Positions 1 to 64,000 of a stretch of DNA of 64,000 nucleotides are shown one piece after another. The translations under genes were made by a program, and so were the position numbers. Source of the stretch: Allosphingosinicella vermicomposti (GTDB taxonomy: Bacteria > Pseudomonadota > Alphaproteobacteria > Sphingomonadales > Sphingomonadaceae); assembly GCF_003012815.1 (NCBI RefSeq), contig NZ_PXYJ01000002.1, positions 372,001-436,000 of the forward strand. Reading direction: 5' to 3'. Each line of letters opens with the position of its first letter. The stretch's first letter is position 1. The notes under the pieces were generated by a model. It saw only the letters and a program-made list of their open reading frames with translations. It ran no database searches and had not been told where the DNA came from.

Positions 1-45
1 CGCTGCCAACGCGACGGAGAGAAGAAAGGCGATCCTGAGCTTCAT
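1..45 (-). CDS. 5' end of a secreted protein, cut by the window edge
   Basis: Only the first 15 codons are visible, reading leftward off the window. The peptide MKLRIAFLLSVALAA has a basic start followed by a hydrophobic run, the beginning of a Sec signal peptide or lipoprotein signal. A strong ribosome binding site (AGGGGA) lies just upstream of the ATG. The gene is divergent from rplK, with about 195 bp between them. The mature protein lies outside the window, so no function can be given. Confidence 0.6.
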   Translation of the reverse strand, partial: MKLRIAFLLSVALAA

Positions 46-240
46 GGCATTCCCCTGTATCCGGCTTATGGTTGGGCGGACTGTAAGGCGAGAACTGCCG
101 CTGGCCAGCCCCTTCTCGACGGTTGCTCTTCGTGACGGCATCCGCTATGGGCGCGCTCTTCCAACTCATCGTAGTCGGAAATCTGCGGGAGGACGCTTGC
201 GTCCGTCTGAACCGCTAAACTTGAAATAGAGTGAGAAAAA

Positions 241-672
241 ATGGCTAAGAAGATTACGGGCTATATCAAGCTCCAGGTGCCCGCGGGCGCCGCCAATCCG
301 TCGCCGCCGATCGGCCCTGCTCTGGGTCAGCGCGGCGTCAACATCATGGAATTCTGCAAGGCGTTTAACGCCGCGACCGGCGACCTTGAAAAGGCGATGC
401 CGATCCCGACGATCATCACCGTCTATGCGGATCGCAGCTTCTCGTTCATCACGAAGACGCCGCCCGCCACCTTCCTCATCAAGAAGGCCGCGAACCTCAA
501 GTCGGGCTCGAAGGAGCCGGGCAAGGTGTCCGCCGGCAAGATCGCGCGTTCCAAGCTCACCGAGATCGCCGAGATCAAGATGAAGGATCTGAACGCGAAC
601 GACCTCGAAGCCGCGACGAAGATCATTGAAGGCTCCGCCCGCGCGATGGGCCTCGAAGTGGTGGAGGGCTGA
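241..672 (+). CDS. rplK: 50S ribosomal protein L11
   Basis: L11 of the large ribosomal subunit; it forms the GTPase-associated centre with L10/L12 and 23S rRNA. The 143-residue product has the normal family length and opens with the typical [16 protein letters not shown] stretch, followed by the N-terminal motif [20 protein letters not shown] and the C-terminal rRNA-binding domain ending AMGLEVVEG. The ATG follows a GAGTGAG-like Shine-Dalgarno. A perfect short palindrome (GGACGC TT GCGTCC, 191-204) sits in the leader. rplA starts 4 bp after the stop, so the two are co-transcribed. The nusG/secE genes that often precede rplK are not upstream; a divergent secreted-protein gene is there instead. 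Confidence 0.98.
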
Positions 673-676
673 TATC

Positions 677-1372
677 ATGGCAAAGCTGACCAAGAAGCAG
701 AAGGCACTCGCCACCCTCGACCGCGAAAAGCTCTATGGCGTCGATGAAGCCATCGGCACCGTGAAGACCAACGCGACCGCCAAGTTCGACGAAACCGTCG
801 AAATCGCGATAAACCTCGGCGTCGATCCGCGCCACGCCGACCAGATGGTCCGCGGCGTCGTCACCCTGCCCGCAGGCACCGGCAAGGACGTTCGCGTCGC
901 CGTCTTCGCCCGCGCCGGCAAGGCCGACGAAGCCAAGGCCGCCGGCGCTGAAGTCGTCGGCGCCGAAGACCTGATGGAAGCGATCCAGAACGGCCAGATG
1001 GACTTCGACCGCGTCATCGCGACCCCGGACATGATGGGCATCGTCGGCCGTCTCGGTAAGGTTCTCGGCCCGAAGGGCATGATGCCGAACCCGAAGCTCG
1101 GCACCGTCACGCCGAACGTCGCCGAAGCCGTGAAGGCGGCCAAGGGCGGCCAGGTGGAATTCCGCGTCGAAAAGGCCGGCATCATCCACTCCGGCATCGG
1201 CAAGGCGAGCTTCTCCGCCGCCGATCTTCGCAAGAATTTCGACGCCTTCGTCGACGCGATCGTCAAGGCGAAGCCGGCTGGCGCCAAGGGCAAGTATGTG
1301 AAGAAGGTCGCTCTGTCCTCTTCCATGGGCCCAGGCCTCAAGATCGACACTGCCGAAGTGGCAGGCGCCTAA
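677..1372 (+). CDS. rplA: 50S ribosomal protein L1
   Basis: L1 builds the mobile stalk at the ribosomal E site and in other bacteria represses its own rplK-rplA mRNA. The 231-residue protein starts [11 protein letters not shown] and contains the conserved [15 protein letters not shown] segment (about residues 133-147). An upstream in-frame start at 626 would lie inside rplK; the ATG at 677, 4 bp after the rplK stop, is the natural start. Two stem-loops follow the stop, the second with a T-run, so the transcript probably ends here and does not continue to rplJ as it does in E. coli. Confidence 0.97.
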
Positions 1373-1377
1373 CAATC

Positions 1378-1400
1378 GGATCAAAGTGATACTTTGATCC
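1378..1400 (+). other. Perfect 10-bp inverted repeat after rplA
   Basis: Arms GGATCAAAGT and ACTTTGATCC match perfectly around a 3-base loop, beginning 5 bp after the rplA stop. It has no T-run itself but is immediately followed by the rplA terminator. It may protect the mRNA 3' end or be a protein site. Confidence 0.6.
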
Positions 1401-1410
1401 GGGCATGAAG

Positions 1411-1439
1411 GGCCGGGGCGGAAACGCTCCGGCCTTTTT
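1411..1439 (+). terminator. Rho-independent terminator of rplK-rplA
   Basis: GGCCGGGGCG, loop GAAA, CGCTCCGGCC (one G-T pair) followed by a T-tract. It ends the rplK-rplA unit. Confidence 0.85.
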
Positions 1440-1446
1440 CTATCGG

Positions 1447-1635
1447 TCAAATCGCCATGCACGTGCCGCACCACGGAATGCGCCGGAAAGAGCGCATGAT
1501 CGGAACGCTGCACGGGGCCCTCGCCCCGGCCTTATCGCGACCCACCGCGCGCACTTGCCCGATGATCCACTGCTTCACCGCGCGGCCCAACGGCCCGACG
1601 CCGATCAGCCTCTTCACGCGGTCTTTGGCGGCCAT
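1447..1635 (-). CDS. Small basic hypothetical protein
   Basis: A 62-residue reading frame on the minus strand starting MAAKDRVKRLIGVGPLG, with a convincing AGGGGA ribosome binding site about 6 bp before the ATG at 1635. The longer upstream extension (to 1776) has no such signal. The product is basic (many R and K), with a short central hydrophobic stretch and three Cys residues toward the end. It ends just past the rplA terminator and is convergent to rplA. I do not recognise a family; it may be a real small gene or a chance frame. Confidence 0.4.
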   Translation of the reverse strand: MAAKDRVKRLIGVGPLGRAVKQWIIGQVRAVGRDKAGARAPCSVPIMRSFRRIPWCGTCMAI

Positions 1636-1734
1636 CACATTCCCCTCACCTCGATATAGGATGCGCGGCGGCGGGCGGAAGCGGCGGGAACATCGTCGCG
1701 CCCGGATCATTGGCTGAGGGTGAGGAGAGCCCCC

Positions 1735-1917
1735 ATGGCAACCCAGCCTGAAATCCCCGATACGATCACGCCGCAATCGCCGCCGGAAAGCCCGCCGATT
1801 GAGCTTCCGCCCGACCGGCCCGACACCAGCCCGCCCGAAACCATCCCGCCCGATCCGGGTCAGGACGATCCGGACCGGCTGATCCCCGAAACCCCGCCTC
1901 CGTCACAGCCGTTCTAA
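1735..1917 (+). CDS. Short proline-rich hypothetical protein
   Basis: A 60-residue protein made almost entirely of P, E, D and S/T, with repeated PP-x-x-P units (for example SPPESPPIELPPDRP) and no hydrophobic segment. The start at 1735 is chosen over 1720 because GAGGAG lies at the right distance upstream. Low sequence complexity makes homology weak evidence, but the codon pattern and binding site suggest it is translated. Function unknown; such acidic Pro-rich peptides are usually disordered. Confidence 0.55.
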   Translation: MATQPEIPDTITPQSPPESPPIELPPDRPDTSPPETIPPDPGQDDPDRLIPETPPPSQPF

Positions 1918-2032
1918 TTTCGTTCGAAACCCGAGCCACTTGAGGCCCGAACGCCTGCCTCATTCATCCGCCATGCAGCTTCCCCATGGAACAGGCGAAA
2001 GGGCGGCAACCGGTCCGCCCGTGGAGGATTGG

Positions 2033-2425
2033 ATGACGATGAAGCGGGCGGCATGGCTGACGGGTGTCCTCTTGCTCGCCTCCCCTTCTTACGCGCAGGA
2101 TGCCGAGCCGGTGGAGCAGGCGACGCGCACCATCAACCTCATGGTCTATGGCAATGATGCCTGCCCGGAGCCCGAGACACCCGACGAAATCGTCGTCTGC
2201 GGCCGCCTCCCCGAAGCCGACCGCTACCGCATCCCCAAGGATCTGCGAAAGAGGGAAGAAGACCCTGGCGCCCCCGGCACATCCTGGACCGCGCAGATGG
2301 AAGGCCTCAACCAGGACATGCGCCACACCCGCCCCGACAGCTGCTCCGCCGTCGGCAGCGGCGGCATGACGGGCTGCTACCAACAACGCCTCGACCAATG
2401 GCGCGCGGAGAAAAGGGCGCGGTGA
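2033..2425 (+). CDS. Periplasmic hypothetical protein with DEIVVCGR motif
   Basis: A 130-residue exported protein. The start at 2033 follows a GGAGG binding site and gives a clear signal peptide (MTMKRAAWLTGVLLLASPSYA, cleavage near residue 20). The mature part contains PDEIVVCGRLPEADRYRIP and four Cys residues that could form disulfides. I recall proteins with this TPDEIVVCGR...YRIP signature as common, uncharacterised proteins of sphingomonads. It stands alone, after the Pro-rich gene and about 280 bp before the cold-shock gene. Confidence 0.75.
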   Translation: MTMKRAAWLTGVLLLASPSYAQDAEPVEQATRTINLMVYGNDACPEPETPDEIVVCGRLPEADRYRIPKDLRKREEDPGAPGTSWTAQMEGLNQDMRHTRPDSCSAVGSGGMTGCYQQRLDQWRAEKRAR

Positions 2426-2640
2426 CTCTCGGGCGCCAAGAGCTCAGTCTATCAAAGCGCCTCCTCGCACCGTCACTGCATAAGGCCGAAGCGGTTCGGG
2501 CCACCGATGATTGGGTTAATGATCCCGGCCGCACCACGTCCGGAGCGAGCTGATATTGCAAGTCGCCCCTCCTGATCTTACATAGGAATTGCTCACGTCG
2601 CCTGCGACGGAATTTGTCGCGCCGCGTGCGCCTCTCCTTC

Positions 2641-2705
2641 CCTTTCACGCTTCAATGGCTCCGCTGCGCCGGTGGCACGCGGAAAACCCGTCACCGTGAA
2701 AGGAC
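2641..2705 (+). promoter_or_regulatory. Cold-shock mRNA leader hairpin covering the ribosome binding site
   Basis: CCTTTCACG (2641-2649) is exactly complementary to CGTGAAAGG (2695-2703). The 3' arm contains the AAAGG Shine-Dalgarno of the cold-shock gene that starts at 2710, so pairing would hide the ribosome binding site. This is a sequence-level prediction only; cspA-type mRNAs are known for temperature-responsive leaders. Confidence 0.5.
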
Positions 2706-2709
2706 GCGC

Positions 2710-2916
2710 ATGACCGTCGGTACCGTAAAATTCTTCAACTACGACAAGGGCTACGGCTTCATCTCCGACGATGCGGGCGGCGCCGATGCGTTCGTCCACA
2801 TCACCGCCGTGGAATCCGCCGGCCTCCCGGGGCTGAACAAGGATCAGCGGGTGAGTTACGAGCTTGAAACGGACGCTCGCGGCAAGACCTCGGCGATCAA
2901 CCTGCGAGCTGCCTGA
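2710..2916 (+). CDS. Cold-shock protein (CspA family)
   Basis: A 68-residue single cold-shock domain: an OB-fold protein that binds single-stranded RNA and DNA and melts mRNA secondary structure. It has RNP1-like KGYGFIS and RNP2-like DAFVHITAV motifs, and starts MTVGTVKFFNYDKGYGFI, the normal family opening. The ATG at 2710 follows AAAGGA; the frame runs further upstream, but that extension would be unusual for the family. The leader has a candidate stem that masks the Shine-Dalgarno. The next gene starts about 50 bp downstream and may be co-transcribed. Confidence 0.95.
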   Translation: MTVGTVKFFNYDKGYGFISDDAGGADAFVHITAVESAGLPGLNKDQRVSYELETDARGKTSAINLRAA

Positions 2917-2968
2917 ACCTTTTTGGGTGGCAGCACCCTGCTCTTTCACTCGAATATCGGAGACATTC

Positions 2969-3178
2969 ATGTCGAGAAGCGCCATTCGCCCGTACCTGAT
3001 CGCCAAGGACGAGGAAGGCCATTTCCGCCTTACAGTTCGTGAAACGCGATATAATTCACAGCATTATCCGCTGGTGACCTCCACCTTGCAGGACGAGTTG
3101 TTCAAGACGGCCACCGCCGCCCGCGCTCATGCCAAGGAGCATTATGGCGCGGAAGCCGGTCAGTTCGCGACGAAGTAA
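2969..3178 (+). CDS. Small hypothetical protein downstream of cold-shock gene
   Basis: A 69-residue protein starting MSRSAIRPYLIAKDEEGHF, preceded by GGAGA. It is soluble and mixed-charge, with a predicted short sheet region (HFRLTVRETRYNS) then a helix with A/K-rich content (TAAARAHAKEHYGA). No cysteine, no membrane segment. I do not recognise a named family. The 52-bp gap to the cold-shock gene suggests they share a transcript and may both serve stress adaptation; that is inference from position. Confidence 0.65.
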   Translation: MSRSAIRPYLIAKDEEGHFRLTVRETRYNSQHYPLVTSTLQDELFKTATAARAHAKEHYGAEAGQFATK

Positions 3179-3271
3179 GCCGTTACGCCCATTCCCGGTT
3201 GTTGGCCGCCCTGTTTCTGGAACAGGCGCGGCCTATAACCGTATCTAGCCAAGTTCAGGAGTTGATGAGAC

Positions 3272-3589
3272 ATGAGTTCATATAAGGATCCGTCCTTCCA
3301 GGACCGGGTCGGCAGGGCCATGGAAGCGAAGCAGAAAGCACTTGATGCCCTGCGGTCCAAGGCGCCCGTTGACGAGGCGGTCGTCGCGGAGCGACAGGCG
3401 GCGCGCGCAAGACGCGAAGCCGCCGAAGCCGAAAAGCGCGAGGCAAAAAAGGCCGCGGAAAGCGCCGCCAAAGAGGCGCGAGCCGCCAAGGCCGCCGAGA
3501 AGGCCGCCTCTATCCCAACGCCGCTTACCGAGGCGGAGCGCAAGGCCGCGCGCGATGCGCGCTACGCGGCGCGCAAGAGCAGGAAATAG
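3272..3589 (+). CDS. DUF6481 family protein
   Basis: A 105-residue, highly charged Ala/Lys/Glu/Arg-rich protein. The opening YKDPSFQDRVGRAMEAKQKAL matches what I know as DUF6481, a family common in sphingomonads. The centre (about residues 42-80) is a continuous charged helix, likely a coiled coil, and the end TEAERKAARDARYAARKSRK is strongly basic. No enzyme motif is present; nucleic-acid binding is possible but unproven. It lies 13 bp before the next gene, so the two are probably one transcript. Confidence 0.75.
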   Translation: MSSYKDPSFQDRVGRAMEAKQKALDALRSKAPVDEAVVAERQAARARREAAEAEKREAKKAAESAAKEARAAKAAEKAASIPTPLTEAERKAARDARYAARKSRK

Positions 3590-3602
3590 GGCTTTAGCGA
3601 CC

Positions 3603-5210
3603 ATGCCGAGCAAATCGCCCGCCACGCTGGAAGTGCGCACGGCCGTTCCAACCGACGTACCGGGCATACTAGCGCTCATCAGCCGCGCTTATCCTGGCAT
3701 AGAAAATTACAGCGCCGGGCAGGTCCGGGGCCAGATCAACAACTTCCCGGAAGGGCAGTTCGTCGCGGTCTTCGAAGGCGAGATTGTCGGTTATTGCGCC
3801 TCGTCGCGGATCGACGAAGAGATCGCGCTGGCGCCGCACGATTGGGCGACGATCACCGGCAATGGCTTTGGCAGCCGCCACGACCCGACCGGGGATTGGC
3901 TGTACGGCATCGAAATGGCCGTGGACGAACGGCAGCGCGGCCTTCGGATCGGCAAGCGTCTCTACGAAGCGCGCCGTGCGCTGGCCGAGCGGCTGGAGTT
4001 GCGCGGCATCGTCTTCGGTGGCCGAATGCCGGGCTATGCTCGGGCGAAGTCGAAAGTGGCCAGCCCGGAAGATTATCTCGATCAGGTCCGCGAAGGAAAG
4101 TTTCGCGACCCCGTCATCGGCTTTCAGCTTTCGAACGGGTTCACACCGATCGGGGTGCTTCGCAAATATCTCCCCTTCGACAAGGCCTCCGACGGGTTTG
4201 CCGCCCACATGATATGGCGCAACCCTTATGTCGATCCGAACGAGCCGCCCGCCTTTCGCGTACCCCGCGATGTAGAAAGCGTGCGCCTCGCCACCGTTCA
4301 GCTCCAGGCGCGGGCGGTGAAGAATTTCGACGAGTTCGTCCACAATGTCGAATATTTCGTCGACGTGGCGGCGGACTATCGCTCCGATTTCGTGGTGTTT
4401 CCGGAATTGTTCACCATGTCGCTGCTCTCCTTTGAGAAGGAGACACTGTCGCCGATGGAGGCGATCGACCGGATGACCGATCACCGCGCGCCGATCGTCG
4501 CCGAATTGTCGCGCATGGCGCTGCGCTACAATATCAACATCGTGGGCGGATCGCACCCGACACGCACCGAAGACGGCACCATCCAGAATGTCGCCTATGT
4601 CTGCCTACGCGACGGATCGGTCCACGCGCAGGAGAAGATCCACCCGACGCCGAACGAGGCTTATTGGTGGAAGATCAAGGGCGGGAATTCGGTTGAGGTG
4701 ATCCAGACCGATATCGGCCCGATAGGCGTGCTCATCTGCTATGATAGCGAGTTTCCGGAACTTGCCCGGCGGCTGGTGGATGAAGGCGCGCGGATCATCT
4801 TCGTGCCGTTCTGCACGGACAATCGCCAAGGCTATATGCGGGTGCGCTATTGCGCGCAGGCAAGGGCGATCGAGAACCAGTGCTTCGTCGTCCTGTCCGG
4901 CAATGTCGGCAACCTTCCCGGCGTCGACAATATGGACGTGCAATATGCCCAGTCCTGCATCCTCACGCCCTGCGATTTCCCGTTCGCCCGCGACGGTATC
5001 GCGGCGGAAGCAAGCGAGAATATCGAAACGCTGACGATCGCCGACGTAAACCTCGCCGATCTCACTTGGGCGCGCGCGGAGGGCACGGTGCGCAATCTGT
5101 CCGACCGCCGCTTCGATCTTTATCGCATCGACTGGAACCATGGGCGACGCGGGGATCGCCCGCCGCCCAATGCGCGGCCCATGGGATCAAAGGCGCCCGG
5201 CGGCGGCTAG
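3603..5210 (+). CDS. GNAT acetyltransferase - nitrilase superfamily fusion
   Basis: A 535-residue two-domain enzyme. Residues about 10-190 are a GNAT N-acetyltransferase, with the acetyl-CoA loop in DERQRGLRIGKRL (108-120). Residues about 225-510 are a carbon-nitrogen hydrolase with the full Glu-Lys-Cys triad: E268 in VVFPELF, K345 in QEKIHPTP and C379 in LICYDSEFPE. The frame extends upstream to 3342 but overlaps the DUF6481 gene in another frame; the ATG at 3603 gives the natural GNAT start. Such fusions are annotated in many bacteria as bifunctional GNAT / carbon-nitrogen hydrolases; their substrates are poorly known. It would couple amide hydrolysis and acyl transfer in the cytoplasm. A disordered Gly/Pro tail ends the protein. 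Confidence 0.9.
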   Translation: MPSKSPATLEVRTAVPTDVPGILALISRAYPGIENYSAGQVRGQINNFPEGQFVAVFEGEIVGYCASSRIDEEIALAPHDWATITGNGFGSRHDPTGDWLYGIEMAVDERQRGLRIGKRLYEARRALAERLELRGIVFGGRMPGYARAKSKVASPEDYLDQVREGKFRDPVIGFQLSNGFTPIGVLRKYLPFDKASDGFAAHMIWRNPYVDPNEPPAFRVPRDVESVRLATVQLQARAVKNFDEFVHNVEYFVDVAADYRSDFVVFPELFTMSLLSFEKETLSPMEAIDRMTDHRAPIVAELSRMALRYNINIVGGSHPTRTEDGTIQNVAYVCLRDGSVHAQEKIHPTPNEAYWWKIKGGNSVEVIQTDIGPIGVLICYDSEFPELARRLVDEGARIIFVPFCTDNRQGYMRVRYCAQARAIENQCFVVLSGNVGNLPGVDNMDVQYAQSCILTPCDFPFARDGIAAEASENIETLTIADVNLADLTWARAEGTVRNLSDRRFDLYRIDWNHGRRGDRPPPNARPMGSKAPGGG

Positions 5211-5322
5211 AGCACCGCTTCTATTTCCGAAAACCGGCATTACGAATGATCGATATGGGTGCCAGGCGGCAGAGCGCCGCGCGGCCGCTACCGCCCTCGT
5301 CTGCCCTTCGAATGAAAAGGGA

Positions 5323-5346
5323 GTGCTCCTATTCTTCGGGGAGCAC
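5323..5346. other. Inverted repeat between nitrilase-fusion gene and rplJ
   Basis: GTGCTCC (5323-5329) and GGAGCAC (5340-5346) form a 7-bp stem with a 10-base loop, about 110 bp after the fusion gene stop. There is no good T-run, so this is at most a weak terminator. Confidence 0.35.
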
Positions 5347-5536
5347 CCAATCCCTTCCAATGTAGGGTTTCTTCTGCCAGCGTCGCGGGATGCCGCTCCC
5401 TCCCCATCCCAAGCGCACGCCTCACACGACAAGCCCGTTTCCGCGCATCAAAGCGAGCCCTGGAAAACATCGTCAGAGCATCAATTTCATCAACTTTCCC
5501 TCGAAGCCATCCAACAGCTCAGGCTCAGCTTGGCGG

Positions 5537-5789
5537 TTGACTTTGCGGGGGATTGCGGTAGAGGCGCGGGCTTGCCGGATGGGTTCGCTCGTCCGGCATC
5601 CGTCCGAGACAGTTGGTGGAGGCGATTTGGCCTCCTTAATGTCCAGCCTAGACGGGGAAGAGTTTCAAGCCGGGCGCGCTTTCAAGCCGCATCGGTGTCT
5701 GCCTGAACAGATCAGGCCGTCAGCCCTACCCCTTCGGACAATATGTACCCGCGCGGCGGATGGTCCGTCGCGCGAAATGGAGTAGAGGC
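5537..5789 (+). promoter_or_regulatory. rplJ promoter candidate and leader
   Basis: The 579 bp between the fusion gene and rplJ hold no convincing gene. TTGACT (5537-5542) and TAGAGG (5559-5564), 16 bp apart, are a possible promoter. A stem-loop TGCCGGA...TCCGGCA (5573-5598) follows, then about 190 nt of leader. In other bacteria L10-L7/L12 represses its own synthesis by binding such a long leader; the same is inferred here. Confidence 0.4.
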
Positions 5790-6305
5790 ATGGATCGAGC
5801 TCAAAAGGCCGAGCAGGTTGCCCAGCTGAAGCAGACGTTTAGCGAGAGCGCGGTCGTGGTTGTCACCCGCAATCTCGGCCTGACGGTGGCCCAGTCCACC
5901 ACGCTCAGGAACCGGATGCGTGACGCTGGCGCCAGCTACAAGGTGTCCAAGAACACGCTCGCTCTGATTGCCGTAGAGGGCACGACCTACGCACCCATCA
6001 GCGACATGCTGTCGGGTCCGACGGCGCTCGCCACCTCCACCGATCCCGTCGCGGCCGCCAAGGTGGTCGTCGACTTCGCGAAGACGACCGACAGGTTCGA
6101 AATCGTGGGCGGTGCGATGGGCGACACGCTCCTCGACGTCAACGGAGTGAAGGCGCTTGCCGAGCTTCCGTCTCTTGATGAACTGCGTGCAACGATCATC
6201 GGCCTTATCCAGGCGCCGGCGACCAAGATTGCCCGTACCATCAACGAGCCGGGCGCACAGCTTGCGCGTGTTTTCGGCGCTTTCGCCGCCAAGACAGACG
6301 CCTGA
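5790..6305 (+). CDS. rplJ: 50S ribosomal protein L10
   Basis: L10 anchors the L7/L12 dimers to the ribosome and forms the stalk base. The 171-residue product opens MDRAQKAEQVAQLKQTF and contains the conserved VVVVTRNLGLTVAQ and YKVSKNTLALIA segments of the rRNA-binding domain; the C-terminal helix (about 140-171) binds L12. The ATG at 5790 follows GTAGAGG and is preferred to an in-frame start at 5760. rplL follows 51 bp downstream. It is separated from rplA by 4.4 kb, unlike the contiguous operon of E. coli. Confidence 0.97.
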   Translation: MDRAQKAEQVAQLKQTFSESAVVVVTRNLGLTVAQSTTLRNRMRDAGASYKVSKNTLALIAVEGTTYAPISDMLSGPTALATSTDPVAAAKVVVDFAKTTDRFEIVGGAMGDTLLDVNGVKALAELPSLDELRATIIGLIQAPATKIARTINEPGAQLARVFGAFAAKTDA

Positions 6306-6356
6306 TTTTAGAACTGAACTGACTTTACGGGCCTTAGCCCGAATTGGAGACTTAAA

Positions 6357-6731
6357 ATGGCAGACATCAATTCCATCGTCGATCAGCTGTCCGCGCTGAC
6401 CGTCCTCGAAGCCGCCGACCTCGCGAAGGCGCTTGAAGAAAAGTGGGGCGTTTCGGCCGCCGCAGCTGTTGCGGTTGCTGGCCCCGCTGGCGGCGCTGCT
6501 GCTCCGGCTGCTGAAGAGAAGACCGAATTCGACGTCATCCTCACCGGCGACGGCGGCAAGAAGATCAACGTGATTAAGGAAGTCCGTGCGATCACCGGTC
6601 TCGGCCTCGGCGAAGCCAAGGCGCTCGTCGAAGGCGCTCCGAAGCCGATCAAGGAAGGCGTCAACAAGGACGAAGCCGAAAAGATCAAGAAGCAGATCGA
6701 AGAAGCCGGCGGCACCGTCGAGCTCAAGTAA
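6357..6731 (+). CDS. rplL: 50S ribosomal protein L7/L12
   Basis: The 124-residue acidic stalk protein recruits translational GTPases. It has the expected architecture: N-terminal dimerisation helices (1-32), an Ala/Gly/Pro hinge (33-52) and the C-terminal globular domain with [20 protein letters not shown] and [15 protein letters not shown]. The start ATG follows GGAGAC. It is co-transcribed with rplJ and followed by a strong terminator. Confidence 0.98.
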
Positions 6732-6768
6732 GCTGCTTCCGGCCAAGCGCCGGATCTTACGGAAAAGG

Positions 6769-6799
6769 AAGGGCGGCTCTTCACGGGTCGCCCTTTTTT
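6769..6799 (+). terminator. Rho-independent terminator of rplJ-rplL
   Basis: AAGGGCG...CGCCCTT stem with a following run of six T. It closes the rplJL unit, so rpoB must have its own promoter. Confidence 0.9.
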
Positions 6800-6881
6800 C
6801 TTTTCATTGAGCTACTTAGCCGGAGCTCCGCGCCCCCTCCCCGGTTGATGATGGGCCAGCCACGATCTCGATTGTGCGCTC

Positions 6882-8078
6882 ATGAAGATATGCTTCCCCT
6901 TCATCGCTCAGCCGCACCAGACCTTCCACGCCCTCCCCATCGCGCTGGAACTCGCCCGCAGGCACGATGATGCCGAGGTGCACATCGCCGCCGCCGCACC
7001 CGCCCATCTCTCCTTCCTCCGCCACATCGCTCGTCTCTACTATCCCGACGCGCATCCGGTCATCGAGCCGCTCGGCCTCCCCAGCCTCGTCGGCCGCCGC
7101 ATCGCGCGCCCCGCGCAGGCTATCGCGCCCAAGCTCCTCGCCCTCCTCTACAATGTCCGCTACTTCAGCAGCTTCGACGCACTCGTGGTGCCGGAGCGGA
7201 CGACGCTCATCCTCAAACATATCCTGAAGCGGCCCCGTTTCATCTGGACCCGGCACGGCGCGGGGGACCGAGCAAGCGGCTTCCAGCAAAAAATCAGCCA
7301 GTTCGATTTCGTGCTGATGGCCGGGGGCAAGATCGAGCAGCGCCTGCAGGAAGAGCATGTGATTTCCGCAGGCCATTACGCCACCGGCGTCTACGCCAAG
7401 TTCGATCTCGTCCAGCGCATGCCCCACCCCCGCCCCTTTTTAAACGGACGTCCCACAATTCTCTACAACCCGCACTTCCGGCAGGGCTTGTCATCCTGGC
7501 CAGTCTGGGGACGGCACGTGCTGAATTTCTTCGCCGCGCACAGCCGGTACAACCTGATTTTCGCGCCCCATATCCGCCTCTTCTATCCGCCCCGGCGGGA
7601 CAAATGCGCGGCCTTCAAACCCTATGAGGGTCTGGATCATATGCGGATCGATCTGGGCAGCCTCGCCGCCGCCGACATGACCTACACGCTCGGCGCCGAT
7701 CTCTATCTCGGCGATGTCAGCAGCCAGGTTGCCGAGTTTCTGACCCGCCCCCGCCCTTGCCTGTTCTTCAACGCGCACAAGATCGATTGGCGGGGTACAG
7801 AGGATTTCCGCTTCTGGACCTTGGGACCGGTCATCGAGGACATAGAAGATCTTGAGGCCGGTCTGAACGAGGCATTCCGGACGCATGACAATTATCGGGA
7901 ACGGCAGGCTGTCTATATACACGACACATTCGGCGATCTCGACGGGCCCACCGCTCCGCGGGGCGCAGACGCGATCATGGCCTATCTGCGGTCCGAAATC
8001 CCGCCGTCCGCGGCCATCGCGCCAAGGATCGGACACTCCGCGCCTTCATCGCCGGCGCAGGCATCCGACAGGCGCTGA
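6882..8078 (+). CDS. CDP-glycerol glycerophosphotransferase-like protein
   Basis: A 398-residue soluble protein with a GT-B-like look: N-terminal MKICFPFIAQPHQTFHALPI then alternating strands and helices, and near the C-terminus GADLYLGDVSSQVAEFL (about 270-286), which resembles the D-x-S-S motif of the TagF/TagB teichoic-acid polymerase family. In a Gram-negative this would more likely modify a surface glycan. No strong ribosome binding site precedes the ATG. Its last 97 bp overlap the convergent merR gene. Family assignment is from motif recall; the substrate is not known. Confidence 0.6.
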   Translation: MKICFPFIAQPHQTFHALPIALELARRHDDAEVHIAAAAPAHLSFLRHIARLYYPDAHPVIEPLGLPSLVGRRIARPAQAIAPKLLALLYNVRYFSSFDALVVPERTTLILKHILKRPRFIWTRHGAGDRASGFQQKISQFDFVLMAGGKIEQRLQEEHVISAGHYATGVYAKFDLVQRMPHPRPFLNGRPTILYNPHFRQGLSSWPVWGRHVLNFFAAHSRYNLIFAPHIRLFYPPRRDKCAAFKPYEGLDHMRIDLGSLAAADMTYTLGADLYLGDVSSQVAEFLTRPRPCLFFNAHKIDWRGTEDFRFWTLGPVIEDIEDLEAGLNEAFRTHDNYRERQAVYIHDTFGDLDGPTAPRGADAIMAYLRSEIPPSAAIAPRIGHSAPSSPAQASDRR

Positions 8079-8401
8079 AGCTCGTCGCGTAGGCGCTGCA
8101 ATTCGTCGAGCCGCGCGTCGATCGCCACAAGGTGAGCCATCGCGATCCGCTTCACATCGGCGCTCGCCCGGCCACGATCGTCATAGAGGCTCAGCAGTTC
8201 CCGGCACTCTTCCACCGAAAACCCAAAGGCCCGCGCACGGCGAACGAAGGTGAGGCGTCGCACCTCCTCCCCGCCATAGACGCGATAGCCGGACGCCGAT
8301 CGTCCCCGCGGCGCGATCAGGCCGATATCGGCATAATAACGCACCGTCTTTACCGGCAGGCCAGATGTCTCCGCCGCCCGCCCGATCGTTAACCCAGACA
8401 T
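7982..8401 (-). CDS. MerR-family copper-type regulator (CueR-like)
   Basis: A 139-residue MerR activator. Residues 1-70 form the winged HTH (LTIGRAAETSGLPVKTVRYYADIGLIAP...GYRVY), followed by a dimerisation helix (about 80-118). A C-terminal loop CAGDEGAEC has the C-x7-C spacing that binds Cu(I) in CueR (C-P-G-D-D-S-A-D-C in E. coli). The gene is divergent from the DUF4396/outer-membrane pair, and a MerR-type operator lies between, so it likely activates that pair in response to copper and may control itself. Its 3' end overlaps the convergent gene by 97 bp. Confidence 0.88.
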   Translation of the reverse strand: MSGLTIGRAAETSGLPVKTVRYYADIGLIAPRGRSASGYRVYGGEEVRRLTFVRRARAFGFSVEECRELLSLYDDRGRASADVKRIAMAHLVAIDARLDELQRLRDELQRLSDACAGDEGAECPILGAMAADGGISDRR

Positions 8402-8404
8402 GCC

Positions 8405-8435
8405 TTGACCTTCCAGCTACTGGAGGCCTTATGTC
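8405..8435 (+). promoter_or_regulatory. MerR/CueR-type operator-promoter with 19-bp spacer
   Basis: TTGACC (8405-8410) and TATGTC (8430-8435) are separated by 19 bp, the over-long spacer that marks MerR-activated promoters. Inside lies the dyad CTTCCAG...CTGGAGG, like the ACCTTCC-type copper operators. It lies 4 bp upstream of the merR start and 35 bp upstream of the DUF4396 start. Confidence 0.8.
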
Positions 8436-8469
8436 GCCTGCCGTGGTGACCGAATCAAGGAGTAATGCC

Positions 8470-8919
8470 ATGGCCCATGCCGCAATTTCCACGCCGTCCT
8501 TTCACTGGCACTGCCGCCACACATGGCGCCGCGCGTCGATTAACACCGCCTGGTGTCTCACCGGTTGCGCCGCCGGTGATTTCGGTACGATTGCCTTCTT
8601 TCAGTTTTTCGGGATTGCCTGGCCGGCCATGGCGATTATGGCGCTCGCCACGATGAACGGCATCCTGACCTCGATCGCGCTCGAAACCTTCATCCTCTCG
8701 CGCCAGATGGTGCTGCGGACCGCGTTCAAGACGGCGATCGGCATGTCGCTCATTTCAATGATCGCGATGGAAAGCGCCATGAACGCCGTCGATTGGCTGC
8801 TGACCGGAGGTGCGATGCTGACCTGGTGGGTCATGCCCATCATGCTGGCGGCCGGTTTCCTGGCCCCGCTTCCCTACAATTACTGGCGTCTCAAGGCCCT
8901 CGGCCGCGCCTGCCACTGA
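8470..8919 (+). CDS. DUF4396 membrane protein
   Basis: A 149-residue integral membrane protein with about four hydrophobic helices (residues 42-62, 68-82, 93-108, 115-135). The opening has FHWHCRHTWRRASINTAWCLTGC: paired His and Cys (H-x-H-C-x-H, later C-x4-C) that could bind a metal, a feature of DUF4396. It starts at ATG 8470 after AAGGAG and is the first gene downstream of the MerR-type promoter; the outer-membrane gene follows after 20 bp. Context suggests a role in copper handling at the inner membrane; the mechanism is not known. Confidence 0.8.
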   Translation: MAHAAISTPSFHWHCRHTWRRASINTAWCLTGCAAGDFGTIAFFQFFGIAWPAMAIMALATMNGILTSIALETFILSRQMVLRTAFKTAIGMSLISMIAMESAMNAVDWLLTGGAMLTWWVMPIMLAAGFLAPLPYNYWRLKALGRACH

Positions 8920-8939
8920 TATTTCCAAAGGACAGATCC

Positions 8940-10286
8940 ATGCGCCTCCTCCTTTCCGCCTCCCTCCTCGCCCTAGCCGTAACGCCCGCCGTTGCGCAGG
9001 AACATTCGGGCCATGAGGGTCATGAGTCTCCTCCACCTCCCCAGCCTGTGCAGCACCAGCATGAAGGCCATGAAATGCCGCAGGGTCATGAAGGCATGGA
9101 TCATCGCAGCCACCACGGTTCGACGGCCATGATGCAGGGCGCGCTTGGTCCCTACCCATCCTCCCGTGAAGCGTCGGGCACGGCCTGGCAGCCCGACGCA
9201 TCCCTGCATGGTGGGCTTCATGCCAATGCGGGCGACTGGATGCTGATGGGCCATGCACAACTGAACGGCGTCTATAGCTGGCAGGGCGGGCCGCGCGGTG
9301 GCGACAAGGCATTCGTATCCGGTATGGTCATGGGCATGGCGCGCCGCGAGGCGGGACCGGGCACCCTGCAATTGCGCGCGATGCTCAGCCCCGATCCGTT
9401 GATGGGCAAAGCGGGCTATCCGCTTCACCTCGCCACAGGCGAAACCGCGGACGGCGTCACCCCCCTGGTCGATCGCCAGCATCCCCACGACCTCTTCATG
9501 GAATTGTCGGCGAGCTACAGCGTGAAGCTAGGGCCGGACAGCAGCGCCTACCTTTATGGCGGCTTGCCCGGCGAACCCGCCTTCGGACCGCCCGCCTTCA
9601 TGCACCGCATGTCGATCATGGACAGCCCGGAAGCGCCAATCACTCATCACTGGCTTGATTCCACTCACATCACCTTCGGCGTGGTGACCGCAGGCCTCGT
9701 CCATAAGAACGTGAAGATCGAAGCGTCGCGCTTCAACGGACGCGAGCCGGACGAAAAGCGTTTCAATATCGAAACCGCGCCGCTTGATTCCACCGCCGCC
9801 CGGTTGAGTTGGAATCCGACGCCGAACCTCGCTCTCCAGGCAAGCTGGGCCGATCTCAAAAGCCCGGAACAATTGCAGCCGGACGAGGACGAAACCCGCT
9901 GGTCGGCCAGCGCAATCTACACACGCAGCTTCGGCGAAGGAAAGTGGTGGTCCACCACTGCCGCCTGGGGCCGACGCGACCGGGATCATGGCAGCCTCGA
10001 TGCCCTCGTACTGGAAGGCGCGGTCAGCCTAGACGATTGGACCCTCTTCGGGCGGGCGGAGTATACGGAAAATAACGAACTGCTGCCGAAAGCGGGCCAT
10101 CATGGCGACACCTATGAAGTGGGCAAGGTTTCGCTCGGCGCGATCCGCGATTTCCAGGTCGCGCCGAACGTCAAGTTCGGCATAGGCGGGCTCTACGCCC
10201 GCAACTTTGTTCCCGCCGGTCTGGAAACGCTCTATGCTGGCGACCCGGCCGGCGCGATGGCGTTCGTCCGGCTGAAAATCGATTAA
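8940..10286 (+). CDS. His/Met-rich outer-membrane beta-barrel protein, copper-linked
   Basis: A 448-residue exported protein. Residues 1-20 are a signal peptide (LLLSASLLALAVTPAVAQ). Residues 21-65 are very rich in His, Met and Glu (HSGHEGHE, HQHEGHEMPQGHEGMDHRSHH), a typical metal-binding arm. The rest alternates aromatic/Gly strands (VYSWQGG, SAYLYGG, KWWSTTAAWG, WTLFGRAEYTENNEL) and ends VRLKID, consistent with a beta-barrel. It is co-transcribed with the DUF4396 gene behind the MerR-type operator. I infer an outer-membrane copper-binding or export role; it is not an obvious PcoB or CusC homologue. Confidence 0.7.
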   Translation: MRLLLSASLLALAVTPAVAQEHSGHEGHESPPPPQPVQHQHEGHEMPQGHEGMDHRSHHGSTAMMQGALGPYPSSREASGTAWQPDASLHGGLHANAGDWMLMGHAQLNGVYSWQGGPRGGDKAFVSGMVMGMARREAGPGTLQLRAMLSPDPLMGKAGYPLHLATGETADGVTPLVDRQHPHDLFMELSASYSVKLGPDSSAYLYGGLPGEPAFGPPAFMHRMSIMDSPEAPITHHWLDSTHITFGVVTAGLVHKNVKIEASRFNGREPDEKRFNIETAPLDSTAARLSWNPTPNLALQASWADLKSPEQLQPDEDETRWSASAIYTRSFGEGKWWSTTAAWGRRDRDHGSLDALVLEGAVSLDDWTLFGRAEYTENNELLPKAGHHGDTYEVGKVSLGAIRDFQVAPNVKFGIGGLYARNFVPAGLETLYAGDPAGAMAFVRLKID

Positions 10287-10301
10287 GGGGGATTAGGGGG
10301 C

Positions 10302-10661
10302 ATGAAGCGGGACACGCTGTTTTTGATCGAAACCGGCTTTGCGGATCCAGGCTATAAGGGCGCGGATGAAAATGCGCGCTTTTACTGCCCCTATTGCGCA
10401 ACCATCGAAGGCGTGATCGCCCTCCATCCAGCACTGTTTGGCGATGTGGATGTCGTGCGCGTGCCCTTCCAGCGACCCCGAACCGCCTTGGTCGACCTGA
10501 TCGGCGAAGCGAACCAAGGTTTGCCCCGCCTCATCCTTGCCGATGACGCGCCCGGCGGGCTGGAAACCGGGTCTGCTAACGGGGTCCGTTTCGTGTCGGA
10601 CGTCGAGCAAATCCTTGACGTTCTCAGCCGCCGCCACGGCCTGCCCCGCGCGCACTTCTGA
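10302..10661 (+). CDS. DUF3088 thioredoxin-like protein
   Basis: A 119-residue protein that starts MKRDTLFLIETGFADPGY, followed by FYCPYCATIEGVIAL: a C-x2-C (C29, C32) at the start of a helix, as in thioredoxin folds. I recognise the pattern as DUF3088. It begins 15 bp after the outer-membrane gene, so it can share the copper-responsive transcript. A dithiol protein would suit metal or redox handling, but the function is not established. Confidence 0.75.
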   Translation: MKRDTLFLIETGFADPGYKGADENARFYCPYCATIEGVIALHPALFGDVDVVRVPFQRPRTALVDLIGEANQGLPRLILADDAPGGLETGSANGVRFVSDVEQILDVLSRRHGLPRAHF

Positions 10662-10685
10662 TCGTCGCCGGAGCGGCCCGATTGT

Positions 10686-10714
10686 TTGACTTTTCCAACA
10701 GTGGTTATTAGATA
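10686..10714 (+). promoter_or_regulatory. rpoB promoter
   Basis: TTGACT (10686-10691), a 17-bp spacer and TAGATA (10709-10714): near-consensus housekeeping promoter about 170 bp upstream of rpoB. Confidence 0.75.
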
Positions 10715-10804
10715 GCGGCCATCACCACAGCCTTTCGGAACAGAATATGCCGTCGCGCAGCATGTTCAAAGCATTGATCGGCCTTGTGGTTCCTTAGACG
10801 CTTG

Positions 10805-10839
10805 AAGCTGCCTTTTCCCACGGAAAAGCGCGGCTTTTT
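10805..10839 (+). terminator. Terminator-like hairpin in the rpoB leader
   Basis: AAGCTGC-CTTTTCC pairs with GGAAAAG-CGCGGCTT (one bulge) around a CAC loop and is followed by TTTTTG. It lies about 90 nt after the predicted transcription start and 48 bp before rpoB, with no gene upstream that it would end. It could act as an attenuator for rpoBC. Confidence 0.6.
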
Positions 10840-10886
10840 GCGTTTGCAGCGCACCTGTATTCAGGCAGTACGAGGCGAAATTTTTC

Positions 10887-15041
<4,155 letters not shown>

Positions 15042-15049
15042 GGGTCGTC

Positions 15050-15072
15050 GGGCGCCGGTTCGTCCGGCGCCC
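15050..15072. other. Strong stem-loop between rpoB and rpoC
   Basis: GGGCGCCGG and CCGGCGCCC pair perfectly (9 bp) around TTCGT. No T-run follows, so it is not a terminator; it may be a processing or stability element in the rpoBC mRNA. Confidence 0.6.
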
Positions 15073-15121
15073 CTCCCCTGCCGCAGCCTGAGAAAGAATT
15101 CTTCCCCGAAGGGAAACAGAG

Positions 15122-19390
<4,269 letters not shown>

Positions 19391-19417
19391 GTCCGTCAGA
19401 TAGCTGATCAAAAGAAG

Positions 19418-19449
19418 AGCCCCGCCAGAGCAATCCGGCGGGGCTTTTT
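19418..19449 (+). terminator. Rho-independent terminator of rpoBC
   Basis: AGCCCCGCC and GGCGGGGCT form a perfect 9-bp stem with a 10-base loop and five T after it, 27 bp past the rpoC stop. Confidence 0.93.
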
Positions 19450-19455
19450 CTTCCC

Positions 19456-19480
19456 CCTCTCTCCCCTGAAGGGGAGAGGG
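19456..19480. repeat. GGGGAGAGGG-type intergenic palindrome
   Basis: CCCTCTCTCCCCT, loop GA, AGGGGAGAGGG. The same type recurs at 24417-24437 and 59412-59516. Confidence 0.65.
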
Positions 19481-19488
19481 ACAGCCCC

Positions 19489-19641
19489 AAAACCATTTTC
19501 CTACAGCCCAACCGCCATGTTACGCCCCCTCCGCTCATTCTTCCCGTGAACCTGCCCGGCCATTCCCGGACTCGCGACGGAAGCGGAAACTGACAATACT
19601 GACGGTTTGGTTGTGCGAACACATCAAATTCGTCAGCTTTC
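19489..19641 (+). mobile_element. Internally deleted copy of the 35008-35514 element
   Basis: The 18-mer AAAACCATTTTCCTACAG (19489-19506) is identical to the start of the element at 35496-35513 (other strand). It is followed by the shared ACCGCCATG, here opening a frame of only 10 codons. The far end, 19587-19641, aligns without gaps to the reverse complement of 35008-35062 at 43 of 55 positions, including the shared stretches GTGCGAA, CATCAA and GTCAGCTT. The 140-codon gene found between the same ends at the other locus is missing here. It looks like a non-autonomous remnant. This is the only content of the 367-bp rpoC-glycosyltransferase gap besides the terminator and a small palindrome. 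Confidence 0.65.
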
Positions 19642-19757
19642 ACAGCGCGCCGCTCCCCGGCCCCGCTGTGGCGAGACTGCAATAGCCTGGGGGAAGGACA
19701 GGCATATGGCGCCGCGCGGCTTTGCCTTTTCGCCCCAAGCCGCTATCGAGCATCGCG

Positions 19758-20936
19758 ATGAACGTGTCCGACCTTCGCATTGCCATGTTCAGCGGCAATT
19801 ATAATTATGTACGCGACGGGGCGAACCAGGCCCTCAACCGCCTGGTCGATTATCTCCTCCGTCAGGGCGCGTCTGTGCGCATTTATTCGCCGACCGTGGC
19901 GGAGCCTGCGTTCGAACCGAAGGGCGACCTTGTCAGCGTCCCCTCGCTCGCCATTCCCGGCCGCGCCGAATATCGCGCGCCGCTGATGATCCCGCCTTCG
20001 GTCAAGCGTGACATCAAGGCGTTTCAACCCAACATCTTCCACATCGCCAGCCCGGAGATCCTGGGCCATCGCGCGGTGACGCTGGCGCACAAGATGGACC
20101 TGCCGGTCATCGCGTCTGTCCACACGCGCTTCGAAACCTATTTCCGTTATTATGGCGCCGCCTTCCTCGAGCCCATCGTCGAAGCCGGGCTCCGCCGCCT
20201 CTACCGCCGCTGCGACGCCATCTTCGCGCCGTCCGAAAGCATGGCGCAGTGCCTGCGCGAGCAGCGGATGAACTATAATGTCGGGATCTGGACGCGCGGC
20301 ATCGACACCGGAATTTTCGATCCGGCCCGCCGCAGCCTAGAATGGCGCCGCTCACTCGGCATCGAAGACGACATGCCGGTCATCGGCTTCGTCGGCCGTC
20401 TCGTCATGGAAAAGGGCCTCGACGTTTTTTCGGACACGATCGACCGCCTCGAAAAGCGGCAGGTGCGCCACAAGGTGCTGGTCGTCGGCGAGGGTCCGGC
20501 CCGCGAATGGTTTGAAAAGCGGCTTCCCAATGGCATATTCGCGGGCTTCCAGGCCGGCAACGATCTCGGCCGGGCGGTGGCGTCGATGGACATGCTGTTC
20601 AACCCGTCCGTCACGGAAACATTCGGCAATGTAACGCTCGAGGCGATGGCCGTGGGCCTGCCCGTCGTCGCAGCGGCAGCAACAGGCAGCGAGAGCCTCG
20701 TCACCGACAATGTCACCGGGCGCCTCATCCGGCCCGGCGCCATAGACGCCTTCGCCGATGCGCTGGCTCATTATTGTCAGGACGAGGCGGCTCGAAAAGC
20801 CGCAGGCGCTGCCGGCCGCCAGATCACCGCCCATTATGGCTGGGACGAGGTTAACCAGGCCCTTGTCGACGCCTATATCCGCGTGATCCGCGAGCACGGC
20901 TCAGCAGGCCGCCCGCCGACGAGCCCGGTCCCTTAG
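19758..20936 (+). CDS. GT4-family glycosyltransferase
   Basis: A 392-residue GT-B glycosyltransferase. The N-terminal acceptor domain begins DLRIAMFSGNYNYVRDGANQALNRL, with the glycine-rich opening of family GT4. The C-terminal donor domain has VIGFVGRLVMEKGLDVF and the E-x7-E type motif SVTETFGNVTLEAMAVGLPVV (about 300-320). It resembles the PimB/SqdX-like mannosyl- and sulfoquinovosyl-transferases. The ATG at 19758 is chosen because family proteins start a few residues before DLRIA. It stands alone between rpoC and padR. Acceptor and sugar are not known. Confidence 0.88.
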   Translation: MNVSDLRIAMFSGNYNYVRDGANQALNRLVDYLLRQGASVRIYSPTVAEPAFEPKGDLVSVPSLAIPGRAEYRAPLMIPPSVKRDIKAFQPNIFHIASPEILGHRAVTLAHKMDLPVIASVHTRFETYFRYYGAAFLEPIVEAGLRRLYRRCDAIFAPSESMAQCLREQRMNYNVGIWTRGIDTGIFDPARRSLEWRRSLGIEDDMPVIGFVGRLVMEKGLDVFSDTIDRLEKRQVRHKVLVVGEGPAREWFEKRLPNGIFAGFQAGNDLGRAVASMDMLFNPSVTETFGNVTLEAMAVGLPVVAAAATGSESLVTDNVTGRLIRPGAIDAFADALAHYCQDEAARKAAGAAGRQITAHYGWDEVNQALVDAYIRVIREHGSAGRPPTSPVP

Positions 20937-21104
20937 GTTTTCGCCTATTTTAAGATCGATGGCGAGGGCCAGCGATTGGCATTCCGTAGCGCTGTTATGC
21001 CTCGTACCGCCAATTAAACCTCAGTGGCGCCTCGCGGAAAGCGAAGGGGTTAAGGTGGCGGGCGAGGACGTCGTTGGTCCGTATCTGCTCGGCTGCACTA
21101 TCGT

Positions 21105-21653
21105 TCATAGCCGTTCGATCCGCCGCGCTGCCTCATCGATGATCTCCGCCATGTCGTGAAGCATCTGGTGGGGCATATCCTCCTGATGCAGGCGGTGAGA
21201 GATGACGGCGCCAAGATTGGTCATGGCGCGTCCCACCGGCGTGGCGCCATGACGCCGCTGCCGCGCACCGACGGCATTCAGGCGTTCGGTCAGCGCATCG
21301 ACTTCATCCGCCTTTGCGGCCAGATATTTCAGGCCATCGTCCGTCACGCGGAAGAGTTTGCGCGATCCCTCCGCGGGCGCCTCCTCGATATGTCCCATAT
21401 CCTGAAGCATGGTGAGAGTTGGATAGATGACGCCGGGGCTTGGCGCATAATGGCCGCCCGTCATCTCCTCGATCGCGCGGATGAGGTCGTAACCGTGGCG
21501 CGACTGTTCCGAGATTAGCTTTAAGAGAACGAGTCGCAGCTCGCCGCCGTCGAACATCCGCCGTCCGCCATGGCGCCGTCCGCGGCCCTCGCCGCGATGC
21601 CCTTCACCCCAGCCGCCAAAGGCCCATGTACCCATGCTTTGTCCAAAACGCAT
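21105..21653 (-). CDS. PadR-family transcriptional regulator
   Basis: A 182-residue PadR repressor. After a Gly/Arg/His-rich N-terminal arm (residues about 12-33) comes the winged helix: GELRLVLLKLISEQSRHGYDLIRAIEEMTGGHYAPSPGVIYPTL split over residues 37-80, with the conserved HGYDL and SPGVIYPTL. The C-terminal half is a dimerisation helix bundle. A perfect 22-bp palindrome of the PadR type lies just upstream, so self-repression is likely. No obvious target pump is next to it; the divergent gene is rarA. Confidence 0.9.
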   Translation of the reverse strand: MRFGQSMGTWAFGGWGEGHRGEGRGRRHGGRRMFDGGELRLVLLKLISEQSRHGYDLIRAIEEMTGGHYAPSPGVIYPTLTMLQDMGHIEEAPAEGSRKLFRVTDDGLKYLAAKADEVDALTERLNAVGARQRRHGATPVGRAMTNLGAVISHRLHQEDMPHQMLHDMAEIIDEAARRIERL

Positions 21654-21679
21654 TTTTCAGCCTCCTTCATATCGACGCA

Positions 21680-21701
21680 TATCTAAGATATATCTTAGAT
21701 A
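21680..21701. promoter_or_regulatory. Perfect 22-bp palindrome, PadR operator
   Basis: TATCTAAGATA followed directly by its exact reverse complement TATCTTAGATA, 26 bp upstream of the padR start and 46 bp upstream of rarA. AT-rich ATCTAAGAT-type palindromes are typical PadR sites. Confidence 0.85.
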
Positions 21702-21747
21702 GATTCAAGGGAGTTGCGGACTGAGACGCTGCGTCTATATCTGGGCG

Positions 21748-23094
21748 GTGCCTGATCTTTTCCCCGACGACCCGCAAATTTCTGCGCTGCGGAACGAGAC
21801 GCCGGCTGGCGCACCGCTTGCCGATCGCATTCGGCCGCGACAGCTGGAGGATGTTGTTGGCCAGGAACATCTGACGGGGCCGGACGGCGCGATCGGGCGG
21901 ATGGTCGCGGCGGGGCGCTTGAGTTCCATCATCCTGTGGGGTCCGCCCGGCACCGGCAAGACGACGATCGCCCGCCTTCTAGCCGATGCCGTGGGCATGC
22001 GCTTCGTGGCGATTTCCGCGGTTTTTTCGGGTGTTGCCGATCTTAAAAAAGTGTTCGCCGAGGCGAAAGACCATGCGCGGATCGGACGGCAGACCCTGCT
22101 GTTTGTGGACGAGATCCACCGCTTCAACCGTGCCCAGCAAGATGGCTTCCTGCCCTATGTCGAGGACGGTACTGTCGTCCTTATCGGCGCCACCACCGAA
22201 AATCCCAGTTTCGAGCTGAACGCGGCCCTTCTTTCTCGTGCGCAGGTACTGATCCTCAACCGGCTCGACACCAAAGCTTTATGCCAGCTTCTTGATCGCG
22301 GAGAGGCGCTGATGGAGCGCCCCCTTCCCTTGACTGCGGAAGCGCGCGACGCGCTGGTCGCTACCGCAGATGGCGATGGCCGCTTCCTGCTCAATCAGGC
22401 AGAGACTTTGTTCTCGGTCCAGCTCGATGAACCGCTCGATCCCGCCGCCTTGTCCGCTTTGCTCCACCGCCGCATGGCCGTTTACGACAAGGACCGCGAG
22501 GGTCATTACAACCTGATCTCCGCGCTTCATAAAAGTCTGCGCGGGTCCGATCCGCAGGCGGCACTCTATTATCTGGCGCGGATGCTGGTCGCGGGCGAGG
22601 AGCCGCTTTACGTGCTCCGCCGCCTTGTCCGCTTCGCTTCCGAGGATATCGGTCTCGCCGACCCGCAGGCACTGGTCCAATGTTTGGCCGCGAAGGACGC
22701 CTACGACTTCCTCGGCTCTCCGGAAGGGGAACTCGCCATCGTCCAGGCGTGCCTCTATCTCGCCACGGCGCCCAAATCGAATGCAGCCTATGTCGCCCAG
22801 AAGGCGAGCTTTCGTTCGGCTCGCGATACCGGCTCGCTCATGCCGCCGAAAAATATTTTGAACGCGCCAACCAAGCTGATGAAACAAGTCGGCTATGGGA
22901 AGAATTATCGCTACGATCATGATGCACCGGAAGGCTTTTCCGGCGACAATTATTGGCCAGCGGAAATGAGCGCGCAGACTTTTTACGAGCCATCTCCACG
23001 CGGGTTTGAAGCGAAGATCGCGGAACGGATCGCTTATTGGGATGCGCGGCGCGCGGAAATGCGCGAGAATGACGAAAAAGGGGAAAGCAGATGA
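21748..23094 (+). CDS. rarA: Replication-associated recombination protein RarA
   Basis: A 448-residue AAA+ ATPase of the RarA/MgsA/WRNIP1 family, which acts at stalled replication forks. Walker A GPPGTGKT is at 65-72; Walker B LLFVDEIHRFN has D121 and E122; sensor 1 is GATTENPSFELN; the C-terminal tetramerisation domain includes RLVRFASEDIGLADP and APKSNAAY. The start is GTG at 21748, giving the family's usual (M)xDLFxDD opening; no Shine-Dalgarno is seen. A possible promoter (TTGCGG 21714-21719, TATATC 21736-21741) would place the transcript start at or near the GTG, so the mRNA may be leaderless. The next gene overlaps by 4 bp. Confidence 0.95.
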   Translation: MPDLFPDDPQISALRNETPAGAPLADRIRPRQLEDVVGQEHLTGPDGAIGRMVAAGRLSSIILWGPPGTGKTTIARLLADAVGMRFVAISAVFSGVADLKKVFAEAKDHARIGRQTLLFVDEIHRFNRAQQDGFLPYVEDGTVVLIGATTENPSFELNAALLSRAQVLILNRLDTKALCQLLDRGEALMERPLPLTAEARDALVATADGDGRFLLNQAETLFSVQLDEPLDPAALSALLHRRMAVYDKDREGHYNLISALHKSLRGSDPQAALYYLARMLVAGEEPLYVLRRLVRFASEDIGLADPQALVQCLAAKDAYDFLGSPEGELAIVQACLYLATAPKSNAAYVAQKASFRSARDTGSLMPPKNILNAPTKLMKQVGYGKNYRYDHDAPEGFSGDNYWPAEMSAQTFYEPSPRGFEAKIAERIAYWDARRAEMRENDEKGESR

Positions 23095-24398
23095 TGATCT
23101 ATCCGCAAGAACAACCGGCAACAGCCGTGTGGCAGCATGAGGCGGAGGTCTGGCTGCCCCGCGTCCTCGGCGCCCTCGCCATCCTCATCGTCGCCTACAT
23201 TCTCGCCCGTGCCGCCAAATGGGCGATCGCCAAGATGGTGGACCGCATTCCCGCCCTTCAGCGTCACAATGAAGCGGAGCCAGGCAAGACCCTTGGCAGT
23301 TTGATTGGCGATATCGCATTCTGGCTCATCCTGCTCGTCGGCATCCTTCTTGCCCTTCAGCCTTTGGGCCTTGCGCAGGTGCTGGAGCCCGTGCGGCAGC
23401 TCACCATCAACGCTTTCGCCTTCGTTCCGAACGTCATTGCGGCGGGGCTCATCTTCTTCATCGGCCTCGTCATCGCGAAGATCGTGAAGCGCGTCGTCGA
23501 AACCGCCCTCCTGGCCGCCAATGTCGACGGCTGGCTGCGGCGCACCGGCCTTGTCGAGACGGCGGGCACCGCGCCCGCGGCGACGGCGGAAGCGCCTGCG
23601 ACGGTCGCGGCCGGGCGCCCCTCGATCAGCCGGTCGATCGGCCTCATCATCTTCTTCCTGATCATGATCCCGGTCACCATCGCTGCGCTGGATTCCCTCG
23701 GCATCGCGGCGATTTCGGTGCCTGCGACGGAAATGCTGAACGCGATCCTCCTTGCCATTCCCAACGTGATCGGGGCGCTGATCCTGATCGCCATCGGCTA
23801 TATGGTCGGCCGCCTTGCCAAGAGCGCGGTGGAGCAGATCCTGCCGTCCATGGGCTTCGATCGGGCAGTGAGCGCATTGGGCTTCGCGCCCGAAAGCACC
23901 ACGCCGTCGCGGACGGCGGGCATGGTCGTGATGATCGCGATCCTCCTCTTCTCCTCGATCAAGGCGGCCGAACTGCTGCAATCGCCGATCATCGCCCTGA
24001 TGCTGGCCCAAGTTCTGGAGCTCGGCAGCCGCATCCTCTTCGGCACCGGCATCATCCTGGGTGGAGTAATCATCGCGCGGATCGTGTCGAACCTCGTCAC
24101 CAATTCGGGCACCGAAGGCTGGCTTCCCGCCATCCTCAAATGGTCGATCATCTCGCTCGCCGTCGCCATGGGCCTGCGCTTCATGGGCCTCGCGAACGAG
24201 ATCGTGATCATCGCCTTTGCGTCGATCATCGGATCGGCTGCCGTCGCCTGCGCCCTCGCTTTCGGTCTTGGCGGGCGGCCCACGGCGCACAAGCTGCTGG
24301 AGCAGTGGACGGATGGAAATCGGGCACCGAAGGCGCCAACCGCTCCGCAGGCTCCCGCCGCACCGACGGAAAGCGACCGCCTGCCACCATTGGTGTGA
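23091..24398 (+). CDS. Mechanosensitive-channel-type membrane protein
   Basis: A 435-residue membrane protein with many hydrophobic segments in two related halves: each has a long helix followed by a repeated V-x-A-x-L-I-x-x-I-G-x-x-I/V-G/A-x-x-A/V-K motif (IAAGLIFFIGLVIAKIVK near 120-137; IGALILIAIGYMVGRLAK near 226-243). This is the 'TM helix repeat' arrangement of CmpX-like mechanosensitive channel proteins. The tail (from about 410) is a soluble Pro/Ala linker. The ATG overlaps the rarA stop (ATGA), so the two are translationally coupled. Likely a small-conductance osmotic safety channel; gating is not shown by sequence. Confidence 0.8.
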   Translation: MMIYPQEQPATAVWQHEAEVWLPRVLGALAILIVAYILARAAKWAIAKMVDRIPALQRHNEAEPGKTLGSLIGDIAFWLILLVGILLALQPLGLAQVLEPVRQLTINAFAFVPNVIAAGLIFFIGLVIAKIVKRVVETALLAANVDGWLRRTGLVETAGTAPAATAEAPATVAAGRPSISRSIGLIIFFLIMIPVTIAALDSLGIAAISVPATEMLNAILLAIPNVIGALILIAIGYMVGRLAKSAVEQILPSMGFDRAVSALGFAPESTTPSRTAGMVVMIAILLFSSIKAAELLQSPIIALMLAQVLELGSRILFGTGIILGGVIIARIVSNLVTNSGTEGWLPAILKWSIISLAVAMGLRFMGLANEIVIIAFASIIGSAAVACALAFGLGGRPTAHKLLEQWTDGNRAPKAPTAPQAPAAPTESDRLPPLV

Positions 24399-24416
24399 CG
24401 GCTCCAATGCCTGAAG

Positions 24417-24437
24417 CCCTCCCCCTTGAGGGGAGGG
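24417..24437. repeat. GGGGAGGG-type intergenic palindrome
   Basis: CCCTCCCCC, TTGA, GGGGAGGG: stem-loop between the channel gene and the DUF429-like gene, 4 bp before its GTG. Similar to 19456-19480 and 59412-59516. Its GGAGGG arm may also serve as ribosome binding site. Confidence 0.55.
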
Positions 24438-24441
24438 ACTA

Positions 24442-25293
24442 GTGGAGGATTTCACCCGCTTCGCGGCAATCGATTGGTCCGGTGCGAAGGGGCGACGCCA
24501 CAAAGGCATCGCCGTCGCAATTTGCGATGCCGGAATGGGCGCCCCTCGCCTGATCCACCGCGACAAGCCCTGGTCGCGGGCAGAGGTGCTCGAATGGCTC
24601 CTTGCCACCTCCAAGGAGGCACCGACCCTTTACGGCTTCGACTTCAGCTATGCCCCACCCATGGCCGAGCGCGGCGCCTACCTGCCCGGGGAAGTGGCCG
24701 TCCCTGCCGACGCCAAAAGCTTCTGGGCCTATGTCGACGCTCTCTGTTCCGACGAGGATCTGGGTGCCGCAAGTTTCCTCGAAACCCACCACCGCCCGCA
24801 TTTCTATTTCGGCGCGGCGGACGGCGTGAAGAGGGATTTCCTGCATCACCGCGTTTGCGAGCACGCCTTCAATGCCTTGGGTGGAGGCAAGGCATCGACC
24901 CTCTATGACGCGATCGGTGCGTCGCAGGTCGCCAAAGCGAGCTATGCCGGCATGCGGCTCCTCAACCGCTTGCAGGGTCAGCTGCCGGTTTGGCCGTTCG
25001 ACCCTGTGCCGAATGAAGGAAGCCTCGTCGTTGAAATCTACACCCGCGTGTTCATACTGATGGCGGGGCGAAGCGGACGGAAGGTACGCACGCTCGCCGA
25101 ACTGCACACCGCGCTGCATGCACTCGGCAGCGATCCTGTGGCGCTCACCTCCGATCCAAGCGACCACGAAACCGACGTTCTCATCGCCGCAGCAGGCCTT
25201 CGCCGCATCGCGGATAACCCGTCTTATTGGGCGCCAGCGGCCCTCACGCCGGAAATAGCGCGTACAGAGGGCTGGACCTTCGGCGTGCGTTGA
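24442..25293 (+). CDS. DUF429-like predicted RNase H-fold protein
   Basis: A 283-residue soluble protein. Acidic residues in AAIDWSGAKG (residues 8-17), LYGFDFSYAPP and DHETDVLIAAAGLRRI sit at the places expected for the RNase H-like core of DUF429 predicted nucleases. The start is GTG at 24442. It directly precedes tRNA-Thr on the same strand. Catalysis is a fold-based guess; the biological substrate is unknown. Confidence 0.6.
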   Translation: MEDFTRFAAIDWSGAKGRRHKGIAVAICDAGMGAPRLIHRDKPWSRAEVLEWLLATSKEAPTLYGFDFSYAPPMAERGAYLPGEVAVPADAKSFWAYVDALCSDEDLGAASFLETHHRPHFYFGAADGVKRDFLHHRVCEHAFNALGGGKASTLYDAIGASQVAKASYAGMRLLNRLQGQLPVWPFDPVPNEGSLVVEIYTRVFILMAGRSGRKVRTLAELHTALHALGSDPVALTSDPSDHETDVLIAAAGLRRIADNPSYWAPAALTPEIARTEGWTFGVR

Positions 25294-25309
25294 AGCATGG
25301 AGGCGCGGC

Positions 25310-25385
25310 GCCGGGTTAGCTCAGCTGGTAGAGCAACCGCCTTGTAAGCGGTAGGTCGTCGGTTCGAGTCCGACACCCGGCACCA
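25310..25385 (+). tRNA. tRNA-Thr (anticodon TGT)
   Basis: Cloverleaf read directly: acceptor GCCGGGT pairs with ACCCGGC; D arm GCTC...GAGC; anticodon stem CCGCC/GGCGG-like with loop CTTGTAA, anticodon TGT at 25343-25345; T arm GTCGG TTCGAGT CCGAC; discriminator A and encoded CCA (25383-25385). Total 76 nt. Confidence 0.97.
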
Positions 25386-25461
25386 GCCCTCCTTCAAATC
25401 GCTCAGAATTGCGGACCATCGCGAAATTTAGGATTTCCGATCACCGCTGTATCAGTTTAGT

Positions 25462-27531
25462 ATGACGCCTATGCGTTTTTTCGGCCGTGGCGCGAGCGCC
25501 TACCCGCCCTCCCCCGAAACCCTGTCGTCCGGCGCGATGCCGCCCTATCCCGGCCCGGGGCTCGACCTTGCGCCACCGCGCAAATCGCGGTGGCGGTGGT
25601 GGAAGCGCGGCTTCTACCTGTTTTCCGCGCTGTTCGCGCTGCTGATCGCCTGGCTCGCCATCACCGCGCCGCTTTCAAAGTCGCTGGAGCCGATCGCACC
25701 ACCCAGCATCACCCTCATGTCGGCGGATGGCAAACCGATAGCCCGGCGCGGCGCGATCATCGAAGCACCGGTCGTATTGTCCGAACTTCCCGATCACGTT
25801 CCGGCCGCGTTCCTCGCCATTGAGGACAGGCGATTCAACAGCCACTTCGGCATCGATCCGCGCGGCATTGCCCGGGCGATGTGGAACAATATCAAGGCGG
25901 GCGGGATGCGGGAGGGCGGCAGCACGATCACGCAGCAGCTTGCCAAAATGTCCTTCCTGTCGAACGACCGCACATTCGGGCGAAAGGCGCAGGAAGCCGC
26001 CATTGCCCTGTGGCTCGAAGCGTGGCTGACCAAGGATGAAATCCTCACCCGCTACATCTCCAACGCCTATTTCGGCGACAACGTCTATGGTCTCCGCGCG
26101 GCGGCCCATCATTATTTCAACCGCGATCCTGATGAATTGACGGTCGCGCAATCCGCGATGCTGGCCGGTCTGATGAAGGCCCCTTCCCGCCTCGCCCCGA
26201 CCAAAAATCTGAAGGGCGCGCAGGACCGCGGCAAACTCGTCATCGGTGCGATGGTGGAGACCGGCGCCCTGACGCCTGCCGAGGCTCGCCGCGCCAAGCC
26301 CGCCCGCCTCAACCTCGGGCCGGTGAAGGATCTGCCGAGCGGCACCTATTTCGCCGACTGGGTGCTCCCTCAGGCTCGCGCCGCAGCAGGCACGGGCTAT
26401 GGCGAGCAGACGATCGAAACGACACTCGACAGCCGCCTTCAGGCGCTCGCCAACCGCGTCGTCCGCCGATCGGGGGCGGGCGCCAACCAGCTGGCTCTCG
26501 TCGCGATGCGGCCCGACGGCCAAGTCGTCGCGATGGTTGGCGGCAAAAGCTATAAGGACAGCCCGTTCAACCGTGCGACGCAGGCCAAACGTCAACCGGG
26601 GTCGACGTTCAAACTGTTCGTCTACCTTGCCGCGATCCGCGACGGCATGACCCCGGACAGCCAGATCGAGGACGCACCGCTGACGATCGGCAACTGGTCG
26701 CCGCGCAATTCGGATGGGCGCTATCGCGGGACGATCACCCTCAAGCAGGCGTTTGCCGCGTCGAGCAATGTCGCCGCCGTACGGCTTTCCGAACGGGTCG
26801 GCCGCCCGGCGGTGATCGAGGCCGCGCGTGACTTTGGCATCACCAGTCCGCTTGCCGACAATCCCAGCATCGCGCTCGGCACGTCTGGGGTCACCCTGCT
26901 GGAAATGACTGCTGCCTACGCCGCCGTTGCGGCGAGCGCCTATCCCGTGAAGGCGCACGGTATTCCGGAGGCGTCCGAGCAGGGCTGGTTCGATCGTTTT
27001 TGGGGCGACCAGAGCCGGATCGGGGGATGCACGTCAGAGATGCTGCACGATCTGCTTTTCGCCTCGGCCAATGAGGGCACGGGCCGCGCAGCGGCGCTCA
27101 GCGAACCGACTTATGGCAAGACGGGGACGACACAGGACGGCCGCGACGCCATCTTCATCGGCTTTTCCAAGGATCTTGTCGTCGGTGTCTGGGTCGGCCG
27201 CGACGACAACAAGCCGGTCAGCGGCCTCGCCGGCGGCGGCCTCCCCGCCCGCATCTGGCGCGACTTCATGGGGGAAGCCTTGGGCGTTGACCGCAAGACG
27301 CTGCCGGAGCCCGCAGCCCTCGAGGATGAGGTGAACGGGAACACGTCGATCAACGCGATCTTCAGTGGGGAAGAAGGGATCATCGATCTGGAGATCGAAT
27401 CGCCGATCGGAACGGTAAATGTTCCGATCCCGGTTAATCCCGAAGCACCCGAAAAGGCGCCAACGATCAGGATCGCCCCCCCGCCTCCGGCGCGCGAGGA
27501 CGAGCCCGATGCTGCTCCTCCACAGGAATAA
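25462..27531 (+). CDS. Class A penicillin-binding protein (PBP1A family)
   Basis: A 689-residue bifunctional peptidoglycan synthase. It has a cytoplasmic Pro-rich tail (1-45), one membrane anchor (about 50-70), a GT51 glycosyltransferase with catalytic E121 in AIEDRRF and EGGSTITQQLAK (151-162), and a transpeptidase with S381-T-F-K384, S434-S-N436 and K553-T-G555. All catalytic motifs are intact. The C-terminal ~80 residues are a Pro/Glu-rich extension. The gene is monocistronic, about 75 bp after tRNA-Thr. It elongates and cross-links glycan strands at the periplasmic face of the inner membrane. Confidence 0.95.
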   Translation: MTPMRFFGRGASAYPPSPETLSSGAMPPYPGPGLDLAPPRKSRWRWWKRGFYLFSALFALLIAWLAITAPLSKSLEPIAPPSITLMSADGKPIARRGAIIEAPVVLSELPDHVPAAFLAIEDRRFNSHFGIDPRGIARAMWNNIKAGGMREGGSTITQQLAKMSFLSNDRTFGRKAQEAAIALWLEAWLTKDEILTRYISNAYFGDNVYGLRAAAHHYFNRDPDELTVAQSAMLAGLMKAPSRLAPTKNLKGAQDRGKLVIGAMVETGALTPAEARRAKPARLNLGPVKDLPSGTYFADWVLPQARAAAGTGYGEQTIETTLDSRLQALANRVVRRSGAGANQLALVAMRPDGQVVAMVGGKSYKDSPFNRATQAKRQPGSTFKLFVYLAAIRDGMTPDSQIEDAPLTIGNWSPRNSDGRYRGTITLKQAFAASSNVAAVRLSERVGRPAVIEAARDFGITSPLADNPSIALGTSGVTLLEMTAAYAAVAASAYPVKAHGIPEASEQGWFDRFWGDQSRIGGCTSEMLHDLLFASANEGTGRAAALSEPTYGKTGTTQDGRDAIFIGFSKDLVVGVWVGRDDNKPVSGLAGGGLPARIWRDFMGEALGVDRKTLPEPAALEDEVNGNTSINAIFSGEEGIIDLEIESPIGTVNVPIPVNPEAPEKAPTIRIAPPPPAREDEPDAAPPQE

Positions 27532-27713
27532 TTGGCGGAACGTTGCCCCAAAGCCACAGACCAGACTCTTAAGACTCAAGTGGCTCAGCTTAGGTCTTAA
27601 TCCTGTCACAGAATCGTCGTAGGCGCCGCGTCGTGCCCGCTGCACCGCAACATGCAGCGGACATCTCGACGACGAACCGGCGCTCGGCCGAACCTTTTTG
27701 GGGGTTACATCAC

Positions 27714-30700
27714 GTGAGAATTCTTTCGCTTCTTTGCGCGACCACCGCGCTCGCCATCCCGGTCGCGGGTTATGCGCAGCAAATCACGACTGAAATTGGC
27801 GGCCAGGTCACCGACCAGGCAGGCGCAGCAGTTTCGGGCGCCACCGTCGTCATCACCGACACCCGCACGGGTGCGGAGCGCACCTTCACCACGACGGGCG
27901 ATGGCACCTTCTCCGCGCGTGGCCTCACCACGGGCGGCCCTTACACGGTGACTGCAACGGCTCCGCGTTTCCAGGGACAAACCGTTGAGCAGGTTTTCAC
28001 CAACCTTCAGGGCGAAACCCGCCTGACCTTCGCGCTTGAAGCCGAAACCGCTGGCGACGAGGTGATCGTGGTCACCGGTTCGCGCGTCGGCCTGACGCAG
28101 CTCGCGACCGGTCCGGGTACGTCATTTGGTGCGGAAGTTCTCGAAGCGGCTCCGTCGTTCAATCGCGACGTGCGTGACATCATTCGCCTCGACCCGCGTG
28201 TCAGCCTTGATCGCGACGACGGCGATACCGATCGCATCTCCTGCCTTGGCGGCAACGACCGCGGTAACGCCTTCACTGTCGACGGCATTACCCAGAGCGA
28301 CGTTTACGGTCTTAACGACACGGGCTTCTCGGCTCGCAGCTCAACGCCGCTCCCCTATGACGCGATCCGCGAAACGCAGGTTCAGTTCGCGCCGTTCGAT
28401 GTCGAATATGGCCAGTTCACGGGCTGCGCTATCAACGTCGTCACCAAGGGCGGTACGAACGAGTTCCACGGCTCCGCGTTCTTCGAATATACCGGCGACG
28501 AATTGCAGGGCGACCGCCTTGCCGGTGAAGATCTTGAAATCGCCAGCTTCACCGACAAGCGCTGGGGCGTTTCGCTTGGCGGCCCGGTGATCAAGGATCG
28601 CCTGTTCCTGTTCGGCGCCTATGAAAAGCACAAATCGTCCGATCCTCTGGATGAGGGCCCCGTTGGCGCAAATCCGCGCTTCTCGACTGAGTTCACAGCG
28701 ATCACTCAGGAAGCTTTCGATCAGGTGTCAGCAATCCTTCGTGACACCTACGGCATCGAAACCGGCGAAATTCCGCGGACTCAGCCGTTTACGAATGAGC
28801 GTTATTTTGTCCGCGCCGATCTTCGGATCAATGACGACCACCGTCTCGAAGCGACCTATCAGCATCTCGAAGAGGCAGAAGTCCGCACCGACGACTATTT
28901 TACCAGCAACCAGAATTCGGCGCAGCTGACCGGCATCAACACGTTCCTGCGCCATGGCAGCGTTTCGGACTATTATTCCGGTCGTCTCTATTCGAACTGG
29001 ACGGACCAGATTTCCACCGAGCTTCGTTACTCGCGTTCGGAAATCCAGGATCGCCAGGATCCGGTTGGTGGCGGCGAAGCGCAGTCGGATAATCCGATCC
29101 CGCGCATCATCGTCGGCGTCACCAACGGCGGTCGTGCAGGCACCATTCTGGCAGGACCGGGCATCAACCGGACGGCGAACGATCTGCGTTCGACCATCGA
29201 GCAGTATAAAGCCAGCATGAACGTCGACTTCGGCGACCACCAGGTGAAGTTTGGTGCCGAGATCAACAAGGCCGACGTATTCAACCTGTATGTTGCCAAT
29301 GCCACCGGCACTCTCGTGTTCCGCAACATTGCCGATCTCCAGGCTGGCCTTCTGTCGCCGGGCACGGGCAATAACACGACGGGTACGTTCCCGGATCAAG
29401 TCACCGGCGGCGCAACGGAAGGCGCGTTCGGCAACTTCACCGCCAGCGGCGACGTCACCGACGCAGCGGCTCAATTCCAGCGCAGCATCTATTCGGTCTA
29501 CGCGCAGGACGATTGGCGCGTAAATGACAGCCTGAACGTTGTTATGGGCGTTCGCGCTGATTGGTATGACGGCGACCGTCCCGAACTCAATCAGAATTTC
29601 GTCAACCGTTACGGGATCGTCAACAATACGGGCTTCAGCAACATCGATCCGGTTGTTCTGCCCCGTCTTGCCGCGACCTATGACGTAAACGATTTCAGCG
29701 TCTTCTCACGGACGCAGGTTCGTGCGGGCGTCGGCATCTTCTCCGGCGGTGATCCGCTGGTGTGGTTCGGTAATGCCTTCCAGAATGATGGCAGCACCTT
29801 TGCCCAGGGAACGCTCCAGTCGGCCGGATGCCCGGCGCAGAGCGCGACCACTCAGGTCGACGTTGTAGTCAACGGTGTCTTCACCGGAATTCCCCAATGC
29901 GTTGTGGACGCTGCCTCGGCCAGTGCGGCCGTCGGCCAAGGTTCGACGCAGTCGATTGATCCCAATCTGAAGATGACCACGGTTCTCCGTGCCAACCTCG
30001 GCATCGAGAGCGAGCTGAACTTTGGCGAAGGCTTCTTCAGCGGTTGGCGGGTCAATCTCGACTATATCTGGAGCCGTTATCGCAACCCCTTCTCGGTCGT
30101 CGATCTCGCCCAGGCAGTCGACACGCGCCTCGGGGATGGCGGCTACACCATCGACGGCCGTCCCATCTACCGGCAGATCGATCTGGACCGCGCTGGCTGC
30201 ACGGGCGAATTGGTGGCGACCGGCTCGCCGCCTGTCTACCAGAACATCAATGCCGCTTGCTTCTCCACAGCACGTGTCGACGAACTGATGCTGACCAATG
30301 CAGGCAGCTATAACAGTCAGATCGCCTCGTTCCTGCTGTCGAAGAACTTCGGTCGCGGCGTCTTCACTGAGGGCGGCAACGTCTATTTCGCCCTTGGTTA
30401 TGCCTATACCGATGCGAAGGACCGCCGTAACTTCTTCAACTCCACTGCCGGCTCTAACTACGACAACGTCGCAGCTTTCGATCGGCAGGATCCGGCGGCA
30501 TCGACCGGTTTTTACAGCACGAAGCACAACTTCACGCTGTCGACCACGTTCCGCGAGCAATTCTTTGGTGAAAACGATACGACCTTTGGCTTCACCTTTG
30601 TCGCGCGGTCCGGTCGTCCGTACAGCCTGACCTACACTGGCGGCGGCGTGTTCAACGCTTCGGCGTCGGGTAGCGACAATGCGCTGCTTTACATCCCGAC

Positions 30701-31163
30701 CGGTGTGGACGATCCGAACCTGTCGCCGTCGTCGAACCCGGAAGCTGTCGCTCAGCTGGTGAACTTCCTCGGCACCATCGATTGCGACAACGACTATCGG
30801 GGCCGTACGATTGCTCGCAATACTTGCGAGAACGATTGGTTCTTCGATCTCGATCTGCGCTTCTCCCAGGAGTTGCCGGGGCCGCAGGGTCTCTTCGGGC
30901 GTCGTGACACGATCGAAGTTTACGGGATGGTCGACAACTTCCTGAACCTGCTCGACAGCAGCTGGAACACCTTCCGCCGCCGTTCGACCCAGGGCTTCCA
31001 GGATCTCGCTCAGCTCGACACCAGGACGTTCCCGGCGGGCGTTGATGCGGATGGTAGGTACATCATTCGCACATTCAACGGCGGCACTTATGAAGATGAT
31101 AACGCCCTGAAGACGAGCGCGTCGCTTTGGCGTTTGAAGGTTGGCGTCAGCTACAAGTTCTAA
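27714..31163 (+). CDS. Oar-like TonB-dependent receptor with carboxypeptidase-regulatory domain
   Basis: A 1149-residue outer-membrane receptor. GTG at 27714 is preferred because GGGGG lies upstream and it gives a clean signal peptide (VRILSLLCATTALAIPVAGYAQ); the frame extends to 27633 without a signal. After it comes a CarboxypepD_reg-like beta-sandwich (about 25-110: GGQVTDQAGAAVSGATVVITD), a plug domain (DEVIVVTGSRV; AINVVTKGGTNEFHGS) and a long barrel ending LKVGVSYKF. Proteins of this shape resemble Myxococcus Oar and have been linked to protein or peptide cargo in other bacteria. Several Cys pairs occur in extracellular-type loops. No substrate-binding partner is adjacent, so the cargo is not indicated. 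A bidirectional terminator follows. Confidence 0.88.
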   Translation: MRILSLLCATTALAIPVAGYAQQITTEIGGQVTDQAGAAVSGATVVITDTRTGAERTFTTTGDGTFSARGLTTGGPYTVTATAPRFQGQTVEQVFTNLQGETRLTFALEAETAGDEVIVVTGSRVGLTQLATGPGTSFGAEVLEAAPSFNRDVRDIIRLDPRVSLDRDDGDTDRISCLGGNDRGNAFTVDGITQSDVYGLNDTGFSARSSTPLPYDAIRETQVQFAPFDVEYGQFTGCAINVVTKGGTNEFHGSAFFEYTGDELQGDRLAGEDLEIASFTDKRWGVSLGGPVIKDRLFLFGAYEKHKSSDPLDEGPVGANPRFSTEFTAITQEAFDQVSAILRDTYGIETGEIPRTQPFTNERYFVRADLRINDDHRLEATYQHLEEAEVRTDDYFTSNQNSAQLTGINTFLRHGSVSDYYSGRLYSNWTDQISTELRYSRSEIQDRQDPVGGGEAQSDNPIPRIIVGVTNGGRAGTILAGPGINRTANDLRSTIEQYKASMNVDFGDHQVKFGAEINKADVFNLYVANATGTLVFRNIADLQAGLLSPGTGNNTTGTFPDQVTGGATEGAFGNFTASGDVTDAAAQFQRSIYSVYAQDDWRVNDSLNVVMGVRADWYDGDRPELNQNFVNRYGIVNNTGFSNIDPVVLPRLAATYDVNDFSVFSRTQVRAGVGIFSGGDPLVWFGNAFQNDGSTFAQGTLQSAGCPAQSATTQVDVVVNGVFTGIPQCVVDAASASAAVGQGSTQSIDPNLKMTTVLRANLGIESELNFGEGFFSGWRVNLDYIWSRYRNPFSVVDLAQAVDTRLGDGGYTIDGRPIYRQIDLDRAGCTGELVATGSPPVYQNINAACFSTARVDELMLTNAGSYNSQIASFLLSKNFGRGVFTEGGNVYFALGYAYTDAKDRRNFFNSTAGSNYDNVAAFDRQDPAASTGFYSTKHNFTLSTTFREQFFGENDTTFGFTFVARSGRPYSLTYTGGGVFNASASGSDNALLYIPTGVDDPNLSPSSNPEAVAQLVNFLGTIDCDNDYRGRTIARNTCENDWFFDLDLRFSQELPGPQGLFGRRDTIEVYGMVDNFLNLLDSSWNTFRRRSTQGFQDLAQLDTRTFPAGVDADGRYIIRTFNGGTYEDDNALKTSASLWRLKVGVSYKF

Positions 31164-31183
31164 GTAGCAGATTGTCGATTGAG

Positions 31184-31218
31184 AAACCGGCGGTGGGCGA
31201 CCACCGCCGGTTTTCTTT
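31184..31218. terminator. Bidirectional terminator after the Oar-like receptor
   Basis: ACCGGCGGTGG, loop GCGA, CCACCGCCGGT: perfect 11-bp stem followed by TTTTC on the plus strand and preceded by an A-run. It serves the receptor and the convergent small gene. Confidence 0.88.
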
Positions 31219-31222
31219 TGCC

Positions 31223-31423
31223 TTAGACGCGGGTCGTCGTCCGCTCACGGCGTTTGTCGTAGATTTTCTTCGCTGCATAACCGCCGGCCAAGGCGAGCCC
31301 CAATGGGCCGAAGGCGCGGCGGGCGATCATGGGGGCGGCCAGGCCGATGAGGGCGCCGCGGCCGCCTTCGTTGCGACCGGCTAGCTTCTTGCCGATGAAG
31401 GCGCTGGCAATCTTTCCAAGCAT
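31223..31423 (-). CDS. Small glycine/alanine-rich membrane-associated protein
   Basis: A 66-residue basic protein MLGKIASAFIGKKLAG...APMIARRAFGPLGLALAGGYAAKKIYDKRR. The C-terminal half has one hydrophobic segment (about 40-52) with glycine spacing and a strongly basic end. I recall very similar small proteins in sphingomonads without assigned function. It is convergent to the receptor and divergent from the AI-2E permease gene, with about 80 bp between the starts. Confidence 0.65.
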   Translation of the reverse strand: MLGKIASAFIGKKLAGRNEGGRGALIGLAAPMIARRAFGPLGLALAGGYAAKKIYDKRRERTTTRV

Positions 31424-31503
31424 ATGTTTCTCCGTCGAACCGATTGTGGCATTTGCGGGAAAAGCGCCGGACCGGCGCTTATTGTTCCGCGAAAGGACGA
31501 GGG

Positions 31504-32553
31504 ATGGCCGAGCCGAAGCCCAAGATCAGCCACCGTGAATATATCGAGCGGCTGGCGCTGACCCTGCTCATCGGCGGCCTCGCCCTCTTATTCTGGGCGC
31601 TGCGCGACGTTTTGATCCTCATCTTCGCGGCGGTCCTGGTCGCCGTCATTTTTCGCATTCTCGCCAACCCCATCGGGCGGCGGCTGGGCGTTCCGCACGG
31701 TGTGGCGCTCGGCATTTCGGTGCTTATCGTCATCGCGGTGTTCGCGACATCCATGTGGCTGTTCGGCGCGGAGATCGTTGCGCAATCGAGCACGTTGCAA
31801 CGGACAATCCCGGGCGCGTGGGAGCAGTTGCTTCAGCGGCTGGAGCCGATCGGCCTTGCCGATCCGCTCCGGCAATGGATGGCGGGTGTCGGGCGGGGCG
31901 ACGGTGTCGTGTCCAACATTGGCGGTCTCGCCCTTTCCTTCGGCAATGGCCTTGCCGACACATTGCTTGTCCTGTTCGGCGGCATCTATCTGGCGGCCCA
32001 GCCGGACCTTTACCGGCGGGGCGTCATCAAGATGATCCCGCCGCGGGGCCGGGGCCTTACCGCCCGCGCGCTGGACGATAGCTGGAAGGCGCTGCGGCTG
32101 TGGCTGCTCGGGCGGCTGGTATCGATGGTGACGGTCGGCATCCTGACCTTCATCGGCCTGTCGATTATCGGCATTCCTGCGGCTCTTACCCTTGGCCTCC
32201 TTTCCGGCATTCTCGAATTCGTACCCTTCCTCGGGCCGATCGTATCGGCGATCCCCGCCGTCCTTCTCGCCATCGCGGTCAGCCCGGAGGCGGCGTTGTG
32301 GACGATCGGGCTTTACCTTCTGGTCCAGCAGATCGAGGGTAACCTTCTCGAACCGCTGGTCCAGCAGCGTGCCGTGACATTGCCCCCTGCCCTGCTCCTC
32401 TTTTCCCTCGTCATCGGCGGGTTGCTGTTCGGCGTACCCGGCATCCTCGTCGCGGCCCCCTTGCTCGTCGTCATCTATGTGATGGTGAAACGGCTCTATA
32501 TCCGCACCGCCCTCCACACCCGGACACCGATACCGGGCGAGAAAGTGCGCTAG
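31504..32553 (+). CDS. AI-2E/PerM family transporter
   Basis: A 349-residue inner-membrane protein with about eight hydrophobic helices, starting LALTLLIGGLALLFWALRDVLILIFAAVLVAVIF (in two helices, about 18-50). The C-terminal part has the family-typical GILEFVPFLGPIVSAIPAVLLA and QQIEGNLLEPLVQQRAVTLPPALLL. Start ATG 31504 follows ACGAGGG and is better than the upstream in-frame start at 31444. Members export or take up diverse small molecules; the name does not prove AI-2 transport. The stop codon overlaps the stop of the convergent E1-like gene in a shared CTAG. Confidence 0.88.
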   Translation: MAEPKPKISHREYIERLALTLLIGGLALLFWALRDVLILIFAAVLVAVIFRILANPIGRRLGVPHGVALGISVLIVIAVFATSMWLFGAEIVAQSSTLQRTIPGAWEQLLQRLEPIGLADPLRQWMAGVGRGDGVVSNIGGLALSFGNGLADTLLVLFGGIYLAAQPDLYRRGVIKMIPPRGRGLTARALDDSWKALRLWLLGRLVSMVTVGILTFIGLSIIGIPAALTLGLLSGILEFVPFLGPIVSAIPAVLLAIAVSPEAALWTIGLYLLVQQIEGNLLEPLVQQRAVTLPPALLLFSLVIGGLLFGVPGILVAAPLLVVIYVMVKRLYIRTALHTRTPIPGEKVR

Positions 32554-34865
32554 CGGATAAGCAGCTCCGCCACCGCGTCCACCACCGCATCGACATCGAG
32601 GCGGTAATAACGATAGAGGTCGCCCAGATTGCCGGTCTGGCCGAAACGATCGAGCCCAAGCGGGCTGACGCGATGGCCGTGGACGCCGCCGAGCCACGAA
32701 AGCGCGGCGGGTGCGCCGTCGAGCAGGGTCACAAGGCCCGCATTGCGCGACAAGGGCGCGAGCAATTTTTCGATGTGGCTTTGGCCTGCATCGCCGCCCG
32801 CCCAACGTCCGGCCATGCCCTGGCTCCAGCCGCGATGGAGGAGGTCGGGCGAGGTGACGGCAAGGAGGCCGAGGCCGGGGAGGTCGTCATTCAAGGCTTC
32901 CCATGCGACAAGGGCTTCAGGTGCGATGGCGCCGGAATAGATGATGGCGGCCTCGGCGCCCGGCGCGGGTTCGCGGAGCCAATAGGCGCCTGCGATGGCG
33001 TCGGTTTTCCACGCCTCGTCCGGGCGATCAATCTGCGCGATGCTGCGCGTGGTGAGACGGAGATAGATGCTTTCACCATCTTCGCGCTGCATCAGGCGGA
33101 AGCCTTCTTCCATGAACAAGGCGAGTTCGTCGACGAAGGCGGGTTCGTAATGACGCAGTCCCGGCTGGCCCATCGCGATGAGCGGCGGGTTGATCGACTG
33201 GTGCGCGCCGCCTTCCGGCCCGAGCGTCACGCCGGACGGGGTCGCGACGAGCATGAAGCGCGCATCCTGATAACAAGCGTAGTTGAGCGCATCGAGGCCG
33301 CGCGCGATGAAGGGATCGTAGACGGTGCCGATCGGGAAAAGCCGCTCGCCGAACAAATCGCCCGCGAGGCCCATGGCGGCGAGCATCAGGAAGAGGTTGT
33401 TTTCCGCAATACCGAGCTCGACATGCTGGCCCGCCTGGTGTCCGCTCCACTTTTGCGGGCTGGGGATTTTCGCCTTGGCGAAGACGTCGGGAAGCTCGCC
33501 GCGCCGGAACAGGCCGCGCTGGTTCACCCAGGCGCCGAGATTGGTGGAGACGGTGACGTCGGGCGATGTCGTCACGATCCGGTCGGCGAGCGCCCCGCCC
33601 GCGCGGGAGAGATCGAGCAAAATCTTGCCGAACGCGGCCTGCGTCGATTGCTCCTCGCCCGCAGGCGGCGCGATGGCCGGGACGTCGGCGACATTCCAGG
33701 GACGCGCACGCTTTTCGCGGGCGATGTGGGCGCGTTCGACCACAGTCTTCACAGCTTCCGCGCTGTTGCCGCCGAGGCCCGCATAAGGCGCCCATTCGTC
33801 GCCCTCTGCGATCCCCATACGGCTGCGGAGTTCGGCAATCTGGCCGGGGTTCATCAGGCCAGCATGATTGTCCTTGTGGCCCGCGAAGGGTAGGCCCTGC
33901 CCCTTCACCGTATAAGCGATGAAGAGGGTCGGCACATCGTCCTGCGCGCCGTCGAAGGCTTCGACGAGCGCCGCCATGTCGTGGCCGCCGAGGTTCGTCA
34001 GGAGGGAGTGGAGAGCATCGTCGTCGCGTGCGTCGAGGATCGGCTTCACGTCCGGCGCGTCGTTCAACAGCCGTTCGCGCCACGCCGCGCCCCCGAGATA
34101 GGAGAGCGCGGCATAATCGGCATTGGGCACGGCTTCGAGCCAGTCGCGGAGGGCCGCGCCGCCTGTCTCCTCAAACGCGGCTTCCAGCGCCTTGCCATAT
34201 TTCAGCGTGACGACGCGCCAGCCGCAGCTCGCGAAGATTTCCTCGAAGCGGCGGAACATGCGGTCGGCGGTCGTGGCGTCGAGCGACTGGCGGTTATAAT
34301 CGACGATCCACCAGCAATTGCGGATGTCGTGCTTATAGGCCTCGATCAGGCATTCGTAGATATTGCCTTCGTCGAGCTCCGCATCGCCCATCAGCGCGAC
34401 CATGCGGCCCGTCTCTTCCGGCGCCAGCATATTGTGGGCGACGAGATAATCCTGGATCAGCGAGGCAAAGGCGGTGATCGCGACGCCGAGGCCGACCGAA
34501 CCGGTGGAGAAATCGACCGGAATCTTGTCCTTGGTCCGGCTGGGATAGCTTTGCATCCCGCCAAAACCGCGGAAATTCTGAAGCTGCTCCAGGCTCTGTG
34601 AACCGAGCAGATAGTGGATGGCGTGGAGCACCGGCCCGGCATGGGGCTTCACCGCGACCTTGTCGTTGGGGCCCAGCGCATGGAAATAGAGCGCGGCCAT
34701 GATCGCGGTCATCGACGCGCAGCTTGCCTGATGGCCGCCCACCTTCAGCCCATCCACGCTCTCGCGGATGTGATTGGCGTTGTGGATTGTCCAGGAGGAC
34801 AGCCAACGCAGGCGATCGTCGAGGAGACGGAGGGCTTCAAGGTCGGGCGCGGTTTTCGTGAGCAT
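32550..34865 (-). CDS. Transketolase-like homodimeric 2-oxoacid dehydrogenase E1
   Basis: A 771-residue thiamine-diphosphate enzyme built like AceE/transketolase: N-terminal ThDP-binding domain with GDAELDEGNIYECL and WWIVDYNRQSLD (about 165-200), a central pyrimidine domain with GQHVELGIAENNLFLMLAAMG and a C-terminal domain. It is shorter than E. coli AceE (about 890). Databases often label this type simply 'transketolase'. The motif is GDA instead of the common GDG at the metal site. No E2/E3 follow it directly; the branched-chain complex genes lie 1.8 kb further on and already have their own E1. The real substrate is therefore uncertain. Single gene, convergent with the permease. Confidence 0.75.
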   Translation of the reverse strand: MLTKTAPDLEALRLLDDRLRWLSSWTIHNANHIRESVDGLKVGGHQASCASMTAIMAALYFHALGPNDKVAVKPHAGPVLHAIHYLLGSQSLEQLQNFRGFGGMQSYPSRTKDKIPVDFSTGSVGLGVAITAFASLIQDYLVAHNMLAPEETGRMVALMGDAELDEGNIYECLIEAYKHDIRNCWWIVDYNRQSLDATTADRMFRRFEEIFASCGWRVVTLKYGKALEAAFEETGGAALRDWLEAVPNADYAALSYLGGAAWRERLLNDAPDVKPILDARDDDALHSLLTNLGGHDMAALVEAFDGAQDDVPTLFIAYTVKGQGLPFAGHKDNHAGLMNPGQIAELRSRMGIAEGDEWAPYAGLGGNSAEAVKTVVERAHIAREKRARPWNVADVPAIAPPAGEEQSTQAAFGKILLDLSRAGGALADRIVTTSPDVTVSTNLGAWVNQRGLFRRGELPDVFAKAKIPSPQKWSGHQAGQHVELGIAENNLFLMLAAMGLAGDLFGERLFPIGTVYDPFIARGLDALNYACYQDARFMLVATPSGVTLGPEGGAHQSINPPLIAMGQPGLRHYEPAFVDELALFMEEGFRLMQREDGESIYLRLTTRSIAQIDRPDEAWKTDAIAGAYWLREPAPGAEAAIIYSGAIAPEALVAWEALNDDLPGLGLLAVTSPDLLHRGWSQGMAGRWAGGDAGQSHIEKLLAPLSRNAGLVTLLDGAPAALSWLGGVHGHRVSPLGLDRFGQTGNLGDLYRYYRLDVDAVVDAVAELLIR

Positions 34866-34911
34866 CAGGCGGCTTTAGCGTTATTTGCGCAGAAGGTGCA
34901 GAGGACAAAAC

Positions 34912-34989
34912 ACGTCATTCCAGCGAAAGCTGGAATCTCTTCTAGCCTTTTAAAGAGAAGTGAGATTCCGGCTTTCGCCGGAATGACGT
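34912..34989. repeat. CGTCATTCC-type palindromic repeat
   Basis: ACGTCATTCCAGCGAAAGC..GGAATCTC faces GAGATTCCGGCTTTCGCCG..GAATGACGT: two imperfect hairpins facing each other. A second copy is at 45103-45183. Confidence 0.85.
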
Positions 34990-35007
34990 GGAGAGCGGCG
35001 GGGCGCG

Positions 35008-35514
35008 GAAGCTGACAGTGTTGATGCTTTCGCACGACGAAACTGTCAGTTTTGACAGTTTTCGGTCGTGTCCAGCCGCTCCGCCGCCCGCTCGAGCGCG
35101 CTCAGAGTGCGGAACAGGGCGCGGTGATCGGACCTTTGGACGAAGCCGATCAGGCGCCCGCGATAATAGCGAGGAACGAGCATCACATCGTCCCGCATGC
35201 CCGGCAATGCGGCTTCCAGCGCGACGCCGATGCCACAGGCAAAATCCTGAGCGGCATCCCAGGCGGCGGCGAAACTTTCAGCGCCGGGCTTCCTGCGCAG
35301 CGCATAAGCGGTCTGGCGGCTCTTCCCCTCGCGACGGGCGGCGACGGACGGGCCGTCACCGCGTGCCAGAGAGATGATGAAGCGGCGCTGCGCGTCCGCC
35401 GTCCAGCCATCGTGGCGAGCGCGCGTGGAGACAGGCGTGAAGCGCAGGAAATCGGGAAGGTCGTCCATGGCGGTGAACCTAAGCCTATGACCATTCTGTA
35501 GGAAAATGGTTTTT
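35008..35514 (-). mobile_element. Single-gene element with termini shared with 19489-19641
   Basis: On the minus strand it starts with AAAACCATTTTCCTACAG (35513-35496), then a gene for a 140-residue HTH-like protein (35468-35046), and ends with a segment containing the perfect inverted repeat AAACTGTCA-AAAC-TGACAGTTT (35041-35062), GTGCGAA, CATCAA and GTCAGCTT. Both ends recur at 19489-19641 in the opposite strand orientation, where the gene is absent. Shared ends around different interiors suggest a mobilised unit. Exact borders and target duplications are not determined. Confidence 0.6.
35046..35468 (-). CDS. HTH-like protein inside a repeated element
   Basis: A 140-residue protein starting MDDLPDFLRFTPVSTRARHDGW. 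Residues about 22-60 (TADAQRRFIISLARGDG, SVAARREGKSRQTAYALRRK) look like a helix-turn-helix as in small terminase subunits and transposase-type HTHs: a charged helix, then AARxxGxSRQTAYxLR. The middle has GAESFAAAWDAAQDFA. The last codons (ENCQN) lie in the element's conserved terminal segment. The start at 35468 is preferred since the upstream extension translates the element's other conserved end. I recall proteins of this shape as frequent, multi-copy and unnamed in sphingomonads but cannot check this. Likely DNA binding; whether it moves the element or regulates through the repeats is open. Confidence 0.7.
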   Translation of the reverse strand: MDDLPDFLRFTPVSTRARHDGWTADAQRRFIISLARGDGPSVAARREGKSRQTAYALRRKPGAESFAAAWDAAQDFACGIGVALEAALPGMRDDVMLVPRYYRGRLIGFVQRSDHRALFRTLSALERAAERLDTTENCQN

Positions 35515-35681
35515 GCTCTCCCACCCGCTGGCACTGATGGCCGAAGGATGGTTATAGCCGAGCTTCGACAGGCTGGGCCCTACCGAGGTTGTTTATGGGT
35601 GGATGACGTGACGGTTGCAGCCGCGCGCGGTGGAGCTTTGGACATATCTGTGGGTTGATCCAATCGACAGGGAGTCAGGCC

Positions 35682-35984
35682 ATGGACGAAGCCGAAGCCG
35701 AGCTGGTGAAGGCCGAAGTGATCGCGCTTCAGGCCGTTTTGATGTCCGTGTTCCGTCGCATCGTCGTCGACCGCGCCGATCTCGCTCCTCTCTTCTGCCA
35801 GGCGTTCGACGAGGCCGAGACGATCATGGCGGGCGTCGCCGTTAAGCTCGGCCTTGATGCCCCTGTAGGGTCAATGGCCGGCGCGATGAAGATCGTGGAA
35901 GAGCTTCGCCGCGCCGTCATCCCTGACGAGAGCGCCTGCCGTCCTGTACCCACAGCGAAGCGCGATGAGATCGCGCCCGGCTGA
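35682..35984 (+). CDS. Hypothetical small helical protein
   Basis: A 100-residue acidic protein starting MDEAEAELVKAEVIALQAVLMSVFRRIV, after GGGAGTC. It is predicted almost fully helical, with a hydrophobic heptad-like first helix, one Cys in LAPLFCQAFDEAETI and a second Cys near the end. An in-frame start at 35655 exists, but the binding site favours 35682. Not recognised. It precedes the DUF1275 gene by about 45 bp on the same strand, so they may be co-transcribed. Confidence 0.6.
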   Translation: MDEAEAELVKAEVIALQAVLMSVFRRIVVDRADLAPLFCQAFDEAETIMAGVAVKLGLDAPVGSMAGAMKIVEELRRAVIPDESACRPVPTAKRDEIAPG

Positions 35985-36029
35985 GCGGCCGCTTTGATCT
36001 TCCCGCTCCTCTTCGGCTAGACGAGCAAT

Positions 36030-36683
36030 GTGGATCGATATGACAGAAACGCGCGGCTGCTGGCCATCTCGCTCTCAGCATTGGCCGGATATGTCGATGC
36101 CGTGGGCTTCATCGAATTGGACGGCTATTTCGTCTCGTTCATGAGTGGCAATTCCACCCGACTGGCCGTCGGAATTGCCGAACGAGCGAGCGAAGCGGCC
36201 TTGGCAGGCGCTCTCATTTTCACCTTCCTTCTCGGCGTGATCGGCGGATCGTTAGCGGGCCATCTGGCTGGCCCCCGACGTCGGCCCGTGGTGCTGATGT
36301 TGATCGCCGCCCTCCTTTCGACGGCCGGTGCGGCAGGCATGGCGGATTTGGCCGTCGTCGCAATTCCTGCAATGGCTTTCGCTATGGGCGCGGAAAATGC
36401 GACTTTCGCGCGGAACGGAGAAGTTACCGTCGGCCTGACCTACATGACGGGGGCATTGGTGAAGATCGGACAGCGCCTGACGGTCGCGCTGCTCGGCGGC
36501 CCGCGCTTTTCCTGGCTGTCTTACGCATTTCTTTGGACTGGATTGATCTGTGGCGCGGTTTTGGGGAGCATCGCCTACGGCCGCTTTGGCCTTGGGGCGT
36601 TATGGGCGCCCGCATTGCTAGCCCTTTTCCTAGCGTTTTTTACGCGAAACGAGCCCGGCGACGAGGGATCAGGCTGCGCCTGA
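36030..36683 (+). CDS. DUF1275 (YoaK) family membrane protein
   Basis: A 217-residue inner-membrane protein with about six helices. It has the family signature AGYVDAVGFIELDGYFVSFMSGNSTRLAVG near residues 18-46 (shown here in parts: GYVDAVGF and FVSFMSGNST) and TYMTGALVKIGQ near 138-149. The start is GTG at 36030; the overlapping ATG at 36028 is out of frame. The role of the family is not established; transport is often assumed from topology. It is convergent with the E2 gene, 14 bp apart. Confidence 0.88.
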   Translation: MDRYDRNARLLAISLSALAGYVDAVGFIELDGYFVSFMSGNSTRLAVGIAERASEAALAGALIFTFLLGVIGGSLAGHLAGPRRRPVVLMLIAALLSTAGAAGMADLAVVAIPAMAFAMGAENATFARNGEVTVGLTYMTGALVKIGQRLTVALLGGPRFSWLSYAFLWTGLICGAVLGSIAYGRFGLGALWAPALLALFLAFFTRNEPGDEGSGCA

Positions 36684-36697
36684 TCCCATCGGAACGA

Positions 36698-38005
36698 TCA
36701 CCGCATCGAGAGCAGTTTCAGCGGGTTTTCGATCAGCTTCTTCAGATCCTGCATGAAACTCGCGGCGTCCCAGCCATCCACCACGCGATGGTCGCAAGAG
36801 ATGGAGAGGTTCATCCGCTTGCGGATTTCGAGTTCGCCGTCGATGACGACCGGCTTTTCCTCCACCTTGTTGACCGCGATGATCGCGACTTCCGGGCGGT
36901 TGATGACCGGGGTCGAGACGACGCCGCCCATGGGCCCCAAGCTCGAAATGGTAATGGTCGAGCCGCTGAGTTCCTCGCGCGTCGCCTTGCCGGTGCGGGC
37001 GACGTCGGCAAGGCGCTTGATTTCGGCGGCCAAGGCCCAGATGTCGCGGCTTTCAGCGTTGCGGATCACCGCGACGGAGAGGCCGTTATCGGTCTGGGTC
37101 GCCATGCCCATATGGACCGCGCCCGAACGGGTGATGACATTGGCTTCGTCATCATAACGGGCGTTGATCTGCGGATAATCGGCCAGCGTCCGGCTCATCG
37201 CCGTGATGAGGAAGGGGAGCAGAGTGAGCTTCGGGTTGCTGCCTCTGTCCGCATTTATCATCGCCCGTGTCTGTTCGAGCGCGGTGACGTCATATTCCTC
37301 GACATAGGTGAAATGCGGGATGCGGCGCTTTGCTTCCTGCATATTCTCCGCAATCTTGCGACGCAGGCCGACGACCTTGACCTGTTCGTCAGCGCGCGGG
37401 GCGTAGCCACGCGCGGAGACCGAACCGCCATTGTAGAGGAGATAGGCGTCGAGATCGGCGTGGCGAACGCGGTCCGATGCGGTGCGGACCTGGGCGAGGT
37501 CGATACCGAGATCGCGGGCGCGCTGGCGGACTGCGGGCGAGGCGAGGACGTGCGCCTTCTTCTCTTCCGCACCACCCTCGTTCGTGCCGAGCGCAGTCGA
37601 GGCGCGCTGTTCGGTGTCTGTGACACGCCCCTCGACTTCGCTCGGGACGAACGTCTCTTGGGTGGAGGGGATTGCTTCCTCGATCTCGGGTGTGGGTTCA
37701 ATCAGCCCATCGCCGAGCGCCACGGTATCGTGCCGCTCTTCCTCGGCCGGAGCGGCGACTTCGCCCTCCGTTTCGAACACGACGAGGACGGAGCCGATGG
37801 CGATCTGGTCGCCCACTTCGCCCGCGAGCGAGACGACCTTGCCGGACACCGGGGCTTCCATTTCCACGGTCGCCTTATCGGTCATCATGTCGGCGATCTG
37901 CTGGTCTTCCTTGACCATATCGCCGACCTTGATGTGCCATGCGACGATTTCGGCCTCCGCGATGCCTTCGCCGATGTCGGGCAGCTTGAATTCGAAGCGC
38001 GCCAT
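36698..38005 (-). CDS. bkdC: Branched-chain 2-oxoacid dehydrogenase E2 (dihydrolipoyl acyltransferase)
   Basis: A 435-residue E2 core. Lipoyl domain at 1-77 with the lipoylated lysine in TDKATVEME (K44); peripheral-subunit-binding domain at about 150-185 (LASPAVRQRARDLGIDLAQV); catalytic domain to the end with SCDHRVVDG, whose His and Asp are the acyltransfer residues. The linker between lipoyl and binding domains carries about 27 residues (FVPSEVEGRV...ASTALGTNE) coded by a palindromic repeat of the intergenic CGTTCGTGC type (37577-37653). ATG 38005 is 5 bp after the E1beta stop. Last gene of an E1alpha-E1beta-E2 operon; no E3 (lpdA) follows in the window. Confidence 0.93.
   Translation of the reverse strand: MARFEFKLPDIGEGIAEAEIVAWHIKVGDMVKEDQQIADMMTDKATVEMEAPVSGKVVSLAGEVGDQIAIGSVLVVFETEGEVAAPAEEERHDTVALGDGLIEPTPEIEEAIPSTQETFVPSEVEGRVTDTEQRASTALGTNEGGAEEKKAHVLASPAVRQRARDLGIDLAQVRTASDRVRHADLDAYLLYNGGSVSARGYAPRADEQVKVVGLRRKIAENMQEAKRRIPHFTYVEEYDVTALEQTRAMINADRGSNPKLTLLPFLITAMSRTLADYPQINARYDDEANVITRSGAVHMGMATQTDNGLSVAVIRNAESRDIWALAAEIKRLADVARTGKATREELSGSTITISSLGPMGGVVSTPVINRPEVAIIAVNKVEEKPVVIDGELEIRKRMNLSISCDHRVVDGWDAASFMQDLKKLIENPLKLLSMR
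37577..37653. repeat. CGTTCGTGC-type palindrome inserted in frame in bkdC
   Basis: CGTTCGT (37579-37585) pairs with ACGAACG (37647-37653), and GAGCGCAGTCGAGG (37589-37602) pairs with CCTCGACTTCGCTC (37630-37643) with one mismatch. The same sequence type is intergenic at 40955-41069 and 61215-61346. Confidence 0.85.
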
Positions 38006-38010
38006 GAGGG

Positions 38011-40295
<2,285 letters not shown>

Positions 40296-40438
40296 CTATC
40301 CCTTTCGCGGCCGGCTTCAAGCGGCCGTTGATGGGGCCTCCTAGCAGATTTTTTGGCCGATGCATCCCTTGTGCGCGGCCATTGCCAAAGCCGCGCTTTT
40401 CCGCGACGAAACGGCAAAGAAGAGAAGGGCTTCCAGCC

Positions 40439-40924
40439 ATGATCCTGTCACGTCTGATTGGCGCATTCGCATTGGTGATTCTCGGCGGCTGCGCGAGCGT
40501 TCCGCCGCAACCGGCACCCGCTTTCTACGTCGTGCGCCATCTCCATACGCCCGAAGGCTCGACCGATCCCGATCTGACGGAAGAAGGCCAGCGGCACGCG
40601 CGGCTGCTCGCCGACCGGTTCGACAAGGGGGGTATTGCCGTCATCTACGTCAATTCCACAAAGCGGACGCAGCAGACGGCGGCGCCGCTTGCCGCGAAGC
40701 TCGGCCTGACGCCCAAGATGTACGATCCCAAGGACACGGCGGGGCTGGTGGCGATGATGAAGGCGGAGGCTGGGCCGGTGTTGGTCGTGGGGCACAGCAA
40801 TACCGTGCCGGATATCGTGGCGGGGCTGGGTGGGGAGCGGCCCGCTCCCCTCTCCCACCCCGACTTTGGAGACATTTGGAAGGTCGAGCGCGACGGCACG
40901 ACCGCTCGGGATAGGATCCGCTGA
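40439..40924 (+). CDS. Histidine-phosphatase-superfamily lipoprotein
   Basis: A 161-residue protein. Residues 1-19 are a lipoprotein signal with lipobox LGGC (C19), so the domain is membrane-anchored in the periplasm. The phosphoglycerate-mutase-like fold has the phosphohistidine in VVRHLHT and the second catalytic His in VVGHSNTVPDI. ATG 40439 is chosen over upstream 40286 because it gives the signal sequence. A periplasmic acid phosphatase or a phosphohistidine hydrolase is possible. Divergent from bkdA. Confidence 0.85.
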   Translation: MILSRLIGAFALVILGGCASVPPQPAPAFYVVRHLHTPEGSTDPDLTEEGQRHARLLADRFDKGGIAVIYVNSTKRTQQTAAPLAAKLGLTPKMYDPKDTAGLVAMMKAEAGPVLVVGHSNTVPDIVAGLGGERPAPLSHPDFGDIWKVERDGTTARDRIR

Positions 40925-40954
40925 TCACTTTTCTTGTATCCCGCCCCATCTTTT

Positions 40955-41069
40955 CCGTTCGCCCTGAGTAGCCGGTGAGCTTGTCGAACCGGCGTATCGA
41001 AGGATTTCCAAGCGGAGTGCTTCGATACAGGTCTTCGACTTCGCTCAGCCCCTACTCAGCACGAACGGA
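40955..41069. repeat. CGTTCGTGC-type palindromic repeat
   Basis: TCCGTTCG..CCTGAGTAG (40954-40970) faces CTACTCAG..GAACGGA (41052-41069), with an inner TATCGAAG/CTTCGATA pair. It fills the gap between the convergent phosphatase and PspB-like genes. Confidence 0.8.
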
Positions 41070-41097
41070 TAAGAGGGTGTAACGAAAGTGGGCGTGT

Positions 41098-41331
41098 TCA
41101 AAGGTCCACGACTTCCGCGATGGTTTCGAGCTTGCGGATGCGTTCCTTAAGGTCCGCCATCTCGATCCGCTCGAAGGCCGTCTGGCCGTGCCCGTCGGGA
41201 CGGTGGCCGGCCAGCTCCAGCCGCTTGAGGTCGAGCCAGCCCTGCCAGCCCTTGAGGCCAGCGAAGGCGGCGATGCCGAGGCCGGAGAGGCTGGCGGTCG
41301 CGACGGTGATGAGGGTGAAGGGATCGCTCAT
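41098..41331 (-). CDS. PspB-like small membrane protein
   Basis: A 77-residue protein with one N-terminal membrane helix (about 5-28, with AGLKGWQGW following) and a C-terminal charged helix, ERIEMADLKERIRKLETIAEVVDL, very like the coiled C-terminal helix of PspB (R-I-x-x-L-E-x-I-L). It follows the PspC-domain gene by 30 bp in the same operon. PspB would sit in the inner membrane and signal envelope stress with PspC. Homology is by layout and helix pattern; a generic small membrane protein is the alternative. Confidence 0.6.
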   Translation of the reverse strand: MSDPFTLITVATASLSGLGIAAFAGLKGWQGWLDLKRLELAGHRPDGHGQTAFERIEMADLKERIRKLETIAEVVDL

Positions 41332-41361
41332 TGTCTTTCTCCCCTATTGATCCTTAAGCCT

Positions 41362-41730
41362 TCAGCGTAGTTCTTCGATTTCGCGCGCGAGGCTGCTGTT
41401 GGTGTTGGTGACATAATGTTCGACGCTGGCGAGGCGGCGGTCGATGTCGCGCATGTCGGTCTGCACGTCGCGGACCGAGGTGCGGGCGACGGGCCGTTCG
41501 AGGTCGAAGCGGGGATCGCGCTGCCAATCGGCCCGGGCGGCCTTGGGCGCCAGCCAGCCAGTCAGCACATAAGCGATCAACGTCCACGGAAAGCCGCCGA
41601 GCAAGGTGGCGACGACGACGCCGACACGGACGAGCGTCGCATCCCAGCCCATCGTGCGGGCGATGCCGGAGCAGACGCCCATCCATTTACCATTGGCTTT
41701 ATCGAGTGCGAATTTGGGGCGGGTAGTCAT
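41362..41730 (-). CDS. pspC: PspC domain protein
   Basis: A 122-residue inner-membrane protein. The PspC domain at 1-60 has FALDKANGKWMGVCSGIARTMGWDATLVRV and a hydrophobic helix LLGGFPWTLIAYVLTGWL; after it a soluble part has a predicted coiled coil (about 85-122: VRDVQTDMRDIDRRLASVEHYV). The Shine-Dalgarno AAGGGAGA is better placed for the ATG at 41730 than for the one at 41736. In the enterobacterial system PspC with PspB activates the response to loss of proton-motive force. Confidence 0.88.
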   Translation of the reverse strand: MTTRPKFALDKANGKWMGVCSGIARTMGWDATLVRVGVVVATLLGGFPWTLIAYVLTGWLAPKAARADWQRDPRFDLERPVARTSVRDVQTDMRDIDRRLASVEHYVTNTNSSLAREIEELR

Positions 41731-41753
41731 TATCATTCTCCCTTGATCCTGTT

Positions 41754-42428
41754 TCAGGCCGCTTCCCCGGCGGCGATATGGCGCGCTTTCAGCGCCTCAA
41801 GTTCGGCTTCGATCTTTTCTTCGTTGCGAAGCTCGGCGATTTCTTCGTCCAGAGTTTTAGGCGCGGCGAGGGCGAGCGCCTCGACATGACCCTCGGCGAG
41901 GTCGACGCGGCGTTCGAGCAGGCTGAACTGGCTGAAGGCTTCTTCCGTCTTCGCGCCGGAATAGAGCTCGCGGAGGCGGGCGCGGTTGTGGGCGCTTTCC
42001 ATCCGGCTTTGGATCGCATTCTGGCGAGTGCGGGCTTCGCGCAGCTTGGTCTGTAGCTTGGCGATATCCGCTTCCGATGCCTTCAGCGCGTCTTCGAGAA
42101 CGTGAATTTCAGCCTCCAGGCCTTCGGCCATGCCCGCAGCCTTCTGCTTTTCGACGAGCGCGGCCTTGGCAAGATCCTCGCGATCCTTGGAAAGGGCTAG
42201 CTCGGCCTTCTCGACCCATCCGTCCTGGATCCGGTCGAGCTTGGCGATCTGGCGGCGCAGTTCCTTCTGGTCGGCGATCGAGCGCGCCGCGGACGCGCGC
42301 ACTTCGACCAAAGTTTCTTCCATTTCGAGAATGATCATCCGGATCATCTTGGCGGGGTCTTCGGCCCGATCGAGCAGATCCGTCACATTGGCGGCGACGA
42401 TGTCGCGTGTTCTGGTGAAGATGCCCAT
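41754..42428 (-). CDS. pspA: Phage-shock protein A
   Basis: A 224-residue peripheral membrane protein of the PspA/IM30/ESCRT-III family, almost fully helical coiled coil (about 25-190), starting MGIFTRTRDIVAANVTDLLDRAEDP with the amphipathic N-terminal membrane-binding helix. Normal family length (about 222). An apparent N-terminal extension to 42590 lacks a start signal and is not used. It binds stressed inner membranes and in E. coli also inhibits PspF. It is the second gene of a leftward operon: small exported peptide, pspA, pspC, PspB-like. Confidence 0.95.
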   Translation of the reverse strand: MGIFTRTRDIVAANVTDLLDRAEDPAKMIRMIILEMEETLVEVRASAARSIADQKELRRQIAKLDRIQDGWVEKAELALSKDREDLAKAALVEKQKAAGMAEGLEAEIHVLEDALKASEADIAKLQTKLREARTRQNAIQSRMESAHNRARLRELYSGAKTEEAFSQFSLLERRVDLAEGHVEALALAAPKTLDEEIAELRNEEKIEAELEALKARHIAAGEAA

Positions 42429-42528
42429 CAGTGAAAACTCCTTGAAAAATCCAGATTCCGCCAGCCGGGGGCTCTGACCCTGCGGGATGAAGAACGGGAT
42501 CAGATCCGCCCGGCCGACCGTGATCACG

Positions 42529-42696
42529 TCAGGCATTGACGTGACCCGTATTCTGAGCGGCGGCGGCGTAGGTGACCGGCGCGGTTTCAACCGCGCGGGC
42601 CGGGCCGATCGCGGCGCCGACGAAAGTGGTGGTGAGGACGAACGTGCCTAAAATCGCGGTGGCGGTCCGTTGGAAATCACTTTTGAAGTTGATCAT
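42529..42696 (-). CDS. 55-residue exported peptide, first gene of the psp operon
   Basis: A short gene starting ATG 42696 (GGGAGCC upstream), product MINFKSDFQRTATAILGTFV... with a signal-peptide-like hydrophobic run (13-30: TAILGTFVLTTTFVGAAIG) and a cleavage-like PARA followed by VETAPVTYAAAAQ. The mature peptide would be about 20 residues. It lies directly downstream of the candidate sigma-54 promoter and 100 bp before pspA. The arrangement suggests it is part of the envelope-stress response; I recall similar peptides before pspA in other sphingomonads. Function unknown. Confidence 0.75.
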   Translation of the reverse strand: MINFKSDFQRTATAILGTFVLTTTFVGAAIGPARAVETAPVTYAAAAQNTGHVNA

Positions 42697-42752
42697 CGTC
42701 TTGGCTCCCTAACCCTGTCTGATCCGCCAGTCCGGCGGCTTGCCAACAGCAT

Positions 42753-42768
42753 TTCAAGAGCCGTGCCA
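42753..42768 (-). promoter_or_regulatory. Candidate sigma-54 promoter of the psp operon
   Basis: On the minus strand TGGCACG-N4-TTGAA: an exact -24 element (TGGCACG) with correct spacing to a -12 element that differs from TTGCA/T at one base. It lies about 57 bp upstream of the first gene. E. coli psp is also sigma-54 dependent. Confidence 0.65.
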
Positions 42769-42841
42769 AATGCGGAAAGCGGCGGAAAAGCTGGTGAAAT
42801 GGGGGTTCGACTTGAACTATTGAATATTCATCCGCCATTCA

Positions 42842-42858
42842 TTGGGAAAATATCCCAA
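42842..42858. promoter_or_regulatory. Inverted repeat upstream of the psp promoter, possible enhancer site
   Basis: TTGGGA-AAATA-TCCCAA, about 100 bp upstream of the expected transcript start, a usual distance for an enhancer-binding protein of the PspF type. The sequence itself does not prove this. Confidence 0.4.
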
Positions 42859-42879
42859 ATGTCGGGACGCACTTTTTAA

Positions 42880-42963
42880 CGTCATGCTGGACTTGTTTCA
42901 GCATCCATGCCGGTGACATCGCGATGGTGTCACGATGGACCCTGACACAAGTTCAGGGTGACG
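42880..42963. repeat. CGTCATGCTGGAC-type palindromic repeat
   Basis: CGTCATGCTGGACTTGTTTC..GCATCCA faces TGGACCCTGACACAAGTTC..GGGTGACG. It occupies most of the 467-bp psp-SulP gap; the remainder (42964-43163) has only a short CCCGG/CCGGG stem and no gene. Confidence 0.8.
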
Positions 42964-43163
42964 AATTGGACTTGGGGGCAGGGAATATAGCGCCAAGCAC
43001 ATGCTTGCATTGCCCGCCATCCCGGTTAAGAGGCGCGCATTCGCATGGACCCGGTGAAAATCCGGGTGGCTATTCCGGCCGCCGATCCGCCGGATAACAT
43101 CACACATGTTAGAACCTTTACGCCGCCTCATGCGGCGCCATGTGCCTTGATGTGGACTTCCCT

Positions 43164-44660
43164 ATGACCGAGACTTTTTCCAATTACCGCAGCCAGTGGT
43201 TTAGCGACGGCCCCGGCATGCGCCGCGACATTTTGGCGGGCATCGTCGTTGCCCTCGCGCTCATTCCAGAAGCCATCGGATTTTCGATCATTGCGGGCGT
43301 CGATCCGCGCGTCGGCCTTTATGCCTCCGTCGCGATCGCGATCGTTATCGCTTTTACCGGCGGGCGCCCCGGCATGATTTCCGCCGCGACGGCGGCAGTG
43401 GCCGTGGTCGTCGTGCCGCTGGTGCGCGATCATGGCGTCGATTATCTGTTCGCGGCCACCATACTCATGGGCCTTATCCAGATCGTCGCAGGCCTCCTCC
43501 GCCTCGACCTCCTGATGCAGTTCGTGTCGCGATCGGTCATCACCGGCTTCGTCAACGCGCTCGCCATCCTGATCTTCATGGCGCAATTGCCGCAGCTGAC
43601 CGGCGTAACCTGGGAAGCCTATGCGATGATCGCGGGCGGGCTTGCCATCATTTACCTGTTCCCGCGCCTGACCAAGGCCGTCCCCTCCCCCCTCGTCGCG
43701 ATCCTGGTGCTGAGCGCGATCAGCATCGGCATGGGACTGTCAGTCAATAGAGTGGGGGATATGGGCGCGCTTCCGGAAGGGCTTCCCGCCTTTGCTCTTC
43801 CCAATGTGCCGCTGACCCTCGACACGCTACGGATCATCCTGCCTTATTCGCTGACCATGGCCGCGGTCGGCCTGCTTGAATCGCTCCTCACCGCGCAGAT
43901 CGTCGATGACATGACGGACACGGAGAGCGACAAGAAGCGGGAATGCGCGGGGCAAGGCAGCGCCAATATCGTCGCGGCCTTCTTCGGCGGCATGGGCGGC
44001 TGCGCGATGATCGGCCAGTCAGTGATCAATGTAACGTCGGGCGGGCGGGGGCGGCTGTCGACTTTCGTCGCTGGCGCCTTCCTTCTATTCCTGCTTGCCG
44101 TGCTGGGGCCGTTTGTCGGGCAGATTCCGATGCCCGCCCTCGTCGCGGTGATGATCATGGTATCCATCGGGACGTTCAGCTGGAATTCGATTCCGAACCT
44201 GCGCCGTCATCCAGCAACGTCATCCGTCGTCATGGTGACGACAGTGGTCGTGGTCGTCGCCACTCACGACCTCTCGCTCGGCGTGCTGGCGGGTGTGTTG
44301 CTGTCTGGCATCTTCTTCGCTGCCAAGGTCCAGCGCATGTTCGCAGTCGAGCGCAGCCTGTCCGCCGATGGCACCAAGGCCACCTATTGCGTGACCGGGC
44401 AAATCTTCTTCGCCTCTGTCGACCGCTTCACCCGCGCCTTTCAGGTCGAGGATGATGCCAAAAACGTGCTGATCGACGTATCGGCAGCGCATTTCTGGGA
44501 CATTTCCGGCGTTGGCGCGCTCGACAAGATTGTTGCCCGTTTGCGCCGCGAAGGCCGGTCCGTCGAGGTGGTCGGCTATAATCGCGCGAGCGCCGACATC
44601 ATCGACAAGTTCGCCTTGTACGACAAGACCGGTGTCGAGATCGGCGCCGTGCCGCACTGA
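43164..44660 (+). CDS. SulP family anion transporter with STAS domain
   Basis: A 498-residue membrane protein: 10-14 helices (about 20-380) with [27 protein letters not shown] near the start and [30 protein letters not shown] in the middle (shown by [10 protein letters not shown] and KRECAGQG), followed by a C-terminal STAS domain (about 395-498: [21 protein letters not shown]). The start at 43164 (MTETFSNYR) is preferred over 43140, but neither has a strong binding site. Members transport sulfate, bicarbonate or other anions; no cysteine or carbonate gene nearby narrows the choice. Single gene. Confidence 0.92.
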
Positions 44661-44664
44661 CGGA

Positions 44665-44982
44665 TTAGTCGATCACCGTTTGCTGGATGGGCGGAGCGCG
44701 GAAGGGGCCACGGCGGATCATGCGGATGGCAGGCGGGCGGACCGCGTCCAATATCTTGCCGCCCGCCATGAACACCGCGACGGTGCAGGCCGCGAAGAGC
44801 AAGATTCCCGGGAGGCCTGGATAATGCTCGATATAATCGGCACCGCGACTCGTCGCGCCGAGCGCGAGGGCGTAGATGATCGCAAAGGCTTCGAAGCGGT
44901 TTTTGATCGTGAAGAGCCCGGCAAGTCGCGTCCACATGCCAGGCTTTGAGCAATTTCCAGACCAGTTGCGGTTTCGCGCCAT
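44665..44982 (-). CDS. Conserved small inner-membrane protein
   Basis: A 105-residue protein with two hydrophobic helices (FEAFAIIYALALGAT and LPGILLFAACTVAVFMAGG) separated by RGADYIEHYPG, and a basic tail rich in Arg/Pro. ATG 44982 follows AGGAA; the longer in-frame extension has no signal. I recall the TIKNRFEAFAIIYALALGA pattern in sphingomonad hypothetical proteins. It is convergent with SulP, with 4 bp between. Function unknown. Confidence 0.65.
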   Translation of the reverse strand: MARNRNWSGNCSKPGMWTRLAGLFTIKNRFEAFAIIYALALGATSRGADYIEHYPGLPGILLFAACTVAVFMAGGKILDAVRPPAIRMIRRGPFRAPPIQQTVID

Positions 44983-45102
44983 TTCCTGTTCGATATGGTT
45001 AAATTTTTGTAAAGGATTTCGACAGGAACGAGCGGGACAGGCGCGCCGTTCCGGCTGTCCGTCGGGTGGGTAGGCTCGTTTCGTCGGATTTAGCATACAT
45101 AT

Positions 45103-45183
45103 CGTCATTCCGGCGAAAGCCGGAATCTCGTGGCGGGAGAGCGCCTATTCGTCCCGAGACCCCCGGCGTTCGCCGGGGTGACG
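45103..45183. repeat. CGTCATTCC-type palindromic repeat, second copy
   Basis: CGTCATTCCGGCGAAAGCC..GGAATCTC faces GAGACCCCCGGCGTTCGCC..GGGGTGACG. It fills most of the 243-bp gap between the small membrane protein and the response regulator. Confidence 0.85.
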
Positions 45184-45225
45184 CCTTTGGTCCAGCTTTG
45201 ACCGGGGACAGAGGCAGATAGACGA

Positions 45226-45594
45226 TTAAGCCAGATACCCTTTGGCTTGGGCGGCTAGGCTCATGGGATCGAAGGGTTTGGCGATGACGCCTTTGACGCC
45301 GAGTGCCTTGAACTTTTCCACCTCATGCGCCTGTGTGCGGGCGGTGATGAAGACGACGGGGATGGTGCCGGTCGCGGGATCAGCCTGCAATTTGCCGAGC
45401 GTCGTCGGCCCGTCCATATTGGGCATCATCACGTCGAGCAGGATAAGTTCGGGCTGCCATTCCGCGGCGGTCGCAAGCGCTTCGGCCCCCGAGGATGCGG
45501 TGCGCACTTGCAGATCCGGATCGAGTTCAAGCGCGAGCGAGGCGACTTCGCGAATATCATCCTCGTCATCGACATAGAGAATACGCGTCGGCAT
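45226..45594 (-). CDS. Single-domain response regulator
   Basis: A 122-residue stand-alone REC domain: acidic pair in LYVDDEDDI, phosphoacceptor Asp in ILLDVMMPNMDG (about D53), Thr/Ser in VVFITART and Lys in IAKPFDP. There is no output domain, so it is a CheY/Spo0F-like relay. The ATG lies in TGATG with the kinase stop, so the two are translationally coupled, and the kinase ends in two REC domains of its own. It probably takes phosphate from that kinase or a phosphotransferase elsewhere. Confidence 0.93.
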   Translation of the reverse strand: MPTRILYVDDEDDIREVASLALELDPDLQVRTASSGAEALATAAEWQPELILLDVMMPNMDGPTTLGKLQADPATGTIPVVFITARTQAHEVEKFKALGVKGVIAKPFDPMSLAAQAKGYLA

Positions 45595-48113
45595 CAACCT
45601 GTCCTTCTGCTTGCATCGCCAGGCGGGGCCGTCACCAGCACTTCGACCGTATCGACAAGGCGCCCAAGGCTGGCTCGCGATTTGGTGAGCACCGCATCGA
45701 CCTCGCGGGCGAGGCGCGGGTCGGCATCCTGAGCGGAGAAGATAACGATTGGAATAGGCTTGCCATCGTCGCGGCGCAGGTCCGGCAGCAGCTCGAGCCC
45801 CGATCCGTCGGCAAGGCCGAGATCGAGGATGACGAGATCGAAATCGTCCTTGGCAAGCGCGGCGCGGGCGGTTTCCAGCCCCGGGACCGAATGGACGATC
45901 GCGCGACGGTCGAATGCGGTGGCGACGATGTTCAGCACGTCGGGGTCATCGTCGACATGCAGTATGCGCGGCTGGCCATTGGCGCCAAGGTCGAGCACGT
46001 CGCGAACGCGGGCAATGAGCCGGTCGAGCGGCAGCGGCTTTTGCAGCCAGTCGACTACGGAAAGGGCCTGCGAAATTTCGCCCTCCACATCGTCCTCATG
46101 GGTGGAAACGACAATGATCGGCGTGGCCGCGTGGCGTGGATCGGCGCGGAGGCTCCGGATCAGACCGATTCCATCCTCGTCCGGCAGCAGCAGGTCGAGG
46201 ATGATCGCGGCATAACGCTGCTCTTCCAGGCGGGCATGCAGGGCGTCGGCGCTGTCGACGATGTCGCAGGCAAAGCCCACTTCGCCGAGTGCCTCTTCGA
46301 TCTGCGCGGCGCAGGCAGCGTCGCTGTCGCAGATAAGGATGCGCTGTTCGGCGCGGCGGGGCAGCGCGCCGTCCGTGCCGCAGGGTAGATCAACGTGAAA
46401 GACCGTACCCTCGCCCTCCACCGTGTCGAAGCTGACGGAGCCGCGCAGCCGCGAGACGATTTCCCTGACGATCGAAAGGCCGAGGCCGGTGCCGCCCTTC
46501 TGCCGCGCGTCCGAACTGTCGGCCTGCGCGAATTTGGAGAAGATACGGGCGCGGAACGCCTCCGGGATGCCGTCGCCGCGATCTTCCACCGTGACGCGAT
46601 AGCGGCGGTCGAGTGGAGCGGTGGAAAGGCGTACCACTTCCCCCTTGGGCGAGAATTTGATCGCGTTGGAAACGAGGTTCGTCACCACCTGCATCAGACG
46701 ATCGGGATCGGCGAGCACCTTCGCGCCTTCATCGCCAGGCTCGAGTGCCAGCTGCACCCCAAAGGAATCGGCATAGCCCTGATTGGCCTGAACCGCCTGA
46801 CGCAGTAGGGGCTGGAGCAGGATCGGGCGGACGTCGAACTCCATCTTGCCGGATTCGATTTTTTCGATGTCCAGAATGTCGTTGATCAGGCGGACGAGGC
46901 GTTCGCTGTTCGAATGGGCGATTTCGATCAACCGGGCCGCCTTGTCGGGAAGAGCACCCGCCGCGCCGCCGGACAAAAGGCCGAGCGAGCCCGCGATCGA
47001 GGTGAGCGGCGTGCGCAGTTCGTGGCTGACCGTCGAAACGAACTCGCTCTTCATCTGCTCAACCTGGCGGCGCTCGGTAATGTCGCGAACGATGGCGACG
47101 AAATGCGTGCCGTCCGCCAGCTTCATCGGGCTGATCGATACATCGGTGGGGAAGGTGCCGCCATCGCTGCGCCGCGCCCAATATTCTTCCGAATGACGCG
47201 CACTGTCCGGCGCGACGCCGAGGCGCTGAAGGAAGCTTTGCGAGGCGCCCTGATCGGGGGCGACTTCAAACAGCACGCCGACGTCGCGGCGGACGAGTTC
47301 GTCCGTGCGGTAGCCGAACATCGCCTCGGCCGCCCGGTTCGCGGTTTCGACACTGCCGCTGGGATTGAGAGTGATGATCGCATCGCGCGCGCTGTCGAGG
47401 ATCGCCTGCTGTCGGGCCGACGTATCTTCCAACCGGTCAAGAGCGCGGCGACGGGCCGCCATTGTCCGGGCGATCATGATCGCGGCGACGGTCAGCGACA
47501 GGGACAGCAGGGCGAGAATACCGAATGTCATCAATTGCGTGCGATAGCGCGCCCCGTCCGCACGATCCGAAGCGGCGGCGAGCCAGTTCTTTTCGGCATC
47601 GTCCATCCGCTGAATTTGAGTGCGGATGTCGTCCATCAGCATCTTGCCGCGGCCCGAGCGAACGTGGGCGATCGCCGCGCTTCTCTGACCCTGCTGGCCC
47701 AAGCGAATTGCTTCGTCGGCAAAAGCCACTTTCTGCGCTGCAAGCGCACGGAGACGCTCGACAAGCGGACTGATGGCCGGGCGGCTGCGCGCCTCATCGT
47801 CCAGCGCGGAAAGACCATCGCGCAGGCGGCCCCGCGCGGTTTGATAGGGCTGAAGGTAGGAAGGATCCTCGGTCAACAGATAGCCGCGCTGACCAGTTTC
47901 CACGTCCTGCATCAGCGAGAGCAGGTCGTTGATCTGGAAACGGCTCTGATAGGATTGGATCGCGGTCTGGCGCAATTCCCGCACCTGGCGGAATTCCTGG
48001 GCAAGGAGCAGGCCGAGGATAATCAGGGCCACCGGTATCGCGCCAATGCCGATCAGTACGGGCCAGCCCAGTCCGCGGCGTTTTACTCTGCTACTGGCCA
48101 CCGATCGCGACAT
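45594..48113 (-). CDS. CHASE3-PAS hybrid sensor histidine kinase with two receiver domains
   Basis: An 839-residue hybrid kinase. Membrane helix 18-40; CHASE3 extracytoplasmic sensor about 42-185 (MQDVETGQRGYLLTEDPSYL); second helix 195-216; PAS about 230-350; HisKA with H364 in TVSHELRTPL; HATPase with N-box NLVSNAIKF, G1 DRGDGIP and G2 GTGLGL (541-546); REC1 about 590-705 with D640; REC2 about 715-830 with D764. The frame extends to 48572 but that part is spurious; ATG 48113 gives the membrane anchor. All phosphotransfer residues are present. The signal is not predictable from CHASE3 alone. Confidence 0.93.
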   Translation of the reverse strand: MSRSVASSRVKRRGLGWPVLIGIGAIPVALIILGLLLAQEFRQVRELRQTAIQSYQSRFQINDLLSLMQDVETGQRGYLLTEDPSYLQPYQTARGRLRDGLSALDDEARSRPAISPLVERLRALAAQKVAFADEAIRLGQQGQRSAAIAHVRSGRGKMLMDDIRTQIQRMDDAEKNWLAAASDRADGARYRTQLMTFGILALLSLSLTVAAIMIARTMAARRRALDRLEDTSARQQAILDSARDAIITLNPSGSVETANRAAEAMFGYRTDELVRRDVGVLFEVAPDQGASQSFLQRLGVAPDSARHSEEYWARRSDGGTFPTDVSISPMKLADGTHFVAIVRDITERRQVEQMKSEFVSTVSHELRTPLTSIAGSLGLLSGGAAGALPDKAARLIEIAHSNSERLVRLINDILDIEKIESGKMEFDVRPILLQPLLRQAVQANQGYADSFGVQLALEPGDEGAKVLADPDRLMQVVTNLVSNAIKFSPKGEVVRLSTAPLDRRYRVTVEDRGDGIPEAFRARIFSKFAQADSSDARQKGGTGLGLSIVREIVSRLRGSVSFDTVEGEGTVFHVDLPCGTDGALPRRAEQRILICDSDAACAAQIEEALGEVGFACDIVDSADALHARLEEQRYAAIILDLLLPDEDGIGLIRSLRADPRHAATPIIVVSTHEDDVEGEISQALSVVDWLQKPLPLDRLIARVRDVLDLGANGQPRILHVDDDPDVLNIVATAFDRRAIVHSVPGLETARAALAKDDFDLVILDLGLADGSGLELLPDLRRDDGKPIPIVIFSAQDADPRLAREVDAVLTKSRASLGRLVDTVEVLVTAPPGDASRRTG

Positions 48114-48160
48114 CGGGCCAGAGATAAGGCCGCCGGGCTCGCTGGCAAGGCGAAAAGAAG

Positions 48161-48200
48161 CGGGGCGCCTTCCAGCTTCCGGCCGGAAAGCGCCCCTTTT
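48161..48200 (-). terminator. Terminator between sugar permease and kinase
   Basis: GGGGCGCCTTCC and GGAAAGCGCCCC pair (one mismatch) with T-rich flanks on both sides, 20 bp past the permease stop. It can work in either direction. Confidence 0.75.
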
Positions 48201-48219
48201 TACAGTTTTGTCTGCGATA

Positions 48220-49530
48220 TCAGATTTGTACGGGCACCTCAGCCATGTCGACTTCCGTGTGCGGACGCCGGGCGTACCAGCCGAAGGCCGCGATGCCGAG
48301 ATAGCAGATCGCCGGAACGATGAAGGCCATGCGGATCGAGGATGCGTCGGACACGAGGCCCGCGAGCGGGGGTACGATCGCGCCGCCGACGATCGCGGTG
48401 GCGAGGAGGCCGGAGCCTTCCGCCGCGCGCGTCCCCAACCCTTCCGAAGCGAGGCTGAAGATAGTCGGGAACATGATCGAGTTGAACAGGCCAATCGCCA
48501 GCAGCGAATAGCCCGCCACCGTGCCAGCCGTGTTCGCCGAGACGAGCAGCAGCAGGACGTTAACCAACGCATAGGTGGTCAGCACCTTGCCCGGCGAGAA
48601 GACGCGCAGGATGCCGGAGCCGATGAAACGGCCCACCATCGCACCGCCCCAATAGAGGCCGACGAGATGGCCCGCCGACACCTGATCAATGCCGAGCACG
48701 TCATTCTGGGTCAGGTAAAGGACGATGTAGGAGCCGATCGCCACTTCCGCGCCGACATAGAGGAAGATGCCGAGCGTACCGAAAGCGAAACGCGGACGCC
48801 TCAGCAGATCGAATGATTTGAACAGGCCACCCGAAGGCGCGGGCTGTTCGACGAGGCGATTGCGGCGCAGCCACACCGCGCCCGCGACGATGGCGAGCGC
48901 GATGGCGAGGCCGATATAGGTTTGCGTCACTACACGCGCTTCTTCGGCGCGATAAGCGGTGAGTGCATCGCCCGACAGCGCGGACGGATCGACGGTGGCG
49001 AGCGCACCCAAGATCAGCGAGGCGCCGACGATCGGGAAGATCGTGGTGCCTAGCGAGTTGAACGCCTGCGCAAAGGTCAGGCGGCTATGCGCCGTCTGCG
49101 GCTTGCCGAGCAGCGAGATAAGCGGATTGGCCACCACCTGCACAATCGTAATGCCTGCCGCGAGCACGAACAATGCGCCGAGGAAGGTGACGAACAGGCC
49201 GGACGACGCCGCAGGGATGAAGAACAGACAGCCCGCCGTCATGGTGAGCAGGCCGATCACCGCGGTGCGCATGTAGCCGAACTTGCGCACCAGCCCGGCG
49301 GCGGGAATGGAAATGAGGAAATAGGCGCTGAAGAAGGCGGACTGGATCAGCATCGCCTCAAAATCCGAAAGGACGAACAGATCCTTCAGCTTGGGGATGA
49401 GGACGTCGTTGAGGCTGGTGATGCCGCCAAAGACAAAAAACAAAATGAAAACGAAGATGCGGAGATCCGCCGGTGCGTCATCGCCGGGCGTCGCCGCGGC
49501 GCGCGCCCCATTTGCCGGAGCCAAAGCCAT
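48220..49530 (-). CDS. Sugar MFS permease (FucP/glucose-galactose type)
   Basis: A 436-residue transporter of 12 helices. FFVFGGITSLNDVLIPKLKDLF (about 30-51) and QSAFFSAYFLISIPAAGLVRKFGY are typical of the FucP/GluP family, as are QVVANPLISLLG, LTFAQAFNSLGTTIFPI and FMVGRFIGS-like WGGAMVGRFIG. Start ATG 49530, with GGGAGGGTAAGAGG upstream. It lies downstream of the maltodextrin receptor but behind that gene's terminator; a small palindrome (49613-49630) in its promoter region may be an operator. Most likely it brings glucose or maltose into the cytoplasm. Confidence 0.9.
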   Translation of the reverse strand: MALAPANGARAAATPGDDAPADLRIFVFILFFVFGGITSLNDVLIPKLKDLFVLSDFEAMLIQSAFFSAYFLISIPAAGLVRKFGYMRTAVIGLLTMTAGCLFFIPAASSGLFVTFLGALFVLAAGITIVQVVANPLISLLGKPQTAHSRLTFAQAFNSLGTTIFPIVGASLILGALATVDPSALSGDALTAYRAEEARVVTQTYIGLAIALAIVAGAVWLRRNRLVEQPAPSGGLFKSFDLLRRPRFAFGTLGIFLYVGAEVAIGSYIVLYLTQNDVLGIDQVSAGHLVGLYWGGAMVGRFIGSGILRVFSPGKVLTTYALVNVLLLLVSANTAGTVAGYSLLAIGLFNSIMFPTIFSLASEGLGTRAAEGSGLLATAIVGGAIVPPLAGLVSDASSIRMAFIVPAICYLGIAAFGWYARRPHTEVDMAEVPVQI

Positions 49531-49612
49531 CCTCTTACCCTCCCTGTGAACGCTCTCTAAAAGATGCGTGCTTTTGTGCCGCGTTTATCGCGAATGTCGA
49601 GAGCTTAATCGA

Positions 49613-49630
49613 ATGGACGTTCAAGTCCAT
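49613..49630. promoter_or_regulatory. Palindrome upstream of the sugar permease
   Basis: ATGGAC-GTTCAA-GTCCAT: 6-bp perfect arms, about 85 bp before the permease start. Possible operator; it does not match the GCAAA-type sites of the neighbouring regulon. Confidence 0.35.
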
Positions 49631-49651
49631 GGTCGCGATGGTCCGCACATA

Positions 49652-49687
49652 GAAAAAGCCCCGCCGAACTTTCGTACGACGGGGCTT
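49652..49687 (-). terminator. Terminator of the TonB-dependent receptor gene
   Basis: AAGCCCCG/CGGGGCTT stem followed, on the minus strand, by TTTTTC, 15 bp past the receptor stop. Confidence 0.88.
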
Positions 49688-49701
49688 CCCTGTTCAACGG
49701 C

Positions 49702-52410
49702 TTAGAATTTGTAGTTGAAGCCCGCCATGAAGCGGCGGCCATAGGACTGATAGTTGCGGATCTGCGCCGGGGCGTCGTTGACGACCGACACAAATGGCTC
49801 GTCCGTCAAATTCTGGCCCTGAAGGAAGACCGACAGGCCTTCGAGCGTGCTTCCAGGCTGGAAGTCATAGCCGATCTGCGCATCGACGATGGTTTCGGCA
49901 AGCGCCCGGCGAAGCTCACGCTCGCCGCCCTGACCGGTGAACACGCCTTGGAACGACGTGCGATAACGCATGCTAGTGCGCGCGTTGAAGCCCCACTTTT
50001 CGAAGAACAAGGTGCCGTTCGCCACCCAGCGCGAATAATCGGGCATATCTTCAGAGTCCGCGTCCGGTCCCGGCTGAACCGACGTCTTGGTGTAGCCGAC
50101 GCCACCGGTGAAACCGAAGCCGTCGAGAGCCGAGGTGAAGACATCGAACGGAAGAGTACCAGCCAATTCGGCGCCGTAGAGCGATCCACCCGACCCGTTG
50201 ACCGGACGATCGAGCGAGCCGATCATCGTCGGGATCGGGCCCGGCGCGGTCACTGGAAGGCCGGTGTAATCGTACGGTTCGATCTCACGATAGATGTAGG
50301 TTGACAGCTTCTTGTAGAAGAGCTGCAGGCCGACATAGCCCTTGGTGCCGAAATACTTCTCGATATTCAGATCGCCGGCCCAAGCGCGGTAGGGACGCAG
50401 ATAGGGATTGCCCCCCTTGCCGTTGATGCGCTGGGTTACGACGTCAAAGCCGTAATCGAGGCTGACCTTCATATCCTCGAAGCGCGGACGCTGAATTTCG
50501 CGGGCTGCGGCAACGCGGATCACGAGATCGCTCGGGAAACGGAGCGAAAGGTTGAGGCTGGGGAGAATGTCCCAATAATCGTCACCCCGGGTGATCGGCA
50601 CCAGAGAGGCCGTCGCAATATTGATGAAGCCGCGCGACTTCTGCTCCGTATTCTGGGCGAGCACGCCGATATTGCCGGTCAGTTCCGCCGATCCAAGGGT
50701 CGACTGGATATCGGCCTGCAGATAAGCGGACATAATCCGCTCCGTGACAGAATAGGCCTTGGCCGGCACGTCCTTGCTGACGTTCGGAACCTTCACATAG
50801 ATGCCGTCGGCAAGCAGCTTGAACGGATCGTAGCTGAGCATCGGGCCGATGCCCATGAAGGAGAGGTCGGTCGGATCCAGACGATATTCTTCCGGAAGAA
50901 CCAACGAACGAGCGCCATCGGCGAGGTTCAGATAATATTCTTCCGGCGTCTTGGACTTGGTGCGATCGGTGTAAGCGAGGCCGCCGGTGAGCTTCGAGAA
51001 GAAGCCGTCGCCCAATTCCTTGCCGATCTTGATTTCGTAGCTCTTCAACTCATCGTCGATGATGCGGTCGTTATAATAGCCTTCCTGATGCCCCGTCGGC
51101 GCACCGCCGCCCCAGCCGAGCGGATCGGTAAGAACCATCAAATTCGGATCGGAATAATTGAGCAGGTGACTGGTGAAGCGCGTGCCACGACCATCGCTGA
51201 CGAAGGTCAGCGTATCGGTCGCGCCGACGCCGCCACCAGGGCCCGTGCCCGCGTTCGATTCAAGCGTCAGCTCGTTGCGATCCGTGCGCGAATAGCCGAA
51301 GTCGAAGCTTGCCGACCAGCCATCGCCACCGGTGTAGGCGAGGTTCAGGCCGCCCGAAAACACCTTCGAGTTCCGCTCGTAACCGTGATTGTTCACAACG
51401 CCTTCGACGCCGGTGAAGGTGCCAGAGCGGATCAGATCTTCGTCGACCTCATCCGGCGTCAGCACCGCACTGCTCCAGAAGAGCGGGAATTCGACGCCGC
51501 GCTTGATCTGCTTGTCCTTGAAGTCGCCGTAGAAACCGTCGAGGGTGAGCATCAGCGTGTCGGCGACGCGGGCCTGTACGGTGCCCTGAAGGCCAAGGCG
51601 CTCGAGCTGCGTCGAAACCACGAACGGCTTGACGCCACCGATAACCGGCGTGCCACCCGGACCTTCGGCATAACCCCAGCTTTCGAAATCCTCAACCTGA
51701 TAGGGTTCGTCGCTATAGGCGGCGGAGAGCGCGACACCGATCTGGTCGCCGCCAAACTGGCCGACATAGGTGCCGCTCAGGCGATAACCCATGTCATTGG
51801 AATCCGCATTGAGCTTGCCAAGGTCGGTGTAAACGCCCCGCGCGCCGAAGGCGAGGAGCGACTTGCCATATTCGAGCGGGCGAATGGTGCGGATGTCGAC
51901 CGTGCCGACCAAGCCCTGATGGACAAGGCTGGCCTGCGGCGATTTGAAGACGTCGACGCGACTGACGATTTCCGACGGATATTGATCGAATTCGACGTTG
52001 CGCTGTTCGCCGGTCGACGTCTGCGGACGGCCGTTCAGCGTGGTCGAGGAGAGGTCGGCGCTGGCACCGCGAATGGCGATCGAGTTCGCGCGGCCAAACA
52101 GGCGCTGGGCGGTGAGGCCCGGCAGGCGCGCGATGGATTCGCCGATCGACGCATCGGGAAGCTTGCCGATATCTTCAGCCGAGACCGATTCAACGATCTG
52201 GTTGGCTTCCTTTTTCGTTGCGACCGCGCTTTCCAGAGCGGCGCGGAAGCCGGTGACGACGATTTCTTCCTCACCCTCTTCCGGCGTTGCGGCGTCCTGC
52301 GCGGCGGCAGCGTCCTGCGTGTCCGCATCCTGCGCCATGGCCGGCGCGGCGGAAAGGGCGATCATCGCGGCGCTGCCCATCAGCGCGAGACGGCGAAATT
52401 CAAAATTCAT
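49702..52410 (-). CDS. TonB-dependent receptor for maltodextrin-type substrate
   Basis: A 902-residue outer-membrane receptor with signal peptide (residues 1-26, ending APAMAQ), TonB-box-like EEIVVTGFRAAL (49-60), plug domain (NQIVESVSAEDIGKLPDASIGESIARLPGL in parts; SIAIRGAS) and a 22-strand-type barrel ending RRFMAGFNYKF. The 'SVSAEDIGKLPD...' start is that of the Xanthomonas/Caulobacter carbohydrate-receptor group (TIGR01782-like). Divergent from the alpha-amylase, with shared operator-like sites between. Inferred cargo is maltodextrin from the neighbours; Caulobacter MalA is the closest concept I know. A GCAAA-type site covers its likely -10 element (AATAAT). Confidence 0.92.
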   Translation of the reverse strand: MNFEFRRLALMGSAAMIALSAAPAMAQDADTQDAAAAQDAATPEEGEEEIVVTGFRAALESAVATKKEANQIVESVSAEDIGKLPDASIGESIARLPGLTAQRLFGRANSIAIRGASADLSSTTLNGRPQTSTGEQRNVEFDQYPSEIVSRVDVFKSPQASLVHQGLVGTVDIRTIRPLEYGKSLLAFGARGVYTDLGKLNADSNDMGYRLSGTYVGQFGGDQIGVALSAAYSDEPYQVEDFESWGYAEGPGGTPVIGGVKPFVVSTQLERLGLQGTVQARVADTLMLTLDGFYGDFKDKQIKRGVEFPLFWSSAVLTPDEVDEDLIRSGTFTGVEGVVNNHGYERNSKVFSGGLNLAYTGGDGWSASFDFGYSRTDRNELTLESNAGTGPGGGVGATDTLTFVSDGRGTRFTSHLLNYSDPNLMVLTDPLGWGGGAPTGHQEGYYNDRIIDDELKSYEIKIGKELGDGFFSKLTGGLAYTDRTKSKTPEEYYLNLADGARSLVLPEEYRLDPTDLSFMGIGPMLSYDPFKLLADGIYVKVPNVSKDVPAKAYSVTERIMSAYLQADIQSTLGSAELTGNIGVLAQNTEQKSRGFINIATASLVPITRGDDYWDILPSLNLSLRFPSDLVIRVAAAREIQRPRFEDMKVSLDYGFDVVTQRINGKGGNPYLRPYRAWAGDLNIEKYFGTKGYVGLQLFYKKLSTYIYREIEPYDYTGLPVTAPGPIPTMIGSLDRPVNGSGGSLYGAELAGTLPFDVFTSALDGFGFTGGVGYTKTSVQPGPDADSEDMPDYSRWVANGTLFFEKWGFNARTSMRYRTSFQGVFTGQGGERELRRALAETIVDAQIGYDFQPGSTLEGLSVFLQGQNLTDEPFVSVVNDAPAQIRNYQSYGRRFMAGFNYKF

Positions 52411-52581
52411 GGCGAACCTCCCAGTTCACAGGCCGTCATGTCCCCCACGAACGGCCAATTGCATCCACGGCCGACCCGCGCGCAAAAGCGCGTGCGGCCG
52501 TCCAAACTCTCCATGGTCCGCCCGTAAGCGCCCCCGGCCAGCGATCCGCCATGCTCCTCTGGCATGGTTCTCCCGCCGGCT

Positions 52582-52616
52582 CGCAAATTATTGCAAATCT
52601 TTGACATGCTATTCAA
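52582..52616 (-). promoter_or_regulatory. Receptor promoter with overlapping LacI-type operator
   Basis: Minus strand TTGAAT (52616-52611), 18-bp spacer, AATAAT (52592-52587). The operator-like CGCAAATTATTGCAAA (52582-52597) sits on the -10, fitting repression by the LacI protein at 56273-57289. Confidence 0.6.
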
Positions 52617-52715
52617 GCCGCAAATTTTACGGACAATTCCGGCGTGGCTGGAAAGACACAGCTGGGCGAGCAGCATTATTGGATTCACTTGGAAAAATCG
52701 CAGTGCCATGCCCGC

Positions 52716-52753
52716 TTGACGCAGTGAGAAGGCTTCTGCAAATAATTGCAAAG
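52716..52753 (+). promoter_or_regulatory. Alpha-amylase promoter with overlapping LacI-type operator
   Basis: TTGACG (52716-52721) with an AATAAT at 52741-52746 (19-bp spacer) and the site CTGCAAATAATTGCAAAG (52736-52753), whose TGCAA-N4-TTGCA core is a perfect inverted repeat. The rest of the 384-bp receptor/amylase gap has no gene. Confidence 0.6.
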
Positions 52754-52794
52754 AACAAATGGGCCGGTGCAAAACCGGCTGGAGGGGAAAACAT

Positions 52795-54627
52795 ATGCGT
52801 CATCACCGGTCCGCGCGGTTCATCCGCGGCATCATATTTTCGTCGCTGGCAGGCGCCGCGCTGGCCGCCTCCCCCGCTATGGCCCAGGCGCATCTCGACC
52901 GCGCGCCGGAGGATGATTTCATCTATTTCGTGCTGCCGGACCGGTTTGAAAATGGCGATGTAGACAATGACAAAGGCGGCTTGAAAGGCGATCGTCTGAA
53001 AACCGGTTTCGATCCGGCGCATAAGGGTTTCTACCATGGCGGCGATCTGAAAGGCCTGATCGACCGGCTGGATTATCTTTCGGGCCTCGGCATCACCGCG
53101 ATCTGGCTTGGCCCCATCTACAAGAACAAGCCAGTGCAGGGGCAACCGGGCCAGGAATCATCAGGCTATCACGGCTATTGGATCACCGATTTCACGCAGG
53201 TCGACCCGCATTTCGGCGCGCGCGCGGACATGAAGCGGTTCGTTGACGCGGCCCATGCCAAGGGCATCAAAATCTACCTCGACATCATCACCAATCACAC
53301 GGCGGACGTGATCAAATATCGCGAATGCCCGAAGAATGATTGCGCCTATCGCAGCCATGCGGATTACCCCTATTCGGCCAAAGGCGGGGTCGATGGCGCC
53401 CGGATCAATGACGGGTTTGAGGGCGTCGACAAAGCGGGGCAGCGGAGCGGAAATTTCGCGAAGCTGACCGACCCGACTTATGCCTACACCCCCTACGTCC
53501 CGAAGGGCGAGGAGAAGGTGAAGGTTCCCGCCTGGCTCAACGATCCCGCTTTCTATCACAATCGTGGAGACACGACATTCAAGGGCGAAAGCTCCACTTA
53601 CGGCGATTTTGCCGGGCTCGACGATCTGTTCACCGAACATCCGCGCGTGGTGGATGGCTTCATCGAGATTTTCGGCCAGTGGATCGACGATTTCGGAATC
53701 GACGGCTTCCGCATCGATACGGCGCGGCACGTGAACCCGGAATTCTGGCAGGCCTTCGTGCCCGCCATGCAGGCGCGGGCCAAGGCGCGCGGCATTCCGA
53801 ATTTCTACATCTTCGGCGAAGTGTTTGAGCCCGATCCCGGCGCGCTGGCCCGCTTCACGCGGGTGGACGGCTATCCGACGGTTCTCGATTTCGCCTTTCA
53901 GTCGGCGGTGAGCGAGGTTGTCGCCCGCAACGCGCCGACCGAGAAGCTCGCCACCTTGTTCAAGATGGACGCGCTGTATGAAGGCGGCGAGGCGACGGCG
54001 CGGAAATTGCCGACCTTCCTCGGCAATCACGACATGGGCCGGTTCGCGACCTTCGTGCGGCAGGGCAATCCGCAGGCGAGCGAGGAGGAGGTGCTGAAGC
54101 GCTACCTGCTTGGCCATGCCATGCTGATGTTCTCGCGCGGGGTGCCGGTCATTTATTATGGCGACGAGCAGGGTTTCTCCGGCGACGGGCACGATCAGGA
54201 TGCGCGCGAGGACATGTTCCCGAGCCAGGTCGCGGTGTATAATGACAACAAGCTTGTCGGGTCAGCTGCATCCACCGCTGCGTCGAATTTCGACACCGTC
54301 AGCCCCGTCTACCAGGCGATCGCCGGAATGGCCGCGATCCGAAAGGGCGACGCGGCGCTCCGCTCCGGCGAGCAGGTGGTGCGCGCTTATGGCGACACGC
54401 CGGGGCTGTTCGCTTTCTCCCGCAAGGCGCCGTCGGGCGGCGGCGAGACTTTGGTGATATTCAACACGGGCGCGACGCCGGTTTCGGCCAATGTGCAGGT
54501 GGATACGGCCTCGGCCAATTGGACATCGCTGCACGGGTCTTGCGCGCCGGTTTCGACTGCACCTGGGAGCGTCAAGGTGAATGTGGCGCCGTTCGACTAT
54601 CTCGTGTGCAAGGCGAACGGACGGTGA
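52795..54627 (+). CDS. Secreted alpha-amylase family enzyme (GH13)
   Basis: A 610-residue GH13 enzyme. The signal peptide (SSLAGAALAASPAMAQA) ends near residue 32, so the enzyme is periplasmic or outer-membrane associated. The (beta/alpha)8 barrel has all three catalytic acids: nucleophile D308 in GFRIDTARH, acid/base E342 in IFGEVFE and D413 in LGNHDMGRF; DIITNHTAD is conserved region I. C-terminal beta domain from about 520. ATG 52795 follows GGAGGGGAAA. Its stop overlaps the alpha-glucosidase GTG (GTGA). It would cut maltodextrins imported by the divergent receptor. Confidence 0.93.
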   Translation: MRHHRSARFIRGIIFSSLAGAALAASPAMAQAHLDRAPEDDFIYFVLPDRFENGDVDNDKGGLKGDRLKTGFDPAHKGFYHGGDLKGLIDRLDYLSGLGITAIWLGPIYKNKPVQGQPGQESSGYHGYWITDFTQVDPHFGARADMKRFVDAAHAKGIKIYLDIITNHTADVIKYRECPKNDCAYRSHADYPYSAKGGVDGARINDGFEGVDKAGQRSGNFAKLTDPTYAYTPYVPKGEEKVKVPAWLNDPAFYHNRGDTTFKGESSTYGDFAGLDDLFTEHPRVVDGFIEIFGQWIDDFGIDGFRIDTARHVNPEFWQAFVPAMQARAKARGIPNFYIFGEVFEPDPGALARFTRVDGYPTVLDFAFQSAVSEVVARNAPTEKLATLFKMDALYEGGEATARKLPTFLGNHDMGRFATFVRQGNPQASEEEVLKRYLLGHAMLMFSRGVPVIYYGDEQGFSGDGHDQDAREDMFPSQVAVYNDNKLVGSAASTAASNFDTVSPVYQAIAGMAAIRKGDAALRSGEQVVRAYGDTPGLFAFSRKAPSGGGETLVIFNTGATPVSANVQVDTASANWTSLHGSCAPVSTAPGSVKVNVAPFDYLVCKANGR

Positions 54628-56261
54628 GCGAACTGATCTTCGACACGGCACCCGAAGGCCTGACCGGCACCATTGCGGGCAAGGAGCCGTGGTGGAAGGG
54701 CGCGGTCATCTACCAGATCTATCCGCGCAGTTTCGCGGATTCCAACGGTGACGGGGTGGGCGACCTGCCGGGGATCACCGCGCATCTGGACCATGTCGCT
54801 TCGCTGGGCGTGGACGGCATCTGGCTGTCGCCTTTCTTCACATCGCCGATGAAGGATTTCGGCTACGACATCGCGGACTATCGCGACGTCGATCCGATCT
54901 TCGGGACGCTCGCCGATTTCGACGCGCTGCTGGCGCGGGCGCACGAACTGGGCCTCAAGGTCGTGATCGACCAGGTTTATTCGCACACGTCGGATCAGCA
55001 CGCCTGGTTCAAGGAAAGCCGGTCGAGCCGCGATAATCCCAAGGCCGACTGGTATGTGTGGGCCGATGCGAAGCCGGACGGTTCGCCGCCGAACAATTGG
55101 CTCAGTGTCTTCCACGGCCCCTGCTGGACGTGGGACACAAGGCGCGGCCAATATTATCTGCATAATTTCTTGTCGAGCCAGCCGAACCTGCATGTGCATA
55201 ACCGGCAAGTGCAGGAGGCGTTGCTCGAAACCGCGCGCTTCTGGCTGGACCGGGGCGTCGACGGCTTCCGGCTGGATGCGATCAACTTTTCGATGCACGA
55301 TCCGGCTTTGACCGACAATCCGCCGGTGCCGAAGGGCTTCGGGCGCGGCGTGCTGCCCTTCGATTTCCAGCATCATTTCCACAATCAGTCGCATCCCGAC
55401 ATTCCCAAATTCCTGGCGCGGGTGCGGGCGTTGTTGGACACATATGACGGCGACCGCTTCACCGTGGCGGAAGTGGGCGGTGAACAGGCCAATGAGGAAA
55501 TGCGCCTGTATACGCGCGGGCACGATCACCTGCACAGCGCCTATGGCTTCAACTTCCTTTATTCGAAGGGGGTGACGTCCGCCCTCATCCGCGAGACAAT
55601 CGACATGTGGCCGCAGGTTGAGGGCGAGGGCTGGCCGAGCTGGGCTTTTTCCAACCACGATGCGCCGCGCGTCGTTTCGCGCTGGCTTGGCGCACGAGAC
55701 CGAGACGCCTTTGCGCGGCAGGCGATGCTGCTGCTGATGGCGCTACGGGGTAATGTTTTCCTCTATCAGGGCGAAGAGCTTGGCCTGCCGCAGGCCGACG
55801 TGCCGTTCGAACGACTTCAGGATCCCGAAGCCATTGCCAATTGGCCGGAAAGCCAGGGCCGCGATGGTGCACGGACGCCCATGCCGTGGCAGGCGGATGC
55901 GCCGCAGGCCGGTTTCTCGCCGGTCGAGCCATGGTTGCCCGTCGATCCCGCGCATATCCCGCTGGCCGTCGACCGTCAGCAGGCGGATGCGAACAGCCTT
56001 CTCCACTACACCCGGCATTTGATCGCATTGCGGAAGACGCTCCCGGCGCTGCGCTATGGATCGATCGAGCCCGTTGAGGCGGCCGAGCCTGTGTTGGCAT
56101 TCGAACGCGCTTATGCCGACGAACAATTGCTCTGCGTGTTCAACCTCGGCGAAAGCGCGGCAGGATGGACACTGCCCGAAGGCTGGACGATCATGGAGAG
56201 CATTGGCGGGGGCACGGCCACGGCCTTGCCACCCCATTCAGGCTATATCGCCCGCCGCTGA
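54624..56261 (+). CDS. Alpha-glucosidase (GH13, oligo-1,6/alpha-1,4 type)
   Basis: A 545-residue cytoplasmic-type GH13 without signal peptide. It starts with GTG overlapping the amylase stop by 4 bp. Barrel opening WWKGAVIYQIYPRSFADSNGDGVGDLPGI (in parts VIYQIYPRSF, GDGVGDLPGI) is the alpha-glucosidase signature; nucleophile D218 in GFRLDAINF, acid/base E283 in VAEVGGEQ, D346 in FSNHDAPR. It would release glucose from short maltodextrins and isomaltose-type ends. If it is cytoplasmic, di/trisaccharide uptake by the MFS permease is implied. Convergent with the lacI gene, 11 bp apart. Confidence 0.92.
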   Translation: MSELIFDTAPEGLTGTIAGKEPWWKGAVIYQIYPRSFADSNGDGVGDLPGITAHLDHVASLGVDGIWLSPFFTSPMKDFGYDIADYRDVDPIFGTLADFDALLARAHELGLKVVIDQVYSHTSDQHAWFKESRSSRDNPKADWYVWADAKPDGSPPNNWLSVFHGPCWTWDTRRGQYYLHNFLSSQPNLHVHNRQVQEALLETARFWLDRGVDGFRLDAINFSMHDPALTDNPPVPKGFGRGVLPFDFQHHFHNQSHPDIPKFLARVRALLDTYDGDRFTVAEVGGEQANEEMRLYTRGHDHLHSAYGFNFLYSKGVTSALIRETIDMWPQVEGEGWPSWAFSNHDAPRVVSRWLGARDRDAFARQAMLLLMALRGNVFLYQGEELGLPQADVPFERLQDPEAIANWPESQGRDGARTPMPWQADAPQAGFSPVEPWLPVDPAHIPLAVDRQQADANSLLHYTRHLIALRKTLPALRYGSIEPVEAAEPVLAFERAYADEQLLCVFNLGESAAGWTLPEGWTIMESIGGGTATALPPHSGYIARR

Positions 56262-56272
56262 TGACGGGCCGG

Positions 56273-57289
56273 TCAGCCGCCGCAGGATTCCCGCACGATA
56301 AGATCGGTCGGCATGCGTTCGGATCTGATGTCTCCAACGCCGCCGCCATCGAGCAGCTTGGATACGAGCAGGCGTCCGGCGCGCGCGGTATCCTGCATGA
56401 TCGTGGTGAGCGCCGGGCGGCTGTAGCGGGCAAAGGGCACGTCGTCATAACCGACGACGGACACATCCTCCGGAACCGTGCGGCCGTGGTGGAGCAGGGA
56501 TCGGATTGCGCCAAGAGCGATCAGGTCGGATGCCGCGACGACGCCATCGAACGCGATGCCGCGCGCAAGCAGGGAGTCCATCGTCGCTTCACCCGATTCC
56601 ACGGTGAAATGGGCAGGCACCAGCAAGGCCGGGTCGTGGGCGATTCCGGATTGGTCCAACGCTTCGAAATAGCCGCGCAGACGCTGCTGCACTTCCGGCG
56701 CTTCGCTGTCGCCAAGGAAGACAATGCGCCTGCGGCCGAGTCGGGCGAGATGCAGCGTGGCGCGGCGCCCGCCAAGCAAATTGTCGCTGCCAACCGAGCA
56801 ATAAGCCTGATCCGGCAGCTGCGCGCCCCACACGGCAAAACGCCCCTCCGTTTCGGACAGGCGGTTGAAGGCGGCGTGGAGGGAGCTTTGGCCAAGGAAG
56901 ATGACGCCGTCGGCACGGCTGGTGGTCATCGCGGCGAGCAGGTCATCATAGCTGGTCGGCGCGAAATGACTGACGACGAGGTCGCACCCCCTTTCCCGCG
57001 CGGCATCGCCGACGCCAGCGAACAATTCGAGCGTGAAGGGATCGTCGAGTTGCACCTCGCGCGCCTGCGGGCGGGGCACGACAAGCGCGATCGTGCCCGT
57101 CGCGCCGATCGGGCCCGCGGGCATGTGGCGGCGGAAGGGATAATCATGCTCCCGCGCCAACTTCCAGATGAGTTGCTTGGTCCGGTCGTTGACCGATGGA
57201 CTGTCGTTGAGCGCCCGGGACGCGGTGGAGATGGACACGCCCGCCAGCGCCGCTATGTCTTCCAGCCTCGTATTGCGGCGCGCCATCAT
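56273..57289 (-). CDS. LacI-family repressor of the maltodextrin regulon
   Basis: A 338-residue LacI protein: HTH at 8-28 (RLEDIAALAGVSISTASRALN), hinge near 45-60, then a periplasmic-binding-protein-like effector domain (TGTIALVVPRP; GVVAASDLIALGAIRSLLHHGRTVPEDVSVVGYDD in parts). Start ATG 57289; an in-frame TTG further up lacks support. Encoded between the glucosidase and GH97 genes; four GCAAA-type sites in the two divergent promoters around it are its likely operators. The effector is probably maltose or a related oligosaccharide. Confidence 0.9.
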   Translation of the reverse strand: MMARRNTRLEDIAALAGVSISTASRALNDSPSVNDRTKQLIWKLAREHDYPFRRHMPAGPIGATGTIALVVPRPQAREVQLDDPFTLELFAGVGDAARERGCDLVVSHFAPTSYDDLLAAMTTSRADGVIFLGQSSLHAAFNRLSETEGRFAVWGAQLPDQAYCSVGSDNLLGGRRATLHLARLGRRRIVFLGDSEAPEVQQRLRGYFEALDQSGIAHDPALLVPAHFTVESGEATMDSLLARGIAFDGVVAASDLIALGAIRSLLHHGRTVPEDVSVVGYDDVPFARYSRPALTTIMQDTARAGRLLVSKLLDGGGVGDIRSERMPTDLIVRESCGG

Positions 57290-57295
57290 GCAAAT

Positions 57296-57351
57296 TTTGC
57301 TGCAAAGATTTTCATGGGAAGAATTGCGCAGCCTCTGCAAAGATTTTCAAG
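57296..57351. promoter_or_regulatory. lacI/GH97 divergent promoter: tandem operator-like sites
   Basis: CTGCAAAGATTTTCA occurs twice (57300-57314 and 57335-57349), 35 bp apart. Each matches the GCAAA-N3-TT-N-CA pattern of the sites at 52582 and 52736. A TTTGC-T-GCAAA dyad (57296-57306) overlaps the first. Confidence 0.6.
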
Positions 57352-57375
57352 CCCCACAATGATGAAGGACGAGAG

Positions 57376-59403
57376 ATGATCGCACGCCTCCTCACCCTGA
57401 CGGCCGCCTTGCTGTCGACATCCGCGCTGGCGCAGACGCCGGCGAAGGTCAGCTCGCCCGACGGCCGCCTGACCGTGATCGTCGAAACTAGCGGCGAAGG
57501 CCGTCCCGATTATCAGGTGCTGCGCGACGGCAAGCCGGTGATCGGCCAGTCGCGCCTTGGCTTCCTTCTCACCGACGCGACGAAGCTGGAGCGCTATTTC
57601 ACGATCAGCGACGTCCAGATCCGCGCGGCCGACACGACCTGGGAGCAACCCTGGGGCGAAAGCCGCTATGTGCGTGACCATCACAATGAAATGCGCGTGC
57701 GCCTGACCGAGGGCGGGGAATTGAAGCGGCAGCTCGACGTCGTCTTCCGCGTCTATAACGATGCCGTTGGCTTCCGATACGAATTTCCCGATCAGCCGCA
57801 GTTGAGGCAGGTGAACATCTCCGAAGAGCTGACCGAGTTCAACGTCGCCGAACCGGGCACGGCCTGGTGGATCCCGGCGGGCGAGTGGAATCGCTACGAA
57901 TATCTCTACAACAAGACCCCGCTCGCCGAGGTGAGCCAGGCACATACGCCGATCACGGTGAAGACCGATAGCGGCCTGCACATCGCTTTCCACGAAGCAG
58001 CGCTCGTCGATTATTCCAGCATGTGGCTACGCCGTGTCGAGGGGCGAAGGCTGAAGGCGGAATTGTCACCGGGATCGGGCGGCCCGAAGGTGTCGCGCAC
58101 CGCGCCCTTCAATACGCCGTGGCGCACCATCCAAATCGCGGCGGATGCGCCCGCGCTTTATCAATCCTCCAACGTGATCCTGAACCTCAACGAGCCGAAC
58201 AAGCTTGGCGACGTCAGCTGGTTCAAGCCGCACAAATATGTCGGCGTCTGGTGGGGAATGCATCTCGACACTGAAAGCTGGGGTTCGGGCCCGAAGCACG
58301 GCGCGACGACGGCGAACACCAAGAAATATATCGATTTCGCCGCGAAGAACGGCTTTCGCGGCGTGCTGGTGGAAGGTTGGAACGAAGGCTGGGACGGCGA
58401 CTGGTATAATAATGGCGCGGTCTTCAGCTTCACCAAGCCCTATCCCGATTTCGACATCGAATGGCTGACCAATTACGCCCGCAAGAAGGGCGTGCGGCTG
58501 ATCGGCCACCACGAAACGTCCGGCCACGTTGCCAATTACGAAAGCCAGCTCGGCGCCGCATTCGATCTCTATCAGAAGCTCGGCATCGATGCGGTGAAGA
58601 CGGGCTACGTTGCGGACGCGGGCGGGATCAAGGCACCGAATGCCGACGGCACGACGCGGCAGGAATGGCATGACGGCCAGTTCATGTCGAACCACCATCT
58701 GCGGGTCGTGACCGAAGCCGCCAAGCGCCATATCGCGGTCAATCCGCATGAACCGATCAAGGATACCGGCCTTCGCCGCACTTATCCGAACTGGGTGTCA
58801 CGCGAAGGCGCGCGCGGCATGGAATATAATGCCTGGGGCGCGCCGCCCAATCCGCCTGAGCATGAGGCGGAACTGGTCTTCACCCGGATGCTGTCGGGCC
58901 CGTTCGATTTCACGCCGGGCGTGCTGAGCCTTGAAGGGCGCGGCGGCCTTCCGCTTGAATCGACGGTCGCCAAGCAGCTGGCCAATTATGTCGTGCTCTA
59001 CAGCCCGATCCAGATGGTCGCCGACCTTCCGGAAAATTATGCGAAGAACATGAAGCCGTTTCAGTTCATCAAGGACGTGCCGACCGACTGGGCGGAAACC
59101 AAAGTGCTGAATGGCGAGATCGGCGACTATGTCACCATTGCTCGCAAGGATCGCAACAGCGAGAATTGGTATCTCGGTGCAGTGTCGGATGAGCAAGCGC
59201 GGACGCTTTCGGCTTCCCTCTCCTTCCTGACGCCCGGCAAGCGTTATCGCGCCGAAATTTATCGTGACGGGCCGGATGCGGACTGGAAGACGAACGGCAA
59301 GAGCATCGTCATCGAGAAGAAGAACGTGACGAGCGCGGATACGTTGACGCTGAACCTTGCGCCGGGCGGCGGTCAGGCGATCCGGTTCGTGGCTTTGCGT
59401 TAG
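57376..59403 (+). CDS. GH97 family alpha-glucosidase (SusB-like)
   Basis: A 675-residue secreted glycoside hydrolase. Signal peptide MIARLLTLTAALLSTSALAQ, then the GH97 N-terminal beta-supersandwich (about 25-270: SPDGRLTVIVETSGEGRPDYQVLRDG in parts), the (beta/alpha)8 barrel (about 290-560: GMHLDTESWGSGPKHGATTANTKKYIDFAA in parts; VEGWNEGWDGDW; KTGYVADAGG; NPHEPIKDTG) and a C-terminal beta domain. Motifs HEPIK and PPEHEAEL carry acids of the kind used by SusB for catalysis and Ca2+ binding. Divergent from lacI with 86 bp and two operator-like sites. It would hydrolyse maltodextrins in the periplasm; GH97 also has alpha-galactosidases, so specificity is inferred from context. Confidence 0.9.
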   Translation: MIARLLTLTAALLSTSALAQTPAKVSSPDGRLTVIVETSGEGRPDYQVLRDGKPVIGQSRLGFLLTDATKLERYFTISDVQIRAADTTWEQPWGESRYVRDHHNEMRVRLTEGGELKRQLDVVFRVYNDAVGFRYEFPDQPQLRQVNISEELTEFNVAEPGTAWWIPAGEWNRYEYLYNKTPLAEVSQAHTPITVKTDSGLHIAFHEAALVDYSSMWLRRVEGRRLKAELSPGSGGPKVSRTAPFNTPWRTIQIAADAPALYQSSNVILNLNEPNKLGDVSWFKPHKYVGVWWGMHLDTESWGSGPKHGATTANTKKYIDFAAKNGFRGVLVEGWNEGWDGDWYNNGAVFSFTKPYPDFDIEWLTNYARKKGVRLIGHHETSGHVANYESQLGAAFDLYQKLGIDAVKTGYVADAGGIKAPNADGTTRQEWHDGQFMSNHHLRVVTEAAKRHIAVNPHEPIKDTGLRRTYPNWVSREGARGMEYNAWGAPPNPPEHEAELVFTRMLSGPFDFTPGVLSLEGRGGLPLESTVAKQLANYVVLYSPIQMVADLPENYAKNMKPFQFIKDVPTDWAETKVLNGEIGDYVTIARKDRNSENWYLGAVSDEQARTLSASLSFLTPGKRYRAEIYRDGPDADWKTNGKSIVIEKKNVTSADTLTLNLAPGGGQAIRFVALR

Positions 59404-59411
59404 TAAAAAGA

Positions 59412-59602
59412 CTCCTCTCCTTGATGAGGGAGGGTCGGGGAGGGGCGATGCCGGGGCTCAGTGACTGTCTCGACCATCACCCCCACCCTGCCCTCCCCCA
59501 TCAAAGGGGGAGGGCTTCATCGCCTCGCCATTGCGAGCGAAGCGAAGCAATCCAGTGGCTTGTGGCCAGATGGATTGCTTCCTCGCTTCGCTCCTCGCAA
59601 TG
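59412..59602. repeat. Two adjacent palindromic repeats between GH97 gene and zwf
   Basis: 59412-59516: CTCCTCTCCTTGATGAGGG.. faces CCCTCCCCCATCAAAGGGGG.., of the GGGGAGGG type. 59529-59602: CATTGCGAGCGAAGCG..CAATCCA faces TGGATTG..CGCTCCTCGCAATG. These fill the 333-bp gap; the last 130 bp hold no recognisable gene. Confidence 0.8.
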
Positions 59603-59736
59603 ACGAGAGGGGTTTGGGGCTGGACAGACGGCCCAGAGCGGTTAAGCCCGCTGTGACCCGGAATGACAGATAAGAGGATGCAGGACGGGGCCCGGGGCGA
59701 ATGATCTCGATTTCCTGTCAGGGAAGGATGTGACGC

Positions 59737-61197
59737 GTGCCCACGAACAGTGCCGAAACGCTTTTGCTCTTCGGAGCGACGGGCGATCTCGCGCAACGCA
59801 TGCTGCTGCCCTCGCTCTACGGCCTCGACGCCGACGGCCTGCTGCCGCCCGCCCTCCGCATCGTCGCGACCGCGCGGAGCGAGATGGATACGGACGGCTT
59901 TCGCGCGGCGGCGAATGAGGCGCTGAAGCGCTTTGTCGATGCGGACTATCTGAAGGAAGACGCGGTCGCCCGCTTCCTCGGCCGCCTTACCTATGTCGTC
60001 GTCGATGCGTCGGATATCTCGCAATATGGCAAGCTAAGCGAAGCGGTGGGTTCGACCGCGAAGGGCCTCGCCATCTTCCTGTCCACCGCCCCATCTCTGT
60101 TCAAGGCGACCATCGCGGGCCTTCAGCAAGCGGGGCTTGCGGGCGACAATGTCCGCCTTGCGCTCGAAAAGCCGCTTGGCACCGATCTCCCTTCTAGCCG
60201 CGACATCAACGATGCGGTCGCCGCGGTTTTCCCGGAAGAGCGCACGTTCCGTATCGACCATTATCTCGGCAAGGAAACGGTGCAGAACCTCCTTGCCCTG
60301 CGCTTCGGCAATGCCTTGTTCGAGCCTTTGTGGAATGCGAGCCATATCGACCATGTCCAGATCACCGTCGCGGAAACGGTGGGGCTGGAAGGCCGCGTCG
60401 GCTTCTATGACGGCACCGGCGCGCTCCGCGACATGGTGCAGAACCATATGCTCCAATTGCTCGCCCTCGTCGCGATGGAGCCGCCCAACGAATTCAGCGC
60501 CACCGAAGTCCGCGACGAGAAGGTGAAGGTGCTGCGCGCGCTTCGCCGGATCGACGGTGCGAGCGTCGAGGCGAACAGCGTCACCGGCCAATATCAGGCG
60601 GGCGCGATCGACGGCGCCGGGGTTCCGGCTTATGCTGACGAGCTCGGCCAGCCGTCGGGCACCGAGACCTTCGTGGCGCTGAAGGCCCATGTCGACAATT
60701 GGCGGTGGAAGGGCGTTCCCTTTTACCTGCGCACCGGCAAGCGCCTCCCGCAGCGCCAGTCGATGATCGTCATCCAGTTCAAGCCGGTGCCGCATTCCAT
60801 CTTCGCGTCGAAGGGCGCGGCATTGAAGGCCAACAAGCTCATCATCAACCTGCAGCCGCAGGAGAATATCCGCCTGCTCACCATGGCGAAGCAGCCGGGG
60901 CTGGATCGTCAGGGCATTCGCCTGCGCGAAGTGCCGCTGGACCTTGGCATGGCCAACGCCTTTGCCGACACGCGGCGGCGCATTGCTTACGAGCGGCTGC
61001 TGCTTGACCTCATCGAGGGCGACCCCACTTTGTTCGTAAGGCGGGACGAGGTCGAAGCGCAGTGGGAATGGATCGACGCGATCCGCACCGGCTGGGCGGC
61101 CAAGTCGGTAAGCCCCAAATCCTATGCGGCCGGCACTTGGGGGCCGAACGCCGCCATCGCGCTCACCGAGCGTGACGGAGTGAGTTGGCATGAGTAA
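59737..61197 (+). CDS. zwf: Glucose-6-phosphate 1-dehydrogenase
   Basis: A 486-residue NAD(P)-dependent enzyme that oxidises glucose-6-phosphate to 6-phosphogluconolactone, first step of the Entner-Doudoroff path. Rossmann motif LFGATGDLAQRMLLPSL (11-27); substrate and catalytic segment RIDHYLGKE (172-180, with H175 and K179); EKPLG near 144. Start GTG 59737 (AAGGA upstream). Full length for the family. The last codons and stop (ATGAGTAA) recur exactly at the edd start 167 bp later, flanking a palindromic insertion. Followed by edd and glk; no pgl is present here. Confidence 0.96.
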   Translation: MPTNSAETLLLFGATGDLAQRMLLPSLYGLDADGLLPPALRIVATARSEMDTDGFRAAANEALKRFVDADYLKEDAVARFLGRLTYVVVDASDISQYGKLSEAVGSTAKGLAIFLSTAPSLFKATIAGLQQAGLAGDNVRLALEKPLGTDLPSSRDINDAVAAVFPEERTFRIDHYLGKETVQNLLALRFGNALFEPLWNASHIDHVQITVAETVGLEGRVGFYDGTGALRDMVQNHMLQLLALVAMEPPNEFSATEVRDEKVKVLRALRRIDGASVEANSVTGQYQAGAIDGAGVPAYADELGQPSGTETFVALKAHVDNWRWKGVPFYLRTGKRLPQRQSMIVIQFKPVPHSIFASKGAALKANKLIINLQPQENIRLLTMAKQPGLDRQGIRLREVPLDLGMANAFADTRRRIAYERLLLDLIEGDPTLFVRRDEVEAQWEWIDAIRTGWAAKSVSPKSYAAGTWGPNAAIALTERDGVSWHE

Positions 61198-61360
61198 ACG
61201 CGCAGGACACCTCTCTCGTTCGTCTCGAGCGAAGTCGAGAGGCGTTCGTGAGGAGATCGTGCCAGCGCCCCTCGACTTCACGCGACGCGTGAAGTTTATC
61301 CTGAGCGCCTGCCTTGCAGGCAGTCGAAGGGCTCGGGACGAACGAGATTTGAGATTATGA
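61190..61360 (+). CDS. Micro-ORF through the zwf-edd palindrome
   Basis: A 56-codon frame that starts in the ATGAGTAA of the zwf end (8-bp overlap) and whose TGA overlaps the edd ATG (ATGA). Its product is Arg/Ser-rich ([19 protein letters not shown]...) and is just the translated palindrome, so it is not expected to be a functional protein. Its interest is that it keeps translation open from zwf into edd. Confidence 0.3.
61215..61346. repeat. CGTTCGTGC-type palindrome between zwf and edd
   Basis: CTCGTTCGTCTCGAGC (61215-61230) faces GCTCGGGACGAACGAG (61331-61346), 15 of 16 complementary. Inside is the perfect palindrome CTTCACGCG-A-CGCGTGAAG (61276-61294) and a GCCTGC/GCAGGC stem. Direct repeats ATGAGTAA lie at 61190-61197 and 61357-61364. 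Confidence 0.8.
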
Positions 61361-63180
61361 GTAAGCTTCACCCTGAAATCGCGGCCGTCACGGACCGCAT
61401 CATCGAACGGTCGCGGCCTTCGCGGTTGCGTTATCTCGACCTCATCAAAGCAGAGCGCGAGAACGGCATTTCCCGCCCCCGCATGAGCTGCGGCAATTTC
61501 GCGCACGGCTTCGCGGCGGCGGGCGAGGACAAGCCGGCAATCCGCGGCAATGCGGGCATGAATATCGGCATCGTCACTGCTTACAATGACATGCTCTCGG
61601 CCCACGCGCCTTATTATCGCTACCCCGAACAGATGAAGCTCTTCGCCCGCGAAGTCGGCGCGACGGCGCAGGTTGCGGGCGGCGTTCCGGCCATGTGCGA
61701 TGGCGTGACGCAGGGCCAGGCGGGAATGGAACTCTCACTGTTCAGCCGCGACACGATCGCCATGTCCGCCGCCGTCGCGCTCAGCCACGGCATGTTCGAG
61801 GGTGCGGCCCTGCTCGGCATTTGCGACAAGATCGTGCCGGGCCTGCTGATCGGCGCGCTGCGTTTCGGCCATCTGCCGGCCATACTTATTCCAGCGGGCC
61901 CCATGCCCTCTGGCCTCGCCAACAAGGAGAAGCAGCGGGTCCGCCAGCTTTATGCGGAAGGGAAAGCCAGCCGCGAAGAATTGCTGGAGGCGGAAGCCGC
62001 TTCTTATCATGGCGCGGGCACCTGCACCTTCTACGGCACCGCCAATTCGAACCAGATGATGATGGAGGTGATGGGCCTCCACATGCCGGGCGCGGCCTTC
62101 GTCAATCCGGGCACGAAGCTGCGTCAGGAATTGACCCGCGCCGCCGTCCACCGGCTTAGCCAGATCGGTTGGAAGGGCGAGGATTATCGGCCACTTGGCC
62201 AGTGTGTGGATGAGAAGGCGATTGTGAATGCCGCAGTCGGACTGCTCGCGACCGGCGGATCGACCAATCACGCGATCCATTTGCCCGCCATCGCGCGGGC
62301 GGCCGGGATTGTGATCGATTGGGAGGATTTGGATCGCCTGTCCGCCGCCGTGCCGCTGATCGCGCGCGTCTACCCGAATGGTTCGGGCGACGTGAACCAT
62401 TTCCAGGCGGCGGGCGGCATCGGTTTTACGATCCGCACTTTGCTGGAGAGCGGTCTGCTTCATGACGACATCATGACGGTGGCGGGCGAGCGCCTCGCCG
62501 ATCATGCCCGGGAGCCGGTGCTGGATGGCGATAAGGCCGTGTGGCGCGATGGGGCGGCCGAAAGCCTCGACGAGACCATGCTTCGCCCGGCGAGCAATCC
62601 GTTCCAGCCCGATGGCGGCATGCGCCTCCTAAAGGGCAATCTCGGTCGCGGGGTCATCAAGACGAGCGCGGTTGAGCGCTCGCGCTGGACGATCGAGGCG
62701 CCCGCGCGGGTCTTCGCCGATCAGGATGAAGTGCTGGCCGCGTTCAAGGCGGGCGAGCTTGAGAAGGATGTGATCGTCGTCGTCCGCTTCCAGGGGCCCC
62801 GCGCCAACGGCATGCCGGAACTTCACAAGCTGACTCCCGCGCTCGGCGTTCTTCAGGATCGCGGGTTCAAGGTCGCTTTGGTGACGGACGGCCGCATGTC
62901 CGGCGCATCGGGCAAGGTGCCCGCCGCCATCCACGTGACGCCCGAAGCGCTGGGTGGCGGTCCGCTCGCCAAGCTGCGGGATGGCGACATCGTGCGGATG
63001 TCGGCTGAAATGGGAGAGATCGTGGCTTTGGTCGACGATTTGGACGCGCGCGAACCGGCCAAGGCGCCACCCGCGCCGATCGGCACCGGACGAGAATTGT
63101 TCGCCTTGATGCGCCATACCGCCGACAGCGCGGAAAAAGGCGCGTCGGCGATGCTGAATGCCATGGAGGAGGTAGCGTGA
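61357..63180 (+). CDS. edd: 6-phosphogluconate dehydratase
   Basis: A 607-residue IlvD/Edd enzyme that dehydrates 6-phosphogluconate to KDPG, the signature Entner-Doudoroff reaction, using a [4Fe-4S] cluster. Family blocks: [38 protein letters not shown] with a cluster Cys, [13 protein letters not shown] with a second Cys, and [22 protein letters not shown] with the third. C-terminal swivel domain ends [22 protein letters not shown] (in parts). Start ATG 61357, preceded by a palindromic insertion that leaves only a weak GAG as binding site; the glk GTG overlaps its stop by 4 bp. Confidence 0.97.
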
Positions 63181-64000
63181 CGGAAATCGTAGCGGTCGAC
63201 ATTGGGGGCACGCACGCACGCTTCGCGCTGGCGGAGGTCGAAAATGGCCGCGTGACATCGCTCGGCGACGAAGTGGTACTGAAGACCGCCGAACATGCCA
63301 GCCTGCAGACCGCATGGGAGGATTTCGGCAACCGCGTCGGACGCCCCCTCCCCCGCGCCGCCGGCATCGCTTTTGCCGGGCCGGTGCAGGGCGACCTTCT
63401 GAAGCTCACCAATAATCCGTGGGTGATCCGACCCGCGCTGATCAAGGAAAAGCTGAACGTCGACCGCTATGCCCTGGTCAACGATTTCGGCGCGGTCGCC
63501 CATGCCGTGGCGCAGCTTGGCCCGGAATATTTCCAGCATCTGTGTGGCCCCAAGCGCGACCTTCCCGAAGAGGGCGTGATCAGCATCGTCGGCCCGGGCA
63601 CCGGCCTTGGCGTTGCGCAATTGCTGAAGCGGAATGGCCGCTATCATGTCATCGAGACCGAGGGCGGTCATATCGATTTCGCGCCGCTGGACGGGCTTGA
63701 AGACAAAATCTTGGGCAAACTGCGCGAACGCTATCGCCGCGTGTCGGTGGAGCGGATCGCCGCCGGGCCGGGCCTTGCCAATCTCTACGAAGCGCTCGCC
63801 GCGATCGAGAACCGGCAGGTGCAATATCGCGACGACAAGGCGCTGTGGACGGCGGCGCTCGAAGGGCATGACAGCCTTGCCGCAGCCGCGCTCGACCGCT
63901 TCTGCCTCAGCCTTGGCGCGGTGGCGGGCGACCTGGCCCTCGCCCATGGCGCATCCGCCGTCGTGATCGCGGGCGGCGTCGGCCTTCGCGTCGCCGACCA
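63177..64000 (+). CDS. glk: Glucokinase, 3' end beyond the window
   Basis: The first 274 residues are visible. It starts with GTG overlapping the edd stop (GTGA). ATP-phosphate loop [12 protein letters not shown] (residues 7-18), glucose-site segment [12 protein letters not shown] (catalytic Asp about D102) and [12 protein letters not shown] (about 141-152) identify bacterial glucokinase of the Glk (Pfam Glucokinase) family; [12 protein letters not shown] has the conserved Glu/His. It phosphorylates glucose released from maltodextrin, feeding zwf and edd in the same operon. The C-terminus is cut by the window edge. Confidence 0.95.

Follow-up and report, generated by a model that had tools for sequence, protein, structure and literature searches.

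The window analysed here is a stretch of 64,000 nucleotides from the genome of Allosphingosinicella vermicomposti (G000; 2.5 Mb in 6 contigs), whose nearest relative in our set is G053. It carries a gene for a helix-turn-helix (HTH) protein of the small-terminase (TerS) family, which is set between a short box upstream and a conserved site core at its 3′ end (Table 1). The six nucleotides AAACCA that precede the TTTTCCTACA box are recurrent as well. The gene is not adjacent to terL; it is flanked by an AceE-like gene and a short ORF. The AceE/transketolase-like gene (32550-34865) lies on one side of the module and a ketoacid dehydrogenase E1-beta/E2 pair (36698-39024) on the other, all of these names being read from translations. 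An inverted repeat, CGTCATTCCAGCGAAAGCTGGAATCTC ... GAGATTCCGGCTTTCGCCGGAATGACG, adjoins the core at 34913-34988, and palindromes like it are repeated also beside some other gene-less copies of the module (solos). A simple REP element was considered for the locus and rejected, this neighbouring palindrome being a different repeat.

Table 1. Positions and strands of the module and of related sites in the window
Feature	Coordinates	Strand	Remarks
TerS-family (HTH) protein gene, 140 aa	35046..35468	-	ATG at 35468, stop codon at 35046-35048
TTTTCCTACA promoter box (-35-like, putative)	35497..35506	-	starts 38 nt before the ATG
Family-1 site core, 62 nt	35004..35065	-	overlaps the last codons and the stop codon of the gene
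Perfect AAACTGTCA-N4-TGACAGTTT inverted repeat	35040..35061	.	inside the family-1 core
Gene-less copy (solo) of family 1	19489..19647	+	box 19496-19505, spacer, core about 19583-19644
Family-2 site core	5460..5506	+	same core as in paralogue L004/L096; without a recognisable promoter box

The original prediction, made from the window alone, held that the gene is bounded by sequences recurring elsewhere and that its last codons lie in a conserved terminus with a perfect repeat. Both statements were confirmed: the sequences of both ends recur in the genome, and the stop codon falls within the perfect AAACTGTCA-N4-TGACAGTTT repeat. At up to three mismatches this repeat had two matches in the window against 0.03 expected, and seven sites in the whole genome, with none for the reversed pattern. 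The sequence YTTTCCTACA occurs twice in the window, before the gene and in the solo (0.01 expected). All seven palindrome-like sites fitted one module, in which the TTTTCCTACA box is followed by a spacer, occupied by the gene at our locus, and then by the core; the boxes of these seven modules have at most one mismatch to YTKTCCTACA. The core, which we call family 1, has the layout GGAAACTGNCAAAACTGAC..GTGCGAA..TCAA..GTCAGCTT with small variations and is made of repeats spaced by 9 bp. A sequence model of its 62 nucleotides matched eight places in this genome, namely the window gene and seven gene-less places, and eight in G053, with one further weak match on the opposite strand at one such place in each genome. 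At E ≤ 0.01 no match was found in the other 24 of the 26 genomes searched in the genus. Six of the eight places lie 60-90 nt behind a box.

Of the conserved termini that had been predicted, the recurrence stood and the equivalence of the two ends did not. The right end is the putative promoter box, which is present also at homologues without the core, and cores occur as well without a box close by. The idea of an element turned moreover on whether ends are shared and whether orthologues stay in place. The ends recur, and six of the eight family-1 places have a syntenic counterpart in G053. In Sphingomonas MAGs, two orthologues of the window gene, 52-55% identical to it, end in a related repeat, TTGTCAC-N2-TTGACAC, which spans the stop codon. 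Their module sits upstream of an ftsH-like gene (name read from the translation) and not at the locus of the window, which indicates that it was relocated over longer times.

The family of the protein was approached through its homologues. Among 67 that were aligned, 61 match the terminase small subunit phrog_4044 (best E 2.4e-24), and three also match phrog_157, a transposase (best E 0.0017). As a single sequence, the window protein reached only E 0.17 with phrog_4044 (TerS of PHROGs) and E 0.055 with Pfam HTH_23, had no NCBIfam match, and gave no transposase match in either Pfam or NCBIfam. The TerS encoded upstream of terL in the gene-transfer-agent (GTA) cluster of this genome (L149:7464-8102, HTH present) matches phrog_4044 with an E value of 4.7e-16, and the paralogue L004 with 5.9e-12. 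A profile built from 22 homologues recovered the GTA TerS of this genome with a probability of 97.2 over 108 columns, the template being a single sequence; pairwise BLAST between the window protein and the same GTA TerS was not significant. The AlphaFold model of the window protein (pLDDT 89) has helices at 24-59, a helix at 64-87, strands at 95-113 and a helix at 115-138, that is, an N-terminal HTH followed by a helical/beta-hairpin core as in TerS. When this model was searched with Foldseek against BFVD, the named matches were terminase small subunits (E 7.9e-5, 1.3e-4 and 3.4e-4), with TM-scores of about 0.4. Against the PDB, Sf6 TerS appeared at a probability of 0.80 but with an E value of 0.88, and no fold match reached E ≤ 0.001; the PDB sequence search returned a single match, an antibody chain at E 0.81. 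In viral contigs 24 stretches fitted a pattern, and none of them was confirmed as a relative. These data support well, for the family, that the window protein belongs to the relatives of the GTA small terminase. The suggestion of a domesticated phage small terminase thus finds good support at the level of the family, in phrog_4044, in the similarity to the GTA TerS and in the fold.

Another TerS paralogue of this genome is L004/L096. The core contained in the 3′ part of that reading frame, ..GCATCAATTTCATCAACTTTCCCTCGAAG.., differs from family 1. This family-2 core was found in L004, in its G053 counterpart, in a relative in G259 and at 10 further places here. The family-2 model had 16 matches in G053, the paralogue of that genome included, and weak matches in 6 more of 249 genomes, those in G068, G106 and G167 looking like chance. 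Eight of 11 family-2 places are syntenic between G000 and G053, a comparison that covered 11 of the 16 matching G053 loci; the family-2 core in the window was not found at the matching place of G053. In G259, one variant lies within the homologous TerS-like gene and a second one behind an endolysin-like and before a holin-like gene, as in this genome. The lysis cassette of this genome (L066, G000:C1:201897; L112, G000:C1:201266) reads box, GH108 endolysin, family-2 core and GTA_holin_3TM, and the position of its core is also occupied in G053 and G259.

Of 62 box loci in G132 and G136, 20 that have no TerS-like gene show a third core, GGGTGACAGGGTGTAACTTGTGTAACCC, behind the box; the model was built from 11 of these 20 loci, and five of the other nine have E ≤ 1e-5. 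This model matches the stop codon of L142 (core 666-698, frame end 679; E 5.4e-5) and that of L233 (core 647-681, frame end 650; E 1.6e-7), and it places a core about 80 nt past the frame of the TerS-like gene L252 (E 0.006). The interval between glyS and ppdK (names from translations) contains a family-2 core in G000 (L114) and G053 (L107), and the third core instead in G136 (L246). Different cores in different geometry were also seen near an orthologous short-chain dehydrogenase gene in G000 and G136, which may be chance.

Different TerS paralogues thus go with different recurring cores. Recognition helices of the type SRQ(S/T)A(Y/H), present in seven genes, pair with TGACA/TGTCA-type cores, and those of the type S(A/S)Q(A/S)AY, present in three genes, with CATCAA cores; the comparison concerned chosen genes from few lineages, and 16 of 19 were found. 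A generic test for inverted repeats around the stop codons of 80 homologues, summarised for 79 of them, gave a mean arm of 7.38 against 7.13 in shuffled sequences and hence no enrichment, so that a core at the stop codon is claimed only for some of the homologues, those of the core families described here. A conserved peptide as the origin of the core was also considered and rejected, its invariant columns having no codon pattern by eye.

The placement of box and core was then compared between the two species. Allowing one mismatch, a box was found in the 230 nt before the core at 13 of 19 places in G000 and 15 of 19 in G053, against two and none for the reversed pattern; within 230 nt downstream of the core, no box was found at any of the 19 places in either genome. 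The distance from box to core is 60-107 nt in 27 of the 28 box-bearing places. Two cores, L102 and L114, have no box nearby. In syntenic pairs the core is the best-conserved part, with an identity of 0.81 (11 pairs), followed by the box stretch with 0.69 (9 pairs), the 60 nt after the core with 0.62 (11 pairs) and the spacer with 0.55 (9 pairs). Conservation is clear for the core and extends to the box, with modestly conserved surroundings, but not to the presumed transcript that separates the two, an argument against a function as RNA. The spacing of 24 sites along G053 was like random. A comparison for empty sites set ten loci against six stretches, and placement was possible for L102 only: this core was not found in G053, in an interval too diverged to show an insertion boundary.

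Homologues elsewhere also carry the box. Among the first 34 homologue loci examined, a CCTAC(A)-type box, defined by a loose pattern, lies upstream in 29. Of 80 homologues taken from named genomes across the Sphingomonadaceae, 51 have an exact YTKTCCTACA within 200 nt upstream (reversed pattern 0) and 58 have it with at most one mismatch (reversed pattern 4); in downstream stretches of equal length it was found, at up to one mismatch, in none of 79. The box typically begins 35-40 nt ahead of the probable start codon. We infer that it acts as a promoter, and the spacing would fit leaderless transcription. An AACC-N(4-5)-GGTT-like sequence follows some of the boxes (L066, L003, L041, L042, L261) and is possibly an operator between -35-like and -10-like elements.

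YTTTCCTACA was counted 22 times in this genome (reversed pattern 10), 42 times in G136 (6) and 20 times in G132 (11). Six of the 22 boxes of this genome precede other genes or nothing clear, as is expected from the count of the reversed pattern. At L069, L070, L119 and L258 the box precedes genes for universal-stress-like, PspC-like and small unknown proteins (read from translations), which are either further members of a regulon or chance. A DUF6456 gene lies behind the box in all three genomes examined, which belong to three genera (this genome, G132 and G136; Pfam E 2.9e-41, 6.6e-38 and 1.3e-41). GTA lysis genes do so in the same three: the box leads a GH108 endolysin and then GTA_holin_3TM in this genome, and it precedes the GTA holin in G132 and G136. 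Homologues of GafA, the GTA activator of R. capsulatus, are annotated as DUF6456 (PMC9638019). The box may be under the control of such a DUF6456 activator. The GTA head operon of this genome (terS-terL) has no box within two mismatches and, by reading, a TTGACA-type sequence upstream instead, which counts against a simple 'GTA promoter'. Two or more TerS-like copies were counted in 111 of the 147 genomes that have a GTA holin and in 11 of the 52 without one (Fisher p 8e-12; 199 genomes, with a statistic that ignores phylogeny). Fewer than two copies were found in 36 of the 147 holin-bearing genomes, and six genomes without a detected GTA holin carry 4-7.

To account for a TerS relative, a common box and recurrent, largely syntenic cores, one of them over the stop codon of the gene, we propose that a TerS paralogue with its cognate pac-like core biases the sites at which GTA packaging starts, a reading to which we give a little less than an even chance. 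It suggests that GTA packaging in sphingomonads may not be random. The window gene would be a paralogue of the GTA small terminase, which within the packaging motor is the subunit that recognises DNA, and would be transcribed, apparently leaderless, from the YTTTCCTACA promoter that it has in common with the DUF6456 activator homologue and the lysis genes. The pac-like core of 9-bp-spaced repeats across the stop codon would be the recognition site of the protein itself, and the gene-less copies of promoter and core would be further such sites, scattered along the chromosome. Once a cell turns to GTA production, the protein would occupy the cores and recruit the GTA large terminase (TerL) to them; packaging would then start preferentially at the cores, the own gene included, rather than randomly, and transcription through the site might help to load the motor. 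The reading is weakened by the missing box at the head operon, by the random-like spacing of the G053 sites and by the adjoining promoter, which pac function alone does not explain. A self-binding regulator whose sites mark its copies had been among the first suggestions for this gene, and it is half right: sites that look cognate do mark the gene and seven gene-less places, and the protein would bind them.

The main rival keeps the recognition of the cores and gives it another outcome. An HTH protein derived from TerS would bind the cores behind the YTTTCCTACA promoter and block, terminate or anti-terminate transcription, that of its own gene included, the dispersed copies being regulated transcription units. 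The set distance of the box upstream of the core at the 13 and 15 places given above, with none downstream, fits this, and several solos lie upstream of fabF, ilvE, panB and typA (names read from translations) and are co-oriented with them. Behind some solos, however, the next gene is read from the other strand (L007, L012 and, by reading, L011), the cores L102 and L114 have no box nearby, and family and fold are those of TerS; such a regulator is a serious possibility that we rate as rather doubtful. A multicopy family of small RNAs, made from the common promoter and with its 3′ part carried in the window gene, seems very improbable. It would account for a box followed by a conserved 3′ block, and the family-1 core can be drawn with hairpins, but conservation is lowest in the spacer, which would be transcribed, the folding z-scores run from +0.5 to -3.6, and Rfam gave no match to the element, only a tRNA elsewhere in one locus and chance matches below threshold.

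RAYT-REP elements consist of a gene and dispersed palindromic sites, a likeness that extends to our module, and a REP-associated element moved in trans had been suggested. The gene-less copies would be short non-autonomous derivatives of the gene-bearing element, mobilised by an enzyme provided in trans. The solos do retain both modules at similar distances, L102 is lacking in G053, the orthologous module is at another locus in the two MAGs, and three homologues have the weak match to a transposase family. The window protein itself, unlike RAYT, has no Pfam or NCBIfam transposase match. Against movement stand the synteny of most family-1 and family-2 places between two species and, by eye, the lack of terminal inverted repeats and target duplications; the two modules differ from each other. 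The 5′ 'end', moreover, is a box present family-wide, also at homologues without a family-1 core, the glyS-ppdK interval of a different genus carries a core from a different family, and the one absent site offers no readable insertion boundary. The suggestion of movement in trans is therefore not supported, and we regard a mobile element as improbable.

In P22, pac lies within the terS gene. The TerS of this phage recognises short pseudo-pac sites in Salmonella and starts the packaging of host DNA there (PMC11226127); those sites are resemblances to a phage site, whereas the cores described here are a family of many copies that comes with a promoter box and is syntenic between species. In role and neighbourhood, the GTA TerS encoded here resembles RcGTA gp1 (Sherlock 2019, PMC6854486), and it has the family phrog_4044 in common with the homologues of the window protein. 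According to that report, gp1 appears to lack an HTH or other specific DNA-binding domain and binds DNA non-specifically, and GTAs are described as packaging host DNA seemingly at random (PMC6854486, PMC7947584); the window protein differs in having an HTH, in the position of its gene away from terL and in the recurring site. Discrete packaging start sites were reportedly not found for RcGTA (PMC7947584). Directed packaging from the cores would thus set the sphingomonads apart from the RcGTA model.

SaPI TerS redirects the packaging motor of a helper to its own DNA (PMC8494744), and an additional TerS is a likeness of our module to SaPI and other PICIs, with the GTA as the would-be helper. A TerS relative is present, together with a putative packaging site suggested by the recurrence of the core. 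Unlike a PICI, the module has this single gene between its two ends, with no integrase, excision, replication or capsid genes, and many gene-less copies of the site at syntenic intergenic places of the host. A new kind of minimal GTA satellite is conceivable, in which one TerS paralogue and a pac-like site stand behind a GTA-type promoter and gene-less copies of promoter and site were amplified along the chromosome because GTAs preferentially package, and pass on, the DNA next to them; this is in our view unlikely, though worth keeping in mind. In the literature searched, subscription journals and preprints aside, no description of the module was found.

If the module were such a satellite, sphingomonad GTAs would begin packaging at numerous scattered start sites peculiar to each lineage, and the repertoire of these sites would switch from lineage to lineage as the TerS paralogues change. 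HTH-bearing relatives of TerS, together with recurring sites and a GTA-type box, make directed GTA packaging testable in sphingomonads. If true, it would show how a packaging-specificity module gets duplicated, diversified and dispersed.
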